From the NCBI RefSeq assembly GCF_900110615.1, contig NZ_FOEI01000002.1, positions 62,001-126,000 of the forward strand: a stretch of 64,000 nt of DNA, in the 5' to 3' direction. The translations under genes and the position numbers were made by a program. A model generated the notes under the pieces. That model was not told the origin of the DNA. It did not search any database and saw only the letters and a program-made list of their open reading frames with translations. Positions within the stretch are counted from its first letter, which is position 1, and the number at the start of each line of letters is the position of its first letter. Of this stretch, positions 1-64,000 are shown one piece after another. The DNA comes from Flavobacterium urocaniciphilum. Its GTDB lineage: Bacteria > Bacteroidota > Bacteroidia > Flavobacteriales > Flavobacteriaceae.

Positions 1-194
1 TATCTCAACCATTCCACGTAGCTGAACAGTTTACAGGAATTCCAGGAGTTTTAGTAGATATTAAAGATACTATCAAAGGATTTAACATGATTATGGATGG
101 TGAATTAGACCGTTTACCAGAATCTGCATTCAACCTTAAAGGAAGTATCCAAGATGCTATTGAAGCTGGAGAGAAAATGTTAGCAGAAGCATAA
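1..194 (+). CDS. atpD: ATP synthase F1 subunit beta, C-terminal end (partial)
   Basis: Only the last 63 codons are in the window, read from base 3. They contain the C-terminal beta-subunit signature: [12 protein letters not shown], then a DIKDTIKGF stretch, LPESAFNL, and a tail ending in EKMLAEA before TAA at 192-194. In the family this is the helical C-terminal domain of the catalytic subunit, on the cytoplasmic face of the membrane. The epsilon subunit gene follows after a 75-nt repeat-filled spacer, the usual atpD-atpC order. The gene is cut by the window edge, not broken. Confidence 0.95.
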
Positions 195-200
195 TAACAA

Positions 201-260
201 GTGTTCAGTGAACAGTATCAGTAAACAGAAAACTGAGACTGAAAACTGAGACTGAAAACT
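201..260. repeat. Heptad-type tandem repeat in the atpD-atpC spacer
   Basis: The spacer is made of 7-bp words with some 6-bp variants. GAAAACT occurs three times (228-234, 241-247, 254-260), alternating with GAGACT (235-240, 248-253), so 228-240 and 241-253 are perfect 13-bp copies. The preceding words GTGTTCA, GTGAACA and GTAAACA follow the same rhythm. It does not look coding. Four other spacers in this window carry repeats of the same style with different words. Confidence 0.8.
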
Positions 261-269
261 AATTAAGAT

Positions 270-551
270 ATGATATTAGAAATAGTTTCACCAGAAGCAA
301 CATTATTTAAAGGAGAGGTTACTTCAGTAGCCGTTCCTGGTATTAATGGTGAGTTTCAAATGTTAAATAATCACGCTGCTATTGTTTCTATATTAACAAA
401 AGGAAACGTGAAAATTAACGCTCAAAACATTACAATTGAAAAAGAACACGTTTCTAAATTCACTAAAGTAAATGAGCAAACATTTTGGTTACCAATTAAA
501 TCTGGTACTATAGAAATGAATAACAATAAAATAATTGTTTTAGCAGACTAA
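270..551 (+). CDS. atpC: ATP synthase F1 subunit epsilon (short form)
   Basis: A 93-residue protein matching the N-terminal beta-sandwich of F1 epsilon: ILEIVSPEATLFKGEV, VPGINGEFQML, NNHAAIVSIL. It sits at the base of the central stalk and couples gamma rotation to the c-ring. Epsilon is usually 130-140 residues with a C-terminal two-helix hairpin that inhibits ATP hydrolysis. Here the protein stops after the sandwich (ending IIVLAD), so the inhibitory hairpin is absent, as is common in Bacteroidota. It follows atpD directly and is followed by a strong hairpin terminator, so it is the last gene of the operon. Confidence 0.95.
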   Translation: MILEIVSPEATLFKGEVTSVAVPGINGEFQMLNNHAAIVSILTKGNVKINAQNITIEKEHVSKFTKVNEQTFWLPIKSGTIEMNNNKIIVLAD

Positions 552-573
552 TTCAGTTTTTTATTAAAATAAT

Positions 574-610
574 AATCCCGATAAGAGTTTTCTTGTCGGG
601 ATTTTTTTAT
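574..610 (+). terminator. Rho-independent terminator after atpC
   Basis: Stem AATCCCGATAAG (574-585) pairs with CTTGTCGGGATT (592-603) with one G-U, loop AGTTTT, followed by a T run. It closes the ATP synthase operon. Confidence 0.9.
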
Positions 611-634
611 TTTTACTATCCGAAAATATTAATT

Positions 635-1147
635 ATGGAAGAAAAAAAACATATAGTAATTTTAGATGAAAAACTCTCTTATTTTCAAATCACAATAATT
701 ACATCCTTTTTCCTGTTTTTTATTTATAGTATCATAAATGATATGTCAGAATATCCTTTTAGCTTTTCAATTTGGTATTTTATTTTATTGTTTTTAATGA
801 TTTTAAAGCCATTAAGTCTTCTAACTTTTGGATTAGCAGCATCAAGAAAAAATAAAGTTACTTATTTTGTAGAAGAAAATAATTTGCAAATCATAATTGA
901 CTTTTTTCTATACAAATACACTAAGAACGTCTCTGTTTCACAATTTGATTATATAGCTGTAAATACTGATTTATTTACATCAGTTACTTTGTGGTATAAT
1001 GAAAATAAACATTTAAAATTATCTGGTTTTAGTAAAAAAGACAATGCTTTTGTTTACGGAAAAGCATTGGCTAGAACCTTAAAAACAGATTTTCTAAATA
1101 AAACAGATGTTAAAAATCCTGTTTGGACAGCCTACAAAGACTTATGA
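635..1147 (+). CDS. Unknown two-helix membrane protein coupled to bioF
   Basis: A 170-residue protein of unknown function. I start it at ATG 635; an upstream TTG at 593 lies in the T tract of the atpC terminator and is rejected. Residues about 15-40 and 50-75 are hydrophobic and look like two membrane helices. The rest is a soluble region rich in aromatic, Lys and Asn residues, probably cytoplasmic. Its TGA (1145-1147) overlaps the bioF start codon (1144) as ATGA, implying translational coupling to biotin synthesis. No catalytic motif is visible. It could be an accessory factor of the biotin locus or merely co-transcribed. Confidence 0.75.
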   Translation: MEEKKHIVILDEKLSYFQITIITSFFLFFIYSIINDMSEYPFSFSIWYFILLFLMILKPLSLLTFGLAASRKNKVTYFVEENNLQIIIDFFLYKYTKNVSVSQFDYIAVNTDLFTSVTLWYNENKHLKLSGFSKKDNAFVYGKALARTLKTDFLNKTDVKNPVWTAYKDL

Positions 1148-2292
1148 AACTACCTATTTCACTTCAACAGAAATTAAATCAACGTACTGCGGAAAATGCT
1201 CTACGAAAATTACCTGTTCCAATAAATGGAATAGATTTTTCTTCCAACGATTATTTAGGTTTTGCTAAAAACGAACAAATTTTTGAAGAAACACACCAAT
1301 ATTTAATTGATAATAATATTAAAATAAATGGTGCAACGGGTTCACGATTGATTTCTGGAAACCATAATCTATATGCTGTTTCTGAATATTATATTGCAGC
1401 TTTTCATCAAGCCGAAGCAGCAATTATTTTTAATTCAGGTTATGATGCTAATGTGGGTTTCTTTAGTTCAGTTCCGCAAAGAAATGATATCATTTTTTAT
1501 GATGAATTGTGTCATGCCTCTATTCGCGATGGCATACAAATGAGTCATGCTAAAGCTTATAAATTCAATCATAATGATTACGAAGATTTAGAAAGTAAAA
1601 TTTCAAAACACTTTGAAACAAAATCTGAAAACCAATCTATTTATATCGTAACTGAATCTGTTTTTTCTATGGATGGCGATTCTCCAAATATGGAAACTTT
1701 AGTTTCTATTTCAGAAAAATACCAAGCACTTTTAGTTGTGGATGAAGCACATGCTTTGGGTATTTTTGGGGATAATGGAGAAGGATTAGTGCAATCACAA
1801 CAATTACAAGATAAAGTTTTTGCTCGGATCATCACTTTCGGTAAAGGATTAGGTTGTCATGGTGCTGCTATATTAGGGAATACAGATATAAAAGATTATT
1901 TAGTAAACTTTGCTCGAAGTTTTATTTATACAACTGGACTTTCACCTCATTCTGTTGCAACAATATTAGTAGGTTATCAAAATTTAAATCAAGCAACAGA
2001 AATTGTAAAACTGAAAGAAAACATCAATTTTTTTAATCAACAAAAACAATTGCTAGGCATAAAGCCATTTTTTGTTTATAGTAAATCAGCTATTCATTCT
2101 GCCATTATTCCAGGTAATGAAAAAGTAAAGCTTATTGCATTAAAACTGCAAGAAAAAGGATATGATGTAAAAGCAATATTGTCTCCAACTGTTCCAGAAG
2201 GTCAAGAAAGATTGCGTTTCTGTTTACATTCCTATAATACAGAACAAGAAATGATAAATGTGTTAACTGATTTGACTAAATTAGTATTTTAA
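1144..2292 (+). CDS. bioF: 8-amino-7-oxononanoate synthase BioF
   Basis: A 382-residue PLP enzyme of the alpha-oxoamine synthase family. BioF condenses pimeloyl-ACP (or -CoA) with L-alanine to 8-amino-7-oxononanoate, the first ring-forming step of biotin synthesis, in the cytoplasm. Visible motifs: GATGSRLISGNH near residue 65, the VVDEAHALGIFG aspartate region, and FGKGLGCHG with the PLP lysine near residue 234. Length is normal for the family. I chose ATG 1144, which gives the ATGA overlap with the upstream gene; a TTG seven codons earlier adds no conserved sequence. bioD and bioA lie downstream. Confidence 0.93.
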   Translation: MKLPISLQQKLNQRTAENALRKLPVPINGIDFSSNDYLGFAKNEQIFEETHQYLIDNNIKINGATGSRLISGNHNLYAVSEYYIAAFHQAEAAIIFNSGYDANVGFFSSVPQRNDIIFYDELCHASIRDGIQMSHAKAYKFNHNDYEDLESKISKHFETKSENQSIYIVTESVFSMDGDSPNMETLVSISEKYQALLVVDEAHALGIFGDNGEGLVQSQQLQDKVFARIITFGKGLGCHGAAILGNTDIKDYLVNFARSFIYTTGLSPHSVATILVGYQNLNQATEIVKLKENINFFNQQKQLLGIKPFFVYSKSAIHSAIIPGNEKVKLIALKLQEKGYDVKAILSPTVPEGQERLRFCLHSYNTEQEMINVLTDLTKLVF

Positions 2293-2305
2293 TTCTAAAA
2301 ATGTA

Positions 2306-2707
2306 ATGGCAAAATTTCAACAAATAGCAAATTATCAATATTCTTCAGAAGCGTATTTGTTTAAAGGGAAATTAGAATCGGAAGGTATTGAAGTATTCTT
2401 GCAAAATGAAAATACGATTAATACCGATCCTTTATTAAGTAATGCTGTTGGTGGTGTTAAGCTGTTTGTGAAATCTGAAGATATCATTAATGCAAAACAA
2501 ATTTTAGCAGCTATTCCTGAATACTCATTAGATGATAATGGTAATTTATTAACTTGTCCGAATTGTAAGTCTCAAAAGATTGAAATGGTAACTTCAATTA
2601 AAGATGTAAAATCTCTTTTTGCCTTTATTTATGGATTATTAACGCTTTCAATGCCTTTATTTACGAAACACAAACATAAATGTCAAGATTGTAATTTTGA
2701 ATTTTAA
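2306..2707 (+). CDS. DUF2007-like protein with C-terminal zinc ribbon
   Basis: 133 residues starting at ATG 2306, 13 nt after bioF. Residues about 1-75 resemble the DUF2007 'signal transducing' fold: the start KFQQIANYQYSSEAYLFKGK, then LESEGIEVFL, VGGVKLFV and a KSEDIINAKQIL helix. The C-terminal half has a CPNC knuckle, a hydrophobic stretch (FAFIYGLLTLSMPLF) and a closing CQDC, together a probable four-Cys zinc site flanking a possible membrane-associated helix. The biochemical role of this family is not established. Its place between bioF and bioD is why it is notable, but it may be a passenger. Confidence 0.8.
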   Translation: MAKFQQIANYQYSSEAYLFKGKLESEGIEVFLQNENTINTDPLLSNAVGGVKLFVKSEDIINAKQILAAIPEYSLDDNGNLLTCPNCKSQKIEMVTSIKDVKSLFAFIYGLLTLSMPLFTKHKHKCQDCNFEF

Positions 2708-2738
2708 ATTTTCACAAAAATTTAATGTTTAATCATGA

Positions 2739-2767
2739 TTGTACTTGCAATTTCTTTGCGAACTTTG
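2739..2767 (+). promoter_or_regulatory. Possible promoter for bioD
   Basis: TTG at 2739-2741 and GAACTTTG at 2760-2767 are about 18 nt apart, close to the Bacteroidota TTG/TAnnTTTG pattern with one mismatch in TA. It lies 17 nt before the bioD ATG. Confidence 0.4.
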
Positions 2768-2783
2768 TGACAAATTAATAAAC

Positions 2784-3401
2784 ATGAAAATATTCGTTAC
2801 TGGAATTGGAACTGATGTTGGAAAAACAATTGCCTCATCAATTATTGTAGAAGCTTTAGAAGCTGATTATTGGAAACCTATTCAAGCTGGCGATTTAGAT
2901 AATTCCGATTCTCATAAAATCAAATCTAGAATTTCAAATACCAAAACCCAAATTTTGGATAATGCCTATGCATTAAATACTCCTGCAAGTCCTCATTTAG
3001 CTGCAGAAATAGACGAAATTACAATCGATATCAAAAAAATAAAAGAACCTAAAACCAAGAATCATTTAGTAGTTGAAGGTGCTGGTGGAATTTTAGTGCC
3101 AATCAATATCAAAGAATGTGTTATCGATTTAATTCAACCCGATTATAAAGTAATTGTCGTTTCTCGTCATTATTTAGGAAGTATCAATCATACTTTAATG
3201 ACTATCGAAATTTTAAAATCAAGAAATATTAATGTAGCTGGAATTATTTTTTCTGGTGACGAAAATCAATCCACAGAAAGTATCATTTTAGAGAAAACAG
3301 GAGTGTCGATGGTCGGAAGAATAGAGAACGAACCTTATTTCGACCAAAATGTCATAGCATATTATGCAGATTTATTTAGAGAAAACCTTTTGAAGTTATA
3401 A
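2784..3401 (+). CDS. bioD: Dethiobiotin synthase BioD
   Basis: A 205-residue P-loop enzyme that closes the ureido ring of 7,8-diaminononanoate with CO2 and ATP to give dethiobiotin. The N-terminus has FVTGIGTDVGKT, the BioD P-loop, and VVEGAGGILVPI is the classic second motif. The mid region YWKPIQAGDLDNSDS matches the KPVQ-type substrate motif. I start at ATG 2784, which places the P-loop at residue 5 as in the family; an earlier TTG at 2739 lies in the putative promoter. bioA follows after 61 nt with its own -7 element. Confidence 0.93.
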   Translation: MKIFVTGIGTDVGKTIASSIIVEALEADYWKPIQAGDLDNSDSHKIKSRISNTKTQILDNAYALNTPASPHLAAEIDEITIDIKKIKEPKTKNHLVVEGAGGILVPINIKECVIDLIQPDYKVIVVSRHYLGSINHTLMTIEILKSRNINVAGIIFSGDENQSTESIILEKTGVSMVGRIENEPYFDQNVIAYYADLFRENLLKL

Positions 3402-3436
3402 ATTGGTTAAAATTTAATTAAAACACATGTCTTTAA

Positions 3437-3444
3437 TACCTTTG
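3437..3444 (+). promoter_or_regulatory. TAnnTTTG -7 element before bioA
   Basis: TACCTTTG matches the Bacteroidota -7 consensus exactly, 18 nt before the bioA ATG. A TTTA at 3413-3416 sits at about the right distance for a weak -33 element. Confidence 0.55.
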
Positions 3445-3462
3445 TGTGAATAAAAAGTCCCC

Positions 3463-4746
3463 ATGAACATGACAATTTCAGAAAAAGATAGTTTATACAA
3501 CTGGCATCCCTATACACAACATAAAATTTATTCTCATTTTCCAGCAATCGTTAAAGGTAAAGATGAATTTTTATGGGATGAAAATGGGAAACAATATATA
3601 GATGCAATTGCTTCTTGGTGGGTTAATCCTTTCGGCCATAGCAATACGTTTATTGCTGATGCGATTTACAAACAACTTACCACTTTAGAGCATGTTTTAT
3701 TTGGTGGTTTTACGCATAATGTAGTAGTAGAATTAGCAGAGAAATTAGTGGAAATTTTACCTTCAAATCAAAGAAAATTTTTCTATTCTGATAATGGATC
3801 TACAGCTGTAGAAGTTGCTATTAAAGCATCTTTACAATTTCATTATAATAAAGGAATCAAAAAAGATACGATTATTGCGTTTGATGATGCCTTTCATGGC
3901 GACACATTTGGTGCAATGGCAGTAAGTGGTATTGGAATGTTTACGGAAGCATTTCAAGATGCTTTAGTTAAAGTAGTTCGTATTCCTGTTCCAACAAAAG
4001 GTAATGAAGAAGTTTCTAAGTTGGCTTTGAAAAAAGCAATTGCAGAAAATGAAGTAGCAGCTTTTATTTTTGAACCATTAGTATTAGGAGCTGCTGGAAT
4101 GGTGATGTATGAAGCTTCAGAATTAGATAGTTTGATTGAAATTTGTAAGCAAAATGAAGTGTTTACTATTGCAGATGAAGTTATGACGGGGTTTGGAAAA
4201 ACGGGCAAAATGTTTGCGTGTAATTATTTGCAAAACCAACCCGACATGATGTGTTTGAGTAAAGCTTTAACAGGTGGAACTATTCCGATGGCAATTACTA
4301 CATTTACTCAAGAAATTTTTGATGGTTTTGTGAGTGATAATGTAAATCATGCTTTATTTCACGGACATACTTTTACAGCCAATCCAACAGGTTGTGCGGC
4401 TGCTTTAGTAAGTATTTCGTTATTGAAAAATCCGGAAATATTTGAAAATATTGGTAAAATTACAGCTTCACATCTTCAATATGAAAAGCATATTTCCAAC
4501 CATCCAAAAGTAAAAACAACTCGTGTTTTAGGTGTTATTTTTGCCTTAGAGGTTGAAGTTTCAGAAAAACAAGGGTATTATAGTAATTTAAGGAACCAAT
4601 TTTATAATTATTTTATTGATAAAGGTGTAATTTTGCGTCCAGTTGGTAATATCATTTATATCTTACCTTCTTATATTATTTCCGAAGAAAGTTTACAATA
4701 CGTTTATTCGGTAATCGAACAAGCTTTAAACGAAATTCCATGTTAA
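3463..4746 (+). CDS. bioA: Adenosylmethionine-8-amino-7-oxononanoate aminotransferase BioA
   Basis: A 427-residue class III PLP aminotransferase. BioA converts 8-amino-7-oxononanoate to 7,8-diaminononanoate using S-adenosylmethionine as amino donor. Recognisable parts: NWHPYTQHK at the N-terminus (the BioA W/HPYTQ substrate loop), FYSDNGSTAVEVAIK, FHGDTFGAMAVSG, the IADEVMTGFGKTG aspartate motif, and the PLP lysine K267 in CLSKALTGG. It overlaps the ketoacyl synthase by 7 nt (4740-4746), so the two are probably translated together. A second ATG two codons later is also possible. Confidence 0.94.
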   Translation: MNMTISEKDSLYNWHPYTQHKIYSHFPAIVKGKDEFLWDENGKQYIDAIASWWVNPFGHSNTFIADAIYKQLTTLEHVLFGGFTHNVVVELAEKLVEILPSNQRKFFYSDNGSTAVEVAIKASLQFHYNKGIKKDTIIAFDDAFHGDTFGAMAVSGIGMFTEAFQDALVKVVRIPVPTKGNEEVSKLALKKAIAENEVAAFIFEPLVLGAAGMVMYEASELDSLIEICKQNEVFTIADEVMTGFGKTGKMFACNYLQNQPDMMCLSKALTGGTIPMAITTFTQEIFDGFVSDNVNHALFHGHTFTANPTGCAAALVSISLLKNPEIFENIGKITASHLQYEKHISNHPKVKTTRVLGVIFALEVEVSEKQGYYSNLRNQFYNYFIDKGVILRPVGNIIYILPSYIISEESLQYVYSVIEQALNEIPC

Positions 4747-5888
4747 AACAACCCGTTTTCATTAATTCAATTGCTTCCATTTCTGCATTAGGTTCTTCTG
4801 CTGATGAAATATGGACGAATTATTTACATGATCAAGCGTTGTTTCAAAAAATGGATGCCAATGAAAAATCATATTGGGTATCTAAATTTGCTGAAAAAGA
4901 AAATGGATTATTAAATGAAATAATCGCTTCGGATTCTAAATACAAACATTTAGATAAGTCGGTTTTAATGGCGATTTTAGTGGCTAGAAAATGTTTTAAA
5001 GAAAGTGGTTTTTCAAATGAAAATGTCGGAATTAATTTTGGTTCTTCTCGTGGTGCAACTGCTTTGTTTGAAAAACATCATTCTGATTTTATAAATGAAG
5101 GCAGTGTTTCTACATTTGCTTCACCATCTACAACTTTAGGTAATATTTCAAGTTGGGTGTCCCATGATTTATTAACTAACGGTCCTGAAATTTCGCATTC
5201 TATTACTTGTTCAACAGGATTACATGCCTTATTAAATGGAATTGCGTGGTTGCAATCAGGCATGTCCAATCAGTTTTTAGTAGGAGCAAGTGAAGCGCCA
5301 TTAACGCCTTTTACGTTAAGTCAGTTATCTGCATTAAAAGTATATTCCAACGAAGAAAATGAAAAAGCTTGTAGAAGTTTAGATTTTTCAAAAACTTCAA
5401 ATACTATGGTTTTAGGTGAAGCAGCTTCTTGTATGTCTATTTCTTTAGCATCAGAAAATGCGTTAGCTAAAATTATTGGAATTGGCTATGCTACAGAAAT
5501 CCTTTCAAGCGGAACTTCTATTTCTACCGATGCCGTTTGTTTTCAAAAATCAATGAAAATGGCACTTGGGCAAACAGATTTAAATGATGTTGATGCAATT
5601 GTTATGCATGCACCTGGTACCATTCAAGGAGATAACACTGAAATGGAAGCTATTAAAGCTATTTTTAATAGAGATTTACCTATGTTGACTTCAAATAAAT
5701 GGAAAGTTGGACATACTTTTGCTTCTTCTGGAATGTTGAGTTTGGAATTGGCAATTTTAATGTTGCAACATCAAAAATTCATAAATTCTCCCTTTTATAC
5801 CAATTTAAAATCTAATAAGTTACAAAAAATTCTTGTTAATGCTGTAGGTTTTGGTGGAAATGCCGTTAGTATTTTGTTAGAAAAATAA
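4740..5888 (+). CDS. Beta-ketoacyl synthase (FabF/FabB type) of the biotin locus
   Basis: A 382-residue thiolase-fold condensing enzyme. The Cys-His-His triad of decarboxylating KAS I/II enzymes is complete: C157 in ITCSTGLHA, H290 in MHAPGTIQGD and H325 in KVGHTFASSG. The second motif is atypical (HAPGT where FabF has HGTGT), so it is a divergent paralogue rather than the housekeeping FabF. The gene overlaps bioA by 7 nt. No bioC, bioH or bioB is visible here, so I infer that it elongates an acyl-ACP intermediate on the way to the pimeloyl chain used by BioF. It is not a KAS III/BioZ enzyme, which would carry Cys-His-Asn. Confidence 0.85.
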   Translation: MLKQPVFINSIASISALGSSADEIWTNYLHDQALFQKMDANEKSYWVSKFAEKENGLLNEIIASDSKYKHLDKSVLMAILVARKCFKESGFSNENVGINFGSSRGATALFEKHHSDFINEGSVSTFASPSTTLGNISSWVSHDLLTNGPEISHSITCSTGLHALLNGIAWLQSGMSNQFLVGASEAPLTPFTLSQLSALKVYSNEENEKACRSLDFSKTSNTMVLGEAASCMSISLASENALAKIIGIGYATEILSSGTSISTDAVCFQKSMKMALGQTDLNDVDAIVMHAPGTIQGDNTEMEAIKAIFNRDLPMLTSNKWKVGHTFASSGMLSLELAILMLQHQKFINSPFYTNLKSNKLQKILVNAVGFGGNAVSILLEK

Positions 5889-6177
5889 CAGAAAATTCTG
5901 ATTAACAGTATTTTGTCGGATTTTTAACTCCTCTTGTCGTTTTTTTATTATCAGATTAATTTTATTAAATAAATTTAATCTGTAAACCTTTTTGTAATAA
6001 TTCAAAAAAATAGTCATTTTATTAAATAATTTAACAAATTAATATTTTTTTGTTAACATAAAATGCATAATTTTAACAAATACAATAAGAAAAATTAAAT
6101 CACACCCTAATATTAATTTAAAAAATGAAAACAATGCGCTGAGTCTAAATTAGTTATTAATCTAATTCCCCAAGATT
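5889..6177. other. 289-nt AT-rich intergenic region
   Basis: Very AT-rich sequence between the biotin locus and the giant secreted protein. A small hairpin CAGAA/TTCTG sits just after the ketoacyl synthase stop (5888-5899), without a directly following T run, and is a weak terminator candidate. I see no ORF, RNA gene or convincing -33/-7 pair. Confidence 0.5.
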
Positions 6178-9100
6178 ATGATAAAAAAAATTACCTCTTT
6201 AAAGAAAAAACTATTTTCTACACTAGTTTTTTTTATGCTTACTTACGTAAGTTATTCTCAAAATGCTAATTTAGTTATTAGCGGAAATGGTAATACAATT
6301 GCGAACGGAGACATCACACCAAGTTTGGTTGATTTTACCGATTTCGGAAATGTTAACATTGGTTCTACACAAGATAATACTTTTGTATTAAGAAATGACG
6401 GTGTTGGCGGTACAAACGCTTCACGAAGAATTTCTTTCGCTAGCCCTGCGGTAGTAATTTCTGGCACAGGTGCTTCTAATTTTTCAATAATTTCTGGACC
6501 AACAGGTGGAAGTTTATTAAACGGTTTAGGTACTGTTTTTTCTCCGAATTTAGTTATTCGTTTTACTCCAACTGCACCAGCTGGCATTAAAAATGCTACA
6601 ATTACAGTAAGATATACAAATAATGCAGGAACTTTAACGTATGTATTTGCGATTAGAGGTAATGCTGTACAACAGCCTGAAATGGATGTTCAAGGAAATG
6701 CAAACTCTATTGTTGATGGAGATATAACACCTTCAATAATAGATTTTACAGATTATGGAACAACTTCTATTGGTGCTGGAGTTAATAGAACTTATTTTGT
6801 ATATAATACAGGTTCAGCTGCTTTAAACTTAGGAGCTATTACGTTTTCTGGTGCTAATCCAGCAGACTTTTCAGTAACTACACTTCCAGCAGCAATTGTT
6901 GCTCCTGGCGGAAATACATCTTTTGTTGTTACATTTAATCCAGCTGCTATAGGTACTAAAACAGCTACTATTTCTATTGTAAATAACGATGCTAATGAAA
7001 ATCCATACAATTATAATTTAATTGGGGTTTGTATTCAAACATTCTTTGATAGTGATGGTGATGGAATTTTCGATAATATCGATGTTGATGATGATAATGA
7101 TGGAATTCGCGATATTACTGAAGAAACAAATTGTAATAATGCTAATGGTCCGAAAGTAAATTATAAATTTTTAAATGAATCTTTTGGTGCAGGTCCTAGA
7201 ACTACTATTAATACTACATATAACGCAATAACAACGTATTGTTATGAAAATGGAGTTGGAGCTCCAAATACGGCTGCTTGTCCAACATTAAGTTCTCCAG
7301 ATCTAAATGATGGTGAATATGCTGTTGCATCAAGTTGCCAAATTGCTTCTTGGGCTCCTACCTATTGGCATATGGGCGGAGATCATACTGGTGATCCTAA
7401 TGGAAGAATGGCTATCTTTAATGCTTCTTATACTCCTGGAATTTTCTATACTGCTTCAATTACTGGCGCTTTACCAAATATTCCAATTACCTATAGTTTT
7501 TGGGTATTAAATATTGATAGAACCGATGCGCCAGGTATCGCTACAAGATTACGTCCTAATGTAAGAGTTGAATTTAGAGATGTAAATAACAATCTTATCA
7601 CTTCAATTAGTACTGGAAATATTGCACCAACTACTGCAGGAAATTTAGCAGGAAATTGGGTTCAATTTACTGCTAGTTTAAATTTAAATGTAGATGCCTT
7701 TAATGTAATATTCATCAATAATGAAACGGGTGGTTTAGGTAACGACTTAGCTTTAGACGATATCTTAATTACACAAGCATTATGCGATTTAGATAGAGAC
7801 GGTGTTGCGGATGTTTTTGATTTAGATTCTGATAATGACGGTATTGAAGATATTATTGAAGTTGGTTTAGGAAGTTTAAGTAATGCTAAAGGTAAAATGG
7901 ATGTTGCTTGGATGGACGCCAATGCAAATGGTTTACACGATAGTGCTGAAGGAATTTTAAATGCCCCAGATTTTGATGGTGACGGTGCGCCAAACTATAT
8001 GGACTTAGATTCAGACAATGATACTCTTTTTGATGTAGATGAATCAGGTGCTGGAAACACAAATGCTGTTCCTGGATTTGTAAATGGTGATGGAGACATT
8101 ACTGGAGATGGAAGAGGTGACGGTGCAGATACTGAAACGTTTAGAAGTAAAGATACTAATGGAGATGGAATTGTAGAAGGTTATGGTGATGGAATTCTGG
8201 ATTTATACGATTATGGTTTTAATATTTATGGAAACTTAGATCAGGGTTCTAATATTGCTCCATTTTTAGATTATGTTTTAGATACAGATGGTGATGGCTC
8301 TCCAGATTATTTAGATACAACAAGAAATGGAAGTACCTTTGATATTGCTAATACATTATATGCTTCATTAGATGCCAATAATGATGGAGTGATTGATACT
8401 TTAACAGATATTGATAAAGATGGAATTGTAGATTTATTTGATACTAATACGGCTTATTTTGGTTCTCCAAGAGATTTAAATAGAAAACTTTTATTAGAAT
8501 TTGATGGTAGAAATGATTATGCACAAAGTACAGCTATTTTAGGAGGATTACCTTCAGCAACATTAATGTCATGGATCAATTTAGCAAATGGATATAATGC
8601 TGATGGAATTATTGTTGGTCAAAATAATTTCCAATTAAAAGTTTCTAACATAAAAAGATTACAAGCAACTGTGAATGGAACTACAGTTACTTACAACACT
8701 GCTTTAAATACTAATCAATGGTATCATGTAGCAGCAATTTATTCAGGTGGAAGTTTAAGATTGTATTTAAACGGATTACTTGTTGCTTCTCAAGCTTTAG
8801 CAGGTAATATTGCTGCGGATGCTTCTGTATTAACTCTTGGTAAAAATCCTATTGCCAATAACACATTCTTTAAAGGTAAAATTGATGAAGTTCGTGTATT
8901 TAATATTGGTTTAACAGATTCACAATTACAAAGAATGGTGTACCAAGAAGTAAAGGATAATGCAACACAAATTAGAGGAGAAGTGGTTCCTAAAGATGTT
9001 GGTGCTTTGCCTTATGCAAATATGGTGCGTTATTATAGAATGGATGTTTATAAAGATGATATTATTGACGATTTATCAACGCCTGCTATTGATTTAGTTG

Positions 9101-11007
9101 GAACGAAAATATTCAATCATAAAGTAATTAATGTTCAACAAGCTCCAATGCCTTTTATTACTGAAAGAACGGGTGACTTCGCAACAGCTGTAAATAGTCC
9201 AACTAAAGAAATTAGAGGAATGGATATTATGGATTACGATTGGTCTATTGTTGATGTTAGACACAATATTACAGAACCAGCAAATTCTACAGATTTAGGA
9301 TTAATTTTAAATCCTGGAGTAATGATCTATATGAATAATGATAATAAATTGCAAAATGATTGGTATTTATTATTAGATGGTGTAATTGATTTAGTTGGTA
9401 GATCTCAATTAGTACAAACTACTAATAGCGATTTAGAAGTATCAAGTGATGGTTGGATTGAAAGAGATCAACAAGGAACTTCAAATTTATTTAACTATAA
9501 TTATTGGTCTTCTCCTGTAAGTCCTGTTAACGGAGGTATAAACAATAGTAATTATACTGTTGCATCTGTAATGAGAGATGGTACTAATCCTGCAAGTCCA
9601 GCTACAATTAATTGGATAGGAGGATATAATGGATCTCCAACTAGTCCTATCAGTATTGCACGTTATTGGATTTATAAATTCCAAAACGTAACTGGTGTAT
9701 ATGCAAACTGGACACAAGTTTTAGAAACAGGTACATTAAGTCCTTCTCAAGGTTATACGATGAAAGGAAGCGGAGCCGCATCTCCAAAACAAAATTATAC
9801 GTTCATAGGTAAACCATATAATGGAACGATTACTAATCCAATTTCTGCTAATAATTTGAATTTAAGTGGAAATCCATATGCTTCTGCAATAGATGCAGAT
9901 AAATTTATTGATGATAATGTTTCTTCAGTTGCAGGACAATCAACAACTAATGGAACTATTTATTATTGGGAACATTCTCCTTTAAATAATTCACACATTT
10001 TACAAGATTATCAAGGTGGTTATGCAGCATACACAAAAGTTGGAGGAGTTCCTCCAATTGCGCCAGCAGGAATTGCAGGTTTAGGTGGAAATACAAAAAT
10101 TGCTCAAAGATTTATTCCTGTAGGTCAAGGTTTCTTTGTTTATGGAAGCGCAACTGGAGGTACTATCAATTTTAATAATTCGCAAAGAATATTTGTGAAA
10201 GAAGATAATCCAGCTTCATTTGAAATGTTTAGATCTAATAATAATGTAGTAAATGCTAATCCAAATGCAGAGATTAATCCAAATGATGCATATAATTTAA
10301 ATCCTTATGCTAAAATTCGTTTAGGGTTCAATTCATCGAATAATTATCATAGACAAATTTTATTAGGTTTCATGGATGGAAAAGCAACTTCTAATTTTGA
10401 TCCTGGATATGATGGTCCACTTATGGACGAACATTCAAATGATATGTATTTCAAAAATAGAAATGATAAATTAATCATTCAAGGTGTAGGTGAATTTAAT
10501 GAAGTAATTAGACATGCATTAAGTGTTAAAACAGATCAAACTAACTTTGTTGAATTCGTTTTAGATGGTGTTGAAAATTTTGATGCAAATAGAAAAATAT
10601 TCATTTATGATGCTGAAACTGGTTTGTTCCATAATATTAAAACACAAGCTTTCAAAATTAAACTTGCACCTGGAACTTATAACGATAGATTTTATTTAAC
10701 ATTCAATAATAGAAACGTTACAAGTGTTGTACAAAACAGAGTAGAAGAGGTTGAAATTGAAAATGTAGTTAGTGTTAAATATGAAAATGCTAATCAATTT
10801 TTACAAATTACAAACGATGATGTAAATGTGTCAGTTAAAAATGTTTATTTATATAATTTAGTAGGACAGCTAGTTAAAACATGGAATGTTCAAAATGAAA
10901 AACAAGATGAGATTCAAATTCAAATGGGAGCTCACAATTCTGGAGTGTATATTGTTAAAGTAGAAACTTCAAATGGAACAATAAGTAAAAAGATCAGTAT
11001 TAAATAA
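6178..11007 (+). CDS. Giant T9SS-secreted multidomain protein (anchor D, TSP3, LamG)
   Basis: 1609 residues with a Sec signal peptide (about 1-27, ending SYSQ). In order: two tandem choice-of-anchor-D/ASH-like domains (about 28-160 and 165-285) sharing the motif DGDITPSxxDFTDxG; a calcium-binding thrombospondin type 3 stretch (DSDGDGIFDN, DVDDDNDGI); a beta domain; more TSP3 repeats (about 535-760, many DxDGDG); a LamG/concanavalin-like domain (about 770-920, with WYHVAAIYSGG and KIDEVRVFN); a long conserved module (about 1070-1515, with NYWSSPVSP, GNPYASAID, GQGFFVYG); and a type A T9SS sorting domain ending GTISKKISIK. It should be exported by Sec, cross the outer membrane by T9SS and be surface-anchored or released, probably as an adhesin or glycan-binding protein. 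The ligand is unknown. Confidence 0.88.
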   Translation: MIKKITSLKKKLFSTLVFFMLTYVSYSQNANLVISGNGNTIANGDITPSLVDFTDFGNVNIGSTQDNTFVLRNDGVGGTNASRRISFASPAVVISGTGASNFSIISGPTGGSLLNGLGTVFSPNLVIRFTPTAPAGIKNATITVRYTNNAGTLTYVFAIRGNAVQQPEMDVQGNANSIVDGDITPSIIDFTDYGTTSIGAGVNRTYFVYNTGSAALNLGAITFSGANPADFSVTTLPAAIVAPGGNTSFVVTFNPAAIGTKTATISIVNNDANENPYNYNLIGVCIQTFFDSDGDGIFDNIDVDDDNDGIRDITEETNCNNANGPKVNYKFLNESFGAGPRTTINTTYNAITTYCYENGVGAPNTAACPTLSSPDLNDGEYAVASSCQIASWAPTYWHMGGDHTGDPNGRMAIFNASYTPGIFYTASITGALPNIPITYSFWVLNIDRTDAPGIATRLRPNVRVEFRDVNNNLITSISTGNIAPTTAGNLAGNWVQFTASLNLNVDAFNVIFINNETGGLGNDLALDDILITQALCDLDRDGVADVFDLDSDNDGIEDIIEVGLGSLSNAKGKMDVAWMDANANGLHDSAEGILNAPDFDGDGAPNYMDLDSDNDTLFDVDESGAGNTNAVPGFVNGDGDITGDGRGDGADTETFRSKDTNGDGIVEGYGDGILDLYDYGFNIYGNLDQGSNIAPFLDYVLDTDGDGSPDYLDTTRNGSTFDIANTLYASLDANNDGVIDTLTDIDKDGIVDLFDTNTAYFGSPRDLNRKLLLEFDGRNDYAQSTAILGGLPSATLMSWINLANGYNADGIIVGQNNFQLKVSNIKRLQATVNGTTVTYNTALNTNQWYHVAAIYSGGSLRLYLNGLLVASQALAGNIAADASVLTLGKNPIANNTFFKGKIDEVRVFNIGLTDSQLQRMVYQEVKDNATQIRGEVVPKDVGALPYANMVRYYRMDVYKDDIIDDLSTPAIDLVGTKIFNHKVINVQQAPMPFITERTGDFATAVNSPTKEIRGMDIMDYDWSIVDVRHNITEPANSTDLGLILNPGVMIYMNNDNKLQNDWYLLLDGVIDLVGRSQLVQTTNSDLEVSSDGWIERDQQGTSNLFNYNYWSSPVSPVNGGINNSNYTVASVMRDGTNPASPATINWIGGYNGSPTSPISIARYWIYKFQNVTGVYANWTQVLETGTLSPSQGYTMKGSGAASPKQNYTFIGKPYNGTITNPISANNLNLSGNPYASAIDADKFIDDNVSSVAGQSTTNGTIYYWEHSPLNNSHILQDYQGGYAAYTKVGGVPPIAPAGIAGLGGNTKIAQRFIPVGQGFFVYGSATGGTINFNNSQRIFVKEDNPASFEMFRSNNNVVNANPNAEINPNDAYNLNPYAKIRLGFNSSNNYHRQILLGFMDGKATSNFDPGYDGPLMDEHSNDMYFKNRNDKLIIQGVGEFNEVIRHALSVKTDQTNFVEFVLDGVENFDANRKIFIYDAETGLFHNIKTQAFKIKLAPGTYNDRFYLTFNNRNVTSVVQNRVEEVEIENVVSVKYENANQFLQITNDDVNVSVKNVYLYNLVGQLVKTWNVQNEKQDEIQIQMGAHNSGVYIVKVETSNGTISKKISIK

Positions 11008-11034
11008 TTCATGAAAAATAAAAGGAAAAAGTAG

Positions 11035-11065
11035 TCCCAACTTGGAAACAGGTTGGGATTATTAG
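11035..11065 (+). terminator. Terminator of the giant secreted protein
   Basis: TCCCAACTTG (11035-11044) pairs with CAGGTTGGGA (11049-11058) with one G-U, loop GAAA, followed by a T-rich run. Confidence 0.8.
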
Positions 11066-11147
11066 TTTTTAATTGGATGTTTTAAATAAAAGTATTTGAT
11101 GTATTTAAATACAAAAATGAAGTTTACTGTATTCTATTTTATTTCAA

Positions 11148-11179
11148 TAAAAAATCCCAACTCAAATTAAGTTGGGATT
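11148..11179 (-). terminator. Terminator of the nuo operon
   Basis: AATCCCAACT (11153-11162) and AGTTGGGATT (11170-11179) form a perfect 10-bp stem. Read on the minus strand it is followed by a T run, 25 nt after the nuoN stop. Its stem core is nearly the same as that of the convergent terminator at 11035. Confidence 0.85.
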
Positions 11180-11203
11180 CAATATATAAATTTAAGTTAT
11201 AGC

Positions 11204-12571
11204 TTATAATAAATTCATTAAAGCATCTGGGAATAATCCGATTACTAATAATAAAATAGCAGCTACAATTCCTACAATATAATATTCAGAATGATTTGCA
11301 TATTCTTTTTCGTATTCAGCTTCTTTAGTATACATAGCCACAATAACTTTGAAATAATAGAATACTGCAATCATAGAATTGATAATTGCTACAATAGCTA
11401 ATCCAATAAATCCGCTAGTGATAATTTGACTCAATAAGAAGAACTTAGCAAAGAAACCAGCTAAAATTGGAATACCTGCCATAGACAATAATGCAATGGT
11501 CATGATAAAAGCCATTAAAGGTGATTTTTTAGCTAAACCATTGAAGTTATCAATTTGATCGTTATCTTCATTTTTAATTACAAATAAAACAACTGAAAAC
11601 GCTGCTAAACCTGCTATTGCATATGAAGTTGCATAAAACAATAAATTGTTTTGAGCTTCGTTGATATTTAATAATGTTAATAACATAAATCCAGTGTGCG
11701 AAACTCCAGAATAAGCTAAAACACGTTTGATTTTCTTTTGACGTAAAGCCATAATGTTACCAAATAACATCGTTGCAATAGTAACAACAATAATTACTTC
11801 AGTATAGCTGTATAACATTTGACTATTTAAAATGGTAATCAATTTAAAGAAAGAAGCCATTGCGGTTACTTTAGCTAAAGTACTCATCATTGCTGTTACT
11901 TGCGTTGGCGATCCTTCGTAAACATCTGGAGCCCAAAAATGCATTGGTGTTGCTGCTACTTTAAATAACATACCAATTGTAATTAAAATTACTCCGATAT
12001 AAAACCAATATTCTGTACTAGCAGAAATAGAAGCTTCTTGTAAAGTTGCAACGTCAAATGCTCCTGTTGCACCATAAAGCATAGCAATACCAAATAATAA
12101 AATACCAGAAGCAAAAGAACCCATTAAGAAATATTTCATTCCCGCTTCATTACTTTTAATATTTAATCGGTCGCTTCCTGCTAATACATAAAGTCCGATT
12201 GATAATACTTCAATACCTAAGAAAAACATTGCCATATTAGTAAAAGTTACCATAGCAACTGCTCCAGAAAGCATAAAAACTTTAATAGAAATAAAATCTG
12301 ATACTTTTGTGCCTTTTACATAACTAGGTGCACTTTGTAATACTAATAAGGCTGTTAATAAAATAAATAAACATGAAAATATTTTACCATATGAATCCAT
12401 AACAATCATAGATTCATAACCTTTAATTTCAGGAAGGTTTCCTGTTAATGTTAAACCAAACAATGCCATTAAAGAGACAATTGTCACAGGAATAATAATC
12501 TTACGCAGATTCATTATTTCTGCTAACAAACAAAATATTCCGATTCCTACTATAGCAATTAATGTACTCAT
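11204..12571 (-). CDS. nuoN: NADH-quinone oxidoreductase subunit N
   Basis: A 455-residue polytopic membrane protein, one of the three antiporter-like proton-pumping subunits of complex I. It carries the proton_antipo_M family pattern: many hydrophobic helices, FKVAATPMHFWAPDVYEGSPT with a broken helix around the buried lysine, and RVLAYSGVSHTGFMLL. It is the last gene of the nuo operon; nuoM ends 9 nt upstream and a terminator follows. Confidence 0.93.
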   Translation of the reverse strand: MSTLIAIVGIGIFCLLAEIMNLRKIIIPVTIVSLMALFGLTLTGNLPEIKGYESMIVMDSYGKIFSCLFILLTALLVLQSAPSYVKGTKVSDFISIKVFMLSGAVAMVTFTNMAMFFLGIEVLSIGLYVLAGSDRLNIKSNEAGMKYFLMGSFASGILLFGIAMLYGATGAFDVATLQEASISASTEYWFYIGVILITIGMLFKVAATPMHFWAPDVYEGSPTQVTAMMSTLAKVTAMASFFKLITILNSQMLYSYTEVIIVVTIATMLFGNIMALRQKKIKRVLAYSGVSHTGFMLLTLLNINEAQNNLLFYATSYAIAGLAAFSVVLFVIKNEDNDQIDNFNGLAKKSPLMAFIMTIALLSMAGIPILAGFFAKFFLLSQIITSGFIGLAIVAIINSMIAVFYYFKVIVAMYTKEAEYEKEYANHSEYYIVGIVAAILLLVIGLFPDALMNLL

Positions 12572-12580
12572 TTTGTATGA

Positions 12581-14011
12581 TTATTTTATTTGTGTTAAAA
12601 TTGATTGTAAACTTGGTTCGATTAAATCGATAATTGGCTGTGGGAATAATCCAAAGAAAATAGTAACAACTACTATAATCACTAAAACAATACTTTCCTG
12701 TTTTGAGATTTTTTGGAATGATTTTGTTTCTCCACCTAACATTACTTTTTGGAACATGCGTAACATATAAAAGGCTCCTAAAATAATTGTAGTTCCTGCA
12801 ATAATTGCATACCACATATTTACTTTAAATAAACTGTAAAGTAAATTGAATTCTCCAATAAAGTTGAATGTAGTTGGTAAAGCAACTGAAGCTAACATGA
12901 TAATCATGAATAAAGAAGCAAAGTATGTATCTTGAATTCTAATACCACCCATTTCTTTAATTTCATAAGTATGGTAACGGTTATAAATTAATTCTACAAC
13001 ATAGAATAATCCAACTATTACTAAACCGTGAGAAAGCATTTGTAAAACGGCACCTTGAAACCCTTCAATAGTTAAAGAATATAAACCAGCAGCAATTAAT
13101 CCAACGTGTGATAACGATGAATACGCTAATAATTTTTTAATATTCTTTTGTTTTAAAGTTACAACAGCACCATAAATAATACCAGCAATAGATAAAGCTA
13201 CAATAATTGGCATATATTCTTTTGCAGCGCTATCAGATAATGGTAATTGCCATCTTAAAACACTGTATAATCCCATTTTTAACATAATACCCGATAATAA
13301 CATAGTACCAACTCCTGGTGCTTTGCTATAGGTGTTTGCCTGCCAAGTATGGAAAGGAACTACTGGAATTTTAATCGCATAAGCTAAAAAGAATGCGAAG
13401 AAAATATATGTTTTTTCAGTGCTATTTAATTGTAAAGCATATAATTTATTAATGTCGAAACTTCCACCTTTTGTGTATAAATAGATGAACGCTAAAAGCA
13501 TGAATAAAGATCCTGCGAAAGTGTAGATAAAGAATTTTAAAATGGCTTTCTTTCTTGCTTCGATATCACCATTACCCCATTTTAATGCGATGAAGTAAAT
13601 CGGAATTAAAGCAATTTCCCAGAAGATATAATATAAAAATCCATCAGCTGCTAAAAATGTTCCAGCCATGGCAAATCCCATGAATAACATTAAAGCATAA
13701 ATAGCTTTTTCATTTTCAAATTTTGTTACAAAACCAGATGCTATAATTAAAGGTAATAAACCTGTAGTTAATAATAACATAGCCATAGATAAACCATCTA
13801 CATGTAGTGCGAAGTTTACCGCTGGTCGGTTAATCCAAATTGTATTAACATCTAAATTTTCACCTCCATTAAATGCATTTAAAGCATATAAAGTAGCTCC
13901 AAATGCAGCAATACTTGTAAGTAAAGCAATTTTAGATGCTAATTTGTTTCCTGATACATAAGTGGCAATTGCGCCAACTAATAATACGATTAAAACGATA
14001 CTAATATTCAT
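12581..14011 (-). CDS. nuoM: NADH-quinone oxidoreductase subunit M
   Basis: A 476-residue antiporter-like membrane subunit of complex I. Hallmarks are the buried glutamate region IFWEIALIPIYF, IKIPVVPFHTWQANTYSKAP (the NuoM/ND4 'PxHTWLPxAH'-like loop) and KLLAYSSLSHVGLI. About 14 hydrophobic segments are visible. It pumps protons across the inner membrane. Separated from nuoL by 4 nt and from nuoN by 9 nt. Confidence 0.94.
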   Translation of the reverse strand: MNISIVLIVLLVGAIATYVSGNKLASKIALLTSIAAFGATLYALNAFNGGENLDVNTIWINRPAVNFALHVDGLSMAMLLLTTGLLPLIIASGFVTKFENEKAIYALMLFMGFAMAGTFLAADGFLYYIFWEIALIPIYFIALKWGNGDIEARKKAILKFFIYTFAGSLFMLLAFIYLYTKGGSFDINKLYALQLNSTEKTYIFFAFFLAYAIKIPVVPFHTWQANTYSKAPGVGTMLLSGIMLKMGLYSVLRWQLPLSDSAAKEYMPIIVALSIAGIIYGAVVTLKQKNIKKLLAYSSLSHVGLIAAGLYSLTIEGFQGAVLQMLSHGLVIVGLFYVVELIYNRYHTYEIKEMGGIRIQDTYFASLFMIIMLASVALPTTFNFIGEFNLLYSLFKVNMWYAIIAGTTIILGAFYMLRMFQKVMLGGETKSFQKISKQESIVLVIIVVVTIFFGLFPQPIIDLIEPSLQSILTQIK

Positions 14012-14015
14012 TATC

Positions 14016-15896
14016 TTAATTTCGGATATTAAATAAATAAATTAAAAACCCACAAATACCTAATATGAATGCGAATAAATACACACCAATATTACCATTT
14101 TGAATTCTTTTACCTTGTATAGACAATGCATACGTTGCACTTCCAAAACCAAATACCGTTTTTGATAAGTATTTTTCAATAAAATTCTTAGCAAAAGTTG
14201 AAATAGCATAAAGTGGTTTTACGATGATTGCCATATAAATTTCATCTAAATAATATTTGTTAGATAAAACTTTGTGTAAGCCTTGTACTTCATTATCAGC
14301 AACAGGAACTTGTTTTTTCTTCAGATACATTGAATAAGCAATTCCAATTCCGACTAAAGCACCAATAGTTGCAATTGCCATTAACATATATGCTTGACTA
14401 TCTAAATGATGTTCACCATGTGCTTTATGAGCAAATAAAGGAGCCATATAATGGTTTAACCAACTGTTTCCTGGTAAACTAATTACACCACCAACAGCAG
14501 CTAAAGTTCCTAAAATAATTAATGGAACAGTAATTAAAGCTGGACTTTCATGTAAATGATGTTTTTGTTCTTCTGTTCCTCTAAAGTCGTTAAAGAAAGT
14601 TAAATACATCAAACGGAACATATAAAAAGCTGTCATGATTGAAGCAATCGAACCAATAACCCATAATGGAATATTAGCATGGAAAGCGGTCATTAAAATT
14701 TCATCTTTAGACCAGAATCCTGAGAATGGGAAAATACCAGAAATGGCTAATGTTGAAATCATCATAGTCCAGAATGTAATTGGCATTACTTTTCTTAAAC
14801 CACCCATATTTCTCATATCTTGCTCTCCGTGTAACGCATGAATTACAGAACCAGAACCTAAGAATAAACAAGCTTTAAAGAAAGCGTGTGTAATTACGTG
14901 GAAAACGGCTACTTCATACGCCCCTAAACCTAATGCTAAAAACATTAAACCTAATTGCGATACCGTAGAATATGCTAATACTTTTTTAATATCGTTTTGA
15001 ACTAACCCAATAGATGCTGCAACAACCGCTGTGATTGTACCCACAATAGCAATTACATTTTGTACATCTGGAGTTAAATCGAATAAGAAATTCATTCTTG
15101 TTACCATAAAAATACCTGCTGTTACCATTGTTGCTGCGTGAATTAAAGCAGAAACTGGCGTTGGTCCGGCCATTGCATCCGGTAACCAAGTAGATAATGG
15201 TAATTGTGCCGATTTACCACACGCTCCAATGAATAAACATAAAGCAGCAATTGATAATAGGCTAGGAGAGATTACATCTTTACCTAATAAAGATTTAATT
15301 TCTAAAAATTCCAACGTGTTGAAAGTATAACCTAAAATGAAAATTCCGATTAAGAAACCTAAATCTCCAATACGGTTCATGATGAATGCTTTTTTCGCAG
15401 CATCATTATAATCTTGATTTTTATACCAGAATCCGATTAGTAAGTAAGAACATAATCCTACACCTTCCCAACCGATGAACATAATTAATAAGTTACTTCC
15501 TGCCACTAAAGCAATCATGAAGAATACGAACAAATTTAAATAAGAGAAAAATTTGTGCATGTTTTCATCATCATGCATGTAGCTGATAGAATATAAGTGA
15601 ATTAACGTTCCAATTCCTGTTACGAACAATAACCATAAGACAGATAATTGATCTAATAAGAATGAAAAGTTAACTTTAATACTTCCTACTGTAAACCAAT
15701 CTGCTAAATGAAACTTAATCGTTTCAGCACCAGAATTAATTTGAGAAAATAAACATAAAGTACATAAAAAAGAGATAAATACTGTAGCTGTACCAATAAC
15801 ACCTGAAACAGTTTTACCTAATGATTTACCGAAAAATATATTGATTAAAAAACCAACTAACGGTGCAAATAATAAAAGTAATATAGTAGTATTCAT
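14016..15896 (-). CDS. nuoL: NADH-quinone oxidoreductase subunit L
   Basis: 626 residues, the most distal antiporter-like subunit of complex I. Visible: IGWEGVGLCSYLLIGFW (the conserved acidic helix), AQLPLSTWLPDAMAGPTPVSALIHAATMV, and KKVLAYSTVSQLGLMFLALG. The C-terminal third contains the region that forms the long lateral helix and a final membrane anchor. Length is typical. It lies 7 nt after nuoK. Confidence 0.95.
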   Translation of the reverse strand: MNTTILLLLFAPLVGFLINIFFGKSLGKTVSGVIGTATVFISFLCTLCLFSQINSGAETIKFHLADWFTVGSIKVNFSFLLDQLSVLWLLFVTGIGTLIHLYSISYMHDDENMHKFFSYLNLFVFFMIALVAGSNLLIMFIGWEGVGLCSYLLIGFWYKNQDYNDAAKKAFIMNRIGDLGFLIGIFILGYTFNTLEFLEIKSLLGKDVISPSLLSIAALCLFIGACGKSAQLPLSTWLPDAMAGPTPVSALIHAATMVTAGIFMVTRMNFLFDLTPDVQNVIAIVGTITAVVAASIGLVQNDIKKVLAYSTVSQLGLMFLALGLGAYEVAVFHVITHAFFKACLFLGSGSVIHALHGEQDMRNMGGLRKVMPITFWTMMISTLAISGIFPFSGFWSKDEILMTAFHANIPLWVIGSIASIMTAFYMFRLMYLTFFNDFRGTEEQKHHLHESPALITVPLIILGTLAAVGGVISLPGNSWLNHYMAPLFAHKAHGEHHLDSQAYMLMAIATIGALVGIGIAYSMYLKKKQVPVADNEVQGLHKVLSNKYYLDEIYMAIIVKPLYAISTFAKNFIEKYLSKTVFGFGSATYALSIQGKRIQNGNIGVYLFAFILGICGFLIYLFNIRN

Positions 15897-15903
15897 TTCC
15901 GTA

Positions 15904-16221
15904 TTATCCTTTTAGGTTTTTTAAATTATCAATGTCAATATTTCCTATGTTTCTAAATACTGAAACTAAAATAGCTAAACCAACTGCAACTTCAGCAGCA
16001 GCAACAGCCATTGTAAAAAATACGAATACTTGCCCTGATGGATCTTCATGGTAAGATGAAAAAGCAACTAAAAGTAAGTTAACCGCATTCAACATAATTT
16101 CAATAGACATAAACATGATGATTGCGTTTCTACGATATAAAAGTCCAAACGCACCGATACAAAACAGCAATGCTGAAAGCATGATGTAATTGTTGATGCC
16201 AACTGTTTCTAAAATATTCAT
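15904..16221 (-). CDS. nuoK: NADH-quinone oxidoreductase subunit K
   Basis: A 105-residue three-helix membrane subunit of the E-channel. The motif MFMSIEIMLNAVNLLLVAF carries the conserved membrane glutamate, and FFTMAVAAAEVAVGLAI carries the second glutamate; both are needed for proton translocation in the family. Spaced 2 nt from nuoJ, as expected for stoichiometric expression. Confidence 0.95.
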   Translation of the reverse strand: MNILETVGINNYIMLSALLFCIGAFGLLYRRNAIIMFMSIEIMLNAVNLLLVAFSSYHEDPSGQVFVFFTMAVAAAEVAVGLAILVSVFRNIGNIDIDNLKNLKG

Positions 16222-16223
16222 AA

Positions 16224-16727
16224 TTATATTTTTTCTTCTTTTTTAGAAATTAATACTGCTCCAATCATAGAAACTAAAAGTAAAACTGATGCAAATTCAA
16301 ACGGAACAGCATATTCGTTTAGTAATACTTTTCCAAGTACTTTAATTGATTGAAAATCGGTTCCAGAATTTACATATTCAATGTTTTCTGGTAATGCTTT
16401 TCTTAAGGCAGCAATTAAAACCAAGCATAATAAACCAGCTGAAATTACAGCTGCAAATTTTGTATACAATGGTTTCGAAGTTTCGTCTTCATTATTTAAG
16501 TTCATTAACATTAACGTAAATAGTAATAATACCATAATGGCACCGGCATATACGATAATATGAACAACTGCTAAGAATTGTGCGTTAAATAGTAAGTAAT
16601 GTCCAGCCAAAGAGAAAAAACAAACTACTAAATAAATAGCACTATGAATCGCATTTTTGCTAATAACAGTTAAAAAAGCTGTTCCTAACGTTATGGCTGA
16701 TAAAATATAAAAAACGTATAATAACAT
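16224..16727 (-). CDS. nuoJ: NADH-quinone oxidoreductase subunit J
   Basis: A 167-residue membrane subunit with five hydrophobic helices. The third helix has VVHIIVYAGAIMVLLLF, the conserved pi-bulge helix that rotates during turnover in complex I. A short charged C-terminal tail (SKKEEKI) follows the last helix. Separated from nuoI and nuoK by 2 nt each. Confidence 0.94.
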   Translation of the reverse strand: MLLYVFYILSAITLGTAFLTVISKNAIHSAIYLVVCFFSLAGHYLLFNAQFLAVVHIIVYAGAIMVLLLFTLMLMNLNNEDETSKPLYTKFAAVISAGLLCLVLIAALRKALPENIEYVNSGTDFQSIKVLGKVLLNEYAVPFEFASVLLLVSMIGAVLISKKEEKI

Positions 16728-16729
16728 AA

Positions 16730-17275
16730 TTAATTTACTTTATTAGATTGCGTGTTTTTAATTGCCATTTCTAAAGGCATAACCAATTTGTCTTTACCAT
16801 AAATGAAATCTTCTCTTTCATAATTAGCTTGAACAATTTTTTTAGATTTAGTTAAGTAAATAGCTTCTTTTGGACAAGCTTCTTCACATAAACCACAGAA
16901 AATACAACGCAACATGTTGATTTCATAAATTTCTGCGTATTTCTCTTCTCTATATAAATGTTTTTCTTCTGGTTTTCTTTCAGCTGCTTTCATGGTAATA
17001 GCTTCAGCCGGACAAGATAAAGCGCATAATCCACAAGCGGTACATCTTTCTCTTCCTTCGTCGTCACGCATTAACATGTGTTGTCCTCTGTAAACCGGAC
17101 TCATTGTTCTTGTTTCTTCTGGATATTTTATGGTAACTTTTCTTCTAAATAAATGTTTTAAAGTGGTCCATAAACCTTTTAAAATTGTCCAAAGATAAAT
17201 TCGTTCTAAAAATGTCATTTCCTTGTTGGAAACTTCAATTTTTCTTCCTGATAATGATATTTGTTGTACTGACAT
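16730..17275 (-). CDS. nuoI: NADH-quinone oxidoreductase subunit I
   Basis: A 181-residue ferredoxin-type subunit carrying clusters N6a and N6b, which pass electrons from NuoG to NuoB. Two complete 4Fe-4S motifs are visible: CTACGLCALSCP and CIFCGLCEEACP. The N-terminal amphipathic region anchors it to the membrane arm. It lies 7 nt after nuoH, in the usual H-I-J order. Confidence 0.95.
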   Translation of the reverse strand: MSVQQISLSGRKIEVSNKEMTFLERIYLWTILKGLWTTLKHLFRRKVTIKYPEETRTMSPVYRGQHMLMRDDEGRERCTACGLCALSCPAEAITMKAAERKPEEKHLYREEKYAEIYEINMLRCIFCGLCEEACPKEAIYLTKSKKIVQANYEREDFIYGKDKLVMPLEMAIKNTQSNKVN

Positions 17276-17282
17276 TTTCTTA

Positions 17283-18314
17283 CTATTTAAATAAAACCAT
17301 TACAATTCCTGTTATAATAATATTGATAACAGCTAACGGGATTAATATTTTCCAACCTAAATGCATTAATTGATCGTAACGGAAACGAGGGATCGTCCAT
17401 CTTACCCACATGTAGAAGAAGATAAAGAAACAAATTTTTGCAAATAAAGCTAAGAATCCTAATATTGCACCAATGTTAATTCCCCAATTTGCGTTTACCC
17501 AATCCATTCCTGGGAAATGATAACCTCCTAAGAAAACTACTGATAAAATGGCTGATGAGATGAACATATTCGCGTATTCAGCAAATAAATAGAATCCCAT
17601 TTTCATTGAAGAATATTCAGTATGATAACCACCAATTAATTCCGATTCACATTCTGCTAAATCGAATGGTGTTCTGTTTGTTTCAGCAAATGAACAGATT
17701 AAGAAAATAATGAAAGCTAATGGTTGATAAAAAATATTCCAACCGTCATTTGCTTGCATTACTGTGATTTCTTTTAAAGATAACGAACCCGACATCATTA
17801 AGATGGAAATCATCGCTAATCCCATGGCTACTTCGTAAGAAATCATCTGAGAAGAAGCACGAACTGCTGACATTAATGAATATTTATTGTTAGATGCCCA
17901 AGCACCAATCATAATTCCATATACACCAATTGATAATACTCCAAAAACGTATAATACAGAAACATCTATGTCTGTTGCTTGCAATAAAACATCTTTTCCA
18001 AATACATGGATTTTATCACCCCAAGGAATAACAGCACTTGTAATTAAAGCTGTACTCATAGCGATAAATGGCCCTAAAATGAATAAGAACTTATTTGGTG
18101 TATTTGGGAAAAATTCTTCTTTAGTAAATAATTTGGCACCATCGGCAAGAGGTTGTAATAATCCACCCCAACCTGCACGGTTTGGTCCAACACGATCTTG
18201 TAAAAAAGCGGCTACTTTACGTTCTGCCCAAGTTGAGTACATGGCCATTAACATGGTTAAAGCGAATACTGCAACAATAATTGCACTTTTTTCTATGATA
18301 AATACACTATCCAT
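17283..18314 (-). CDS. nuoH: NADH-quinone oxidoreductase subunit H
   Basis: A 343-residue membrane subunit that joins the peripheral and membrane arms and forms part of the quinone chamber. Motifs: TWAERKVAAFLQDRVGPNRAG, LADGAKLFTKEE, and FAETNRTPFDLAECESELIGG, which carries the acidic loop near the quinone. About eight hydrophobic helices. Its ATG overlaps the nuoG stop by one base (18314), so the two are translationally coupled. Confidence 0.95.
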   Translation of the reverse strand: MDSVFIIEKSAIIVAVFALTMLMAMYSTWAERKVAAFLQDRVGPNRAGWGGLLQPLADGAKLFTKEEFFPNTPNKFLFILGPFIAMSTALITSAVIPWGDKIHVFGKDVLLQATDIDVSVLYVFGVLSIGVYGIMIGAWASNNKYSLMSAVRASSQMISYEVAMGLAMISILMMSGSLSLKEITVMQANDGWNIFYQPLAFIIFLICSFAETNRTPFDLAECESELIGGYHTEYSSMKMGFYLFAEYANMFISSAILSVVFLGGYHFPGMDWVNANWGINIGAILGFLALFAKICFFIFFYMWVRWTIPRFRYDQLMHLGWKILIPLAVINIIITGIVMVLFK

Positions 18315-19333
18315 TAGTTATCCGTATTTTTTAATGGAACACCTGTCATACTAATTTTTTTACGGTCAATATCTCTACCTAAAAGTATGTTTTTCTCTGT
18401 TTCAATAACTACTTTTTCTAAAGGTCGAACGTAATTGTTTTGATTGATTACAGAATCTTTCTCAAATTTTCTTGGTCCTTCGATAGTCCAATCAGAAACT
18501 TCTTTTTTATCGAAACGACATGTGTTACAGATAAATTCTTCAACTTCTCCGTATTGGTCTTTTCTTCCAGTTACTCTTTGAATTTCGTTACCAAACATCC
18601 AAACGGTAGTTTTTCCACAACATTTGTCGCAATCTCTATGAGCATTGAATGGTTTGTTAAACCAAACTCTACTTTTAAAACGGAACGTTTTATCAGTTAA
18701 TGCTCCAACCGGACATACATCAATCATGTTTCCAGAGAATTCATTGTCAATTGCCGCAGAAACACATGTTGAAATTTGCGCATGATCGCCACGGTTTAAA
18801 ACTCCATGAACTCTTTTATCTGTTAATTGATCTGCTAAAGTTGTACAACGTTGACATAAAATACAACGATTCATGTGTAATTGAATTTTATCCCCAATGT
18901 TTTCTGGTTCAAAAGTTCTTTTTTCTTCTATAAATCGAGTTTCAGATTTTCCGTGTTCAAAGCTTAAATCTTGTAAGCTACATTCTCCTGCTTGGTCACA
19001 AACTGGACAATCTAAAGGGTGGTTGATTAATAAAAATTCTGTTACAGATTTTCTAGCTTCTGTTACTCTTTCAGAATTTTTACTATTTACTTCCATTCCA
19101 TCCATACAACCTGTTACACAAGACGCCATTAATTTTGGCATAGGTCTTGGATCGGCTTCACTTCCTTTTGAAACTTCAACTAAACAGCAACGACATTTAC
19201 CGCCACTTCCTTTTAATTTAGAATAATAACACATGGCTGGTGGCACTAAATCGCCTCCAATCATACGAGCAGCTTGCAGGATAGTTGTTCCTGGTTCTAC
19301 TTCAACGCTTTGTCCGTCTATGGTTACTTTCAT
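18314..19333 (-). CDS. nuoG: NADH-quinone oxidoreductase subunit G, short form
   Basis: 339 residues containing only the iron-sulfur part of NuoG. Visible: an N-terminal 2Fe-2S ferredoxin domain (CYYSKLKGSGGKCRCC), the His-Cys3 N5 motif (HPLDCPVCDQAGEC), a 4Fe-4S motif (CILCQRC, with CPVGAL further on), and the start of a third Cys set (DCDKCCG, ICNTC). The large molybdopterin-oxidoreductase-like domain of 700-900 residue NuoG proteins is missing. The reading frame is clean, the gene is coupled to nuoH and no remnant follows, so this is a natural short form, as known in related Bacteroidota, and not a truncation. Confidence 0.92.
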   Translation of the reverse strand: MKVTIDGQSVEVEPGTTILQAARMIGGDLVPPAMCYYSKLKGSGGKCRCCLVEVSKGSEADPRPMPKLMASCVTGCMDGMEVNSKNSERVTEARKSVTEFLLINHPLDCPVCDQAGECSLQDLSFEHGKSETRFIEEKRTFEPENIGDKIQLHMNRCILCQRCTTLADQLTDKRVHGVLNRGDHAQISTCVSAAIDNEFSGNMIDVCPVGALTDKTFRFKSRVWFNKPFNAHRDCDKCCGKTTVWMFGNEIQRVTGRKDQYGEVEEFICNTCRFDKKEVSDWTIEGPRKFEKDSVINQNNYVRPLEKVVIETEKNILLGRDIDRKKISMTGVPLKNTDN

Positions 19334-19382
19334 GTTATAAATGTTTGATTCTTTTCAGAATCTTTTTATGTAATAATTCTAT

Positions 19383-20747
19383 TTAAACCGATTGTTTGCT
19401 TACTAAATGTTGTACTTTCGAAAAAGGTTCAGCAACAAAATGGTTTCTATCTTTAATTTTTTCTGGGAATCTTACGTGATATTCAAATTCTTCTCTAAAA
19501 TGACGAATTGCAGCAGCAACTGGCCAAGAAGCAGCGTCACCTAGTGGACAAATTGTGTTTCCTTCTATTTTAGATTGAATGTTCCAAAGTAATTCGATAT
19601 CTTCTTCACGACCTTGACCGTTTTCAATTCTCCATAAGATTTTTTCTAACCAACCTGTTCCTTCACGACAAGGTGTACATTGTCCGCAACTTTCATGGTG
19701 ATAGAAACGAGAAAAATTCCAAGTATTTCTAACAATACATGTTGTATCATTATAAACAATGAATCCTCCAGAACCTAACATAGATCCAGTCGCGAAACCA
19801 CCATCAGATAACGATTCATAAGTCATTAATCGATCTGTTCCGGCAGCGGTTTTGTATATTAAATGTGCTGGTAAAATGGGCACCGATGAACCTCCAGGAA
19901 CTAAAGCCTTTAAAGGTCTGTCGTCAATCATTCCACCACAATATTCGTCTGAATTGATGAATTCTTCTACAGTGATACCCATTTCAATTTCAAAAACACC
20001 TGGATTTTTAATATGTCCAGAAGCAGAAATTAATTTAGTACCTGTAGATCTTTCTAAACCAATTTTAGCATATTCAGCACCTCCGTTCATTACAATCCAA
20101 GGCACAGCTGAAATGGATTCAACATTATTTACTACAGTTGGGTTAGCCCATAATCCTGAAATGGCAGGGAATGGTGGTTTAATACGAGGATTTCCTCTTT
20201 TACCTTCTAAAGATTCAATTAAAGCTGTTTCTTCTCCACAAATATATGCACCCGCACCAACGTGAACATATAAATCTAAATCGTAACCCGAACCTTTGAT
20301 GTTTTTACCTAACCAACCATTAGCATAAGCTTCTTTAATTGCTTTTTCTAATATTTTGAAAACCCACATGTATTCACCTCTAATATAGATGTACGATAAA
20401 TTACATCCAAGTGCGTAACTTGAAGTAATCATACCTTCAATTAAAAGGTGAGGAATATATTCCATTAAGTAACGATCTTTAAACGTACCTGGTTCAGATT
20501 CGTCTGCGTTACAAACTAAGTGACGAGGTTTTCCTGATTTTTTATCAATAAAACTCCATTTCATTCCAACTGGGAAACCGGCACCACCACGACCACGAAG
20601 ACCTGAAGTTTTTACTTCTTCAGTAATGTCGTCTGGTTGCATAGTTAATGCTTTTTCCACTGATTTGTAACCGCCATTTTCGCGGTATACTTCATAGGTT
20701 TTAATCCCTGGAATATTGGCTTTGTCTAATAATATTTTTCTTCCCAT
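19383..20747 (-). CDS. nuoF: NADH-quinone oxidoreductase subunit F
   Basis: 454 residues; binds NADH, FMN and cluster N3 and is the electron entry point of complex I. The FMN/NADH motif GLRGRGGAGFPVGMKW is near residue 50, followed by CNADESEPGTFKDR. GAGAYICGEETALIESLEG is the second nucleotide motif. ESCGQCTPCREG plus the later NTICPLGDAA supply the four Cys of N3. Separated from nuoE by 4 nt; 49 nt separate it from nuoG. Confidence 0.96.
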   Translation of the reverse strand: MGRKILLDKANIPGIKTYEVYRENGGYKSVEKALTMQPDDITEEVKTSGLRGRGGAGFPVGMKWSFIDKKSGKPRHLVCNADESEPGTFKDRYLMEYIPHLLIEGMITSSYALGCNLSYIYIRGEYMWVFKILEKAIKEAYANGWLGKNIKGSGYDLDLYVHVGAGAYICGEETALIESLEGKRGNPRIKPPFPAISGLWANPTVVNNVESISAVPWIVMNGGAEYAKIGLERSTGTKLISASGHIKNPGVFEIEMGITVEEFINSDEYCGGMIDDRPLKALVPGGSSVPILPAHLIYKTAAGTDRLMTYESLSDGGFATGSMLGSGGFIVYNDTTCIVRNTWNFSRFYHHESCGQCTPCREGTGWLEKILWRIENGQGREEDIELLWNIQSKIEGNTICPLGDAASWPVAAAIRHFREEFEYHVRFPEKIKDRNHFVAEPFSKVQHLVSKQSV

Positions 20748-20751
20748 GATA

Positions 20752-21282
20752 TTATTTATCGTGTAAAGTTATTTTTTCAGCTTTGCAATCTTCAATTAAT
20801 TTATCGAAAGATTCTTTAGAAAGTTTTTCGTGATAAAAATCGCCTAATTGCAACATTGGAGCATATCCACAAGCGCCTAAACATTCTACACCCACTACTT
20901 GAAACATTCCGTCTGAAGTAATTTCTCCTTCTTTTACTCCTAGTTTAGAGCAAGCATATTCCATTAAATCTTCTACACCACGAGTTGCGCAACAAGATGT
21001 TCTACAGAATTCGAACATGTATTTTGCAATTGGTTTAGTGTTGAACATCGTATAGAAAGTAACAACTTCATACACTTCAATAGGAAGAATGTCTAAAATT
21101 TCAGCTACTTTTTGTTGAAGTTCTACACTTAACCAGTTGTCATGTGCATCTTGTACTTCATGTAAAACTGGAATTAATGCCGATTTCTTTTTATCTGCAG
21201 GATAATGACTGATTAATTCGTTAATACGAGTCATTAACGCTTCAGTAATATTTATCTCTTGTTTGATATTTGATATTTCCAT
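20752..21282 (-). CDS. nuoE: NADH-quinone oxidoreductase subunit E
   Basis: A 176-residue thioredoxin-fold ferredoxin carrying cluster N1a. The two Cys pairs are visible: CRTSCCATRG and CLGACGYAPM. VVTFYTMFNTKP precedes the first pair, as in the family. It partners NuoF in the NADH dehydrogenase module. The gene is preceded by a 75-nt spacer made of heptad repeats, so its translation may be less tightly coupled to nuoD than other neighbours in this operon. Confidence 0.95.
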   Translation of the reverse strand: MEISNIKQEINITEALMTRINELISHYPADKKKSALIPVLHEVQDAHDNWLSVELQQKVAEILDILPIEVYEVVTFYTMFNTKPIAKYMFEFCRTSCCATRGVEDLMEYACSKLGVKEGEITSDGMFQVVGVECLGACGYAPMLQLGDFYHEKLSKESFDKLIEDCKAEKITLHDK

Positions 21283-21357
21283 TTTTTTCTAATTTAGAAA
21301 TTAGAGTTTAGAAGTTAGAAAATTGATTCTGAATTCTAAATTCTTAGTTCATAATTT
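21283..21357. repeat. Heptad-type repeat between nuoD and nuoE
   Basis: On the plus strand the spacer reads as 7-bp words of NTTAGAA type (TTTAGAA, ATTAGAG, GTTAGAA), then passes into TCTRAAT-type words (TCTGAAT, TCTAAAT). The two halves are roughly complementary, so the nuo transcript could fold here. No ORF. The sequence style matches the other spacer repeats of this window. Confidence 0.65.
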
Positions 21358-22596
21358 TTAAGCGTCTAATTCTCCTGCGATTACATTTAAACTTGATAAA
21401 ATTGCAATGGCATCTGATAACATAGCGCCTTTAATCATTTCAGGATATGCTTGATAATAAATAAAACATGGTCTTCTGAAATGTAATCTATATGGAGTTC
21501 TACTTCCGTCTGTTACTAAATAAAAACCTAATTCACCATTTCCACCTTCAACTGGATGATAAATTTCTGCAACTGGTACAGGAACTTCTCCCATTACAAT
21601 TTTAAAGTGGTAAATTAAGGCTTCCATATTATTGTATACATCTTCTTTTGGAGGCAAGTAATAATCAGGAACATCTGCATGGTATTCGTTTCCTTCAGGC
21701 ATTTTATCTAACGCTTGACGAATGATGCTTAAACTTTCCCAAACTTCTGCATTTCTAACACAGAATCTATCATATGTATCTCCAGATTTTCCAACAGGAA
21801 CATTGAATTCAAAATCCTCATATGAAGAGTAAGGTTGTGCAATACGAACATCGTAATCAACACCTGCAGCTCTTAAGTTTGGACCTGTAAATCCGTAAGC
21901 CATTGCTTTTTCTGCTGAAATTCCACCTACGTTTACAGTTCTGTCGATAAAGATTCTGTTTCTTGTAAATAAATTTTCAAATTCTTTCCAAGCAATAGGG
22001 AATTCTTTTAAGAAAGTATCTAATAATTCAAATGCTTTTGGCGACCAATCTCTTTCGAAACCACCAATTCTTCCCATGTTTGTAGTTAAACGAGCACCAC
22101 AAATTTCTTCATAGATTTCGTATACTTTTTCACGGAATTGGAATACATATAGGAAACCAGTATAAGCTCCTGTATCTACACCTAAAATAGAATTACAAAT
22201 TAAGTGGTCAGTAATACGAGCAAGTTCCATAACAATTACACGTAAATATTGTGCACGTTTTGGAACTTCTATATTTAATAATTTTTCAATTGTCATCCAC
22301 CAAGCCATGTTGTTGATTGGAGATGAACAATAATTCATTCTGTCTGTTAAAGGAGTGATTTGATAAAAAGGACGATTTTCGGCAATTTTTTCAAAAGCTC
22401 TGTGAATGTAACCAATTGTAGGTTCTGCATCTAAAATTCTTTCACCATCCATTAATAGGATGTTTTGAAAAATTCCGTGAGTAGCAGGGTGAGTTGGTCC
22501 TAAGTTTAAGATAGCTAATTCGCTTCCGTCTTCGTTGTGACGTTCTTCGATATATTTATAATATCTGTGATCTGCTGGTAGTACTACTTTTCCCAT
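21358..22596 (-). CDS. nuoD: NADH-quinone oxidoreductase subunit D
   Basis: A 412-residue 49-kDa-type subunit forming the quinone pocket with NuoB. Visible: LNLGPTHPATHGIFQNILLMDGE with the quinone-pocket histidine, RAFEKIAENRPFYQITPLTDRMNY, and a C-terminal DAIAILSSLNVIAGELDA (the family usually ends in DR; here DA). I start it at ATG 22596, one base after the nuoC stop; the upstream ATG at 22629 would overlap nuoC by 32 nt and adds unconserved residues. NuoC and NuoD are separate, not fused. Confidence 0.94.
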   Translation of the reverse strand: MGKVVLPADHRYYKYIEERHNEDGSELAILNLGPTHPATHGIFQNILLMDGERILDAEPTIGYIHRAFEKIAENRPFYQITPLTDRMNYCSSPINNMAWWMTIEKLLNIEVPKRAQYLRVIVMELARITDHLICNSILGVDTGAYTGFLYVFQFREKVYEIYEEICGARLTTNMGRIGGFERDWSPKAFELLDTFLKEFPIAWKEFENLFTRNRIFIDRTVNVGGISAEKAMAYGFTGPNLRAAGVDYDVRIAQPYSSYEDFEFNVPVGKSGDTYDRFCVRNAEVWESLSIIRQALDKMPEGNEYHADVPDYYLPPKEDVYNNMEALIYHFKIVMGEVPVPVAEIYHPVEGGNGELGFYLVTDGSRTPYRLHFRRPCFIYYQAYPEMIKGAMLSDAIAILSSLNVIAGELDA

Positions 22597-22597
22597 G

Positions 22598-23125
22598 TTA
22601 GATTGTTGTATTATTAACGGTTCTACCAAAGAAACGGTCGTCTTTGTCTGTTCTTCCAGAATCTTCCATTGGGTATTCTTTTCTCATTGGGAAAGAAACC
22701 ATTTCGTCCATATTTAAAATTCGAACTAAATTTGGATGTCCTTCGAATTGAATTCCGTAGAAATCAAACGTTTCTCTTTCCATCCAATCTGCACAATTAT
22801 ATAAAGAGGTGATAGATTTTACTTCTGGATTCGTACCGTTTAAAAACGTTTTTACTCTGATTCTTTTGTTTTCGAACCAATTGTGTAAGTGGTACACTAC
22901 GCAAAATTTTTCGTTTTCTTGACTATCTGGATAATGAATACCGCATAAGTCTGTTAAGAAATTAAAGTTTAAAGAAGGTTCTTCTTTTAAAAACTTAATA
23001 ACGTTATAAATTACGTCAGAATCAACTTCAAAAACAAACATGTCGTATTCTGTTCTGAAATACTTCACATTGTCGCCAAATGTTTCTTGTAATTTATTTT
23101 GTATGTCTAATGATTCTAAAGCCAT
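22598..23125 (-). CDS. nuoC: NADH-quinone oxidoreductase subunit C
   Basis: A 175-residue 30-kDa-type subunit of the peripheral arm. Signature: LTDLCGIHYPD, VVYHLHNW, then the diagnostic ADWMERETFDFYGIQFEGHPNLVRIL. It scaffolds NuoD and has no cofactor. Separated from nuoB by 2 nt and from nuoD by one base. Confidence 0.94.
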   Translation of the reverse strand: MALESLDIQNKLQETFGDNVKYFRTEYDMFVFEVDSDVIYNVIKFLKEEPSLNFNFLTDLCGIHYPDSQENEKFCVVYHLHNWFENKRIRVKTFLNGTNPEVKSITSLYNCADWMERETFDFYGIQFEGHPNLVRILNMDEMVSFPMRKEYPMEDSGRTDKDDRFFGRTVNNTTI

Positions 23126-23127
23126 TA

Positions 23128-23676
23128 TTACTCTATATTATAAGAAGCTAACAATTCTTTATATTCAGCAGAATGTCTTCTTCTTTGAGATTCATTTTTA
23201 ACTAACTCTTGTAATTGCATAACGCCATCAACAATTTGTTCTGGACGTGGTGGGCAACCTGGAACATAAACATCTACAGGAATTACTTTATCAATTCCTT
23301 GTAAAACGGAATACGTATCAAAAACACCACCAGAAGAAGCACAAGCACCAACAGCAATAACCCAACGAGGTTCTGACATTTGTTCGTAAACTTGACGTAA
23401 AATTGGCGCCATTTTTTTAGAAATTGTTCCCATTACAAGTAACATATCTGCTTGTCTTGGTGAGAAACTTACACGCTCAGATCCAAAACGAGCTAAATCG
23501 TAATGCGATGCCATTGTTGCCATAAATTCGATACCGCAACAAGATGTAGCAAAAGGTAATGGCCATAATGAATTAGCACGAGCCAATCCAACTACTTGGT
23601 CAAATTTTGTAGCGAAGAAACCTTCACCAACATGTCCTTCTGGAGCATCAACCATATTTACTTTATTCTTTTCCAT
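23128..23676 (-). CDS. nuoB: NADH-quinone oxidoreductase subunit B
   Basis: 182 residues carrying terminal cluster N2, which reduces quinone. Cys ligands are visible in [11 protein letters not shown] (the tandem Cys pair), VGACASSGG and [25 protein letters not shown] is the conserved interface loop. It lies 15 nt after nuoA and 2 nt before nuoC. Confidence 0.96.
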
Positions 23677-23691
23677 AATTCAATTGCTAAA

Positions 23692-24057
23692 TTATTCCCA
23701 AACTAATGCTTTCTTCTTGATAACATAGAAGAATCCGATTAGTAATAAGATCATAAAAACACCCATTTTCAATAATCCCTCCATACCCATTTCTTTAAAA
23801 TTAACGGCCCAAGGATACATGAAAATTACTTCTACATCGAATAATACGAATAGAATGGCTACTAAGAAATATTTTACTGAGAATGGAATACGAGCGTTAC
23901 CTACTGATTCAATTCCACATTCGAAACTTTTATCTTTGTTTGCAGAAGATCTTTTTGGTCCCAATAAGTTTGAAACTAAAATTGTACCAGCAACAAAGCC
24001 AATTGCAAGTAAAACCTGCATTATAATTGGCACAAAATCATGTTGTGAAGTTTGCAT
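23692..24057 (-). CDS. nuoA: NADH-quinone oxidoreductase subunit A
   Basis: A 121-residue three-helix membrane subunit. The diagnostic loop KSFECGIESVGNARIPFSVKYFLVAILFVLFDVEV is present, including the Cys and the membrane acid pair (shown by FDVEV). It begins the 14-gene nuo operon, which is complete and in canonical order A to N. A good -33/-7 promoter lies 27 nt upstream. Confidence 0.95.
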   Translation of the reverse strand: MQTSQHDFVPIIMQVLLAIGFVAGTILVSNLLGPKRSSANKDKSFECGIESVGNARIPFSVKYFLVAILFVLFDVEVIFMYPWAVNFKEMGMEGLLKMGVFMILLLIGFFYVIKKKALVWE

Positions 24058-24083
24058 TTTTAAGTTAATTTAAATAATAGCTA

Positions 24084-24113
24084 CAAAAATAATTTGTATT
24101 AGCGTATTATCAA
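24084..24113 (-). promoter_or_regulatory. nuoA: Promoter of the nuo operon
   Basis: On the minus strand, TTG (24113-24111) is followed after 19 nt by TATTTTTG (24091-24084), an exact match to the flavobacterial TTG/TAnnTTTG pattern, 27 nt before the nuoA ATG. Confidence 0.8.
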
Positions 24114-24189
24114 AATTAAAACCCTATTAAGAAGTGATTTTTATGAAAATGAAGATATTTTATAATGATTCTAAATAAGAAAAAAGTGC

Positions 24190-24221
24190 ATAAAAAAAGC
24201 GCTTCTTTATGGGAAGCGCTT
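24190..24221 (-). terminator. Terminator of the cold shock gene
   Basis: AAGCGCTTC (24197-24205) pairs perfectly with GAAGCGCTT (24213-24221). On the minus strand a run of seven T follows. It lies 14 nt after the stop codon. Confidence 0.9.
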
Positions 24222-24234
24222 AAATGGTGATAAA

Positions 24235-24435
24235 TTAATCGTTTATAACTACAACGTTCGTTGCTACAATTCCTTTTCTACCTTCTTCTTCTTCGTAACT
24301 AACACGGTCTCCCTCGTTTAAGTTTTCAACCTTGATTCCTGTTGCGTGAACAAAAATGTCTTTACCAGTATCTTCGTTAGTGATGAAACCAAAACCTTTA
24401 GTTTCATTGAAGAATTTAACTTTTCCTGTTTGCAT
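24235..24435 (-). CDS. Cold shock domain protein (CspA family)
   Basis: A 66-residue single cold-shock domain. Start GKVKFFNETKGFGFI carries RNP1 (KGFGFI) and DIFVHAT is RNP2, the two motifs for single-stranded nucleic acid binding; the family acts as RNA chaperones. A good TTG-N19-TATCTTTG promoter lies upstream, with a 5' leader of roughly 20-25 nt, shorter than the long thermosensing leader of E. coli cspA. It is monocistronic between its own promoter and terminator. Confidence 0.95.
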   Translation of the reverse strand: MQTGKVKFFNETKGFGFITNEDTGKDIFVHATGIKVENLNEGDRVSYEEEEGRKGIVATNVVVIND

Positions 24436-24464
24436 ATTATGCGTAATAATTATTAATAATTTTC

Positions 24465-24494
24465 CAAAGATAGAATTTTAATTGAAACAAACAA
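24465..24494 (-). promoter_or_regulatory. Promoter of the cold shock gene
   Basis: Minus-strand TTG (24494-24492), 19-nt spacer, TATCTTTG (24472-24465); a consensus pair 30 nt before the ATG. Confidence 0.75.
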
Positions 24495-24501
24495 GTTTTT
24501 T

Positions 24502-24539
24502 AACGAGAAAAGCGAACTTTTTAGTTCGCTTTTCTCGTT
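24502..24539. repeat. aspS: Perfect 17-bp inverted repeat between aspS and csp
   Basis: Arms 24502-24518 and 24523-24539 are perfectly complementary with loop TTTT. It lies 16 nt after the aspS stop and 8 nt upstream of the csp -33 element. No long T run follows on the minus strand. It could stop aspS transcription (stem strength alone) or insulate the csp promoter. Confidence 0.85.
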
Positions 24540-24554
24540 TGATTTGAATTTTAA

Positions 24555-26309
24555 CTAGTTGTTTACTACAACTGAAATATTTAATTCTTCTAATTGTTTG
24601 TCGTCAATTGTAGATGGTGCGTCAATCATAACATCTCTACCTGAATTGTTTTTAGGGAACGCAATAAAATCTCTAATCGTTTCTTGTCCGCCTAAAATAG
24701 CTACTAATCTATCTAATCCAAAAGCTAAACCTCCGTGTGGTGGCGCTCCGTATTGGAAAGCATTCATTAAGAATCCGAATTGGTTTTCAGCTTCTTCTTT
24801 TGAGAAACCTAATAATTCGAACATTCTTGCTTGTAAGTCTTTATCGTGAATACGAATAGAACCTCCACCGATTTCATTTCCGTTTAAAACCATGTCGTAA
24901 GCATTTGCTCTAATTTTTCCTGGTTCAGTTCCGATTAAATGTAAATCTTCTGGTTTTGGAGATGTAAATGGATGATGCATTGCATGGTATCTTCCAGATT
25001 CTTCGTCCCATTCTAATAAAGGGAAATCTAAAACCCATAAAGGTGCAAATTCATTCGGATTTCTTAATCCTAAACGCGTTGCTAATTCCATACGTAATGC
25101 CGACATTTGAGTTCTGGTTTTGTCTGTGTTTCCACATAAAACAAAAATCATATCACCAGGTTTTGCGCCTGTAATTTCAGCCCATTTTTTCAAGTCTTCT
25201 TGATCGAAAAATTTATCTACAGATGATTTTAAACTACCGTCTAATTCATATTTACAGTAAATCATTCCTGTTGCTCCAATTTGAGGGCGTTTTACCCAAT
25301 CAATTAAAGCATCAATTTCTTTTCTTGTGTAAGAAGCGCATCCTGGAGCAGCGATTCCAACAACAAATTCTGCAGCATTAAATACTGGGAAATCTTTATG
25401 TTTTGTTACTTCATTTAACTCACCAAATTCCATTCCGAAACGAATATCTGGTTTGTCATTTCCATATGTTTTCATAGCATATTCATAGGTAATTCTTGGG
25501 AATTTGTCTACTTCAATACCTTTAACTTCTTTTAATAAATGACGGGTTAATCCTTCAAATTGATTTAAAATATCTTCTTGTTCAACGAAAGCCATTTCGC
25601 AGTCAATTTGTGTAAATTCTGGTTGTCTATCAGCACGTAAATCTTCGTCACGGAAACACTTTACAATTTGAAAGTATTTATCCATTCCACCAACCATTAA
25701 CAATTGTTTGAACGTTTGAGGTGATTGCGGTAAAGCATAAAACTGACCTTCGTTCATTCTACTTGGAACGATAAAATCGCGTGCTCCTTCTGGAGTAGAT
25801 TTAATTAAATAAGGTGTTTCAACTTCGCAAAATCCTTGGTTAGATAAATAATTTCTAACTTCCATAGCTACTTTATGACGGAATAATAAACTGTTTTTTA
25901 CAGGATTTCTTCTGATGTCTAAATAGCGATATTTCATTCTGATATCTTCTCCACCGTCTGTTTCATCTTCAATAGTGAATGGAGGTAATTGTGCTTCATT
26001 TAAAATAGTTAATTCTGAAACTAGAATTTCTATTTCTCCTGTAGCCATATTTGGATTTTTAGACTCACGTTCAATTACAGTTCCTTTTACTTGAATAACA
26101 AATTCTCTTCCTAAAGATTTTGCTTTTTCAAAAATGGTTTTATCTGTTCTGTTTTCGTCTAAAATTAATTGTGTAATTCCGTATCTGTCGCGTAGATCAA
26201 TCCAAATCATAAATCCTTTATCGCGTGATTTTTGTACCCAACCCGCTAAAGTAACTTCCTGATTAATATGTGAGGCATTTAACTCGCCACAAGTATAACT
26301 TCTAAACAT
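24555..26309 (-). CDS. aspS: Aspartyl-tRNA synthetase
   Basis: A 584-residue bacterial-type class II enzyme charging tRNA-Asp. N-terminal OB-fold anticodon-binding domain (about 1-110, [19 protein letters not shown]), catalytic core with motif 2 [18 protein letters not shown], the bacterial GAD insertion (about 280-410), and motif 3 [15 protein letters not shown] near the end. Length is typical. The residue after RD in the anticodon loop region is Lys where many discriminating enzymes have Leu, so whether it also charges tRNA-Asn cannot be decided here. A -7-like element and a small GACC/GGTC hairpin lie in the 5' region. Confidence 0.95.
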
Positions 26310-26356
26310 TTGTTTTATTTTTTTGTTTTAAACAGTTCGACCTTCGGTCTCGAGTG

Positions 26357-26364
26357 CAAAAGTA
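26357..26364 (-). promoter_or_regulatory. aspS: -7 element before aspS
   Basis: Minus-strand TACTTTTG (26364-26357) matches TAnnTTTG, 47 nt before the ATG. No clear -33 is seen. A 4-bp GACC/GGTC hairpin lies between it and the start. Confidence 0.45.
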
Positions 26365-26476
26365 TAATAATTTTAAATTTTATGCAGTCTAAAGAATAAT
26401 AATCTTAACAAATTTTTAGGGGATAATATTTTTAAATCATTTATATTTACCTTTTTATTTTTTTAAAATTTATAAA

Positions 26477-27469
26477 ATGACACACAACAAAACATTTTTA
26501 TTTGCAGCTGTTGCAGGGCTATTTTCGTTAACGGCTTCGGCACAAGTTAAATTTTCTGCAAAAATTACTAATAAACCTACAGATACTATTTATGTAAAGT
26601 CAAGAGGTTTTAGTCAAATGATTGTAGCTGATAAAAAAGGAAATTTCAACAGTACTTTTGAAGCAAAAGACGGAATGTATAAATTGGAAGTAGATGAGCA
26701 ATATGCAGATTTGTACTTAACGAGTAAATCAGATCTTCAAGTTGCTGTAGATTATAAAGATTTTGACAAAACAATTGCATTTAAAGGGAATGGTGCTAAT
26801 GAAAATAACTTTTTAGCTAAAAGAACTTTATCTGATGAAGATGCTCAAATTGAAGAGTTGATGAAAGTTTCTACTGAAGAAGAATTAAATGCTGGAGTTA
26901 AAAAATTTAAAGATGGAATATTCAATTCTATGCCTGCTAATTTAGATGCAACTTTTGCAGCTAGGTTTAAAGAAACTACTGAGAAAGAATTATTTGGATT
27001 AACTCAATATTTAAAAGGAAGTTTAGAAGTAAAAAAATTAAACGGTTCTGCTTCTCCAACATTTAAATATGAAAACCATAAAGGTGGATTTACTTCTTTA
27101 GAAGATTTAAAAGGGAAATTTGTTTATGTTGATGTTTGGGCAACTTGGTGTGGACCTTGTCGTCAAGAAATTCCTTTTTTACAAAAAACAGAACAAGCTT
27201 ATCATGGGAAAAACATCGAGTTTGTAAGTATTTCAATTGATGAGCAAATCAATAGAGAAAAATGGAATAAGTTTGTAACAGATAAAAATTTAGGTGGAAT
27301 CCAATTATTAGCAGATAAAGATTGGAAATCTGATTTTGTTCAAGGATATAAAATTAACGGTATTCCAAGATTTATTTTAATCGGACCTGATGGAAAAATT
27401 GTTAATGCAGATGCACCTAGACCATCTTCACCAGAATTAGTAACTTTATTAGATACGGTTTTAAAGTAG
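26477..27469 (+). CDS. TlpA-like thioredoxin, periplasmic, with DUF4369-like N-terminus
   Basis: 330 residues with a signal peptide (about 1-22, cut after TASA). Residues about 23-115 form a beta-rich DUF4369-like domain with YKLEVDEQYADLYL. The C-terminal part (about 190-330) is a thioredoxin fold with the active site WATWCGPCRQEIPFL and the cis-proline region INGIPRFILIGPDG. It probably acts in the periplasm as a disulfide reductase, perhaps for cytochrome c or extracytoplasmic proteins; the partner is unknown. Monocistronic, between aspS and asd. Confidence 0.88.
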   Translation: MTHNKTFLFAAVAGLFSLTASAQVKFSAKITNKPTDTIYVKSRGFSQMIVADKKGNFNSTFEAKDGMYKLEVDEQYADLYLTSKSDLQVAVDYKDFDKTIAFKGNGANENNFLAKRTLSDEDAQIEELMKVSTEEELNAGVKKFKDGIFNSMPANLDATFAARFKETTEKELFGLTQYLKGSLEVKKLNGSASPTFKYENHKGGFTSLEDLKGKFVYVDVWATWCGPCRQEIPFLQKTEQAYHGKNIEFVSISIDEQINREKWNKFVTDKNLGGIQLLADKDWKSDFVQGYKINGIPRFILIGPDGKIVNADAPRPSSPELVTLLDTVLK

Positions 27470-27554
27470 AAATTGTTAGAATTAATAATTTGTTTTAAAA
27501 ACAACAGATTGTTAAATTAAACAAATTTTGTTAAAAAAGTTAGTGAAATTTTAT

Positions 27555-27562
27555 TAATTTTG
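27555..27562 (+). promoter_or_regulatory. asd: -7 element before asd
   Basis: TAATTTTG matches TAnnTTTG exactly, 26 nt before the ATG. The nearest TTTG upstream (27527-27530) is 24 nt away, slightly long. Confidence 0.55.
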
Positions 27563-27588
27563 CGCTTTCAAATTAAAATAAATAAAAA

Positions 27589-28578
27589 ATGAGAGTAGCC
27601 GTAGTAGGAGCCACTGGTATGGTGGGTGAAGTAATGCTACAAGTGTTAGCAGAAAGAAATTTTCCAGTAACTGAATTAATTCCTGTAGCTTCAGAGAAAT
27701 CAGTTGGTAAAGAAATTGAATACAAAGGAAAAACTTATAAGGTAGTTGGTTTACAAACGGCAGTTGATATGAAAGCAGATATCGCTTTATTTTCTGCTGG
27801 AGGAGAAACTTCAAAAGAATGGGCACCTAAATTTGCTGCAGCTGGAACAACAGTAATTGATAATTCTTCAGCATGGAGAATGGATGAAACTAAGAAATTA
27901 ATCGTTCCAGAAATTAATGCTTCAGAATTAACAAAAGAAGATAAAATTATCGCTAATCCAAACTGTTCAACTATTCAAATGGTTATGGCTTTAGCTCCAT
28001 TGCATAAAAAATACGATATTAAAAGAATAGTTGTTTCTACTTACCAATCAATTACTGGTACGGGTGTAAAAGCAGTGAGACAATTAGAAAATGAATATGC
28101 TGGTGCTTCTGGTGAAATGGCTTATAAATACCAAATTCACAGAAATGCAATTCCTCAATGTGATGTTTTTGAAGAGAACGATTACACGAAAGAAGAAATG
28201 AAATTAGTTCGTGAAACTCAAAAAATTCTTGGAGATAAAACAATCGCTGTTACAGCTACTGCAGTTAGAATTCCAGTTGTTGGTGGACACAGTGAAGCGG
28301 TAAATGTTGAGTTCGAAAATGATTTTGAAGTAAGCGAAGTTCGTTCTATTTTAAGTCAAACTCCTGGAGTTACAGTACAAGATAATGTGGATACATTTAC
28401 ATTCCCAATGCCTTTTTATTCTCAAGGTAAAGACGATGTATTTGTAGGTAGAATTCGTAGAGATGGAAGTCAACCAAATTCATTAAACATGTGGATTGTT
28501 GCTGATAATTTACGTAAAGGTGCTGCTACAAACACGATTCAAATTGCAGAGTATTTAGTGGCGAATAATTTGGTTTAA
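27589..28578 (+). CDS. asd: Aspartate-semialdehyde dehydrogenase
   Basis: A 329-residue NADPH enzyme that reduces aspartyl phosphate to aspartate semialdehyde, the branch to lysine/diaminopimelate, threonine and methionine. N-terminal VAVVGATGMVGEVML is the nucleotide-binding loop; the catalytic Cys lies in IANPNCSTIQMV; VSTYQSITGTGVKAV and the substrate His in VVGGHSEAVNVEF are present. Ends in a strong terminator, so it is probably monocistronic. Confidence 0.95.
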   Translation: MRVAVVGATGMVGEVMLQVLAERNFPVTELIPVASEKSVGKEIEYKGKTYKVVGLQTAVDMKADIALFSAGGETSKEWAPKFAAAGTTVIDNSSAWRMDETKKLIVPEINASELTKEDKIIANPNCSTIQMVMALAPLHKKYDIKRIVVSTYQSITGTGVKAVRQLENEYAGASGEMAYKYQIHRNAIPQCDVFEENDYTKEEMKLVRETQKILGDKTIAVTATAVRIPVVGGHSEAVNVEFENDFEVSEVRSILSQTPGVTVQDNVDTFTFPMPFYSQGKDDVFVGRIRRDGSQPNSLNMWIVADNLRKGAATNTIQIAEYLVANNLV

Positions 28579-28598
28579 ATTCAAAACAAATAATATTA

Positions 28599-28625
28599 AA
28601 AGAGCTTTTTTAAAGCTCTTTTTTT
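28599..28625 (+). terminator. asd: Terminator of asd
   Basis: AAAGAGCTTT (28599-28608) and AAAGCTCTTT (28612-28621), perfect 10-bp stem with a TTT loop, followed by T residues. Confidence 0.85.
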
Positions 28626-28661
28626 ATGGTTTTTTTTAACATTTTTTCGAAAATAAAACAG

Positions 28662-28669
28662 TATTTTCG
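28662..28669 (+). promoter_or_regulatory. -7 element before the His/Cys-rich protein
   Basis: TATTTTCG, one mismatch from TAnnTTTG, 4 nt before the ATG at 28674. The short distance suggests a very short leader, or that translation begins at one of the later ATGs. Confidence 0.35.
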
Positions 28670-28673
28670 CATC

Positions 28674-29015
28674 ATGAAGGTTTCAAAAATTCAACTAAAA
28701 ATAAATGTCGTAATGGCTTTGGCAATATTATTTGCTATTTGCTATCAGTCGTTGCATATTTTTATGGATAATGAACATCATCATTTACATGAAGAAGTTG
28801 TTTTTAAACATTCTTCTAAAACTCAAGTTTCAGTAGATAACCATGAAGATTGTCCGATTTGTGATTTCGAATTCGCGGCCTTTTTATCGGAAGATATCTA
28901 TGTGTTAAATCTATTCGTACCACAACCTAAATTTCATTTTTCTGACGCTTACGAGTCTATCGTAAAAGAAAAAGAATTTTTATTTTACTCGCATCGAGGT
29001 CCACCTGTAGTTTAA
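28674..29015 (+). CDS. Small exported His/Cys-motif protein, probably metal-related
   Basis: 113 residues from ATG 28674. A hydrophobic segment (about 12-28, VVMALAILFAICYQ) is a signal peptide or anchor. It is followed by a histidine cluster NEHHHLHEE and then NHEDCPICDFEF, which together look like a metal site. The C-terminus ends SHRGPPVV. I do not know the family with certainty; small Bacteroidota proteins of this kind often precede TonB receptors, and it recalls DUF2946-type metal-linked proteins. It lies 145 nt upstream of a TonB receptor on the same strand, so a periplasmic metal sensor or carrier role is inferred. Confidence 0.65.
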   Translation: MKVSKIQLKINVVMALAILFAICYQSLHIFMDNEHHHLHEEVVFKHSSKTQVSVDNHEDCPICDFEFAAFLSEDIYVLNLFVPQPKFHFSDAYESIVKEKEFLFYSHRGPPVV

Positions 29016-29160
29016 ATTTTAGTATTTCTGATTTGTCTTTCTTAACATATTGAAGTGACTATCAGAAACCCATTTTAATCGGCAATCGAATATTTCTAAT
29101 GTTTGTTGGAATATCTCGAAAACGATTTAATTCTATTCAATTTAAACTTTTACTTACACA

Positions 29161-31371
29161 ATGAAAAAATATATTTTTCTCATCATATTGATGGGATTTA
29201 CAGCTATGGGATTGGCTCAGAATTCAATTTCTGGAGTGATTAAAAACGAAAACAATGAAGTACTTTCAAATGTTGAAGTACTTGTTTCAGATGCTGCCAT
29301 TCAAACTAAATCAAATGAAAATGGGTTGTTTGAACTTAAAAATTTACCAATTGGGAAAATTACCTTAATCTTTAAAAAAGAAAATTTTGAAATTAAATCC
29401 GAAGAAATTGCAATCGGTAAACAAGAGCAAAAAATAATGGTAGTGGTTTTAGAGGAAGAAGCACATCATATTGATGAAATATTGGTGTCATCTATCTTTA
29501 ATAAAACACAAAATGAAAATGTAGTTAAAATTGACCACATCAATTTGAAAAACATTCAAAATGAAGGAGCTATAAATCTTTCAGACGCTATTGCAACTAA
29601 TCCAGGTGTAAATGTAGTTTCAACTGGTGTTTCAATTGGAAAACCTGTTATTCGAGGTTTAAGTGGGAATCGAGTGTTAACGTATACACAAGGAATCCGT
29701 TTGGAAAATCAACAATTTGGAGAAGAACATGGTTTAGGTTTAAATGCCAACGGACAAGAAAGTGTAGAAATAATAAAAGGTCCAGCGTCTTTATTATACG
29801 GTTCGGATGCTATGGGCGGCGTTTTGTTTTTCAATCCTGAAAAATATGCAGCTAATAATCAAACGGAATTTTCTGTAAATCAAGTAGTAAATAGTAATAC
29901 GCAAGGTTCAAATAGTTCAGTAACTTTAAAGACTTCAGAAGATAAATTTAAGTTTTTAGTCCAAAATAATTACACCACTCACGCCGATTATCAAACGCCA
30001 AATGGTGAAACAGTTGTGAATACACGTTTTATCGAAAAAGATTTTAAAGTCGGAACATCTTATGCAACGTCTCGTTATGTAGCCGATTTTCGATACAATT
30101 ATAACGATTTGAATTTAGGTTTGCCAGAAGAAGACATTGAAGATGCTCGATTTAGAACACCTTTATATCCGAGTCAGAAAATTGAAAATCATTTACTAAG
30201 TTTTAATCAGAAAGTGTTTTTCAAAAATTCTAAATTAGAAGCAACGGCTGGTTATGTTTTTAATAATCGAAAAGAATTAGAAGCAGCAGACGAAGTGGCT
30301 TTGTTTATGAAATTAAAAACGTTCAACTATAATGTGAGATATTATTTGCCTGATTTTGGGAAGTTCGAAACAATCATTGGTTTTCAAGGAATGAATCAGG
30401 AAAATAGAAATTTCGGAGAAGAACGATTGATTCCAAATGCGAAAATTTCAGATATTGGTTTCTTCGGAACTTCACAATATAAAATGGAGAAAAGTTTGTT
30501 GCAATTTGGTGTGCGATACGATTTCAGAATCGTTAATATTCATGAATTTGGTGAAATCGGTACAGAAGGATCTTTTCAAAAATTAGATAAAAATTTCGAG
30601 AGTATTAATGCTTCTGTCGGATTCAAAACGGAAATAACAGAGAAAATTACATCTCGAATTAACATTGCTACAGGTTTCAGAGCGCCAAACTTATCAGAAT
30701 TGTCATCCAACGGTGTGCATGAAGGAAGTAATCGTTACGAAATTGGGAATCCAAATTTAAAAAATGAGCAGAATTTTCAAGTCGATTTGAATGTCGATTA
30801 TAATGCCGAACATTTCGATTTTTTTGCGAATGGATTTTATAACAGCATTAATAATTATATTTTTATTGCACCAAACGGCAACACCATTGATGATAATTTT
30901 GTGTACGACTATTTGCAAAATAATGCTGCTTTATTTGGAGGAGAAACGGGTATTCACTTGCATTTACATGAAATCGATTGGTTGCACATGACTAGCAGTT
31001 ACGAAATGGTTATTGGTAAATTAGATAACAAGATGAATTTACCTTTAATTCCAGCCAATCAATGGAAAAACAATTTTAGAGCAAATTTTAACGTTTCGAA
31101 AAATATAAAAAACAGCTTTGTTTTCTTGCAAGCCAATTACACGTTCAACCAAAATAATGTGAGCGAATTCGAAACAAAAACAGGTAATTATTTATTGCTT
31201 TCTTCAGGAATTGGAACGGATATCGAATTGAAAAAATCAAATTTCAATGTGTATCTAACGGCTACAAATCTTTTAAACAAAGAATACATTGCTCATTTAT
31301 CTCGTTTAAAAGCAGACGGAATTTATAATATGGGAAGAAATATAGTTTTAGGTGTAAACTTTAAATTATAG
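29161..31371 (+). CDS. TonB-dependent outer membrane receptor
   Basis: 736 residues. Signal peptide 1-19 (ends GLAQ), a carboxypeptidase-regulatory-like domain (about 22-100, ISGVIKNENNEVLSNVEV), plug domain (about 110-225, with PVIRGLSGNRVLTYTQGIR and IIKGPASLLYGSDAMGGV), then a 22-strand barrel ending in LGVNFKL with a terminal aromatic/hydrophobic pattern. His-containing stretches (EEHGLGLNANG, HLHLHEIDWLH) resemble zinc/copper receptors of the ZnuD type, but the substrate is inferred. Neighbouring His/Cys protein supports metal import. Energy comes from TonB-ExoBD, not encoded here. Confidence 0.88.
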   Translation: MKKYIFLIILMGFTAMGLAQNSISGVIKNENNEVLSNVEVLVSDAAIQTKSNENGLFELKNLPIGKITLIFKKENFEIKSEEIAIGKQEQKIMVVVLEEEAHHIDEILVSSIFNKTQNENVVKIDHINLKNIQNEGAINLSDAIATNPGVNVVSTGVSIGKPVIRGLSGNRVLTYTQGIRLENQQFGEEHGLGLNANGQESVEIIKGPASLLYGSDAMGGVLFFNPEKYAANNQTEFSVNQVVNSNTQGSNSSVTLKTSEDKFKFLVQNNYTTHADYQTPNGETVVNTRFIEKDFKVGTSYATSRYVADFRYNYNDLNLGLPEEDIEDARFRTPLYPSQKIENHLLSFNQKVFFKNSKLEATAGYVFNNRKELEAADEVALFMKLKTFNYNVRYYLPDFGKFETIIGFQGMNQENRNFGEERLIPNAKISDIGFFGTSQYKMEKSLLQFGVRYDFRIVNIHEFGEIGTEGSFQKLDKNFESINASVGFKTEITEKITSRINIATGFRAPNLSELSSNGVHEGSNRYEIGNPNLKNEQNFQVDLNVDYNAEHFDFFANGFYNSINNYIFIAPNGNTIDDNFVYDYLQNNAALFGGETGIHLHLHEIDWLHMTSSYEMVIGKLDNKMNLPLIPANQWKNNFRANFNVSKNIKNSFVFLQANYTFNQNNVSEFETKTGNYLLLSSGIGTDIELKKSNFNVYLTATNLLNKEYIAHLSRLKADGIYNMGRNIVLGVNFKL

Positions 31372-31375
31372 CCGT

Positions 31376-31383
31376 TATATTTG
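31376..31383 (+). promoter_or_regulatory. -7 element before the prolyl oligopeptidase
   Basis: TATATTTG matches TAnnTTTG exactly, 23 nt before the ATG, and begins 4 nt after the TonB receptor stop. No TTG at the expected -33. Confidence 0.5.
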
Positions 31384-31406
31384 TAAAACAACAAAAACTA
31401 CTAAAT

Positions 31407-33509
31407 ATGAGAAGAACAATTCTTTTTGCAACTTTAATTAGTTCAATATCAATTATGGCTCAGAATAAAATTAAGTATCCTGTAACCAAAAAAATAGATC
31501 ATAAAGATGTGTATTTTGGTACTGAGATTAATGATGTATATCGTTGGTTAGAAGACGATAGAAGTAAGGAGACTGAAAATTGGGTGAAAGCTCAAAATGT
31601 GGTGACTTATAAATATTTAGACCAAATTCCATTCAGAAAACAAATTAAAGAAAGAATGGAAAAATTGTGGAATTACGAAAAAATTTCTGCACCATTTGTA
31701 GAAGGGAAATACACGTATTTTTATAAAAATAACGGATTGCAAAATCAATCGGTTTTATATCGAAAAGATGTGTCTGGAAAAGAAGAAATATTTTTAGATC
31801 CAAATACATTTTCAAAAGACGGAACTACTTCTTTAGCAGGAATAAATTTTACTCAAGATGGAAGTTTAGTGGCATATCAAATTTCGGAAGCAGGTTCGGA
31901 TTGGAGAAAGGTTATTGTTTTAAATGCTGTTACTAAAGAAAAAATAGGTGAAACATTAGTAGATGTAAAATTCAGTGGAATTTCTTGGTTCAAAAATGAA
32001 GGGTTTTATTATTCAAGTTATGATAAACCATTAGGTAGTGAATTATCTGCTAAAACAGATCAACATAAATTATATTATCACAAATTAGGTACGAAGCAAA
32101 CAGAAGATAAAGTTGTTTTTGGTGGCGATAAAAAAAGAAGATATGTTGGCGGTCAAGTTACAGAAGACAATAGGTATTTAGTTATTACGGCTGCGAATGC
32201 AACAAGTTCTAATGAATTATATGTGGTTGATTTATCTAATGAAAAATTTGAAATCAAAACGATTGTTGACTCTATGGATTTCGATTATGATTTTATAGAT
32301 AATAAAGGAAGCATGTTGTATTTTGTTACTAATAATAATGCGCCTAATAAAAAATTAATCATTATTGATGCTAATAATTCAGAAGCATCCAATTGGATAA
32401 AAGTTATTCCAGAAACTGAAAATGTTTTATCGGTAACAACTGGTGGTGGATATATTTTTGCTAATTACATGAAAGATGCCATTTCTGTTGTAAAACAATA
32501 CGATTATGAAGGTTCGTTAATTAGTGAAGTAAATTTACCAGGTATTGGAACAGCATCTGGTTTTGGTGGGAAGAAAGAAGAGAAAATAGTGTACTACACG
32601 TTTATGAATTATATTACTCCTAGTTCTATTTATACATTTGATGTGAAAACAGGTAAATCTGCGTTATATCAAAAACCAAAAGTTGATTTTAAATCGGAAG
32701 ATTATGAGTCAAAACAAGTGTTTTATACTTCTAAAGATGGGACACAAGTTCCTATGATTATTACGTATAAAAAAGGAACAAAATTAAACGGGAAAAACCC
32801 AACTATTTTATATGGTTATGGCGGTTTTAATGTAAGCTTAACGCCTTCATTTAGTATTGCTAATGCAGTATGGTTAGAAAATGGAGGAATTTACGCTGTT
32901 GCGAATTTACGTGGTGGAGGTGAATATGGAAAAGAATGGCACAATGGTGGAATTCAAATGAAGAAACAGAATGTTTTTGATGATTTTATTGCTGCTGCAG
33001 AATTCTTAATTGCTCAAAAATATACTTCTTCTAAATTTTTAGCTATTAAGGGAGGTTCAAATGGAGGTTTACTAGTTGGAGCAACTATGTTACAACGTCC
33101 AGATTTATTTAAAGTTGCTTTACCAGCGGTTGGAGTTTTAGATATGTTGCGTTATCATACTTTTACAGCCGGAGCTGGTTGGGCTTATGATTATGGAACT
33201 TCGGAGCAAAGCAAAGAAATGTTCAATTATATTAAAGGATATTCGCCTGTTCACAATGTGAAAGAAGAATCATATCCTGCAACATTAGTTACCACAGGAG
33301 ATCATGATGATAGAGTAGTACCAGCACATAGTTTTAAATTTGCTGCTGAATTACAAGACAAGCAAAAAGGTACAAATCCGGTATTAATTCGTATTGATGT
33401 TAATGCAGGTCATGGTGCTGGAAAATCTACTGATGCAATTATTAATGAACAAGTAGATATGCAAGCCTTTACATTATTCAATATGGGAATTAAAATGTTT
33501 GTGAAATAA
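31407..33509 (+). CDS. Prolyl oligopeptidase (S9A), exported
   Basis: 700 residues with a signal peptide (about 1-18, ends MAQ). Residues about 25-420 form the beta-propeller gate, beginning IKYPVTKKIDHKDVYFG and DVYRWLEDDRS, diagnostic for prolyl endopeptidases. The C-terminal alpha/beta hydrolase has the full triad: S551 in GGSNGG, D635 in GDHDDRVVP and H669 in NAGHGAGKS. It cleaves after proline in short peptides and probably works in the periplasm. Ends in a hairpin shared with the convergent gene. Confidence 0.93.
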   Translation: MRRTILFATLISSISIMAQNKIKYPVTKKIDHKDVYFGTEINDVYRWLEDDRSKETENWVKAQNVVTYKYLDQIPFRKQIKERMEKLWNYEKISAPFVEGKYTYFYKNNGLQNQSVLYRKDVSGKEEIFLDPNTFSKDGTTSLAGINFTQDGSLVAYQISEAGSDWRKVIVLNAVTKEKIGETLVDVKFSGISWFKNEGFYYSSYDKPLGSELSAKTDQHKLYYHKLGTKQTEDKVVFGGDKKRRYVGGQVTEDNRYLVITAANATSSNELYVVDLSNEKFEIKTIVDSMDFDYDFIDNKGSMLYFVTNNNAPNKKLIIIDANNSEASNWIKVIPETENVLSVTTGGGYIFANYMKDAISVVKQYDYEGSLISEVNLPGIGTASGFGGKKEEKIVYYTFMNYITPSSIYTFDVKTGKSALYQKPKVDFKSEDYESKQVFYTSKDGTQVPMIITYKKGTKLNGKNPTILYGYGGFNVSLTPSFSIANAVWLENGGIYAVANLRGGGEYGKEWHNGGIQMKKQNVFDDFIAAAEFLIAQKYTSSKFLAIKGGSNGGLLVGATMLQRPDLFKVALPAVGVLDMLRYHTFTAGAGWAYDYGTSEQSKEMFNYIKGYSPVHNVKEESYPATLVTTGDHDDRVVPAHSFKFAAELQDKQKGTNPVLIRIDVNAGHGAGKSTDAIINEQVDMQAFTLFNMGIKMFVK

Positions 33510-33546
33510 AATAAAAAAGGCTGCCATTTGGCAGCCTTTTTTATTT
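33509..33546. terminator. Bidirectional terminator between convergent genes
   Basis: A 17-bp stem (33509-33525 with 33530-33546, core GGCTGCC/GGCAGCC, loop ATTT), A run on the left and T run on the right. The stop codons of both flanking genes lie at its base. Confidence 0.9.
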
Positions 33547-34339
33547 AAAAATTATCTCCGTCTAGTAATCTACCTACACCACCTAATAAACTTCCTTCTT
33601 CTTTACCACCACCATTTTGTGGAGCGTTGGCTAGGATTCTACCGGCAAGTCGGCTAAAAGGTAACGATTGAATATATACTGTTCCAGGTCCGCGTAAAGT
33701 TGCATAAAACATTCCTTCTCCACCAAATATGGTGTTTTTTACACCACCTACAAATTCGATGTCGAAATCTACATCTTGAGTATAACCTACTACACAACCG
33801 GTGTCAATTCGCATAACTTCACCTGGTGCTAATACTTTTTTAGCTAAAGTTCCACCCGAATGAACGAACGCCATTCCGTCACCTTCAATTTTTTGCATGA
33901 TGAAACCTTCACCTCCAAATAAGGCACGTCCGATTTTTTTAGAAAATTCAATTCCAACGGAAACACCTTTGGCTGCACATAAAAAGGCATCTTTCTGACA
34001 AATAAATTTTCCGTTATATTCTCTTAAATCAATTGGAATTATTTTCCCTGGATAAGGAGATGCGAATGAAACTTTCTTTTTACCTACTCCTTGATTTTGA
34101 AAAGCGGTCATAAATAAACTTTCACCTGTTAAAACTCTTTTTCCAGCTGAAAGTAATTTTCCCATGAAACCTGTTTGTTGTGTGCTTCCATCTCCAAAAA
34201 TGGTTTCCATTTTAATGCCATCTTCCATCATCATGAAACCGCCAGCTTCGGCAACTACTACTTCTTGTGGATCTAATTCAATTTCCACATATTGCATTTC
34301 TTCACCATAAATATGGTAATCTATTTCGTGTGCTATCAT
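33545..34339 (-). CDS. TIGR00266/AIM24 family protein
   Basis: 264 residues, matching the AIM24-like beta-roll family: QYVEIELDPQEVVVAEAGGFMMME near the start, GESLFMTAFQN, GFIMQKIEGDGMAFVHSGG, and GGEGMFYATLRGPGTVYIQSLPF near the end. No signal peptide. The bacterial role is not established; yeast AIM24 is a mitochondrial protein. The GGGKEEGSLLGG tail is glycine rich. Monocistronic by appearance. Confidence 0.85.
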   Translation of the reverse strand: MIAHEIDYHIYGEEMQYVEIELDPQEVVVAEAGGFMMMEDGIKMETIFGDGSTQQTGFMGKLLSAGKRVLTGESLFMTAFQNQGVGKKKVSFASPYPGKIIPIDLREYNGKFICQKDAFLCAAKGVSVGIEFSKKIGRALFGGEGFIMQKIEGDGMAFVHSGGTLAKKVLAPGEVMRIDTGCVVGYTQDVDFDIEFVGGVKNTIFGGEGMFYATLRGPGTVYIQSLPFSRLAGRILANAPQNGGGKEEGSLLGGVGRLLDGDNF

Positions 34340-34454
34340 TTTTTTACATTTTTTGATTTGCTAATAAGTAGAATAAATTTAAAAAATGTTACTCTTATAA
34401 ATAAAAAAGTCAAGAATAAATTTACTCTTGACCTTTCATAAATATAAAAAAAAA

Positions 34455-34769
34455 TTACTTTAAGAATTCGGATAGTTTTATTGTTTTACCACAATGTTCA
34501 GATTCTATTTTGAAAATAACATCTCCTTTTTTTCCTTCATTTGCCCAACGAACTTCTTTGCCAATATTACAACCAATACTCGTTTTGGAACCTTTGTTTA
34601 AACTAACAAATCCAGTTCCAGTATGAATACTCACTTTGTCTTTTGTGTCGTTAATTAACGAAAAACTACTTTCAATTGATTTGGAATTAAGGTAAACATT
34701 TGACTCTTTAATATTCACAATATTTAATCCAATTATAGAACAGTAAATGCTAAGTAAAATGATTTTCAT
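34455..34769 (-). CDS. Small exported protein of unknown function
   Basis: 104 residues. A hydrophobic start (residues 2-17) looks like a signal peptide. The mature part is a short beta-rich sequence with two Cys (SIGCNIGKEV and ESEHCGKTI) that could form a disulfide in the periplasm. I recognise no family. It begins 11 nt after the T9SS protein gene on the same strand, so it is probably co-transcribed with it. Confidence 0.6.
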   Translation of the reverse strand: MKIILLSIYCSIIGLNIVNIKESNVYLNSKSIESSFSLINDTKDKVSIHTGTGFVSLNKGSKTSIGCNIGKEVRWANEGKKGDVIFKIESEHCGKTIKLSEFLK

Positions 34770-34780
34770 AATCTTAAATT

Positions 34781-37024
34781 TTATTTTTTGATAATTTTAT
34801 GGTTGGAAATTACTCCATTTTCTAATTCTAAAGATAGAAAATAAATACCTGTGTTTAATTCTTGAATTTGTAAAACAGTATTTTGAGTTTCTAAAACCTG
34901 CTTTCCATCTAATGAAAATAATTTTATCGATTTAATATTTTCATCAACCATAATGTTTAATTGGTCTGAAGTTGGATTTGGATAAATTGAAACTACAGCA
35001 GTATTATTAAAATCTTCAGAATTTAAAACAGAATAATATTCAAATACTCCTAAATCAACTATTGAGTTATTAATTCGCGTATTTCCTCCTAAATCATAAA
35101 CAATAGTACCTGGAATATATGCGTTATCTCCTGTGTCAATTGCTGGTGAACCTACTTGCAACGTATAATCTGTATTCAATAACGGATCTATATTTTGTCC
35201 TCCAATTTGTGCACCTTGACAAATATTTGTACTGTTAATTACTGGACCACCCGTTCCTGTTATATTTAAAGGAGTTACAGAACCATTACCATAAATAATC
35301 GAATTTCTAAAGTAATTATTACTTCCATTATCAGTTCGAATTACATTTCCGTTTACTCCCGTATTATTGCTAAAAGTACAATTTGTTATTTGTGTATTAA
35401 TTCCTAAAGCTGTACCGCCACTTGCAGTACTAGCGCTCAAATATAAACATGAAGGTCCAGTTCCGCTTACATTATTATGAAATAAAGTGTTTGTAAGTTT
35501 AGCAGTTCCATACCAACTGTATCCACTGGCACCATTGATTAAAATTTGTGCATTAGTTCCAGAATAGTTGTTTCTTACTACACAATTTTCAATATTTACA
35601 TTGAAACTTAAATTAGAAATTCCATTGGCAAAATAGTTTGCAAATACACCTGTGTCAGATCCAGAATTTTTCTCGAAAATACAATTTTGAACTTTAATAG
35701 ATGGTGCATCAAACGGCGTATAAGGGAATAAATAAATTGCTCCACCACGTGTATGATAATATTGTGCAGAAGTAGTTCCAGAAGTTAATGTTGGTCCGTT
35801 TGCATTTCCATTACTAATTGTAAAACCATCTAAATAAGCATCTCTAATATTTCCTAATAATGAAATTACATGGTAAGCATTATCTTGTCTGGTAGTTTCT
35901 GTTGCAGTAATTGTCGAGTTGTCATTTCCAGAGATATCACCACTTAATCTTGTAATATTTAGAGTTGTGTTTCTTTGAGCTCTAGTGGTTTCAGTTCCAT
36001 TAAATCCACCGTATATTTTTAAATTCGATTTTAAGGTAAATGTTGAGGTTCTTGCTGTACCATTTGGTTTGTAAGTTCCAGCTGCAACCCATATTTCATT
36101 AGTAGAAGCTACTGTTGCATTGATGGCAGTTTGTAAATTGGTATAAGCATTTGCCCAAGAAGTACCATCATTATTTCCTGATGCAGCACTGTTAACAAAA
36201 ACTGGGGTTAATAGCTTATCTTCAGCAAATAATTGTTCAATTTCTGCTGGTTGTAAGCAGATTTCGTAATATCTAATTTGGTCTAAACCATCTTGATAAT
36301 CTAAATTTGTTCCATCAGGACTTTTTCCAATCACTAATTGTTTTGTTGGAGTTATCGCTCTTACACTGTAGGGATCAGTTGTTGGTCCAGAAGCATAATC
36401 AGTTTCAGCATCAGTTCCAGTTAATACATTGTCCACATACATTTTATAAGTATAGGTTAAAGTATATTGAATTAATCCACCAGCCATCATTCCAGAACTT
36501 GTAGAATTTACGGTACAAACTACGTGATGCCATTGTCCGTCATTAATAGGAGCGCTTATTACTTGTCTTACTCCGCTATTATTTCCATTGGTTCCGAAAT
36601 TCCAACTAATTTGTCCATTAAAGTATATTTTACCATCTTTCAATGAAACACTATATCCGGCTGGATTTGAAGCAGTATTATGTTGGTCAAAAATGTATCT
36701 TTTCGGACTTTCGTTTGTAGTTGTTTTAACCCAAAAACTAATAGAATAATTATTAACAGATGATGCGTTTGTACCACCAGCTAAAAATGAATCGCCGTTT
36801 AAAACAATTGCTTTATTAGATTCATTATTTCTGTCTGTTGTTATAGTTCTTGAACTTCCAGTTGGAACTAATGTTGGTGTACCAGCAAATAAAGTTGTGT
36901 TAGTATCACTAGAAATTGATCCGTTAGTAAATTTGTAATCCTTTATTAATCCGTTTGTTGGAATTTGTGCGAAACTCAAAAAAGAGGCACATAAAGCGAA
37001 AAGTGAAAGTAATTGTTGTCTCAT
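34781..37024 (-). CDS. T9SS-secreted LamG and beta-helix protein
   Basis: 747 residues from ATG 37024. Signal peptide about 1-20 (ends SFAQ). Residues about 25-265 form a LamG/concanavalin-like domain (SISFWVKTTTNES, GQWHHVVCTVNS, DGLDQIRYYEICL). Residues about 275-660 form a right-handed beta-helix of the choice-of-anchor Q type: SGNNDGTSWANAYTNLQTAI, IWVAAGTYKPNG, then repeated NCIF/NCVV/NCTF rungs, closing with SPAIDTGDN. A type A T9SS sorting domain (about 670-747; SIYPNPTSDQLNI, ending NHKIIKK) follows. Probable cell-surface glycan-binding or adhesive protein. It lies downstream of a sensor/regulator pair on the same strand. Confidence 0.87.
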   Translation of the reverse strand: MRQQLLSLFALCASFLSFAQIPTNGLIKDYKFTNGSISSDTNTTLFAGTPTLVPTGSSRTITTDRNNESNKAIVLNGDSFLAGGTNASSVNNYSISFWVKTTTNESPKRYIFDQHNTASNPAGYSVSLKDGKIYFNGQISWNFGTNGNNSGVRQVISAPINDGQWHHVVCTVNSTSSGMMAGGLIQYTLTYTYKMYVDNVLTGTDAETDYASGPTTDPYSVRAITPTKQLVIGKSPDGTNLDYQDGLDQIRYYEICLQPAEIEQLFAEDKLLTPVFVNSAASGNNDGTSWANAYTNLQTAINATVASTNEIWVAAGTYKPNGTARTSTFTLKSNLKIYGGFNGTETTRAQRNTTLNITRLSGDISGNDNSTITATETTRQDNAYHVISLLGNIRDAYLDGFTISNGNANGPTLTSGTTSAQYYHTRGGAIYLFPYTPFDAPSIKVQNCIFEKNSGSDTGVFANYFANGISNLSFNVNIENCVVRNNYSGTNAQILINGASGYSWYGTAKLTNTLFHNNVSGTGPSCLYLSASTASGGTALGINTQITNCTFSNNTGVNGNVIRTDNGSNNYFRNSIIYGNGSVTPLNITGTGGPVINSTNICQGAQIGGQNIDPLLNTDYTLQVGSPAIDTGDNAYIPGTIVYDLGGNTRINNSIVDLGVFEYYSVLNSEDFNNTAVVSIYPNPTSDQLNIMVDENIKSIKLFSLDGKQVLETQNTVLQIQELNTGIYFLSLELENGVISNHKIIKK

Positions 37025-37120
37025 AATAGTATAGTTTATTTGAGACAAATTTCTTGGGTATTCTATATATAATTTTTAGTTTTTTTCTGAATTGTACGAT
37101 TTTCTTTCTAAAACGTAACT

Positions 37121-37873
37121 TTAAAAAATGTCGTTAATTAAAATTAAAAATTCATCTTTCTTTTCTTTCGCTAACGGAATACTTTTATTGTTTTCCATTA
37201 CCAAGTAAAAACCATCTTTTTTAGACAATTCTTTCAAATATTTAAGATTAATTAAATAGGAGCGATGCGGTTTGTAAAACACCGATTTTGTTTCCAATTG
37301 TTGTGCAAAATGTTTTAAGGGTTTGCAAATTAATTGTGGTTCTTTTCCTTTCAAATAAACAGTAGTATACATGCCATCAGCTTCAAAATAAAGTATGTCG
37401 TCGTGGGAAGTAAACAATATTCCTTTCGGAATTTCTAAAGCAATTTTGTTTAAAGCCAATTGCTGAAAAACTCGTTTTAAATCTTCAATTTGTGTTGAAA
37501 CTTCTTTCGATTCTATGGCTTGTTTTGCTTTTGCTACAGCTTGAATAAATTCTTGCTTATCCAATGGTTTTAAAAGATAATCAACAGCCGATAATTTAAA
37601 AGCTTGAATGGCATATTCGTTATAAGCAGTTATAAAAATAAGCTGAAAATTAACTTCTTCTGGTTGTAAAAATTCTAAAATTTGTAATCCAGAATATTTT
37701 GGCATTTCAATATCTAAAAACACAACGTCTGGCGCTTCCGATTTTATTAAAGCAACACCAGATTCTAAATCTTCAGCTTCTAAAATACAATCGAAATCTT
37801 TACAATTTTCAATTAAATACGTTTGTATAACTTTTCTACTTTTATTTTCGTCGTCAATAATTATCGCTTTCAT
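37121..37873 (-). CDS. LytTR-family response regulator
   Basis: 250 residues from ATG 37873. Receiver domain (about 1-120) with acidic pair DDE at 7-9, phosphoacceptor D54 in VVFLDIEMPKYSG, and the conserved K in LLKPLDKQEF. C-terminal LytTR DNA-binding domain (about 145-245; DDILYFEADGMYTTVYLKG, FYKPHRSYLINLKYL). Its ATG overlaps the stop of the sensor kinase by 4 nt (ATGA), so it is the cognate regulator. Targets unknown. Confidence 0.93.
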   Translation of the reverse strand: MKAIIIDDENKSRKVIQTYLIENCKDFDCILEAEDLESGVALIKSEAPDVVFLDIEMPKYSGLQILEFLQPEEVNFQLIFITAYNEYAIQAFKLSAVDYLLKPLDKQEFIQAVAKAKQAIESKEVSTQIEDLKRVFQQLALNKIALEIPKGILFTSHDDILYFEADGMYTTVYLKGKEPQLICKPLKHFAQQLETKSVFYKPHRSYLINLKYLKELSKKDGFYLVMENNKSIPLAKEKKDEFLILINDIF

Positions 37874-40791
37874 ATTTCTATCGGTATTAATAAAGTTACA
37901 CAAGTACCTTTTACTTCTTTGTTTTCTATAATTTCTTCAGTATGAACTTCTATTTTATTTTTTCGGTTTTGATTTAAAAGTTGAATTCTTTTCTGATTAG
38001 CCGAAGTTGCAAACGATTGATGACTCGGATTTCTCAGTTGTTTTATTTTCATTGCTTCCGTAATACCAATGCCGTTATCTTCAATTTTTATCACTAATAT
38101 TTTATTTTCAATTTTAAATTGAATGTTCAGTTTTCGATCTGTTTTTTTATGTAGTAAACCATGTTTTAGTGCGTTTTCAACATAAGGTTGAATAAATAAT
38201 GAAGGCAAATAAATTACTTGATTTTCAATTTCTTTTGAACAGTCAATTTCATATTCAAGTTTATCTTCAAAACGGATTTTTTCTAAATCTAAATATATTT
38301 TTAAGGCTTTTATTTCTTCAGAAAGTAACACTTCTTGTTCTCGACTGTGTTCTAAATAAATTCGAATTAATCTCGAGAATTTTACTAAATATTCACTGGC
38401 AACTTCTTTTTCATTACTAATAATAAATTCTTGAATAGAGTTTAACGCATTGAAAATGAAATGTGGATTCATTTGCGAACGAAGATTTTCTAATTGCGAA
38501 TAAATCAATTCTTGTTTGGCATACGCCGCTTCTAATTCTTTTTGTTTGAAATTTTCTGCTTTTTTAATTCGGTATCTGAAATAGAAATACGTTAATAATC
38601 CTAATGTTAAAAGGCATAAAATGATAAACCAAGTTCTTTTCCAAAAAGGCGGTTGAATTTCAAATTCAAATTTTACAATTTCTGAATATTGATTGTTTTC
38701 GTCTTTTAATCGAAGTTCGAAAACATATTTTCCATCATTTAATTGATTGAAATACAATTTTCTTACGCCTTTTTCTAATGCAATCCAATCGTTAGAATTT
38801 CCTTTTAATCGATACTCAAAATTTACAAACGATTCATGTTGAAATCCAGTTGTGTTAAATTCTATTTTAAAAGAATTTTCTTCTGAAGAAAATACATTTT
38901 TAGTAAAAGCTATTTTCGAATTATTACAATATATGTTCTGAATATATACGTTTGGAGTATTAATTTTTTTAAATACTTTTTGGGTGTCAATTACATACAA
39001 GCCTTTGTTAGAAAGTAAAAATAATTTAGTGCCAATTATTTCTAAATCGGTGTAATCATATGTTTCTAAACCGTCATTTTTCAATATGTTTTTAAAACTT
39101 TTTGTAGTTTCATTATACAATTGCAAACCTTTGTCGGTAGCAATCCAAAGTAAATTTTTGTCCGATTTTAATTTGGTAACATAATTGGAAAGTAATCCGT
39201 TAGTTGTATTAATGTGTTGGATTACTTTTTGTTGATCAATTTCAAAAATACCATTTTCGAAAGTCGAAAGCCATAAGTTATGTTGCGTATTTTCTAAATC
39301 AGTTGCAAAAATTGATTTCGAATTGTTTTTAATTGGTTTGGTGTTGTTCAACATCAATTCGTCTACAAATCCAATATAAGTATTGTTGTTTTTTGAAGCA
39401 CAAGTATAAGATCTTTTTGCTCGAATTGTAGAGGTGTTTACTTGTATTTTATCTTTTGAAAAAGTAATTTTTGTATTCGTTTTATTATTCGATTGTATGG
39501 TGTTCAAAATTGGAATTTGAACAGTAACAGAAGTGTTGTAAACACATTTTATGATTGTATTTTCATTAAGCCAACATAAATCTTTTGCAAAACCAAGTTC
39601 TGGAACGGTATAGCAAATTCCGTTATTTAAATTTAAAATAAAACCATTTTCTTCTGAACTGATTAGTAAGCAATTCGACTTTTCATGCAAAAGCAATTTG
39701 GTTACTTTTTTAGTAATTGGTAATGTGTAAAGAGTTGATTTATTTGTTGAAATATTTTGAATTCCGATTGTGCCATTATTGCAGCCGAATGCTAAATGGG
39801 TTGCATTTAGTTTTGCTAAACAGGTAATATTGTTGGGTAAATCATTTAGTTTTTGAATGTGTAAATTCGGAATTACAAATAACCCTTTTTGCGTAGAACT
39901 CATCCAAATATTTTCGTTCTTATCAATAATGATTTTTGAAAAGAAATACTCTTTTAAATACGTGTCTTTGTAAATTAATTGGTTGTTTTTTTCTTCACAA
40001 ACGATAACGCCTTTGTACGTAGCAAACCAAAACTGATTTTTATGAAGAATACATCTTACAATAGTGCTTTTTTCTAGTTGTTCTGGAAGTTTAAGAGATG
40101 TGTTTTTTGATCCGTTTAGTTTAAAAATTTCATTTTTATCACTTATAACAATTACGAATTTATCTTTTTCATTTCCAAACGTTTGATAGAATTTGATTTT
40201 GTCCGATTTGCTTAACGAAAATCCAGTTGTAGTTGAATTGTTTTGAAGTTTTCGAATTTGACCACCATGAGTAAAATAAAATTCATTATTAAATACAAAT
40301 GGATTTCCAAACATTTTAGATTCTAATGTTGAATCTGGATAAAGAGTTGTTTTTTTAGTAGTAATATCAACAGAAATCACTCCTTTTTCTGTTAAAGCTA
40401 AAAGCTTGTTATCGAAAATTAAAAATTCAGAAAGTTGTCCGTGAATGTATTGGTTTAAATCAATAAATAAATTTAATTGATTGTTTTTTACATAAAAAAA
40501 TTGTCCTGAAATATTATTGCACCAAATGGTACCTTTTGCATCTTCTTGTAATCCAAAAACCGATAAGCCTCGTTTGGTTTGATTAGTTAATAATTGAAAC
40601 GTTTTTCCGTCATAACGATACAAGCCTTTGTTGGCTCCAATCCAAACATATCCTTTTTGGTCTTCAATGATGTCGTAAATTTCAGAATCGGGAAGTCCGT
40701 CAAACTCAGAAATTTGAGTAATTACTGGTGTTTGAGCAAAAATGAAAGGTGCCCAAATTAGAAGAATAATATATAATGCCTTTAATCTCAT
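37870..40791 (-). CDS. Propeller-type sensor histidine kinase (LytS-like kinase core)
   Basis: 973 residues. Signal peptide about 1-19; then two-component-regulator propeller repeats (about 25-600; FDGLPDSEIYDIIEDQKGYVWIG and DKNLLWIATDKGLQLYN are typical); a Y_Y_Y-type Ig domain (about 640-735); one membrane helix (about 742-762, WFIILCLLTLGLLTYFYFRY); a short coiled linker; then a His_kinase (PF06580-type) core with H777 in NPHFIFNALNS and an ATPase with VENALKHGL and DNGIG. The propeller faces the periplasm and binds an unknown ligand. Unlike Bacteroides hybrid systems the regulator is separate, encoded downstream with ATGA overlap. Confidence 0.9.
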   Translation of the reverse strand: MRLKALYIILLIWAPFIFAQTPVITQISEFDGLPDSEIYDIIEDQKGYVWIGANKGLYRYDGKTFQLLTNQTKRGLSVFGLQEDAKGTIWCNNISGQFFYVKNNQLNLFIDLNQYIHGQLSEFLIFDNKLLALTEKGVISVDITTKKTTLYPDSTLESKMFGNPFVFNNEFYFTHGGQIRKLQNNSTTTGFSLSKSDKIKFYQTFGNEKDKFVIVISDKNEIFKLNGSKNTSLKLPEQLEKSTIVRCILHKNQFWFATYKGVIVCEEKNNQLIYKDTYLKEYFFSKIIIDKNENIWMSSTQKGLFVIPNLHIQKLNDLPNNITCLAKLNATHLAFGCNNGTIGIQNISTNKSTLYTLPITKKVTKLLLHEKSNCLLISSEENGFILNLNNGICYTVPELGFAKDLCWLNENTIIKCVYNTSVTVQIPILNTIQSNNKTNTKITFSKDKIQVNTSTIRAKRSYTCASKNNNTYIGFVDELMLNNTKPIKNNSKSIFATDLENTQHNLWLSTFENGIFEIDQQKVIQHINTTNGLLSNYVTKLKSDKNLLWIATDKGLQLYNETTKSFKNILKNDGLETYDYTDLEIIGTKLFLLSNKGLYVIDTQKVFKKINTPNVYIQNIYCNNSKIAFTKNVFSSEENSFKIEFNTTGFQHESFVNFEYRLKGNSNDWIALEKGVRKLYFNQLNDGKYVFELRLKDENNQYSEIVKFEFEIQPPFWKRTWFIILCLLTLGLLTYFYFRYRIKKAENFKQKELEAAYAKQELIYSQLENLRSQMNPHFIFNALNSIQEFIISNEKEVASEYLVKFSRLIRIYLEHSREQEVLLSEEIKALKIYLDLEKIRFEDKLEYEIDCSKEIENQVIYLPSLFIQPYVENALKHGLLHKKTDRKLNIQFKIENKILVIKIEDNGIGITEAMKIKQLRNPSHQSFATSANQKRIQLLNQNRKNKIEVHTEEIIENKEVKGTCVTLLIPIEI

Positions 40792-40875
40792 TGTTTATGT
40801 AAGGCAAAGTACAACATTTTCTAGAAAATAAATTAGAGTTTATTTCTGAATAGGGTAAGTTCTTTTCTAAAACGA

Positions 40876-41688
40876 TTAAAGCGTAAATCTACGGATTATG
40901 AAATTAAACATTCTGTAGCCTAAACGACGTCTTAAAATTTTCATCAAATTAGCATCGAAACCAATGGTATATCTTCTAAAGCTTTTATTTGGGTTTTCTG
41001 CAATTGAGAATAATTTTTCTACAATTTGTTGAGGTAAATCGGCATTTTTACCTGATTTATTTTCTAATAAAGTAGAGATTTTATCCATCAATTTATTGTA
41101 CGAACAAATTTCTGTACCACCACATTTTGTTACGTTTGATTGAAATGAAGTTGGTGCATTTCCAAATTGAACGGTAGAAACACTAATGTTGAAATCAATT
41201 AATTCATACGCCATACATTCTGAAAAGCTTTCAACGGCTTGTTTTGTGGAATGATAAAAATTTCCTAAAGGTAAATTTACTAATCCAGCAACAGAAGTAA
41301 TATTAATAAATTGTCCGAAATTTTGTTGTCTGAAAACAGGAATAAAAGCACGGCACATTTTTACCACACCTAACCAATTTACTTTTACGATATCGTCAAT
41401 TTTTTCATCTTCAGAAAGTTCTACAAAACTTCTATATCCAATTCCTGCATTGTTAATGATAGTGTCAATTTTTGGATGATTTTCTAAAATAATTTTTGAG
41501 GCATTGGTGATACTTTCCGAACAAGTAACATCCAATTCATAACAATAAATATTTGGTAGATGTTTAATATCTTTAGTATGATCAAGATGTAAAGAAGTAG
41601 CGAGTACATTCCAATTGTTTTTTGCAAAGTATATAGCAGTTTGTTTGCCTATTCCTCCACCAGCGCCGGTTATTAATACAGTCTTCAT
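40876..41688 (-). CDS. SDR-family oxidoreductase
   Basis: 270 residues from ATG 41688 (a TTG three codons earlier is possible but weaker). Classical short-chain dehydrogenase: cofactor loop TGAGGGIG at 7-14, NNAG at 79-82, and catalytic S132, Y145 and K149 (YHSTK). C-terminus is basic and ends FIIRRFTL. Substrate not deducible. It is 16 nt after mtgA and may share its transcript. Confidence 0.9.
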   Translation of the reverse strand: MKTVLITGAGGGIGKQTAIYFAKNNWNVLATSLHLDHTKDIKHLPNIYCYELDVTCSESITNASKIILENHPKIDTIINNAGIGYRSFVELSEDEKIDDIVKVNWLGVVKMCRAFIPVFRQQNFGQFINITSVAGLVNLPLGNFYHSTKQAVESFSECMAYELIDFNISVSTVQFGNAPTSFQSNVTKCGGTEICSYNKLMDKISTLLENKSGKNADLPQQIVEKLFSIAENPNKSFRRYTIGFDANLMKILRRRLGYRMFNFIIRRFTL

Positions 41689-41704
41689 TTTAGGCAATTT
41701 TAGG

Positions 41705-42442
41705 TTAATACTTTAATTTAACCATTAATATATATCTAGCAATTTTAGCTTGCTTTCTACTTATATAGGCAGAACCATTTGGTTTAAATCTTCTCGGATT
41801 TGGTAATATTGCGGCAATACCTGCTGCTTGCATTCTTGTTAAACTTTTACAGTCTTTATTGTACCAATGTTGTGTAGCAGCTTGAGCCCCATAAATTCCA
41901 TCACCCATTTCAATACTATTCAAATAGACTTCTAAAATACGTTCTTTACCCCAAATTAATTCTATTAAAAAAGTATAATACGCTTCTAATCCTTTTCGTA
42001 AATAACTTCTTCCTTGCCATAAGAATACATTTTTGGCTGTTTGTTGTGAAATGGTACTACCACCTTTCAATTTTTTTCCTTTGAAATTTCCTTCAGCTGC
42101 TTTTTTCATGGCTTTAAAATCGAAACCACTATGTTCGAAAAATGTGCCATCTTCACTAGCAATAACCGCTTTTTGTAAGTTTTTGGAAATATCTTCTAAA
42201 GGAACCCAATCGTGTTTGGTATCAATGTCTTTTCCGTCTGCAGAATTTTCAAAATGACGAATTACCATTAAAGGTGTAAAAGGAACAGGAACGAATTTAT
42301 AAAGTACAACAAAAAATAAACTGATGATGTTAAACCACATAAAAGCCTTCCAAAAGTAACGCATAAGTTTACCAAAAAAGCCTTTTTTTTCAGTTGATGT
42401 AGATTTTGTTTTAGGTTTTGGGGTTGGTTTTTTTCCTGCCAT
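41705..42442 (-). CDS. mtgA: Monofunctional peptidoglycan transglycosylase
   Basis: 245 residues: a Lys/Pro-rich cytoplasmic tail (1-24), one membrane helix (about 32-52), then a GT51 domain. Catalytic E97 lies in IASEDGTFFEHSGFD; GGSTISQQTAKN (127-138) is the second motif. There is no transpeptidase domain, so it polymerises glycan strands from lipid II without cross-linking. Separated by one base from the FAD oxidoreductase upstream. Confidence 0.93.
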   Translation of the reverse strand: MAGKKPTPKPKTKSTSTEKKGFFGKLMRYFWKAFMWFNIISLFFVVLYKFVPVPFTPLMVIRHFENSADGKDIDTKHDWVPLEDISKNLQKAVIASEDGTFFEHSGFDFKAMKKAAEGNFKGKKLKGGSTISQQTAKNVFLWQGRSYLRKGLEAYYTFLIELIWGKERILEVYLNSIEMGDGIYGAQAATQHWYNKDCKSLTRMQAAGIAAILPNPRRFKPNGSAYISRKQAKIARYILMVKLKY

Positions 42443-42443
42443 T

Positions 42444-43556
42444 TTATGCTAAATCTGCTAATTCTTTACCAATTAAACTTCCAATTGCAACTCCCATGCC
42501 GCCCATTCTTACGCCGCAATATACGTTGTTGCTAATTTGTTCTACAATTGGTTTTTTCTGATTACCTACACCCATAATTCCGCTCCATCGATGTTCAATT
42601 TCAAAAGGGGTGTTTGGCAAAATTACATTTTTTAGCAAATCTTCCAAGCGTTTTTGAATTAATTCGGTTGTGGTTAATTCGGTTGTTGTTTCACCTTCAA
42701 AATCTAAATTTCTTCCACCGCCAAATAAAATTCTATTATTAATATTTCTAAAATAATAATAACCTTGATCTAAATGAAAAGTGCCTTTGATGTCTAAATT
42801 TTCAATAGGCTTTGTAATTAATACTTGTGCTCTAGCTGGTTTTACTTGATTATTTGTTAATTCTGAGGCAAAACCATTTGTTGTAAAAAATAGTTTTTTA
42901 GTTTTAAAACTAACTTCATTAGTTACCACTTCCACACAATCATTTAAATCTTCAAATTGAGTTACGGTTTGTTGATTTAAAATTAGAATATCATTTTGAA
43001 TCGCTTTTTTAAGCAAAGCTTGCATCATGTTTCCTGTATCGATTTGACCTTCAAAAGCATTAAAAATTAAATAGTCAAACGTGTTTTGAAAATTAAATCG
43101 GTCTACAACTTTGGTGTATACTTCTTGTTTAAAAAGCGGTTTTACGATATCGTTTATAAAGGTTATTTTTTCTACACATTCATTATAAAACGATTCGTTA
43201 TCTTTTAGAAATAATTCATATCCTCCAAAAGGTTTGTAGTCGATAACGTCATCACCAAGATTTTTTCTTAATAATTGAAGTCCAGCATATCTTTTTTCTA
43301 TTAATCGAATAACTTCTTCTTCAGTATGTGTTTTTAAATCGTCTATAATTTCTGAAACACTACCAAAACAGGCAAAACCTGCATTTTTTGTACTAGCACC
43401 TTGAGGTAAAATACCTTTCTCTAAAACTAAAATTTTAGCATTCGGAAATCGTTCACGTAGTCGGATGGCAGTATGTAAGCCCACAATACCACTTCCAACG
43501 ATCGTATAATCTACGTTTGAAAACCAGTTTTTTATTTCCCAAAAGCTAAGTTGCAT
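42444..43556 (-). CDS. FAD-dependent oxidoreductase (DAO family)
   Basis: 370 residues. The dinucleotide motif VDYTIVGSGIVGLHTAIRL is near residue 15 and ILVLEKG follows at the end of beta-2, as in D-amino acid oxidase-like enzymes. ASTKNAGFACFGS is the flavin-binding stretch; GTFHLDQGYYYFRNINNRILFGGGR and GVRMGGMGVAIGSLIG near the C-terminus are typical. The substrate is unknown, perhaps an amino acid or N-methyl amine. One base separates it from mtgA. Confidence 0.87.
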   Translation of the reverse strand: MQLSFWEIKNWFSNVDYTIVGSGIVGLHTAIRLRERFPNAKILVLEKGILPQGASTKNAGFACFGSVSEIIDDLKTHTEEEVIRLIEKRYAGLQLLRKNLGDDVIDYKPFGGYELFLKDNESFYNECVEKITFINDIVKPLFKQEVYTKVVDRFNFQNTFDYLIFNAFEGQIDTGNMMQALLKKAIQNDILILNQQTVTQFEDLNDCVEVVTNEVSFKTKKLFFTTNGFASELTNNQVKPARAQVLITKPIENLDIKGTFHLDQGYYYFRNINNRILFGGGRNLDFEGETTTELTTTELIQKRLEDLLKNVILPNTPFEIEHRWSGIMGVGNQKKPIVEQISNNVYCGVRMGGMGVAIGSLIGKELADLA

Positions 43557-43597
43557 AATGATTTCAAAAAAAATATTGATGTAAAAATAAGAATTTG

Positions 43598-43628
43598 TTT
43601 GGAGTTACATAATAAATATTGATTTTTG
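43598..43628 (+). promoter_or_regulatory. Promoter of the second TlpA-like gene
   Basis: TTTG (43598-43601), 19-nt spacer, GATTTTTG (43621-43628), one mismatch from TAnnTTTG; 23 nt before the ATG. Confidence 0.6.
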
Positions 43629-43651
43629 CGTTATAAATAAAAACTTACAAA

Positions 43652-45091
43652 ATGAATAAAATATTTTTTGCCTTAATTTTTACTTCTTTCATGTTTGCAC
43701 AGAAGTCTGATTCGATTACTTTAGTTTTTAAACAAAGTGATTATTTTATTAAATCAAACGAATCTAAAGATGTTAAACGATTAGCTTCAATGGTTTCTTT
43801 TATTGATAATTTAGGTATCAAAAAGACTGATATAGATGTGAAAAACCAAACTCAAGCTTTCAAATTTTCCTATTTGCCAAAGGATAATTCTGTTCTGTTA
43901 TATCATAATTTTATTGAAACAAACAAAACTGCAGTAGTGAAACTGAAAAAAGGTGATGAAGTTGAAATTAGTTATGAAAAAGGGTATCCTTTTTTTACAA
44001 TACTTAATAGAGAAACAAAACCATTTGATGTGAATTTTGAAACACAAACAAATTTATATTATCCAATAACTTATTACGAGTTTGTGAAAGACAGTAAAAA
44101 AAGTCCTGAAAAGAACAGAAAATTATATTCAGAACAAAATGATAAATATAAAGTAAAATTAAAATCAACAATAGATAGTTTAAAATCTAAAGATTTAATT
44201 TCTGATGAATTGGCTAATTTGTATTATAAAAATGGAATGCTTTATCTTAAAAATATTTCCAATACCAATTTTAAAGAATTTGAAAATGAATTACAATCAG
44301 ATGAATTGTTAGGGTTGAAATCTTTTGGGTTTTATGTGTTGAATTACGCAGAAAATGAAATTGGGGTTACTATTACCAAAACTATTGAAACAAATAAAAT
44401 GGAAATAGATGGTAAAATGAAAAACTTTAACATGGAAAGAAAAAATGTCGACTATAAAGATATGTTTTCTAAGGTTGAAAACTCAACACTTTTTAGTTCA
44501 AAAATTAAAACCCTTATATTGTTTAATGTGTTGCAAAGATTAGCATTTAAAAATGATTTAGATGTAAAACTGTATTTTGAAAAATTTAAAAAATATTGTG
44601 ATGATGCAGAATTATTGAACCAATTTGAAAAAGATAATTTATTAGAAACTAATGATTTAAAACAAATTGATAATAAGTTGGTTTTGTTTGATAAAAACAA
44701 AAAAGAAACTTCAATTGACGAATTACTAAAAATAAATAAAGGAAAAGTTGTTTTTGTAGATTTCTGGGCTAGTTGGTGTGCGCCTTGTCGTGAAGCTTTG
44801 CCATATTCTCTAAAAATGATTAATGAAGAAGAAATGAAAGATGTTGTTTTCATTTATTTATCTATCGATACAGTATTTGATAATTGGAAAAAAACTACCG
44901 AATTTGAAAAATTGCCAGAAACACTCTCTTTCTTAGTTGTAAATCCAAAAGCGTCGAAATGGTTATTAGATTTGAATGTGTCAACTATTCCGCGATATAT
45001 GATTTTTGATAAAGAAGGAAAATTAGTTAATTCAGATTCAGTTGGACCAAAAACGAATAACCTAAAGAAAGAATTAAAGAAATATTTATAG
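43652..45091 (+). CDS. TlpA-like thioredoxin with large N-terminal domain
   Basis: 479 residues. Signal peptide about 1-16 (ends MFAQ). Residues about 20-330 are a large, Lys-rich, mostly helical region of unknown function. The thioredoxin domain (about 340-479) carries FWASWCAPCREALPYS (active site WCAPC) and the cis-Pro region NVSTIPRYMIFDKEG. Probable periplasmic disulfide reductase; client unknown. It differs from the 26477 protein in length, N-terminal region and active-site dipeptide. Confidence 0.85.
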   Translation: MNKIFFALIFTSFMFAQKSDSITLVFKQSDYFIKSNESKDVKRLASMVSFIDNLGIKKTDIDVKNQTQAFKFSYLPKDNSVLLYHNFIETNKTAVVKLKKGDEVEISYEKGYPFFTILNRETKPFDVNFETQTNLYYPITYYEFVKDSKKSPEKNRKLYSEQNDKYKVKLKSTIDSLKSKDLISDELANLYYKNGMLYLKNISNTNFKEFENELQSDELLGLKSFGFYVLNYAENEIGVTITKTIETNKMEIDGKMKNFNMERKNVDYKDMFSKVENSTLFSSKIKTLILFNVLQRLAFKNDLDVKLYFEKFKKYCDDAELLNQFEKDNLLETNDLKQIDNKLVLFDKNKKETSIDELLKINKGKVVFVDFWASWCAPCREALPYSLKMINEEEMKDVVFIYLSIDTVFDNWKKTTEFEKLPETLSFLVVNPKASKWLLDLNVSTIPRYMIFDKEGKLVNSDSVGPKTNNLKKELKKYL

Positions 45092-45096
45092 TTATA

Positions 45097-45134
45097 AAAA
45101 AAAGGACCAAAATTTAAATTTTGGTCCTTTTTTT
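45097..45134. terminator. Bidirectional terminator, perfect 38-bp palindrome
   Basis: Bases 45097-45134 are a perfect palindrome with 19-bp arms: seven A, GGACC, then AT-rich centre, and the mirror image. It overlaps the minus-strand gene's stop codon and ends both convergent transcripts. Confidence 0.9.
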
Positions 45135-45906
45135 ATAATTCATCATCCATTTTATTGCTTTCATTTTTCAATTTTCTCGATTTGATAGCTTTCATTACTA
45201 AAGGTAATGTTGTTATTAGAATTAAAGTAAGGATGATATATTCGATATAATGTTTTAAGTCGATATTAAATTGCTCTAAACAAATTTGGTATAAATAATG
45301 ACCAGAACACACTAAAATGAACGACCATAAGAAAGAGCTTAAAATATTATAAAGCATAAACTTGCTCTTTTTCATATGAACGATTCCGGCAATAATTGGT
45401 ACGAAAGTTCTAACGATTGGTAAAAAACGAGCAATAATAATGGCTTTTGCACCATGTTTTTGAAAAAAGTCTTCCGATTGATATAGGTATTTTTTCTTAA
45501 ATACAAAATTATCATTTCTATTGTATAAACCTTTTCCATAAGTTGCGCCAAACCAATATCCAAATGCATTTCCGATGATTCCAGCAATAGCAATTAATCC
45601 AGCAATTAAAAATACAGGTTGATATCCTTCCGGTAAAAAGGTAAGCGGTTCTGCTAATTTTTCGCAATAGATTCCAGATAAAAACAATAAACTATCGCCA
45701 GGTAAAAAGAACCCAACGAATAATCCAGTTTCGGCAAAAACAATAAATAAAACTAACCAAATACCGATAGAAACACCACCAACTTCATAATTAATATAAA
45801 ATTCAGGATTGAATAATTTAGAAAAGCGAAATTTTTCTTCTCCTTCTACGGCTTGTAATAAAAAGTTAAGTTTTATGTTTTGAAATATATTAAATTGCTC
45901 CTTCAT
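45133..45906 (-). CDS. DedA family membrane protein
   Basis: 257 residues from ATG 45906, inside the end of the symporter gene (17-nt overlap). SNARE-associated/DedA family: GFFLPGDSLLFLSGI and ARFLPIVRTFVPIIAG, the two re-entrant half-helix motifs, with 4-5 membrane segments and a charged tail (ESNKMDDEL). Members have been linked to lipid flipping and proton-motive-force maintenance; the exact substrate here is unknown. Coupled to the upstream symporter. Confidence 0.9.
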   Translation of the reverse strand: MKEQFNIFQNIKLNFLLQAVEGEEKFRFSKLFNPEFYINYEVGGVSIGIWLVLFIVFAETGLFVGFFLPGDSLLFLSGIYCEKLAEPLTFLPEGYQPVFLIAGLIAIAGIIGNAFGYWFGATYGKGLYNRNDNFVFKKKYLYQSEDFFQKHGAKAIIIARFLPIVRTFVPIIAGIVHMKKSKFMLYNILSSFLWSFILVCSGHYLYQICLEQFNIDLKHYIEYIILTLILITTLPLVMKAIKSRKLKNESNKMDDEL

Positions 45907-47137
45907 TTTCTTCTGATTTAGATTCCCATTTGTCAATTGCGGCAGTAGAAAGTGCATTTCCTAATACATTTGTCATACTTCTTGCCATATCACAAAAATG
46001 GTCAATTGGTAAAATTAATGCGATTCCTTCTGGTGGAATACCAAACATCGCACATGTTGCTACAACTACAATTAATGAAGCTCTAGGAACTCCAGCAACA
46101 CCTTTACTAGTAAGCATTAAAACTAACAACATGGTTAATTGTTCAGGAATCGACATGTCAATTCCGTAAACTTGAGCAATAAAAATACTAGCAAATGTCA
46201 TGTACATCATACTTCCGTCAAGATTAAAAGAATAACCCAGAGGTAAAGTGAACGAAACAATTTTCGGCTGACATCCAAAACGTTCTAATTCTTCTACCAT
46301 TTTAGGGAAAACAGCTTCTGAACTAGTGGTTGAAAATGCAATTAATAATGGACTTTTGATTCTTTCTAATAATGTAAATAAACGCTTTCCTAAAATTAAA
46401 TAGCCAACTGCTAATAAAATTAACCATAAGACTAAAATTCCAATAACAAAGGCTCCTAAATATTTGGCATATAATGTAAATACTTCAAATCCGTGTTTCG
46501 CAATAGCACTTGCAACGGCTCCTAAAACTCCTAATGGAGCGGTCCACATGATGTAAGAAACCATTTTTAAAACTACGTGAGCAGTAGTGTCAAGTAGTTT
46601 AATGATTGGTTTTGCTTCTTTTTTGCTAAATGCTGCTAAAGCCACACCAAATAAGATTGAGAAAATTACAATTTGTAAAATTTCATTTGTTGCAAAAGCT
46701 TCAAATAAACTTTTTGGGATAACGTGTTTTACAAACTCTTCTAATGAAAAACCTTTTGAATTTTCAACTAATTCTGAGGCTGCAGAAGTATCGTCTAATC
46801 GAATTGAGGTTCCTTTTCCTGGGGCGAAAAAGTTAACTAAAACCATTCCTAATAATAAAGAAATCAGCGAAGCAGAAATGAACCAAGCCATGGCTTTTCC
46901 ACCAACTCTTCCTACCATTTTCATATCACCCATTTTGGCAATTCCAACTACTAATGTTGAAAATACTAAAGGTGCAATTATCATTTGAACTAAACGAATG
47001 AATATGGTTCCAAGAAGTTTAATATTTTTAGAAAATGTTTCAATTGAATCTTGAAATTGATAATGTACAATTCCTCCTAAAGCCACACCAATAACTAGCG
47101 AAACGATAATCAGTATAAAAAGTTTGTTGTTTTTCAC
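45890..47137 (-). CDS. Dicarboxylate/amino acid:cation symporter (DAACS)
   Basis: 415 residues, GltP/DctA-type. Visible: two hairpin loops, FSTTSSEAVFPKM (HP1 serine loop) and SKGVAGVPRASLIVV (HP2), GYSFNLDGSMMY in TM7 (NMDGT variant), and TM8 DHFCDMARSMTNVLGNA. Eight membrane helices plus the hairpins. Imports glutamate, aspartate or C4-dicarboxylates with Na+ or H+; the residues alone do not fix which. Overlaps the DedA gene by 17 nt. Confidence 0.93.
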   Translation of the reverse strand: MKNNKLFILIIVSLVIGVALGGIVHYQFQDSIETFSKNIKLLGTIFIRLVQMIIAPLVFSTLVVGIAKMGDMKMVGRVGGKAMAWFISASLISLLLGMVLVNFFAPGKGTSIRLDDTSAASELVENSKGFSLEEFVKHVIPKSLFEAFATNEILQIVIFSILFGVALAAFSKKEAKPIIKLLDTTAHVVLKMVSYIMWTAPLGVLGAVASAIAKHGFEVFTLYAKYLGAFVIGILVLWLILLAVGYLILGKRLFTLLERIKSPLLIAFSTTSSEAVFPKMVEELERFGCQPKIVSFTLPLGYSFNLDGSMMYMTFASIFIAQVYGIDMSIPEQLTMLLVLMLTSKGVAGVPRASLIVVVATCAMFGIPPEGIALILPIDHFCDMARSMTNVLGNALSTAAIDKWESKSEENEGAI

Positions 47138-47229
47138 GATACGAAAGTTTGTTTTTATTTTAGTGTGTGAAAATAGGCATATTTTTTGAAAAAAGTGCTA
47201 CTTTTAACCTCGTTTTAAAATTTATAACC

Positions 47230-49143
47230 ATGAAGAAGTATATTTTTCTCATTTTCAGTATTGTTACTATGAATGCAAACGCTCAGGAAAATTTAACGCC
47301 AGAAAAATTATGGCAAATTGGTAGAGTAACTCCAATTGGAATTTCTAAAGATGGAAAATCTTTAATATACAAAGTAGGAACACCAAACATTCAAGAAAAT
47401 AAAATCATTTCAAAGTTTTATTCTGTGCCTGTTGGTGGAGGAAATGCTACATTATTAGAGAAAATTGACGGATTGGTTGCTGATAAAAATATTTCTCCGT
47501 CTGGTAAAGAAAAATTGTTAAATAATGCTGTTAAAGTAGAAAAATTATTGGGTTCTGATTTATATCCTGAATTAACCAAAACAACTGCTCAGGTATATGA
47601 TAACTTAGATTATCGTCATTGGGATACTTGGAATGATGGTACGCATAATCATGTTTTTATTGAAACTATTGGTTCAGAAACAGAAAATGTTTTGCCAGCA
47701 ATCGACATCATGAAAAACGAACCTTATGATTCGCCTCAAAAACCACATGGTGGAGATGAAGATTATATTTGGTCTCCAGATGGAACTAAAGTTATTTATG
47801 TATGTAAGAAAAAAGCAGGAACTGCATACGCTTTAAGTACAAATACCGATTTGTATGAATACGATATCAATACGCAAAAAACTAGAAATTTAACGGAAAC
47901 TAATTTAGGTTACGATACGCATCCATCTTTTTCGCCTCAAGGAGATTTAACTTGGTTGCAAATGAAACGTGATGGTTATGAAGCTGATAAAAATGATATT
48001 ATTGTGCGTCATAAAGGAATGGATATCAATTTAACAGCTAGTTGGGACGGTACGGTTGATAGCTTCTTATGGAGTAAAGATGGTAAAAAAGTATATTTTA
48101 TTGCACCAGTTGGTGGAACAAAACAATTGTTTGAGGTTAATTTCCCTGGTTTAGCAAGAATTGCTGTTAGAGTTGTTCAAATAACAGATGGGAATTTTGA
48201 TGTAAGTGGATTTGTTGGATTTTCGGGAACTTCTGTTTTAGTAACTAGAACTTCTCATACAATGGCTACTGAAGTTTTTTCTTATGATTTAACTAAAAAA
48301 TCTTGGAAACAAATAACTAAAGTAAATGATGAATTTTATTCAAAAATTGCAAAATGTACTTCTGAAAAAAGAATAGTAACTACTACTGATGGTAAGAAAA
48401 TGGTTGTTTGGGTAATTTTACCACCAAACTTCGATAAAACTAAAAAATATCCAACACTTTTATATTGTCAAGGTGGACCACAAAGTGCTTTAACACAATA
48501 TTATTCTTTCAGATGGAATTTTCAATTAATGGCTTCTCAAGGCTATATTGTAGTGGCTCCGAACAGAAGAGGAATGCCAGGGCATGGGGTGAAATGGAAC
48601 GAACAAATTTCAGGAGATTGGGGCGGACAAGTAATGGACGATTATTTAGCAGCAATCGATGATATTTCAAAAGAAGCGTATGTAGATAAAAACCGACTTG
48701 GAGCTGTTGGTGCGAGTTACGGAGGGTATTCGGTATTTCAATTAGCGGGAATTCATAAAAACCGTTTTAAAACGTTTATTTCTCACTGTGGAATTTTCAA
48801 TACAGAAAGTATGTATGGAACAACAGAAGAAGTTTTCTTTACAAATTGGGATTCAGGTGGAGCTTATTGGGAAAAAGATAATAAAATTGCTCAAAAAACA
48901 TATAACGAATTCAACCCGATTAAATTGGTTAACAATTGGAATACACCAATCATGATTATTCAAGGTGGAAAAGATTATCGTGTGCCAATTGGTCAAGGTC
49001 AAGAAGCATTCCAAGCAGCGCAATTAAAAGGAATCAAAAGTAAGTTTTTGCTATTTCCAGATGAAAATCACTGGGTGTTAAAACCACAAAATGCGTTGGT
49101 TTGGCAAGGTGAGTTTTTCAAATGGTTGAAAGAAACTTTGTAA
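47230..49143 (+). CDS. S9-family peptidase, exported (DPP4/acyl-peptidase-like)
   Basis: 637 residues from ATG 47230, the start that gives a clean signal peptide (about 1-19, ends ANAQ). Residues about 20-380 contain WD40/PD40-like propeller repeats (DEDYIWSPDGTKVIYV, DGTVDSFLWSKDGKKVYFI). The C-terminal hydrolase has S496 in GASYGG, D582 in GGKDYRVP and H614 in DENHWV, with HGVKWNEQISGDWGG before the nucleophile. Probably trims peptides in the periplasm. Distinct subfamily from the S9A enzyme at 31407. Confidence 0.9.
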   Translation: MKKYIFLIFSIVTMNANAQENLTPEKLWQIGRVTPIGISKDGKSLIYKVGTPNIQENKIISKFYSVPVGGGNATLLEKIDGLVADKNISPSGKEKLLNNAVKVEKLLGSDLYPELTKTTAQVYDNLDYRHWDTWNDGTHNHVFIETIGSETENVLPAIDIMKNEPYDSPQKPHGGDEDYIWSPDGTKVIYVCKKKAGTAYALSTNTDLYEYDINTQKTRNLTETNLGYDTHPSFSPQGDLTWLQMKRDGYEADKNDIIVRHKGMDINLTASWDGTVDSFLWSKDGKKVYFIAPVGGTKQLFEVNFPGLARIAVRVVQITDGNFDVSGFVGFSGTSVLVTRTSHTMATEVFSYDLTKKSWKQITKVNDEFYSKIAKCTSEKRIVTTTDGKKMVVWVILPPNFDKTKKYPTLLYCQGGPQSALTQYYSFRWNFQLMASQGYIVVAPNRRGMPGHGVKWNEQISGDWGGQVMDDYLAAIDDISKEAYVDKNRLGAVGASYGGYSVFQLAGIHKNRFKTFISHCGIFNTESMYGTTEEVFFTNWDSGGAYWEKDNKIAQKTYNEFNPIKLVNNWNTPIMIIQGGKDYRVPIGQGQEAFQAAQLKGIKSKFLLFPDENHWVLKPQNALVWQGEFFKWLKETL

Positions 49144-49285
49144 TGTGTCGATTAGACAATTTGTCAATTAGCCGATTTTATATATAAATCAGGCCTAACA
49201 GGTTTCTAAAGGCTATTAGGTTTTAAAATAAATTAAAAATTTACAATAACAATTCTTCCCTCCTTTGGAGGGAGATAGAAGGAGG
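49142..49285. repeat. Composite spacer: 8-bp repeats, CCTAA/TTAGG hairpin, CCTCC/GGAGG hairpin
   Basis: Three blocks. 49142-49181: 8-bp words of RATTWGNC type (GATTAGAC, AATTTGTC, AATTAGCC and a variant). 49192-49220: a degenerate stem beginning CCTAACAGG and ending TTAGG. 49258-49272: CCCTCC/GGAGGG with a TTT loop, with GGAGG again at 49281-49285. The last GGAGG sits 6 nt before the next ATG and could act as a Shine-Dalgarno, unusual in this group. Confidence 0.65.
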
Positions 49286-49291
49286 CTTTAG

Positions 49292-50530
49292 ATGCAATCA
49301 TACAACATCATAATTATTGGCGGTGGCGCGGCTGGTTTTTTTTCTGCGATTAATATTGTAGAGAAAAATCCGAAGTTAAAAGTCGCAATATTAGAACGCG
49401 GTAAGGAATGTTTAACGAAGGTTAAAATTTCTGGCGGCGGTCGTTGTAATGTAACGCATGCTTGTTTTGTTCCGAATGAATTAGTAAAATTTTATCCACG
49501 TGGCGAAAGAGAATTAAAAGGTCCGTTCTCGCAATTTTGCTCCGGTGATACCATTGAATGGTTCGAAAAACGAGGTGTCGAATTAAAAATTGAAGAAGAC
49601 GGAAGAATGTTTCCTGTTACTGATTCTTCACAAACGATTATTGATTGTTTTGAAAAAGAAGTAAAACGATTAGGGATCAAAGTTTTTACATCTCAAAGTG
49701 TGCAATCGTTGTTTTTTAATAAAGACGAACAATGGAAAATTGAGACTCAACATGATGTTTTTCTAGCAGATAAAATTGTGGTTGCCACAGGAAGCAATCC
49801 AAAAATTTGGGAACTATTACATGAAATGGGTCACGAAATTGTGTCTCCAGTTCCTTCACTTTTCACTTTTAATATTTCCGATAAACGAATTAAAGATTTA
49901 ATGGGGCTTTCCGCGCATGCGAGTGTGCAAGTGAAAAATTCAACCCGAGGCAAAGCCGAACGGAGCGGAGCTAAATTAAAAGCTTCTGGACCCTTATTAA
50001 TTACGCATTGGGGTTTGTCTGGTCCTGGTATTTTACGACTTTCAGCTTGGGGAGCACGTGAATTATTTGATAAAAAATATTGTTTTGTACTTCAAGTCAA
50101 TTGGTTAGATGAGGTTTCATTTGATGAAGCTATTGAACAATTAAAGGAAATTAAAGAGGAAAATAATAAAAAACTAATTGGCAAATTTTGTCCGTTTTCT
50201 TTCCCTAAACGATTATGGGAAAATATTGTTGTTGCCTCTGAAATTTCATTAAATTCGAAATGGGCAGATATAAATAAAAAACAAATCAATGCTTTGGCCA
50301 ATCAGTTAACCAATGCCGAATTTCAAGTCAATGGGAAAAGCACTTTTAAAGAAGAATTTGTAACGGCAGGTGGAATCGATTTAAAAGAAATTAATTTCAA
50401 AACCATGCAAAGTAAAGTATTGCCAAATGTTTATTTTGCTGGTGAAGTGGTGAATATTGATGCGATTACGGGAGGATTTAATTTTCAGAATGCTTGGACA
50501 AGCGGATTTATTGTTGCTGAAAATATATAA
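49292..50530 (+). CDS. HI0933/YhiN-like flavoprotein
   Basis: 412 residues. N-terminal IIIIGGGAAGFFSAINI binds FAD, followed by AILERGKECLTKVKISGGGRCNVTHA, the diagnostic SGGGRCN motif of the family. Mid region VVATGSNPKIWELL and LITHWGLSGPGILRLS; C-terminal GGIDLKEINFKTMQSK and FAGEVVNIDAITGGFNFQNAWTSG. Function of the family is unresolved (annotated as aminoacetone oxidase-like). It has an SD-like GGAGG upstream, provided by a spacer repeat. Confidence 0.9.
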   Translation: MQSYNIIIIGGGAAGFFSAINIVEKNPKLKVAILERGKECLTKVKISGGGRCNVTHACFVPNELVKFYPRGERELKGPFSQFCSGDTIEWFEKRGVELKIEEDGRMFPVTDSSQTIIDCFEKEVKRLGIKVFTSQSVQSLFFNKDEQWKIETQHDVFLADKIVVATGSNPKIWELLHEMGHEIVSPVPSLFTFNISDKRIKDLMGLSAHASVQVKNSTRGKAERSGAKLKASGPLLITHWGLSGPGILRLSAWGARELFDKKYCFVLQVNWLDEVSFDEAIEQLKEIKEENNKKLIGKFCPFSFPKRLWENIVVASEISLNSKWADINKKQINALANQLTNAEFQVNGKSTFKEEFVTAGGIDLKEINFKTMQSKVLPNVYFAGEVVNIDAITGGFNFQNAWTSGFIVAENI

Positions 50531-50533
50531 AAA

Positions 50534-50558
50534 AACCAACTTATAGTTGGTTGTAATT
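50534..50558. terminator. Hairpin between convergent genes
   Basis: AACCAACT (50534-50541) pairs with AGTTGGTT (50545-50552), loop TAT; A run to the left and a short T run to the right. It serves the flavoprotein gene and possibly the convergent gene. Confidence 0.75.
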
Positions 50559-51086
50559 TTAAACTTCTCTACCGCTATCTAAAGAATTTTGCATATCTTT
50601 TAATTCTTGCCATTTTCCTTCATACGCAAATTTAGCTTGTTTAGGCCATGTACTTGGGTCGTAAATTTGATATCGTTCTCCAGCTTTGCTTAATATTTCT
50701 CTTAATCTGTCTATGGAAGATTCTGCTAAAGCTTTCCAAGTTAAAATCCCAGAAGTATTAAATAAAGTTTCTATTTTCGGACCAATTCCTTCAACTATTT
50801 TTAAATCATTTTCTTTGATTTTTTTTCCTAATATTTCCTTGGCCGATACAGAATCAAAAGATTTTTGAGAAATTGTTGTGTCAACAAATTGATTGGTTTT
50901 ATAGAATTCTAAATTTAATTTATCAACTTCTGCTTGTAAGTCTTTTTTTTCTAAGAGACATTTTTCAAATTCAAATTTTAAATTACTATCAGAATTTACA
51001 TTTGATTTAGAAGTTAATTTACCTATCAAATAACCAATAATTCCAAAAATTAATGCAATAGATGCTAATTGTAAATAATTATCCAT
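50559..51086 (-). CDS. Membrane-anchored helix-hairpin-helix protein
   Basis: 175 residues. One N-terminal membrane helix (about 6-23, LASIALIFGIIGYLIG), a coiled-coil-like segment (about 35-65), then a helix-hairpin-helix domain: DLKIVEGIGPKIETLFN and GILTWKALAESSIDRLREIL, closing with DPSTWPKQAKFAYEGKWQELKDMQ. HhH folds usually bind DNA non-specifically through the GxGxK turn, here GIGPK. The tail is conserved in Bacteroidota as far as I recall, but the function is unknown. A DNA-membrane tether is possible. Confidence 0.78.
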   Translation of the reverse strand: MDNYLQLASIALIFGIIGYLIGKLTSKSNVNSDSNLKFEFEKCLLEKKDLQAEVDKLNLEFYKTNQFVDTTISQKSFDSVSAKEILGKKIKENDLKIVEGIGPKIETLFNTSGILTWKALAESSIDRLREILSKAGERYQIYDPSTWPKQAKFAYEGKWQELKDMQNSLDSGREV

Positions 51087-51169
51087 AATTGAGAGTTTTT
51101 AATTAAAGACATCAAAATTAGTGAATTTTTTAATTAAAAAGTTAAAAATCAGATAATTATATAAAAAAT

Positions 51170-51649
51170 TTAGAAATTATTTAAATAATAAATACTAAAG
51201 GTTAAAAGTGTAGCAAATGAAACCCAAGCTAAATAAGGGATTAACATATAACTTGCTTTTGGATTAATTGGTTTAAATAATTTATAGCATTCAAAAATCA
51301 CTAACAACAACAAAATAATTTCAATAGAAGCTAATAGTAAATTTTGTAATCCAAAAAATAAGTACGACCATAAAGCGTTTAAAGCCAATTGAAAAACAAA
51401 ATATTTCAAAGCGTTTTTAACTTCTTTTGTTTGGGATTCCATTTCATTCCAAATTAATCCAGCAGCAGTTCCCATTAAAATGTATAACATGGTCCAAACG
51501 GGTGCAAATATCCAATTCGGTGGATTGAAAATTGGTTTTATCAAAGTTGGATACCAAGTGTTGATAGAAGATTGAGTGATTTTTCCAGATAAAAAACCAA
51601 CCGTTAAACAAACAGTGATGCAATATAAAATTCGTAGATATTTCTTCAT
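51170..51649 (-). CDS. tspO: TspO/MBR family protein
   Basis: 159 residues from ATG 51649; an upstream TTG at 51667 falls inside the -7 element and is rejected. Five hydrophobic helices and the family signatures WYPTLIKPIFNPPNWIFAPVWT and NALWSYLFFGLQN. TspO proteins bind tetrapyrroles and isoprenoid-type lipids in the membrane; the role here is not defined. It is divergent from mvaD across a 90-nt spacer. Confidence 0.92.
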   Translation of the reverse strand: MKKYLRILYCITVCLTVGFLSGKITQSSINTWYPTLIKPIFNPPNWIFAPVWTMLYILMGTAAGLIWNEMESQTKEVKNALKYFVFQLALNALWSYLFFGLQNLLLASIEIILLLLVIFECYKLFKPINPKASYMLIPYLAWVSFATLLTFSIYYLNNF

Positions 51650-51664
51650 TTTAAAAATTTTATT

Positions 51665-51672
51665 CAAAGATA
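51665..51672 (-). promoter_or_regulatory. tspO: -7 element of tspO
   Basis: Minus-strand TATCTTTG (51672-51665), exact consensus, 15 nt before the ATG at 51649. No TTG at the expected distance; the spacer repeat occupies that place. Confidence 0.55.
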
Positions 51673-51677
51673 TTAAA

Positions 51678-51712
51678 ACTTCTGACTTCTATCTTCTGAC
51701 TTCTAACTTCCT
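51678..51712. repeat. 7-bp tandem repeat between divergent tspO and mvaD
   Basis: Five head-to-tail words of ACTTCTR type (two of them ACTTCTA, one ACTTCTG, two variants). The array fills the gap between the -7 elements of tspO (51665-51672) and mvaD (51717-51724), so it covers the place of both -33 elements. Confidence 0.8.
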
Positions 51713-51716
51713 TTTT

Positions 51717-51724
51717 TATCTTTG
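51717..51724 (+). promoter_or_regulatory. mvaD: -7 element of mvaD
   Basis: TATCTTTG, exact TAnnTTTG consensus, 14 nt before the ATG. A TCTG of the repeat array (51695-51698) lies 18 nt upstream, the only -33-like candidate. Confidence 0.6.
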
Positions 51725-51738
51725 TCAAAAATTTTTTT

Positions 51739-52830
51739 ATGTTCACGGATAAAGATTTTATTCTTTCAAATTATAATTCAATTGAAAAGGCTTCATTTTC
51801 TTGGAGTGCGCCAAGTAATATTGCATTAGTTAAATATTGGGGTAAAAAGGAAAATGGCGATCAAATTCCTGCTAATCCTTCAATAAGTTTTACATTGAAA
51901 AATTGTAAAACAATTACTTCTGTAGCGATAACTTCAAAAGATGAAAAAGAAAATTTTTCTTTCGACTTATTATTTGAAGGAAAGCCAAAAGAAGATTTCA
52001 AACCAAAAATCCAAAAATTCTTAGAGAGAATTTATCCGTATTGTCCGTATTTAAAAGAATATCATTTTGTAATTGATACCCAAAATACGTTTCCACATAG
52101 TTCTGGAATAGCGTCTTCTGCATCTGGAATGGCAGCTATTGCGATGAATATTATGAGTTTGGAAAAAGCCATTCAACCCGAAATTTCTGAAGAATATTTT
52201 TATGCAAAATCATCTTTCTTAGCACGTTTAGGGTCGGGTAGTGCATGTAGAAGCATTAAAGGAAATGTGGTTGCTTGGGGAGAAAATGTAACAATTAAAA
52301 ATAGTTCCGACTTATTTGGTGTAGAATTTGATGCTATTCATTCGAATTTTCATAATTTTCAAGATACTATTTTATTAGTAGATAAAGGAGAAAAACAAGT
52401 TTCAAGTACGGTTGGGCATAATTTAATGCATAATCATCCGTTTGCTGAACAACGTTTTGAGCAAGCACATGACAATATTGCAAAAATTGTTGCGTTATTA
52501 GAATCGGGAAATGTAACGGATTTTATGAGTTTGGTAGAAAGTGAAGCGTTAACATTACACGCTATGATGATGACATCAATGCCTTATTTTATTCTAATGA
52601 AACCAAATACTTTGGAAATAATTAATAAAATTTGGAAATTCAGAAATGAAACGCAAACACCTGTGTGTTTTACATTAGATGCTGGTGCAAATGTGCACGT
52701 TTTGTATCCTTCATCTGTGAAAGAAAAAGTGTTGCAATTTATTCAGAACGAATTAGTTGGCTATTGTCAAAATGGTCAGTATATTTGTGACGAAATTGGA
52801 AATGGTAGTCAGTTGCTAATTAATAATTAA
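51739..52830 (+). CDS. mvaD: Diphosphomevalonate decarboxylase
   Basis: A 363-residue GHMP-fold enzyme. It decarboxylates mevalonate diphosphate to isopentenyl diphosphate with ATP. Signatures: SAPSNIALVKYWGKKE near residue 25, PHSSGIASSASGMAAIA (the GHMP P-loop variant), LARLGSGSACRSI, and the catalytic Asp in TLDAGANVHVLYP. The last codons and stop are built from the 7-bp repeat that follows (…LINN). Mevalonate kinase lies downstream. Confidence 0.93.
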   Translation: MFTDKDFILSNYNSIEKASFSWSAPSNIALVKYWGKKENGDQIPANPSISFTLKNCKTITSVAITSKDEKENFSFDLLFEGKPKEDFKPKIQKFLERIYPYCPYLKEYHFVIDTQNTFPHSSGIASSASGMAAIAMNIMSLEKAIQPEISEEYFYAKSSFLARLGSGSACRSIKGNVVAWGENVTIKNSSDLFGVEFDAIHSNFHNFQDTILLVDKGEKQVSSTVGHNLMHNHPFAEQRFEQAHDNIAKIVALLESGNVTDFMSLVESEALTLHAMMMTSMPYFILMKPNTLEIINKIWKFRNETQTPVCFTLDAGANVHVLYPSSVKEKVLQFIQNELVGYCQNGQYICDEIGNGSQLLINN

Positions 52831-52863
52831 CAATTAATAATTGATAATTAACAATTGATAATA
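52816..52863. repeat. 7-bp tandem repeat over the mvaD stop codon
   Basis: Six units of ATTRAYA (52819-52860: ATTAATA, ATTAACA or ATTGATA each) run head to tail through the end of mvaD into the spacer. The first one and a half units are coding and give the LINN tail. Confidence 0.85.
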
Positions 52864-52881
52864 AAGATTTAAATTAATTTG

Positions 52882-52889
52882 TATCTTTA
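52882..52889 (+). promoter_or_regulatory. Weak -7 element before the mevalonate kinase gene
   Basis: TATCTTTA, one mismatch, 45 nt before the ATG; a small ATCTTT/AAAGAT inverted repeat (52883-52897) overlaps it. Confidence 0.35.
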
Positions 52890-52934
52890 CTAAAGATAAC
52901 TAAGTATAAAATACTGTAAACTGTATACTAAAAC

Positions 52935-53873
52935 ATGAAAGGACCGCTTTTTTATTCTAAAATATTACTTTTCGGAGAATACGGAATCATTCAAGATTCT
53001 AAAGGGCTTTCTATACCTTATAATTTTTATAAAGGTGCGTTAAAAGCAGATGAAAATCCTTCAGAAGAAGCTAAAAAATCGAATGAAAGTTTAGTGAAGT
53101 TTGTTACATATTTAGAGCAATTACAAACCGAACAACCAGATTTGGTAACTTTTAATATTGCTGAATTACAAAATGATGTTAAATCAGGGATGTATTTCGA
53201 TTCTAGTATTCCGCAAGGATATGGAGTAGGAAGTAGTGGTGCTTTAGTTGCAGCTATTTACGATAAATATGCAAACAATAAAATTACAGTTTTAGAAAAT
53301 TTAACTAGAGAGAAATTATTGAAATTAAAATCAATATTTTCTAATATGGAATCTTTTTTCCATGGAAAAAGTTCTGGTTTAGATCCATTAAATAGTTATT
53401 TAAGTTTACCAATTTTAATTAATTCTAAAGATAATATTGAGCCAACAGGAATTCCTAGTCAATCGGCAACTGGAAAAGGTGCAGTATTTTTGTTAGATTC
53501 TGGAATTATCGGAGAAACTGCTCCAATGGTAAACATATTCATGGAAAATTTAAAAGACCAAGGTTTTAGAAAAATGCTAAAATCTCAGTTTATTAAATAT
53601 ACCGATTCTTGTGTGGAAAACTTCTTGCAAGGAGATATCAAATCATTATTCCAAAATACAAAAGAATTATCTAAAGTAGTTTTGAATAATTTCAAACCAA
53701 TGATTCCTGAACAATTTCATCAAATTTGGCAAAAAGGAATTGATACGAATGATTACTACTTAAAACTTTGTGGTTCAGGTGGTGGAGGTTATATTTTAGG
53801 TTTTACGGAAGATTTAGATAAGGCAAAACAATCTTTAAAAGATTACAAATTAGAAGTGGTTTATCAATTTTAA
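52935..53873 (+). CDS. mvk: Mevalonate kinase (GHMP family)
   Basis: 312 residues. GHMP motif 1 near the start (KILLFGEYGIIQ, as in mevalonate kinases), motif 2 PQGYGVGSSGALVAAI (ATP loop), FHGKSSGLDPLNSY with the catalytic Asp, and motif 3 KLCGSGGGGYILGF. Phosphorylates mevalonate. The presence of mvaD upstream fixes the pathway. The annotation as mevalonate rather than phosphomevalonate kinase rests on motif 1 and FHGKSSGLD, and is probable, not certain. Confidence 0.82.
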   Translation: MKGPLFYSKILLFGEYGIIQDSKGLSIPYNFYKGALKADENPSEEAKKSNESLVKFVTYLEQLQTEQPDLVTFNIAELQNDVKSGMYFDSSIPQGYGVGSSGALVAAIYDKYANNKITVLENLTREKLLKLKSIFSNMESFFHGKSSGLDPLNSYLSLPILINSKDNIEPTGIPSQSATGKGAVFLLDSGIIGETAPMVNIFMENLKDQGFRKMLKSQFIKYTDSCVENFLQGDIKSLFQNTKELSKVVLNNFKPMIPEQFHQIWQKGIDTNDYYLKLCGSGGGGYILGFTEDLDKAKQSLKDYKLEVVYQF

Positions 53874-53906
53874 TTGCAAATCTTAAGATACGAAGAAACC
53901 AAACCG

Positions 53907-54827
53907 ATGCTAACTCGTAAATCTAAATTATTACTAACCAAAATATTCAGTTTTTTTTCTGTAGTTCGAGGTTATAATATCTTTGTTATTGCCTTAGCTC
54001 AGTATTTGTCTGCTATTTTTATATTAGCGCCAGAAAGAAGAGCGTTAGATATTTTATTAGATTGGCGCTTGTTTGTTTTAGTCATTGCATCAACTTTTGC
54101 CATTGCTTCGGGTTATATTATCAATAATTTTTACGACGCTAAAAAAGACATCATTAACCGACCAAAGAAATCTTATTTGGATCGATTAGTGAGTCAGAAA
54201 ACCCAACTTCGTGTTTATTTTATTCTGAATTTTTTATCAGCACTTTTGGGTTATATAATTTCTTGGCGTGCGGCTTTATTCTATTCGGTTTATATTTTCT
54301 TAATCTGGTTTTATTCTCATAAATTAAAGAAATATCCAATTATTGGAAACTTAACCGCTTCTCTTTTGGCTGTCCTTCCTTTTTTCGGAATATTGCTATA
54401 TTTTAAAAACTTTTATCATGTAATTTTTGCGCATGCAATTTTCTTGTATCTGATTATTTTGATTCGCGAAATGGTAAAAGATTTAGAAAATATTGAAGGC
54501 GATTTGAGTAATAATTACCAAACTATTCCGGTGAAATATGGTGAGAATTTCGCTAAAAGAATTATTTCAACTTTGCTGTTTTTAACTTTAATTCCAGTGT
54601 ATTTTTTAATCAATGTTTATGATGTTGGTTATATGGATATATACTTTTATGTGAGTTATATTTTACTTTTAATTTTTATTTTAAAACTTTGGAATTCCGA
54701 AGGAAAAATAGATTACATAAAGCTTCATTTTCTATTGAAAATAATTTTATTAGCGGGTGTAATTTGCATTATTTTGATTAAGCCAACCGTTGTAGAAAAC
54801 GGGCAGAAACTTCTTTTGATTCGTTAA
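53907..54827 (+). CDS. UbiA-family prenyltransferase
   Basis: 306 residues from ATG 53907 (a TTG directly after the kinase stop at 53874 is possible). Nine or so hydrophobic helices. First Asp-rich motif NNFYDAKKD and second region REMVKDLENIEGD, which bind the prenyl diphosphate through Mg2+. Acceptor not deducible; related flavobacterial proteins are annotated as geranylgeranylglycerol-phosphate synthase-type. Position after mvaD and mvk suggests it uses the pathway product. Confidence 0.85.
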   Translation: MLTRKSKLLLTKIFSFFSVVRGYNIFVIALAQYLSAIFILAPERRALDILLDWRLFVLVIASTFAIASGYIINNFYDAKKDIINRPKKSYLDRLVSQKTQLRVYFILNFLSALLGYIISWRAALFYSVYIFLIWFYSHKLKKYPIIGNLTASLLAVLPFFGILLYFKNFYHVIFAHAIFLYLIILIREMVKDLENIEGDLSNNYQTIPVKYGENFAKRIISTLLFLTLIPVYFLINVYDVGYMDIYFYVSYILLLIFILKLWNSEGKIDYIKLHFLLKIILLAGVICIILIKPTVVENGQKLLLIR

Positions 54828-54871
54828 AACTACTTCAAATTTTACAAATCGTACATCTCATTAAAATTGAC

Positions 54872-54879
54872 TATCTTTG
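54872..54879 (+). promoter_or_regulatory. -7 element of the pseudouridine synthase gene
   Basis: TATCTTTG, exact consensus, 16 nt before the ATG; no clear -33. Confidence 0.5.
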
Positions 54880-54895
54880 CAAAAAATAAAAAAGA

Positions 54896-55768
54896 ATGAG
54901 AAAAGCATCAGGAGATAAAAGAAAAGGTAAACCAACCGAAAATAAAAAACCGGAATTTAAGAAAACAGATTCTAAAAAATCGTATTCTAGAGATAATACT
55001 CCTTTTCAAAAGTTTTCGAAAGCAGACAAACCAAAACTAGCTGCAAAACCTAAATCTGATTCGGATGAAATTAGATTGAATAAATATGTGGCAAATTCTG
55101 GTGTTTGTAGTAGAAGAGATGCAGATATTTATATTCAAAGTGGGAATGTAAAAGTAAATGGTGAAGTTGTAACTGAAATGGGTTATAAAGTAAAATTATC
55201 TGATGTTGTTAATTTTGATGGTGTTACTATTACTCCTGAAAAGAAAGAATACATCCTTTTAAATAAACCGAAGAATTTCTCTACTGAGAAAAATGATAAC
55301 GGAGCAACAAATGCTTTGCAATTGGTAAGAATGGCTACGAACAGTAAAATTGAACCAATTGGAAGAATGGATAAATCTACTACTGGATTGTTATTGTATA
55401 CTAACGATACAGAAATGGTTAGAAAATTCACCACTCCAAATCAACGTTCTTCTAAAATTTACCAAGTTTCTTTAGATAAGAATTTAAAATTTGAAGATTT
55501 AGAGAAAATTAAAAACGGAATCAATATTGATGGGCATAAAGTTTATGTTGAGGAAATTGCTTACATAGATAATGAACCAAAAAGTGAAATCGGAATCAAA
55601 ATGAAAACAGCTAATGTGAAAATTGTCCGAAACATTTTCGAACAGTTGAAATATGATGTTATTAAATTAGATAGAGTGGTTTTTGCTGGTTTAACGAAGA
55701 AAAATTTACCAAGAGGAAATTGGAGATTTTTAACAGAACAAGAAATTATAAATTTGAAAAATATATAA
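54896..55768 (+). CDS. Pseudouridine synthase (RsuA/RluB family)
   Basis: 290 residues. A basic, disordered Lys/Pro/Ser-rich tail (1-55) as often found in Bacteroidota RluB-type enzymes, then an S4 RNA-binding domain (about 58-105; IRLNKYVANSGVCSRRDAD), then the catalytic domain with the essential Asp in IGRMDKSTTGLLLYTND and later KIYQVSLDKN. Modifies uridine in rRNA; position cannot be read from sequence (RluB, RluE, RluF or RsuA type). Ends in a strong terminator. Confidence 0.9.
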   Translation: MRKASGDKRKGKPTENKKPEFKKTDSKKSYSRDNTPFQKFSKADKPKLAAKPKSDSDEIRLNKYVANSGVCSRRDADIYIQSGNVKVNGEVVTEMGYKVKLSDVVNFDGVTITPEKKEYILLNKPKNFSTEKNDNGATNALQLVRMATNSKIEPIGRMDKSTTGLLLYTNDTEMVRKFTTPNQRSSKIYQVSLDKNLKFEDLEKIKNGINIDGHKVYVEEIAYIDNEPKSEIGIKMKTANVKIVRNIFEQLKYDVIKLDRVVFAGLTKKNLPRGNWRFLTEQEIINLKNI

Positions 55769-55770
55769 TT

Positions 55771-55802
55771 AAAAAGTCCGTCTTTAGTGAGACGGACTTT
55801 TT
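55771..55802. terminator. Bidirectional terminator between convergent genes
   Basis: AAAAAGTCCGTCT (55771-55783) with AGACGGACTTTTT (55790-55802), 13-bp perfect stem, loop TTAGTG. Serves the pseudouridine synthase and the Endonuclease I protein. Confidence 0.9.
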
Positions 55803-55804
55803 TT

Positions 55805-58153
55805 TTAATGTATTATTTTCTGATGTTCAATTGTTCCATCACTTAATGTGATTTCTAATAGTAAAACTTGATTATTTTTTGAATTTTCAATTTGTACTTC
55901 TTTAGCATTGAAATTCTTTTCTATTAGTTTTTTACCTAAAATATCAAAGATGGAAACATGTGATATTTTTTCATTCGAACTTCTAATCAAAATGTTGGTA
56001 TTCTGACTCAAAGCTGAAATACTAGTATTGGAAACGTTTTCATTTTCTAATTCATAAAACAACTCAAATCTGTTAGTAAATGTTCCAGCTACAGATGAAA
56101 AAGTATAAGGGTTTTTACTTATTTCAACAACAGTTCCATTAAAACTGTCTTTCAAATAAATAGGATGACTGTTGAAAACACCTTCTTTGTTTTCTAAATG
56201 TAAAGTATAATTTCCTTCGTTTTTAATTTTAAAACTTAAAGTGACTTTATCGTTACTATCAAATTCTGGTCTTCCTTGAATTACATATTTTTCATCTTTT
56301 ATAGTCGTGAATAACATTGCTTCGTCATATTCAAAGGCTTTTCCGTCTATTCCTAAATCAAAATCTGTTGTTGCTTTTTCATCGTATCCAATTAAGATCT
56401 GATTATAATTTTTTTCGTTGTCTGAAAGATTCAATCGGTAAAGATTTTTTTCATTCGATGATTTGAAAAATTGCGTATTCATTACATTATATCGCAAAGC
56501 ATTATGAAAGAATACATTTTCATTTTCAGAACTGTAAAAGTAAAATCCTTGTCCGGGTTTTATAGAACCATCAGGAATCGGTCCACCTGCTGCAGCTGCC
56601 ACACCGCCTAATGTGGTGTAAGAAGCAAAGTTGTTAATGGGGTAAATTCCTCCGCTTGCTGGTGCCGTATGTGTCCAAAAATAAAGCGTTTCTATCGTTC
56701 TATTTGAGGCAATAAAATGACTTCCTTCTATTGTAGCAGGAAAAGGATTGCCGACTAAATTATAGCCCAATTGCATAGCGGTATAATATTCGCCATTATT
56801 TGGAATTCCAGTAAATTGTCCAATATAAGGTGAAGAAGTTGAAGCAGACCAGTTATTCGGACTTCTAATTAAATATCCTGTAGTTGGATTGAAATTATTT
56901 GTGGTCGGATTAATACTAACATATGCCGTTGCAGTTGTTGTTCCAGCTGGATTGTAAGTGTAAAATCTATTTGTTAAAGTTTGTGGTGAAAAAGCTAATA
57001 AATTTTGATTACTTACTGGCGATGACCAAGCAGTATAATCTAAACGTAATAAATTAGCACTGTTTTTAAATACAGTAATGTTTCCAGTATTTGCAATGTT
57101 GTTTATTTGCACCAAATTTGCATTATTTTGAACTGTAAAATTCGCTGTAGACGCAACATTTATTTTTCTAACTACTGTAAATATATGTCCTGTTTGTAAG
57201 GTTACTTGTGCGGTTCCAGTTATGTCCATAGAACACATGTCTAAATTTCCTGAAGATGTGTAGTTTCCTGTAAAAACAGCTTTTATATCTTTATTTGGTG
57301 TACCATTGTTCCATGATGTACCATTCCAAGTTGTCGTTGACGGGCAGCCAATAATGTTCCATGCATCTGGAGCTTGTGGACCTCCCCAAATCAAAGTTGC
57401 TAGATATGGGTTATCAATAAACGGATTTCTATTTCCTTGAATGCTTTGTAAAACATCATTTCTGGTTTTTTCAAACGGACTTACAGGATCTTCTTCGTTC
57501 CATTCTAAAAAAATATTTGGCATATCGGTACTATATGTAGCACTTCCACTTCCTACATTTGTTGGAAGACATCTAGTGTTGTAGCGCACATACATATACA
57601 TCATCATTCTTGCAATATCGCCTTTCCATTCGTCACCTGGATACCAATTTGAAGCTCCAATCGGTCCTGCATCACCACTTCCATCTGCGTATGGGCGATT
57701 ACCGCGATCGGCATTAAAAGTAACATCTGCGGCTCTAATGTGATGCGCGTCTGTTCCAGGTCCTGGACTTGAAGTGACTAATGCAGGAGTTCCTAATGAT
57801 AAAGCGTAACAATGTTCCCTGTTCCAAGACCCCGTTGGGCAAGTAGTACTACAAATATTTGAAACAGCATCAATGCGATCGTTTTTATAATCGGCATCTA
57901 CATCATTATACCCATACATTAATAAAACTTGAGTGGCATTATTTGGATTTTTATCACCAGCTTGTAAAGCATCCCATACATCAGTAGATGTTGAGGTGTA
58001 TGGTAATTGATTAGTGTGTGTTGTAGTAATCAGATTGGCAAGTGAATTTTTTAAGGTATTGCCTGTTTGTGTAAAATCAATTCCACTATAATACGCAGGT
58101 ATTTGTGAAAAAGACACTACAGAATATAAAAAAAATAGTATAAAATTCTTCAT
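55805..58153 (-). CDS. T9SS-secreted Endonuclease I-type nuclease
   Basis: 782 residues. Signal peptide about 1-16 (ends SFSQ). Endonuclease I domain (about 18-270) with NREHCYALS and DAHHIRAADVTFNADRGNRPY, the His/Asn metal site of EndA/NucM enzymes. Residues about 290-350 form a short beta domain; about 350-705 match the module of the giant protein at 6178 (WSSPVS, GQGFYFYS, QILIGYDEKATTDFDLGIDGK). Ends in a T9SS sorting domain (about 715-782, ending HQKIIH). Secreted nuclease, likely for DNA use or extracellular DNA degradation. Confidence 0.88.
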   Translation of the reverse strand: MKNFILFFLYSVVSFSQIPAYYSGIDFTQTGNTLKNSLANLITTTHTNQLPYTSTSTDVWDALQAGDKNPNNATQVLLMYGYNDVDADYKNDRIDAVSNICSTTCPTGSWNREHCYALSLGTPALVTSSPGPGTDAHHIRAADVTFNADRGNRPYADGSGDAGPIGASNWYPGDEWKGDIARMMMYMYVRYNTRCLPTNVGSGSATYSTDMPNIFLEWNEEDPVSPFEKTRNDVLQSIQGNRNPFIDNPYLATLIWGGPQAPDAWNIIGCPSTTTWNGTSWNNGTPNKDIKAVFTGNYTSSGNLDMCSMDITGTAQVTLQTGHIFTVVRKINVASTANFTVQNNANLVQINNIANTGNITVFKNSANLLRLDYTAWSSPVSNQNLLAFSPQTLTNRFYTYNPAGTTTATAYVSINPTTNNFNPTTGYLIRSPNNWSASTSSPYIGQFTGIPNNGEYYTAMQLGYNLVGNPFPATIEGSHFIASNRTIETLYFWTHTAPASGGIYPINNFASYTTLGGVAAAAGGPIPDGSIKPGQGFYFYSSENENVFFHNALRYNVMNTQFFKSSNEKNLYRLNLSDNEKNYNQILIGYDEKATTDFDLGIDGKAFEYDEAMLFTTIKDEKYVIQGRPEFDSNDKVTLSFKIKNEGNYTLHLENKEGVFNSHPIYLKDSFNGTVVEISKNPYTFSSVAGTFTNRFELFYELENENVSNTSISALSQNTNILIRSSNEKISHVSIFDILGKKLIEKNFNAKEVQIENSKNNQVLLLEITLSDGTIEHQKIIH

Positions 58154-58228
58154 TTTTACAAATTTGGGGGATGCAATTTAATGTAAAATGTTTAACAAAT
58201 TAGTACTTTTTTTATAATATTTTTTATT

Positions 58229-58236
58229 TATATTTG
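58229..58236 (+). promoter_or_regulatory. -7 element of the lipoprotein gene
   Basis: TATATTTG, exact consensus, 28 nt before the ATG; a T run (58207-58213) stands where the -33 would be. Confidence 0.5.
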
Positions 58237-58264
58237 TAAATCTCAAAAAAATAACGAAAATCAA

Positions 58265-58957
58265 ATGAAAAAAATATTTTCAATTTTAGCTTCTGTTTTA
58301 TTATTAGTTTCATGTGAGAATGACGTGAAAACAAATACACCTGCCATTCAAGGAGAAAAAGATAATCTTTTTTGGAAAGCAGATGATTCTCAAGCTATAA
58401 TAAATCCTGATAATACAGTAACGCTTAATGGGTATACAGATTATGAACATGTTACTGTAACCGTTCCAAATACTGTTGGAACTTATAACTTAGGTACTTC
58501 TAATCAATCGATTAATGCTTCTTATACTTATAGTAACGAAGGTACTTTTTTGTATAATGAAACTGCAATTGTACCTGGTCCTGTATATAAATTAGGAAGT
58601 TTTGTAAATATGGGTAATGGATATGCCTTATTAAATGGAAATAATTTAAATACAACAGGTGGTTCTGGAAACGGATTAACTTTAAGAATTACTTCTAATA
58701 CAGCTGGTCAAGTTACGGCAGCTACTATTGCAAGTAGAGGTACAGGTTATAAAGCTGGTGATATTGTAACAATTGCTGGTGGAAATAATAATGCAACAGT
58801 TAGAATTTTAAATGTAGTGCAAAGTAATGGTACTGTTACTTTAGAAAAAATTGAGAATGGTACATATTCTGGAACATTTTCATTTAACGCAGTTGATGAT
58901 AATGGTAATGTAGTTAACTTCAATCACTGTACTTTTTACAAGGTTCCAGTTTACTAA
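58265..58957 (+). CDS. Lipoprotein, DUF6252-like
   Basis: 230 residues. Lipobox LLVSC with Cys at residue 17; mature protein begins CENDVKTNTPAIQGEKDNLFWKA, typical of DUF6252-like Bacteroidota lipoproteins, and ends with GTYSGTFSFNAVDDNGNVVNF. Between them, about residues 130-185, is a glycine-rich stretch with RGTGYKAGDIVTIAGG, a pattern also found in phage tail proteins. Probably outer-membrane or periplasmic, function unknown. Monocistronic, with its own terminator. Confidence 0.7.
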   Translation: MKKIFSILASVLLLVSCENDVKTNTPAIQGEKDNLFWKADDSQAIINPDNTVTLNGYTDYEHVTVTVPNTVGTYNLGTSNQSINASYTYSNEGTFLYNETAIVPGPVYKLGSFVNMGNGYALLNGNNLNTTGGSGNGLTLRITSNTAGQVTAATIASRGTGYKAGDIVTIAGGNNNATVRILNVVQSNGTVTLEKIENGTYSGTFSFNAVDDNGNVVNFNHCTFYKVPVY

Positions 58958-58980
58958 GATTTATCAAAAATATAATAGAC

Positions 58981-59013
58981 TAACCACTTCATTTTGAGGT
59001 GGTTTTTTGTTTT
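58981..59013 (+). terminator. Terminator of the lipoprotein gene
   Basis: AACCACTTC (58982-58990) with GAGGTGGTT (58996-59004), one G-U, loop ATTTT, followed by a T run. Confidence 0.85.
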
Positions 59014-59028
59014 TGTTAATAACTAATA

Positions 59029-59059
59029 TTGTCTTAAAAAAAGATAAATTGTATTTTTG
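59029..59059 (+). promoter_or_regulatory. dnaE: Promoter of dnaE
   Basis: TTG (59029-59031), 20-nt spacer, TATTTTTG (59052-59059); consensus pair 41 nt before the ATG. Confidence 0.75.
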
Positions 59060-59100
59060 AAATCTTCCAAAATTTGGAAATTACTTTATAGAATTTTATT

Positions 59101-62100
59101 ATGTATTTAATCTTTGATACCGAAACTACAGGATTACCTAAAAGTTGGTCAGCACCTATAACGGATACTGACAATTGGCCTCGCTGTATTCAAATTGCTT
59201 GGCAATTACACGACGATATGGGTAAACTTATTGAGCATCAAGATTATTTAATTAAACCAGAAGGATTTAATATTCCTTATGATGCAGAACGAGTTCATGG
59301 AATTTCAACAGATTTAGCTCTACATGAAGGACATGATTTAAGTGAAGTTCTAGAAAAGTTTAACATCGCTTTATCTCAAGCTAAATATATAGTTGGTCAA
59401 AATGTAGGTTTTGATGTGAATATTATGGGTTGTGAATTTCATCGATTTGGAATTGCAACCGATTTATCTAAAATGCCTGTTTTAGATACCTGTACAGAAA
59501 CTACTGCCGAATTATTAAAATTACCAGGTGGTCGTGGTGGAAAATTCAAATTGCCAACATTAACCGAACTTCACGAATTTTTATTTAATGAAAAATTTGC
59601 TGAAGCACACAATGCTACGGCCGATGTTGAAGCTACTACACGTTGTTTTTTAGAATTAATCAAAAGGGAAAATTTTAGTCAAGAAGAATTACCTGTTTCA
59701 GAAGATTATTATGTTGCTTTTAGAACTAATAATCCAGAGGTAAAACCAATCGGATTAAAGCATGTTAATTTAAAACAAGCTTCTGCAAGTTTAAGAGAAA
59801 AATTACAGCAACAACTTCCTTCTGATATTGAAATTTTACCAGAAGATTTAGAAGGTATTTCAGATGTTGCATTTGCACATTTACATAACCATTCTCAGTT
59901 TTCGGTTTTACAATCTACTATTTCAATTCCGAAATTAATTGAAAATACGGTTAAACAAAAAATGCCTGCTGTTGCCTTAACGGATATTGGAAACATGATG
60001 GGGGCTTTTCAATTTGTGAGTGGAATTATTACTCATAATAAAGCAGCTGAAGCCAAAAATGCAGCTCAAATAGAAGCAGGCGAAGAACCTACCGAAACTA
60101 TTGTTAAGCCAATTGTTGGATGTGAATTTAATGTTTGTCTTAATCATAAAGATAAATCGAATAAAGACAATGGGTATCAAGTTGTTTTCTTAGCGAAAAA
60201 CAAAAATGGTTATCATAATTTAGCGAAACTTTCTTCAAAAGCATATACAGATGGTTTTTATTATGTGCCTCGTATTGATAGAGAATTAATTCAACAATAT
60301 AAAGAAGATATTATTGTTCTTACCGGAAGTTTATATGGTGAAGTTCCAAATAAGATTTTAAATATAGGAGAAAACCAAGCAGAAGAAGCTCTGTTATGGT
60401 GGAAAGAACAATTTGGTTCCGATTTGTATATTGAAATCATGAATCATAATCAAGAAGATGAAAGAGCCGTAAATTCTACGCTGATTCAGTTTTCAAGAAA
60501 ACATAATGTAAAGTTAATTGCAACTAATAATACTTTTTACATCGATAAAGAAGATGCGAATGCGCACGACATTTTATTATGTGTAAAAGATGGTGAAAAA
60601 CAAGCTACACCAATTGGTCGTGGACGTGGATATCGTTTCGGATTACCAAATCAAGAATACTATTTCAAGTCGGCAAGCGAAATGAAAAAACTGTTTTCAC
60701 AAACGCCTGATGCCATTAGCAACATCCAAGAAATTGTAGATAAAATTGAAATTTACTCACTTTCTCGAGATGTATTACTTCCAAAATTTGAAATTCCAGT
60801 TGAGTTTCAAGTGGCAGAAGATTTAGTTGATAATGGTGTTCGTGGAGAAAATAGTTATTTAAGGCATTTAACGTACGAAGGTGCGAAAAGACGATATGGT
60901 GAAATTACAGATTTAATTCGTGAACGTTTAGATTTCGAATTATTAACGATAAGTAATTCAGGATATCCTGGATATTTCTTAATTGTACAAGATTTTATTG
61001 CAGAAGCTCGAAAAATGGACGTTTCGGTAGGTCCAGGTCGTGGTTCGGCAGCGGGTTCAGCGGTAGCCTATTGTTTGGGAATTACAAATATCGATCCGAT
61101 AAAATACGATTTACTTTTTGAGCGTTTCTTAAATCCAGACCGTGTTTCCATGCCCGATATTGATATCGATTTCGATGATGAAGGTCGTGGCCGTGTAATG
61201 GATTATGTAATTAAAAAATACGGTTCGAATCAAGTTGCGCAAATCATCACGTATGGTAAAATGGCAACCAAATCGGCTATTCGAGACACCGCTCGTGTAT
61301 TGGATTTGCCTTTATTTGAAGCAGATAGAATTGCGAAATTAATTCCGGCGATGATGCCAGGTAAATGGAACTTGGCGCGTTTTCTTTCTGAAAAAGAAGA
61401 AGAAGTTAAAAAAGCTGTTCGTTCAGATGAATTTGATCGCGTTAAAGAATTAATTGAAATTGCGAATCAAGGCGAATTATCGGGAGAAACGATTCAGCAA
61501 GCTAAAATATTAGAAGGTTCACTTCGAAATACTGGAATTCATGCATGTGGAGTTATCATTACACCTGATGATATTACGAATTTCGTTCCGGTAACCACAG
61601 CAAAAGATTCCGATTTATACGTTACACAATTTGATAATGCGGTTGCCGAAAGTGCCGGATTATTAAAGATGGACTTCTTAGGTTTAAAAACGTTAACGCT
61701 TATAAAAGATACCGTTAAACTGGTAAAATATAAGCGCGATATCGATTTAAATCCGGATGTTTTTCCAATTGACGATAAAAAAACATACGAGTTATTCCAG
61801 CGAGGTGAAACGGTTGGTATTTTCCAATACGAATCACCGGGAATGCAAAAATATTTGAAAGAATTAAAACCTACGGTTTTTGGAGATTTAATTGCGATGA
61901 ATGCACTCTATCGTCCGGGGCCGTTAGAATATATTCCTTCTTTCGTACGAAGAAAAAATGGTTTAGAAGAAATCACATACGATTTACCAGCTTGTGAAGA
62001 ATACCTTGCTGAAACGTATGGAATTACCGTGTATCAAGAGCAGGTAATGCTTCTGTCGCAATCGTTAGCAGGCTTTTCTAAAGGTGATGCCGACGTTCTT

Positions 62101-63627
62101 CGTAAAGCGATGGGTAAAAAGCAAAAAGACGTTCTAGATAAAATGAAATCTAAATTCATCGATCAAGCTAAAGCTAAAGGTCACGATGAGCAAAAATTAG
62201 ATAAAATCTGGACCGATTGGGAAGCGTTTGCGAGTTATGCTTTCAATAAATCGCATTCTACTTGTTATGCTTGGATTGCTTATCAAACAGCCTATTTGAA
62301 AGCGCATTATCCTGCAGAATATATGGCGGCGGTACTTTCGAATAACATGAATGATATCAAATCGGTTTCATTCTTTATGGAAGAATGTAAACGTATGGGA
62401 TTAGAAGTACTTGGTCCGGATGTAAATGAATCGTACTATAAATTTACGGTAAACGATAATAATGCGATTCGTTTCGGAATGGGTGCGATTAAAGGTGTAG
62501 GAGAAAACGCTGTTAAAACCATTGTTGAATGTAGAAAAGACGGTCGTTATAAGTCAATTTTCGATTTAGCAAAACGTGTCGATTTACGTGCGGCAAATAA
62601 AAAGGCTTTTGAAAACTTAGCGTTAGCAGGTGGTTTTGACGATTTTGGAAATACACACAGAGCACAATACTTTCATTCTGATGGTGATAATGTAACGTTT
62701 TTAGAAAAAGCGATGCGTTTTGGTTCGAAGTTTCAAGAAAATGAAAATTCTTCACAAGTAAGTTTATTTGGTGATGCTTCCGATGTTCAAATTGCAGAGC
62801 CAGTTGTACCACCTTGTGAGGAATGGAATACACTAGAAAAATTATCTAGAGAAAAAGAAGTAGTTGGTATTTACATTTCGGGTCATCCGCTTGACGATTA
62901 TAAATTCGAAATGAAATATTTCTGTAATACAAAATTGCAGGCTTTAAATAATTTAGAGCAATTAGTTGGGAAGAATTTATCTTTTGGAGGAATTGTTTCA
63001 AACGTACAACATCGTACTACGCAACAAAATAAAGGTTGGGCGACTTTTAATATTGAAGGTTACGAAGAAAGTTTCGAGTTCAGAATATTCAACGAAGAAT
63101 ATTTGAAATTCCGACATTTTTTAGTGCAAAATCAGTTTGTATTCATTAAAATCTTTGTAAAAGAAGGTTGGGAAAATAAAGATACGGGTAAAAAATCTGA
63201 TCCAAGAATCAACTTTTTACACATGCAAAGTTTGCAAGATGTATTGCCCGATTTTGCTAAAAAGCTAACCATACAATTGCCAATTGAAGAGTTGAAAGAT
63301 CAATTGATTTCTAAATTAAACGAACTTTTCTTAAATCATCAAGGTGATTTTAATGTAACTTTTGAAGTGTTAGAATTGGAAAAAATTAAACGTTTTGTAA
63401 AACGTGAAATTGAAATTGAAGAAGAGCTTCAAGAAGAGAATATCGTTGAAACGGATGATGAAGTGGAAGGGAATTCGGAAGTGGTAATGGAAAATCAAAT
63501 GGAAGAAATTGAAGAAACCATTATCAAAAATAAATTAGAAATGCCTAGTAGAAAATTGAAAATAAATATTTCAAAAGAATTGTTAGAAGGATTAGAAAAA
63601 ATGCAAATCAATTTTAAACTGAATTGA
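59101..63627 (+). CDS. dnaE: DNA polymerase III alpha with fused N-terminal exonuclease
   Basis: 1508 residues, about 350 longer than E. coli DnaE. Residues 1-200 are a complete DEDDh exonuclease: D6 and E8 in FDTETTG, D105 in GQNVGFDVNIM, H170 and D175 in EAHNATADVEAT. A PHP domain follows (about 255-560) with HLHNHSQFS at 260 but I296 in LTDIGN and N477/F479 in ATNNTFY. The polymerase has D686 and D688 in PDIDIDF and D858 in KMDFLGL. A clamp-binding motif QVSLF is at 1219-1223. An OB fold and an acidic tail follow. The replicative polymerase thus carries its own proofreader. Confidence 0.93.
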   Translation: MYLIFDTETTGLPKSWSAPITDTDNWPRCIQIAWQLHDDMGKLIEHQDYLIKPEGFNIPYDAERVHGISTDLALHEGHDLSEVLEKFNIALSQAKYIVGQNVGFDVNIMGCEFHRFGIATDLSKMPVLDTCTETTAELLKLPGGRGGKFKLPTLTELHEFLFNEKFAEAHNATADVEATTRCFLELIKRENFSQEELPVSEDYYVAFRTNNPEVKPIGLKHVNLKQASASLREKLQQQLPSDIEILPEDLEGISDVAFAHLHNHSQFSVLQSTISIPKLIENTVKQKMPAVALTDIGNMMGAFQFVSGIITHNKAAEAKNAAQIEAGEEPTETIVKPIVGCEFNVCLNHKDKSNKDNGYQVVFLAKNKNGYHNLAKLSSKAYTDGFYYVPRIDRELIQQYKEDIIVLTGSLYGEVPNKILNIGENQAEEALLWWKEQFGSDLYIEIMNHNQEDERAVNSTLIQFSRKHNVKLIATNNTFYIDKEDANAHDILLCVKDGEKQATPIGRGRGYRFGLPNQEYYFKSASEMKKLFSQTPDAISNIQEIVDKIEIYSLSRDVLLPKFEIPVEFQVAEDLVDNGVRGENSYLRHLTYEGAKRRYGEITDLIRERLDFELLTISNSGYPGYFLIVQDFIAEARKMDVSVGPGRGSAAGSAVAYCLGITNIDPIKYDLLFERFLNPDRVSMPDIDIDFDDEGRGRVMDYVIKKYGSNQVAQIITYGKMATKSAIRDTARVLDLPLFEADRIAKLIPAMMPGKWNLARFLSEKEEEVKKAVRSDEFDRVKELIEIANQGELSGETIQQAKILEGSLRNTGIHACGVIITPDDITNFVPVTTAKDSDLYVTQFDNAVAESAGLLKMDFLGLKTLTLIKDTVKLVKYKRDIDLNPDVFPIDDKKTYELFQRGETVGIFQYESPGMQKYLKELKPTVFGDLIAMNALYRPGPLEYIPSFVRRKNGLEEITYDLPACEEYLAETYGITVYQEQVMLLSQSLAGFSKGDADVLRKAMGKKQKDVLDKMKSKFIDQAKAKGHDEQKLDKIWTDWEAFASYAFNKSHSTCYAWIAYQTAYLKAHYPAEYMAAVLSNNMNDIKSVSFFMEECKRMGLEVLGPDVNESYYKFTVNDNNAIRFGMGAIKGVGENAVKTIVECRKDGRYKSIFDLAKRVDLRAANKKAFENLALAGGFDDFGNTHRAQYFHSDGDNVTFLEKAMRFGSKFQENENSSQVSLFGDASDVQIAEPVVPPCEEWNTLEKLSREKEVVGIYISGHPLDDYKFEMKYFCNTKLQALNNLEQLVGKNLSFGGIVSNVQHRTTQQNKGWATFNIEGYEESFEFRIFNEEYLKFRHFLVQNQFVFIKIFVKEGWENKDTGKKSDPRINFLHMQSLQDVLPDFAKKLTIQLPIEELKDQLISKLNELFLNHQGDFNVTFEVLELEKIKRFVKREIEIEEELQEENIVETDDEVEGNSEVVMENQMEEIEETIIKNKLEMPSRKLKINISKELLEGLEKMQINFKLN

Positions 63628-63690
63628 TTTTTCCAATCATTTAATAGTTAAAAGAAATGATAATTTTTTTCAAAGCTTAAATTTATTTTC

Positions 63691-63698
63691 TACTTTCG
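63691..63698 (+). promoter_or_regulatory. trxA: -7 element of trxA
   Basis: TACTTTCG, one mismatch from TAnnTTTG, 41 nt before the ATG; a T run with TTTC at 63668-63671 lies 19 nt upstream. Confidence 0.45.
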
Positions 63699-63739
63699 CA
63701 TCAATAAAATTAGTATTAAAAAAATAAACAAAACATATT

Positions 63740-64000
63740 ATGGCATTAGCAATTACAGATGCTACTTTTGAAGAAGTAGTATTACAATCAGATAAACCAG
63801 TAGTAGTAGATTTTTGGGCAGCTTGGTGTGGACCATGTAGAATGGTAGGGCCAGTTATCGATGAGGTTGCTGCTGAATACGAAGGAAAAGCAGTAGTAGG
63901 TAAAGTAGATGTAGATGCAAACCAAGAATTTGCTGCTAAATACGGAGTTAGAAACATTCCTACAGTATTAGTGTTCCAAAACGGAGAAGTAGTTGGAAGA
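63740..64000 (+). CDS. trxA: Thioredoxin (partial, window edge)
   Basis: The first 87 residues of a cytoplasmic thioredoxin; no signal peptide. The start LAITDATFEEVVLQSDKPVVVDFWAAWCGPCRMVGP carries the WCGPC active site, and VRNIPTVLVFQNGE carries the cis-proline. It supplies electrons to ribonucleotide reductase and other reductases. Cut by the window end, about 15-20 residues missing. It follows dnaE with its own -7 element. Confidence 0.95.
   Translation, partial: MALAITDATFEEVVLQSDKPVVVDFWAAWCGPCRMVGPVIDEVAAEYEGKAVVGKVDVDANQEFAAKYGVRNIPTVLVFQNGEVVGR

Follow-up and report, generated by a model that had tools for sequence, protein, structure and literature searches.

Complementary arms of changing seven-letter words: a candidate structure-conserved hairpin in the atpD–atpC spacer of Flavobacterium and its relatives

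The spacer between atpD and atpC in Flavobacterium and its relatives usually carries two arms built from short repeated words, and these arms stay mutually complementary while the words themselves vary between species. In our judgement, the chances are about even that this represents a structure-conserved intercistronic hairpin with a loose seven-letter grammar – made by slippage, replaced in blocks and presumably functional. The reference case is found in the window, i.e. the whole 64,000-nt stretch of Flavobacterium urocaniciphilum DNA that was analysed.

There, the whole atpD–atpC spacer (75 nt, 195–269, + strand) runs from the atpD stop codon (192–194) to the atpC start codon at 270. The identity of atpD is given by the NCBIfam profile TIGR01039 (771 bits, cut-off 463) and that of atpC by Pfam PF02823 (63.4 bits, cut-off 27); AtpC falls slightly short of the NCBIfam epsilon model TIGR01216 (61.8 against a cut-off of 67.25). 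In the predicted RNA fold of 190–270 (−18.4 kcal/mol, z −3.52), a left (5′) arm of CAGT-type words at 200–228 pairs with a right (3′) arm at 233–260, both on the + strand; in the latter, ACTGAG and ACTGAAA words form a 7 + 6 = 13-nt unit, as the lag-13 score also indicates. Between the end of the right arm at 260 and the atpC ATG, 9 nt are left unpaired. The sequence-only reading had listed 201–260 among four loci with a 7-bp period, yet its lag-7 score is 5.8 (per-lag p 0.051, 2000 mononucleotide shuffles) and its strongest period is 13 (score 20.4, reached by 0 of 2000 mononucleotide shuffles), with 7- and 6-nt units alternating. The focal spacer does not keep a strict period 7; its word arrays form an inverted pair, in other words a hairpin. 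When its two arms are scored against the heptad template described below, the p values are 0.002 and 0.054, the window spacer itself being among the profile’s input. Searched against Rfam at gathering thresholds, the window gives no match.

The AtpC protein encoded downstream (270–551) is 93 amino acids long, and the sole domain matched is the N-terminal β-sandwich (PF02823), from which it seems that the protein lacks the C-terminal helical domain.

The comparison with relatives rests on 81 atpD–atpC spacers, namely that of the window and the named loci of the best 80 of 561 relatives in an AtpC scan – a set that is for this reason skewed towards close kin, nearly all Flavobacteriaceae. Seventy-five of them are at least 40 nt long, and the other six measure 11–23 nt. 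Among the 75 longer spacers of this set, 67 reach a lag-7 score of at least 9 and none does so at lags 4–6 or 8–12, whereas only 20 of 251 control co-directional spacers (40–110 nt, same DNA) have such a score at lag 7. The fold z is below −2 in 72/75 atp spacers against 104/251 controls, and below −3 in 54/75 against 84/251; period 7 and a fold z below −2 occur together in 64/75 against 11/251 (mononucleotide shuffles; 67/74 with other shuffles). Hairpins alone are not special, being common in control spacers: even among spacers without lag 7, a z below −2.5 is seen in 41/89 co-directional and 16/20 convergent ones. The atp spacers are also similar in size, with 66 of the same 75 measuring 60–95 nt, and their arms span from about 3 nt (median) past the atpD stop to about 12 nt (median; quartiles 7–15) before the atpC start. 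Given the short spacers in 6/81 close-relative and 10/29 family-level loci, the hairpin must nonetheless be dispensable.

It is very improbable that these hairpins are intrinsic transcription terminators. Stem-forming sequence is certainly present, and heptad arrays are found in 8/131 convergent but 3/166 divergent spacers (p 0.065); against this, a TTTT run within the last 15 nt is absent from 71/75 atp spacers, including the window’s (the four that have it are L048, L054, L091 and L097), the last 9 nt are 62% A (75 spacers) and the spacer sits within an operon. More generally, heptad arrays are not significantly enriched at the 3′ ends of genes when convergent and co-directional spacers are compared with divergent ones (p 0.60).

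What unites the atp spacers becomes apparent from their arms rather than from any one word. Clustering by k-mers divides them into 19 word classes, and the left/right words of individual species include CAGTGTT/CACTAAT, GTTGTTA/CCATCAA, AATTGAY/RTCAATT, GAAGTYA/TCTAACT and TTATGAG/ACTCATA, among others. In a non-redundant set of 50 spacers out of 123, with other genera included, the arm-to-arm alignment covers a mean of 25 nt at 78% identity, and it is better than all 30 shuffles in 40 spacers, the other ten failing this comparison. Within the arms of these 50, the lag-7 value is 0.56 on the left and 0.73 on the right, compared with 0.21–0.32 at lags 5, 6, 8 and 9. When the arms are aligned by phase, the consensus is T-N-A-R-T-T-N for the left (n = 48) and A-A-Y-T-N-A-W for the right (n = 46) – in other words, a template of ARTT on the left and AAYT on the right, with three freer bases besides. 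This template holds 1.97 bits per heptad on the left and 2.53 on the right, whereas controls in which the heptad columns were permuted with the period kept (12 each) reach at most 1.43 and 2.03, respectively.

The complementarity belongs to each species’ own pair of arms. The mean duplex energy is −16.8 kcal/mol for own arms and −8.5 kcal/mol for arms swapped between species; in the comparison with clearly dissimilar spacers, the mean difference is −9.7 kcal/mol, with a p of 8e-14 that is optimistic because the sequences are related, and in 28/74 cases no swap pairs as strongly as the own arms. Selection on the coding-strand RNA through G–U pairs was considered separately and is unsupported: wobble-capable mismatches number 58 in the sense and 67 in the antisense orientation (p 0.47, 50 non-redundant spacers), and the antisense strand folds better, the sense strand being the better one in just 26/74 (p 0.005, redundant set).

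The right arm also stands in a characteristic relation to the start codon. The last AACT, CACT, AATT, GACT or TACT ends 6–9 nt before it in 29/49 spacers (shuffled: 5/45) and lies directly against the ATG in 12 further spacers of the 49. In Flavobacterium johnsoniae, the initiation stretch is described as A-rich, with A at −3, −6 and −12/−13 (PMC6847099, in the part of that paper drawn on here). As the last right-arm word mostly ends 6–9 nt before the start, most of this A-rich stretch would lie outside the stem. The same arrangement might suggest that a protein binds RNA or DNA at an array of sites ahead of start codons, as has been proposed for the TAACTGA repeats of Beggiatoaceae, most of which are said, in the relevant sections of the paper describing them, to lie several nucleotides or less from start codons (MacGregor 2015, PMC4679880). 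The right arm, which adjoins the start codon, is indeed the more regular one (41/50 by count, some arms being too short for a paired test) and is G-poor (0.067) with an AAYT core. However, such an array would have no need of a complementary upstream arm, and about 3/7 positions vary freely, so that we regard it as quite unlikely.

Another striking property of these spacers is how loosely they are tied to the genes around them. Over all pairs, the correlation between spacer identity and host identity is negligible (Spearman 0.05). There are 252 pairs whose atpC DNA is at least 0.85 identical and whose spacers are less than 0.6 identical – the pairs being non-independent and dominated by a few clusters – including L037/L041 (flanks 0.95–1.0 identical, spacer 0.46) and L107/L108 (flanks 0.94–1.0, spacer 0.54), while unrelated spacers align at a median identity of about 0.59. 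Conversely, 47 pairs have a spacer identity of at least 0.8 despite an atpC identity below 0.8; the spacers of L041 and L077, for example, are 0.96 identical, with atpC past base 60 merely 0.67–0.68. Unrelated spacers beside 95–100% identical flanks, together with near-identical spacers in diverged hosts, indicate that whole spacers are replaced.

This was followed into the flanks in ten cases, hand-picked from the tree, in which flanking DNA was compared with that of the sister and of the species with the look-alike spacer. In seven of the ten (L077, L043, L102, L108, L060, L094 and L088), the flanks resemble those of the sister up to 30–60 nt from the spacer; in L081, they clearly do so on the downstream side alone; in L084, the last 150 nt of atpD follow the look-alike, pointing to a tract that takes in the flank; and in L087, neither is favoured. 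Several of these cases thus have a spacer that is different throughout, enclosed by coding DNA that matches the sister’s up to 30–60 nt from it. Block replacement between species fits these painted flanks, the ends of the recombination tracts escaping placement because the nearest 30–60 nt of coding sequence are near-invariant.

Replacement is not the only mode of transmission. Mapped on an AtpD+AtpC tree – a weak one (19/74 inner branches starred), which is not a species tree and from which L065 and L054 were left out – the word classes require at least 43 changes over 79 tips, compared with a mean of 55.7 and a minimum of 51 for shuffled labels; the figure of 43 is conservative, since cluster c00 pools several related words. 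Word turnover is thus frequent, yet non-random, and among pairs with an atpC identity of at least 0.95 (n = 77), 27% have the spacer in common at 0.8 or above, so that vertical inheritance must play a part as well.

A search with the L041 spacer through 249 genus genomes, covering as a rule three candidate regions per genome and therefore yielding lower bounds, found at least 126 genomes with a match at E ≤ 1e-4. Among the matches listed, six reach at least 90% identity over at least 71 of the 76 nt (query included), and all of these are atpD–atpC spacers (L272 was assigned to atpC by eye); among the matches made into loci, the long non-atp ones (L261, L262, L276 and L277) have 78–83% identity, and the rest are single arms. 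Our reading of these matches is that entire spacers are probably exchanged, for the most part allelically, and that words are common to several loci. Independent exchange of single arms was a weak candidate: both arms are common to 103 pairs, the right alone to six and the left alone to two, the single-arm counts being near the shuffled background, and the one convincing chimera is L071 versus L083.

Some smaller differences between spacers were noted by eye. In genome collections with a single genome for each species, L060 and L043 are exactly one 7-nt step apart, and the sister MAGs L059 and L060, of which the former lacks the hairpin, differ in a manner that fits a deletion between TCAATTA direct repeats. 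The AATTGAT-word spacer is accompanied by a TAG atpD stop codon in L043, L059 and L060, which belong to two separate clades; most other spacers follow a TAA.

With these exchanges in mind, one may ask whether the spacer is a mobile palindromic element (REP/BIME- or MITE-like) that has inserted repeatedly into operon spacers. This is unlikely, although a single genome does contain the same words at numerous loci, the atp and nuo spacers exist in long and short orthologous forms, and the matches at L261, L262, L276 and L277, among those listed, extend over most of the cassette. On the other side, the differing block has no constant ends but runs from stop codon to start codon, and the matches of at least 90% over at least 71 nt, among those listed, are all at atp. 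The own genome also has no match to the Y1 (RAYT) transposase PF01797, the sole family searched, while 5/14 control genomes are positive – the ground on which REP/RAYT elements were rejected – and the fixed short palindrome consensus of REP/BIME elements differs from the atp arrays, whose words change by locus and species.

A purely mutational origin also has to be weighed, in which slippage makes the arrays, template switching in quasi-palindromes keeps them complementary, loss is rare and no function is selected. We consider it possible but doubtful. The strong homogeneity within arms, the arrays with many words at other sites of the genome and the variability of 4/8 heptamer VNTR loci among isolates of Flavobacterium psychrophilum (reported in the typing data of PMC4501049) all accord with it; it leaves unexplained, however, why period 7 should be so concentrated at atp (67/75, in the window and the best 80 of 561 relatives, versus 20/251 controls), why spacers of different words should be similar in length and why unrelated spacers should stand beside 95–100% identical flanks.

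Beyond the close relatives, the period becomes sparser. In wider samples, which overlap with the set of named relatives, lag 7 is found in 21/29 loci of the genus (6 short), in 9/29 of the family (10 short) and in 9/29 of the phylum, these 29 being the new loci that scored best among 118 genomes. These last nine comprise four loci of the same genus, one of the same family, L209 and L210 of the same order, and L212 and L214 of the same class; among the seven loci fetched from outside the class, whose start positions are uncertain, none has it. Within the class, then, some representatives of other genera, other families and other orders have the period as well. The nuoD–nuoE spacer offers a second orthologous site: of 30 genus loci, 14 have lag 7 – by eye mainly with the single word AGATTTT/AAAATCT – and 12 are shorter than 30 nt. 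It is a tentative proposition, with rather less than even prospects, that architecture and not sequence is what is inherited in a structural element of the class Bacteroidia: ARTT/AAYT heptad hairpins in orthologous operon spacers across orders, swapped between species from stop to start, for which any word would do provided that both arms pair, a length of some 75 nt is kept and the start stretch stays open.

Two further observations concern neighbouring or orthologous spacers. In four species (L153, L156, L159 and L162), the nuoD–nuoE spacer contains a recurrent TTTGTGCCTTTGCGCCTTTGTGGC-like unit with a period of 8–9. In several species, a second spacer about 2–3.5 kb downstream of atpC holds AGAAAAT/TTTTCTA-like arrays (L083:12846-12962, L084:12780-12880, L099:13517-13597 and L101:3989-4202).

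Heptad arrays are not confined to these operons. In a genome sample of 464 kb out of 2.848 Mb, made up of the window and, from five contigs, 20 further stretches of 20 kb each, the excess of lag 7 anticipated by the sequence-only reading was borne out: the 261 spacers contain 7 near-perfect lag-7 segments against a mean of 0.35 (maximum 2) in 20 dinucleotide shuffles, and lags 14 and 21 are likewise prominent. At the looser threshold of 11, there are 13 segments at lag 7 (3 inside the window), 8 at lag 14 and 0–3 at each of the other lags 4–6 and 8–13. The plain fraction of matching bases was discarded as evidence, as it is unspecific (z 4.4 at lag 7, 5.0 at lag 2 and 3.1–3.6 at lags 3, 8, 10 and 14). 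Away from atp, strong arrays are uncommon, a lag-7 score of 12 being reached by 23/870 non-atp spacers. By eye, several word sets recur, namely GTTAGAA, AATTTAG, CAGTNNN, AATTRAY and GGAGTTG; the own atp spacer has 12 further matches at 10 places of its own genome (E ≤ 0.001), and that of the sister species has 21 matches in the same genome (E ≤ 0.1), which means that the words are not private to one locus. The earlier claim that each locus has its own word was accordingly half right: words do differ by locus, yet many loci and species use the same ones again, and a common template underlies them.

As judged by eye, one long array of the own genome (G000:C9:143593-143703, L002) repeats a 13-nt unit five times (CAGTCTCAGTGTT) and is accompanied by a short inverted counterpart; it apparently sits between convergent genes.

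Within the window, the arrays proposed from the sequence are for the most part real, and three of the four loci credited with a 7-bp period have it at significance (0/2000 mononucleotide shuffles each, as a per-lag p). The nuoD–nuoE spacer at 21283–21357 (− strand; lag-7 score 12.2) holds inverted TTAGAA/TTCTAA heptad arrays, with arms at about 21291–21320 and 21326–21356, and folds with z −3.05 on the + strand but just −2.01 on the coding (−) strand. At 52813–52862 (+ strand), an array of AATTAAT/AATTGAT/AATTAAC is self-complementary, with a near-palindromic word (lag-7 score 20.8 for 52819–52860; fold z −3.90); it begins inside a diphosphomevalonate-decarboxylase gene, at the 3′ end (ORF end 52830), and extends toward a mevalonate-kinase-like gene. 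The array of AACTTCT/GACTTCT at 51677–51711, unassigned to a strand, has divergent genes on either side and no inverted partner (lag-7 score 13.0 for 51678–51712), and neither of its folds is significant (z 0.15 and −0.81). All three fit the heptad template (p ≤ 0.016). The claimed 8-bp words at 49142–49181 (+ strand), by contrast, are indistinguishable from chance (lag-8 p 0.054, template p 0.67, fold z −0.31). Of the proposed arrays, 51677–51711 is a plain direct one, and three fold: the focal inverted pair at 195–269, 21283–21357 (more weakly on its coding strand) and 52813–52862.

How might such spacers arise and persist? The sequence-only reading proposed local slippage acting on each spacer, and the lag-7 excess and strong periodicity within arms do fit tandem amplification. 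As the whole story, it falls short at atpD–atpC: slippage alone cannot keep two arms complementary, fix the position and size of the spacer or swap a block beside unchanged genes. A combination of selection for the hairpin with short-tract recombination can account for the complementarity, the size and the block swaps. On the structure-conserved reading that we prefer, arms would lengthen and become homogeneous through replication slippage in 7-nt steps, and whole spacers would be replaced from a recurring cassette pool through homologous recombination over short tracts, for which the near-invariant sequences closing atpD and opening atpC would provide the anchors. The most tentative step is that selection may retain the hairpin as a determinant of mRNA decay or translation between β and ε – ATP synthase needs β in three copies and ε once – possibly while leaving chiefly the A-rich initiation stretch unpaired.

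If this is true, a conserved operon element would escape both sequence alignment and covariance models of the Rfam type, since hardly any base is conserved in it and what persists is periodicity, self-complementarity and position. The spacers would also provide a natural test of the role of intercistronic hairpins in bacteria without Shine–Dalgarno sites, a clean marker of very short-tract recombination between species and a context for the heptamer VNTRs used in Flavobacterium typing.

Several known systems resemble the atp arrays in part. The STRR heptanucleotide repeats of cyanobacteria likewise have period 7 and are intergenic, with words that, as far as is known, are fixed genus-wide. Integron attC sites have 7-nt core sites, but their arms would stand in the opposite order, for which reason this identity was set aside. 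Both spacer-borne heptamer repeats and the switching of intergenic regions within species are already known; searches of the open-access literature turned up no description of paired heptad arms combined with word turnover at an orthologous spacer.

The closest parallel in position is offered by TAACTGA arrays, reported in Beggiatoaceae, cyanobacteria and five Bacteroidetes (MacGregor 2015, PMC4679880). According to the passages of that paper dealing with the repeats, Gramella and Aequorivita have other heptamers alongside TAACTGA, close relatives of the hosts have shorter spacers with no obvious repeats, and Mrazek et al. 2007 are cited there for the abundance of heptanucleotide repeats and for an idea of polymerase contact. 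Like the atp arrays, these are intergenic heptamers that often lie close to start codons; unlike them, they consist of one fixed word in direct orientation, with no particular RNA structure predicted, and the same passages describe neither paired arms nor word turnover at an orthologous spacer (PMC4679880). Tandem TAACTGA (two copies, either strand) occurs in 0/123 atp spacers, and a single copy in 21/123.

Like heptamer VNTRs and other simple sequence repeats, the atp spacers have a period 7 that exceeds shuffles, although the focal spacer’s own period is 13. In F. psychrophilum, the typing study lists 12 VNTRs, eight of them heptamers with different words and 7/8 of these intergenic (PMC4501049). 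Eight loci (four heptamers) vary among 53 isolates, with one to nine repeats; four loci, all heptamers, were invariant in 11 isolates and were dropped; and when one isolate was passaged 12 times, 0/8 of the variable loci changed (PMC4501049). These data, as far as the study’s locus descriptions go, imply that heptamer copy number can vary between strains, though not everywhere; the loci serve as typing markers, and these descriptions mention neither hairpins nor a comparison of orthologous sites between species (PMC4501049). A survey of prokaryote satellites includes, among the families it presents, heptamer-derived ones (PMC6749651).

The G-rich heptamers of Xanthomonas and Nostoc favour spacers between co-directional genes, as is the case here, yet they form G-quadruplexes and belong to one consensus type, and the abstract mentions no inverted pairs (PMC4692102). 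Finally, the intergenic-region switching detected by Piggy resembles the atp case in that homologous gene pairs flank non-homologous spacers, which that paper attributes to recombination (PMC5890482). As that paper’s account has it, the switching concerns isolates of one species and many loci (PMC5890482), whereas at atpD–atpC it takes place between species, at one site, and the structure is kept.
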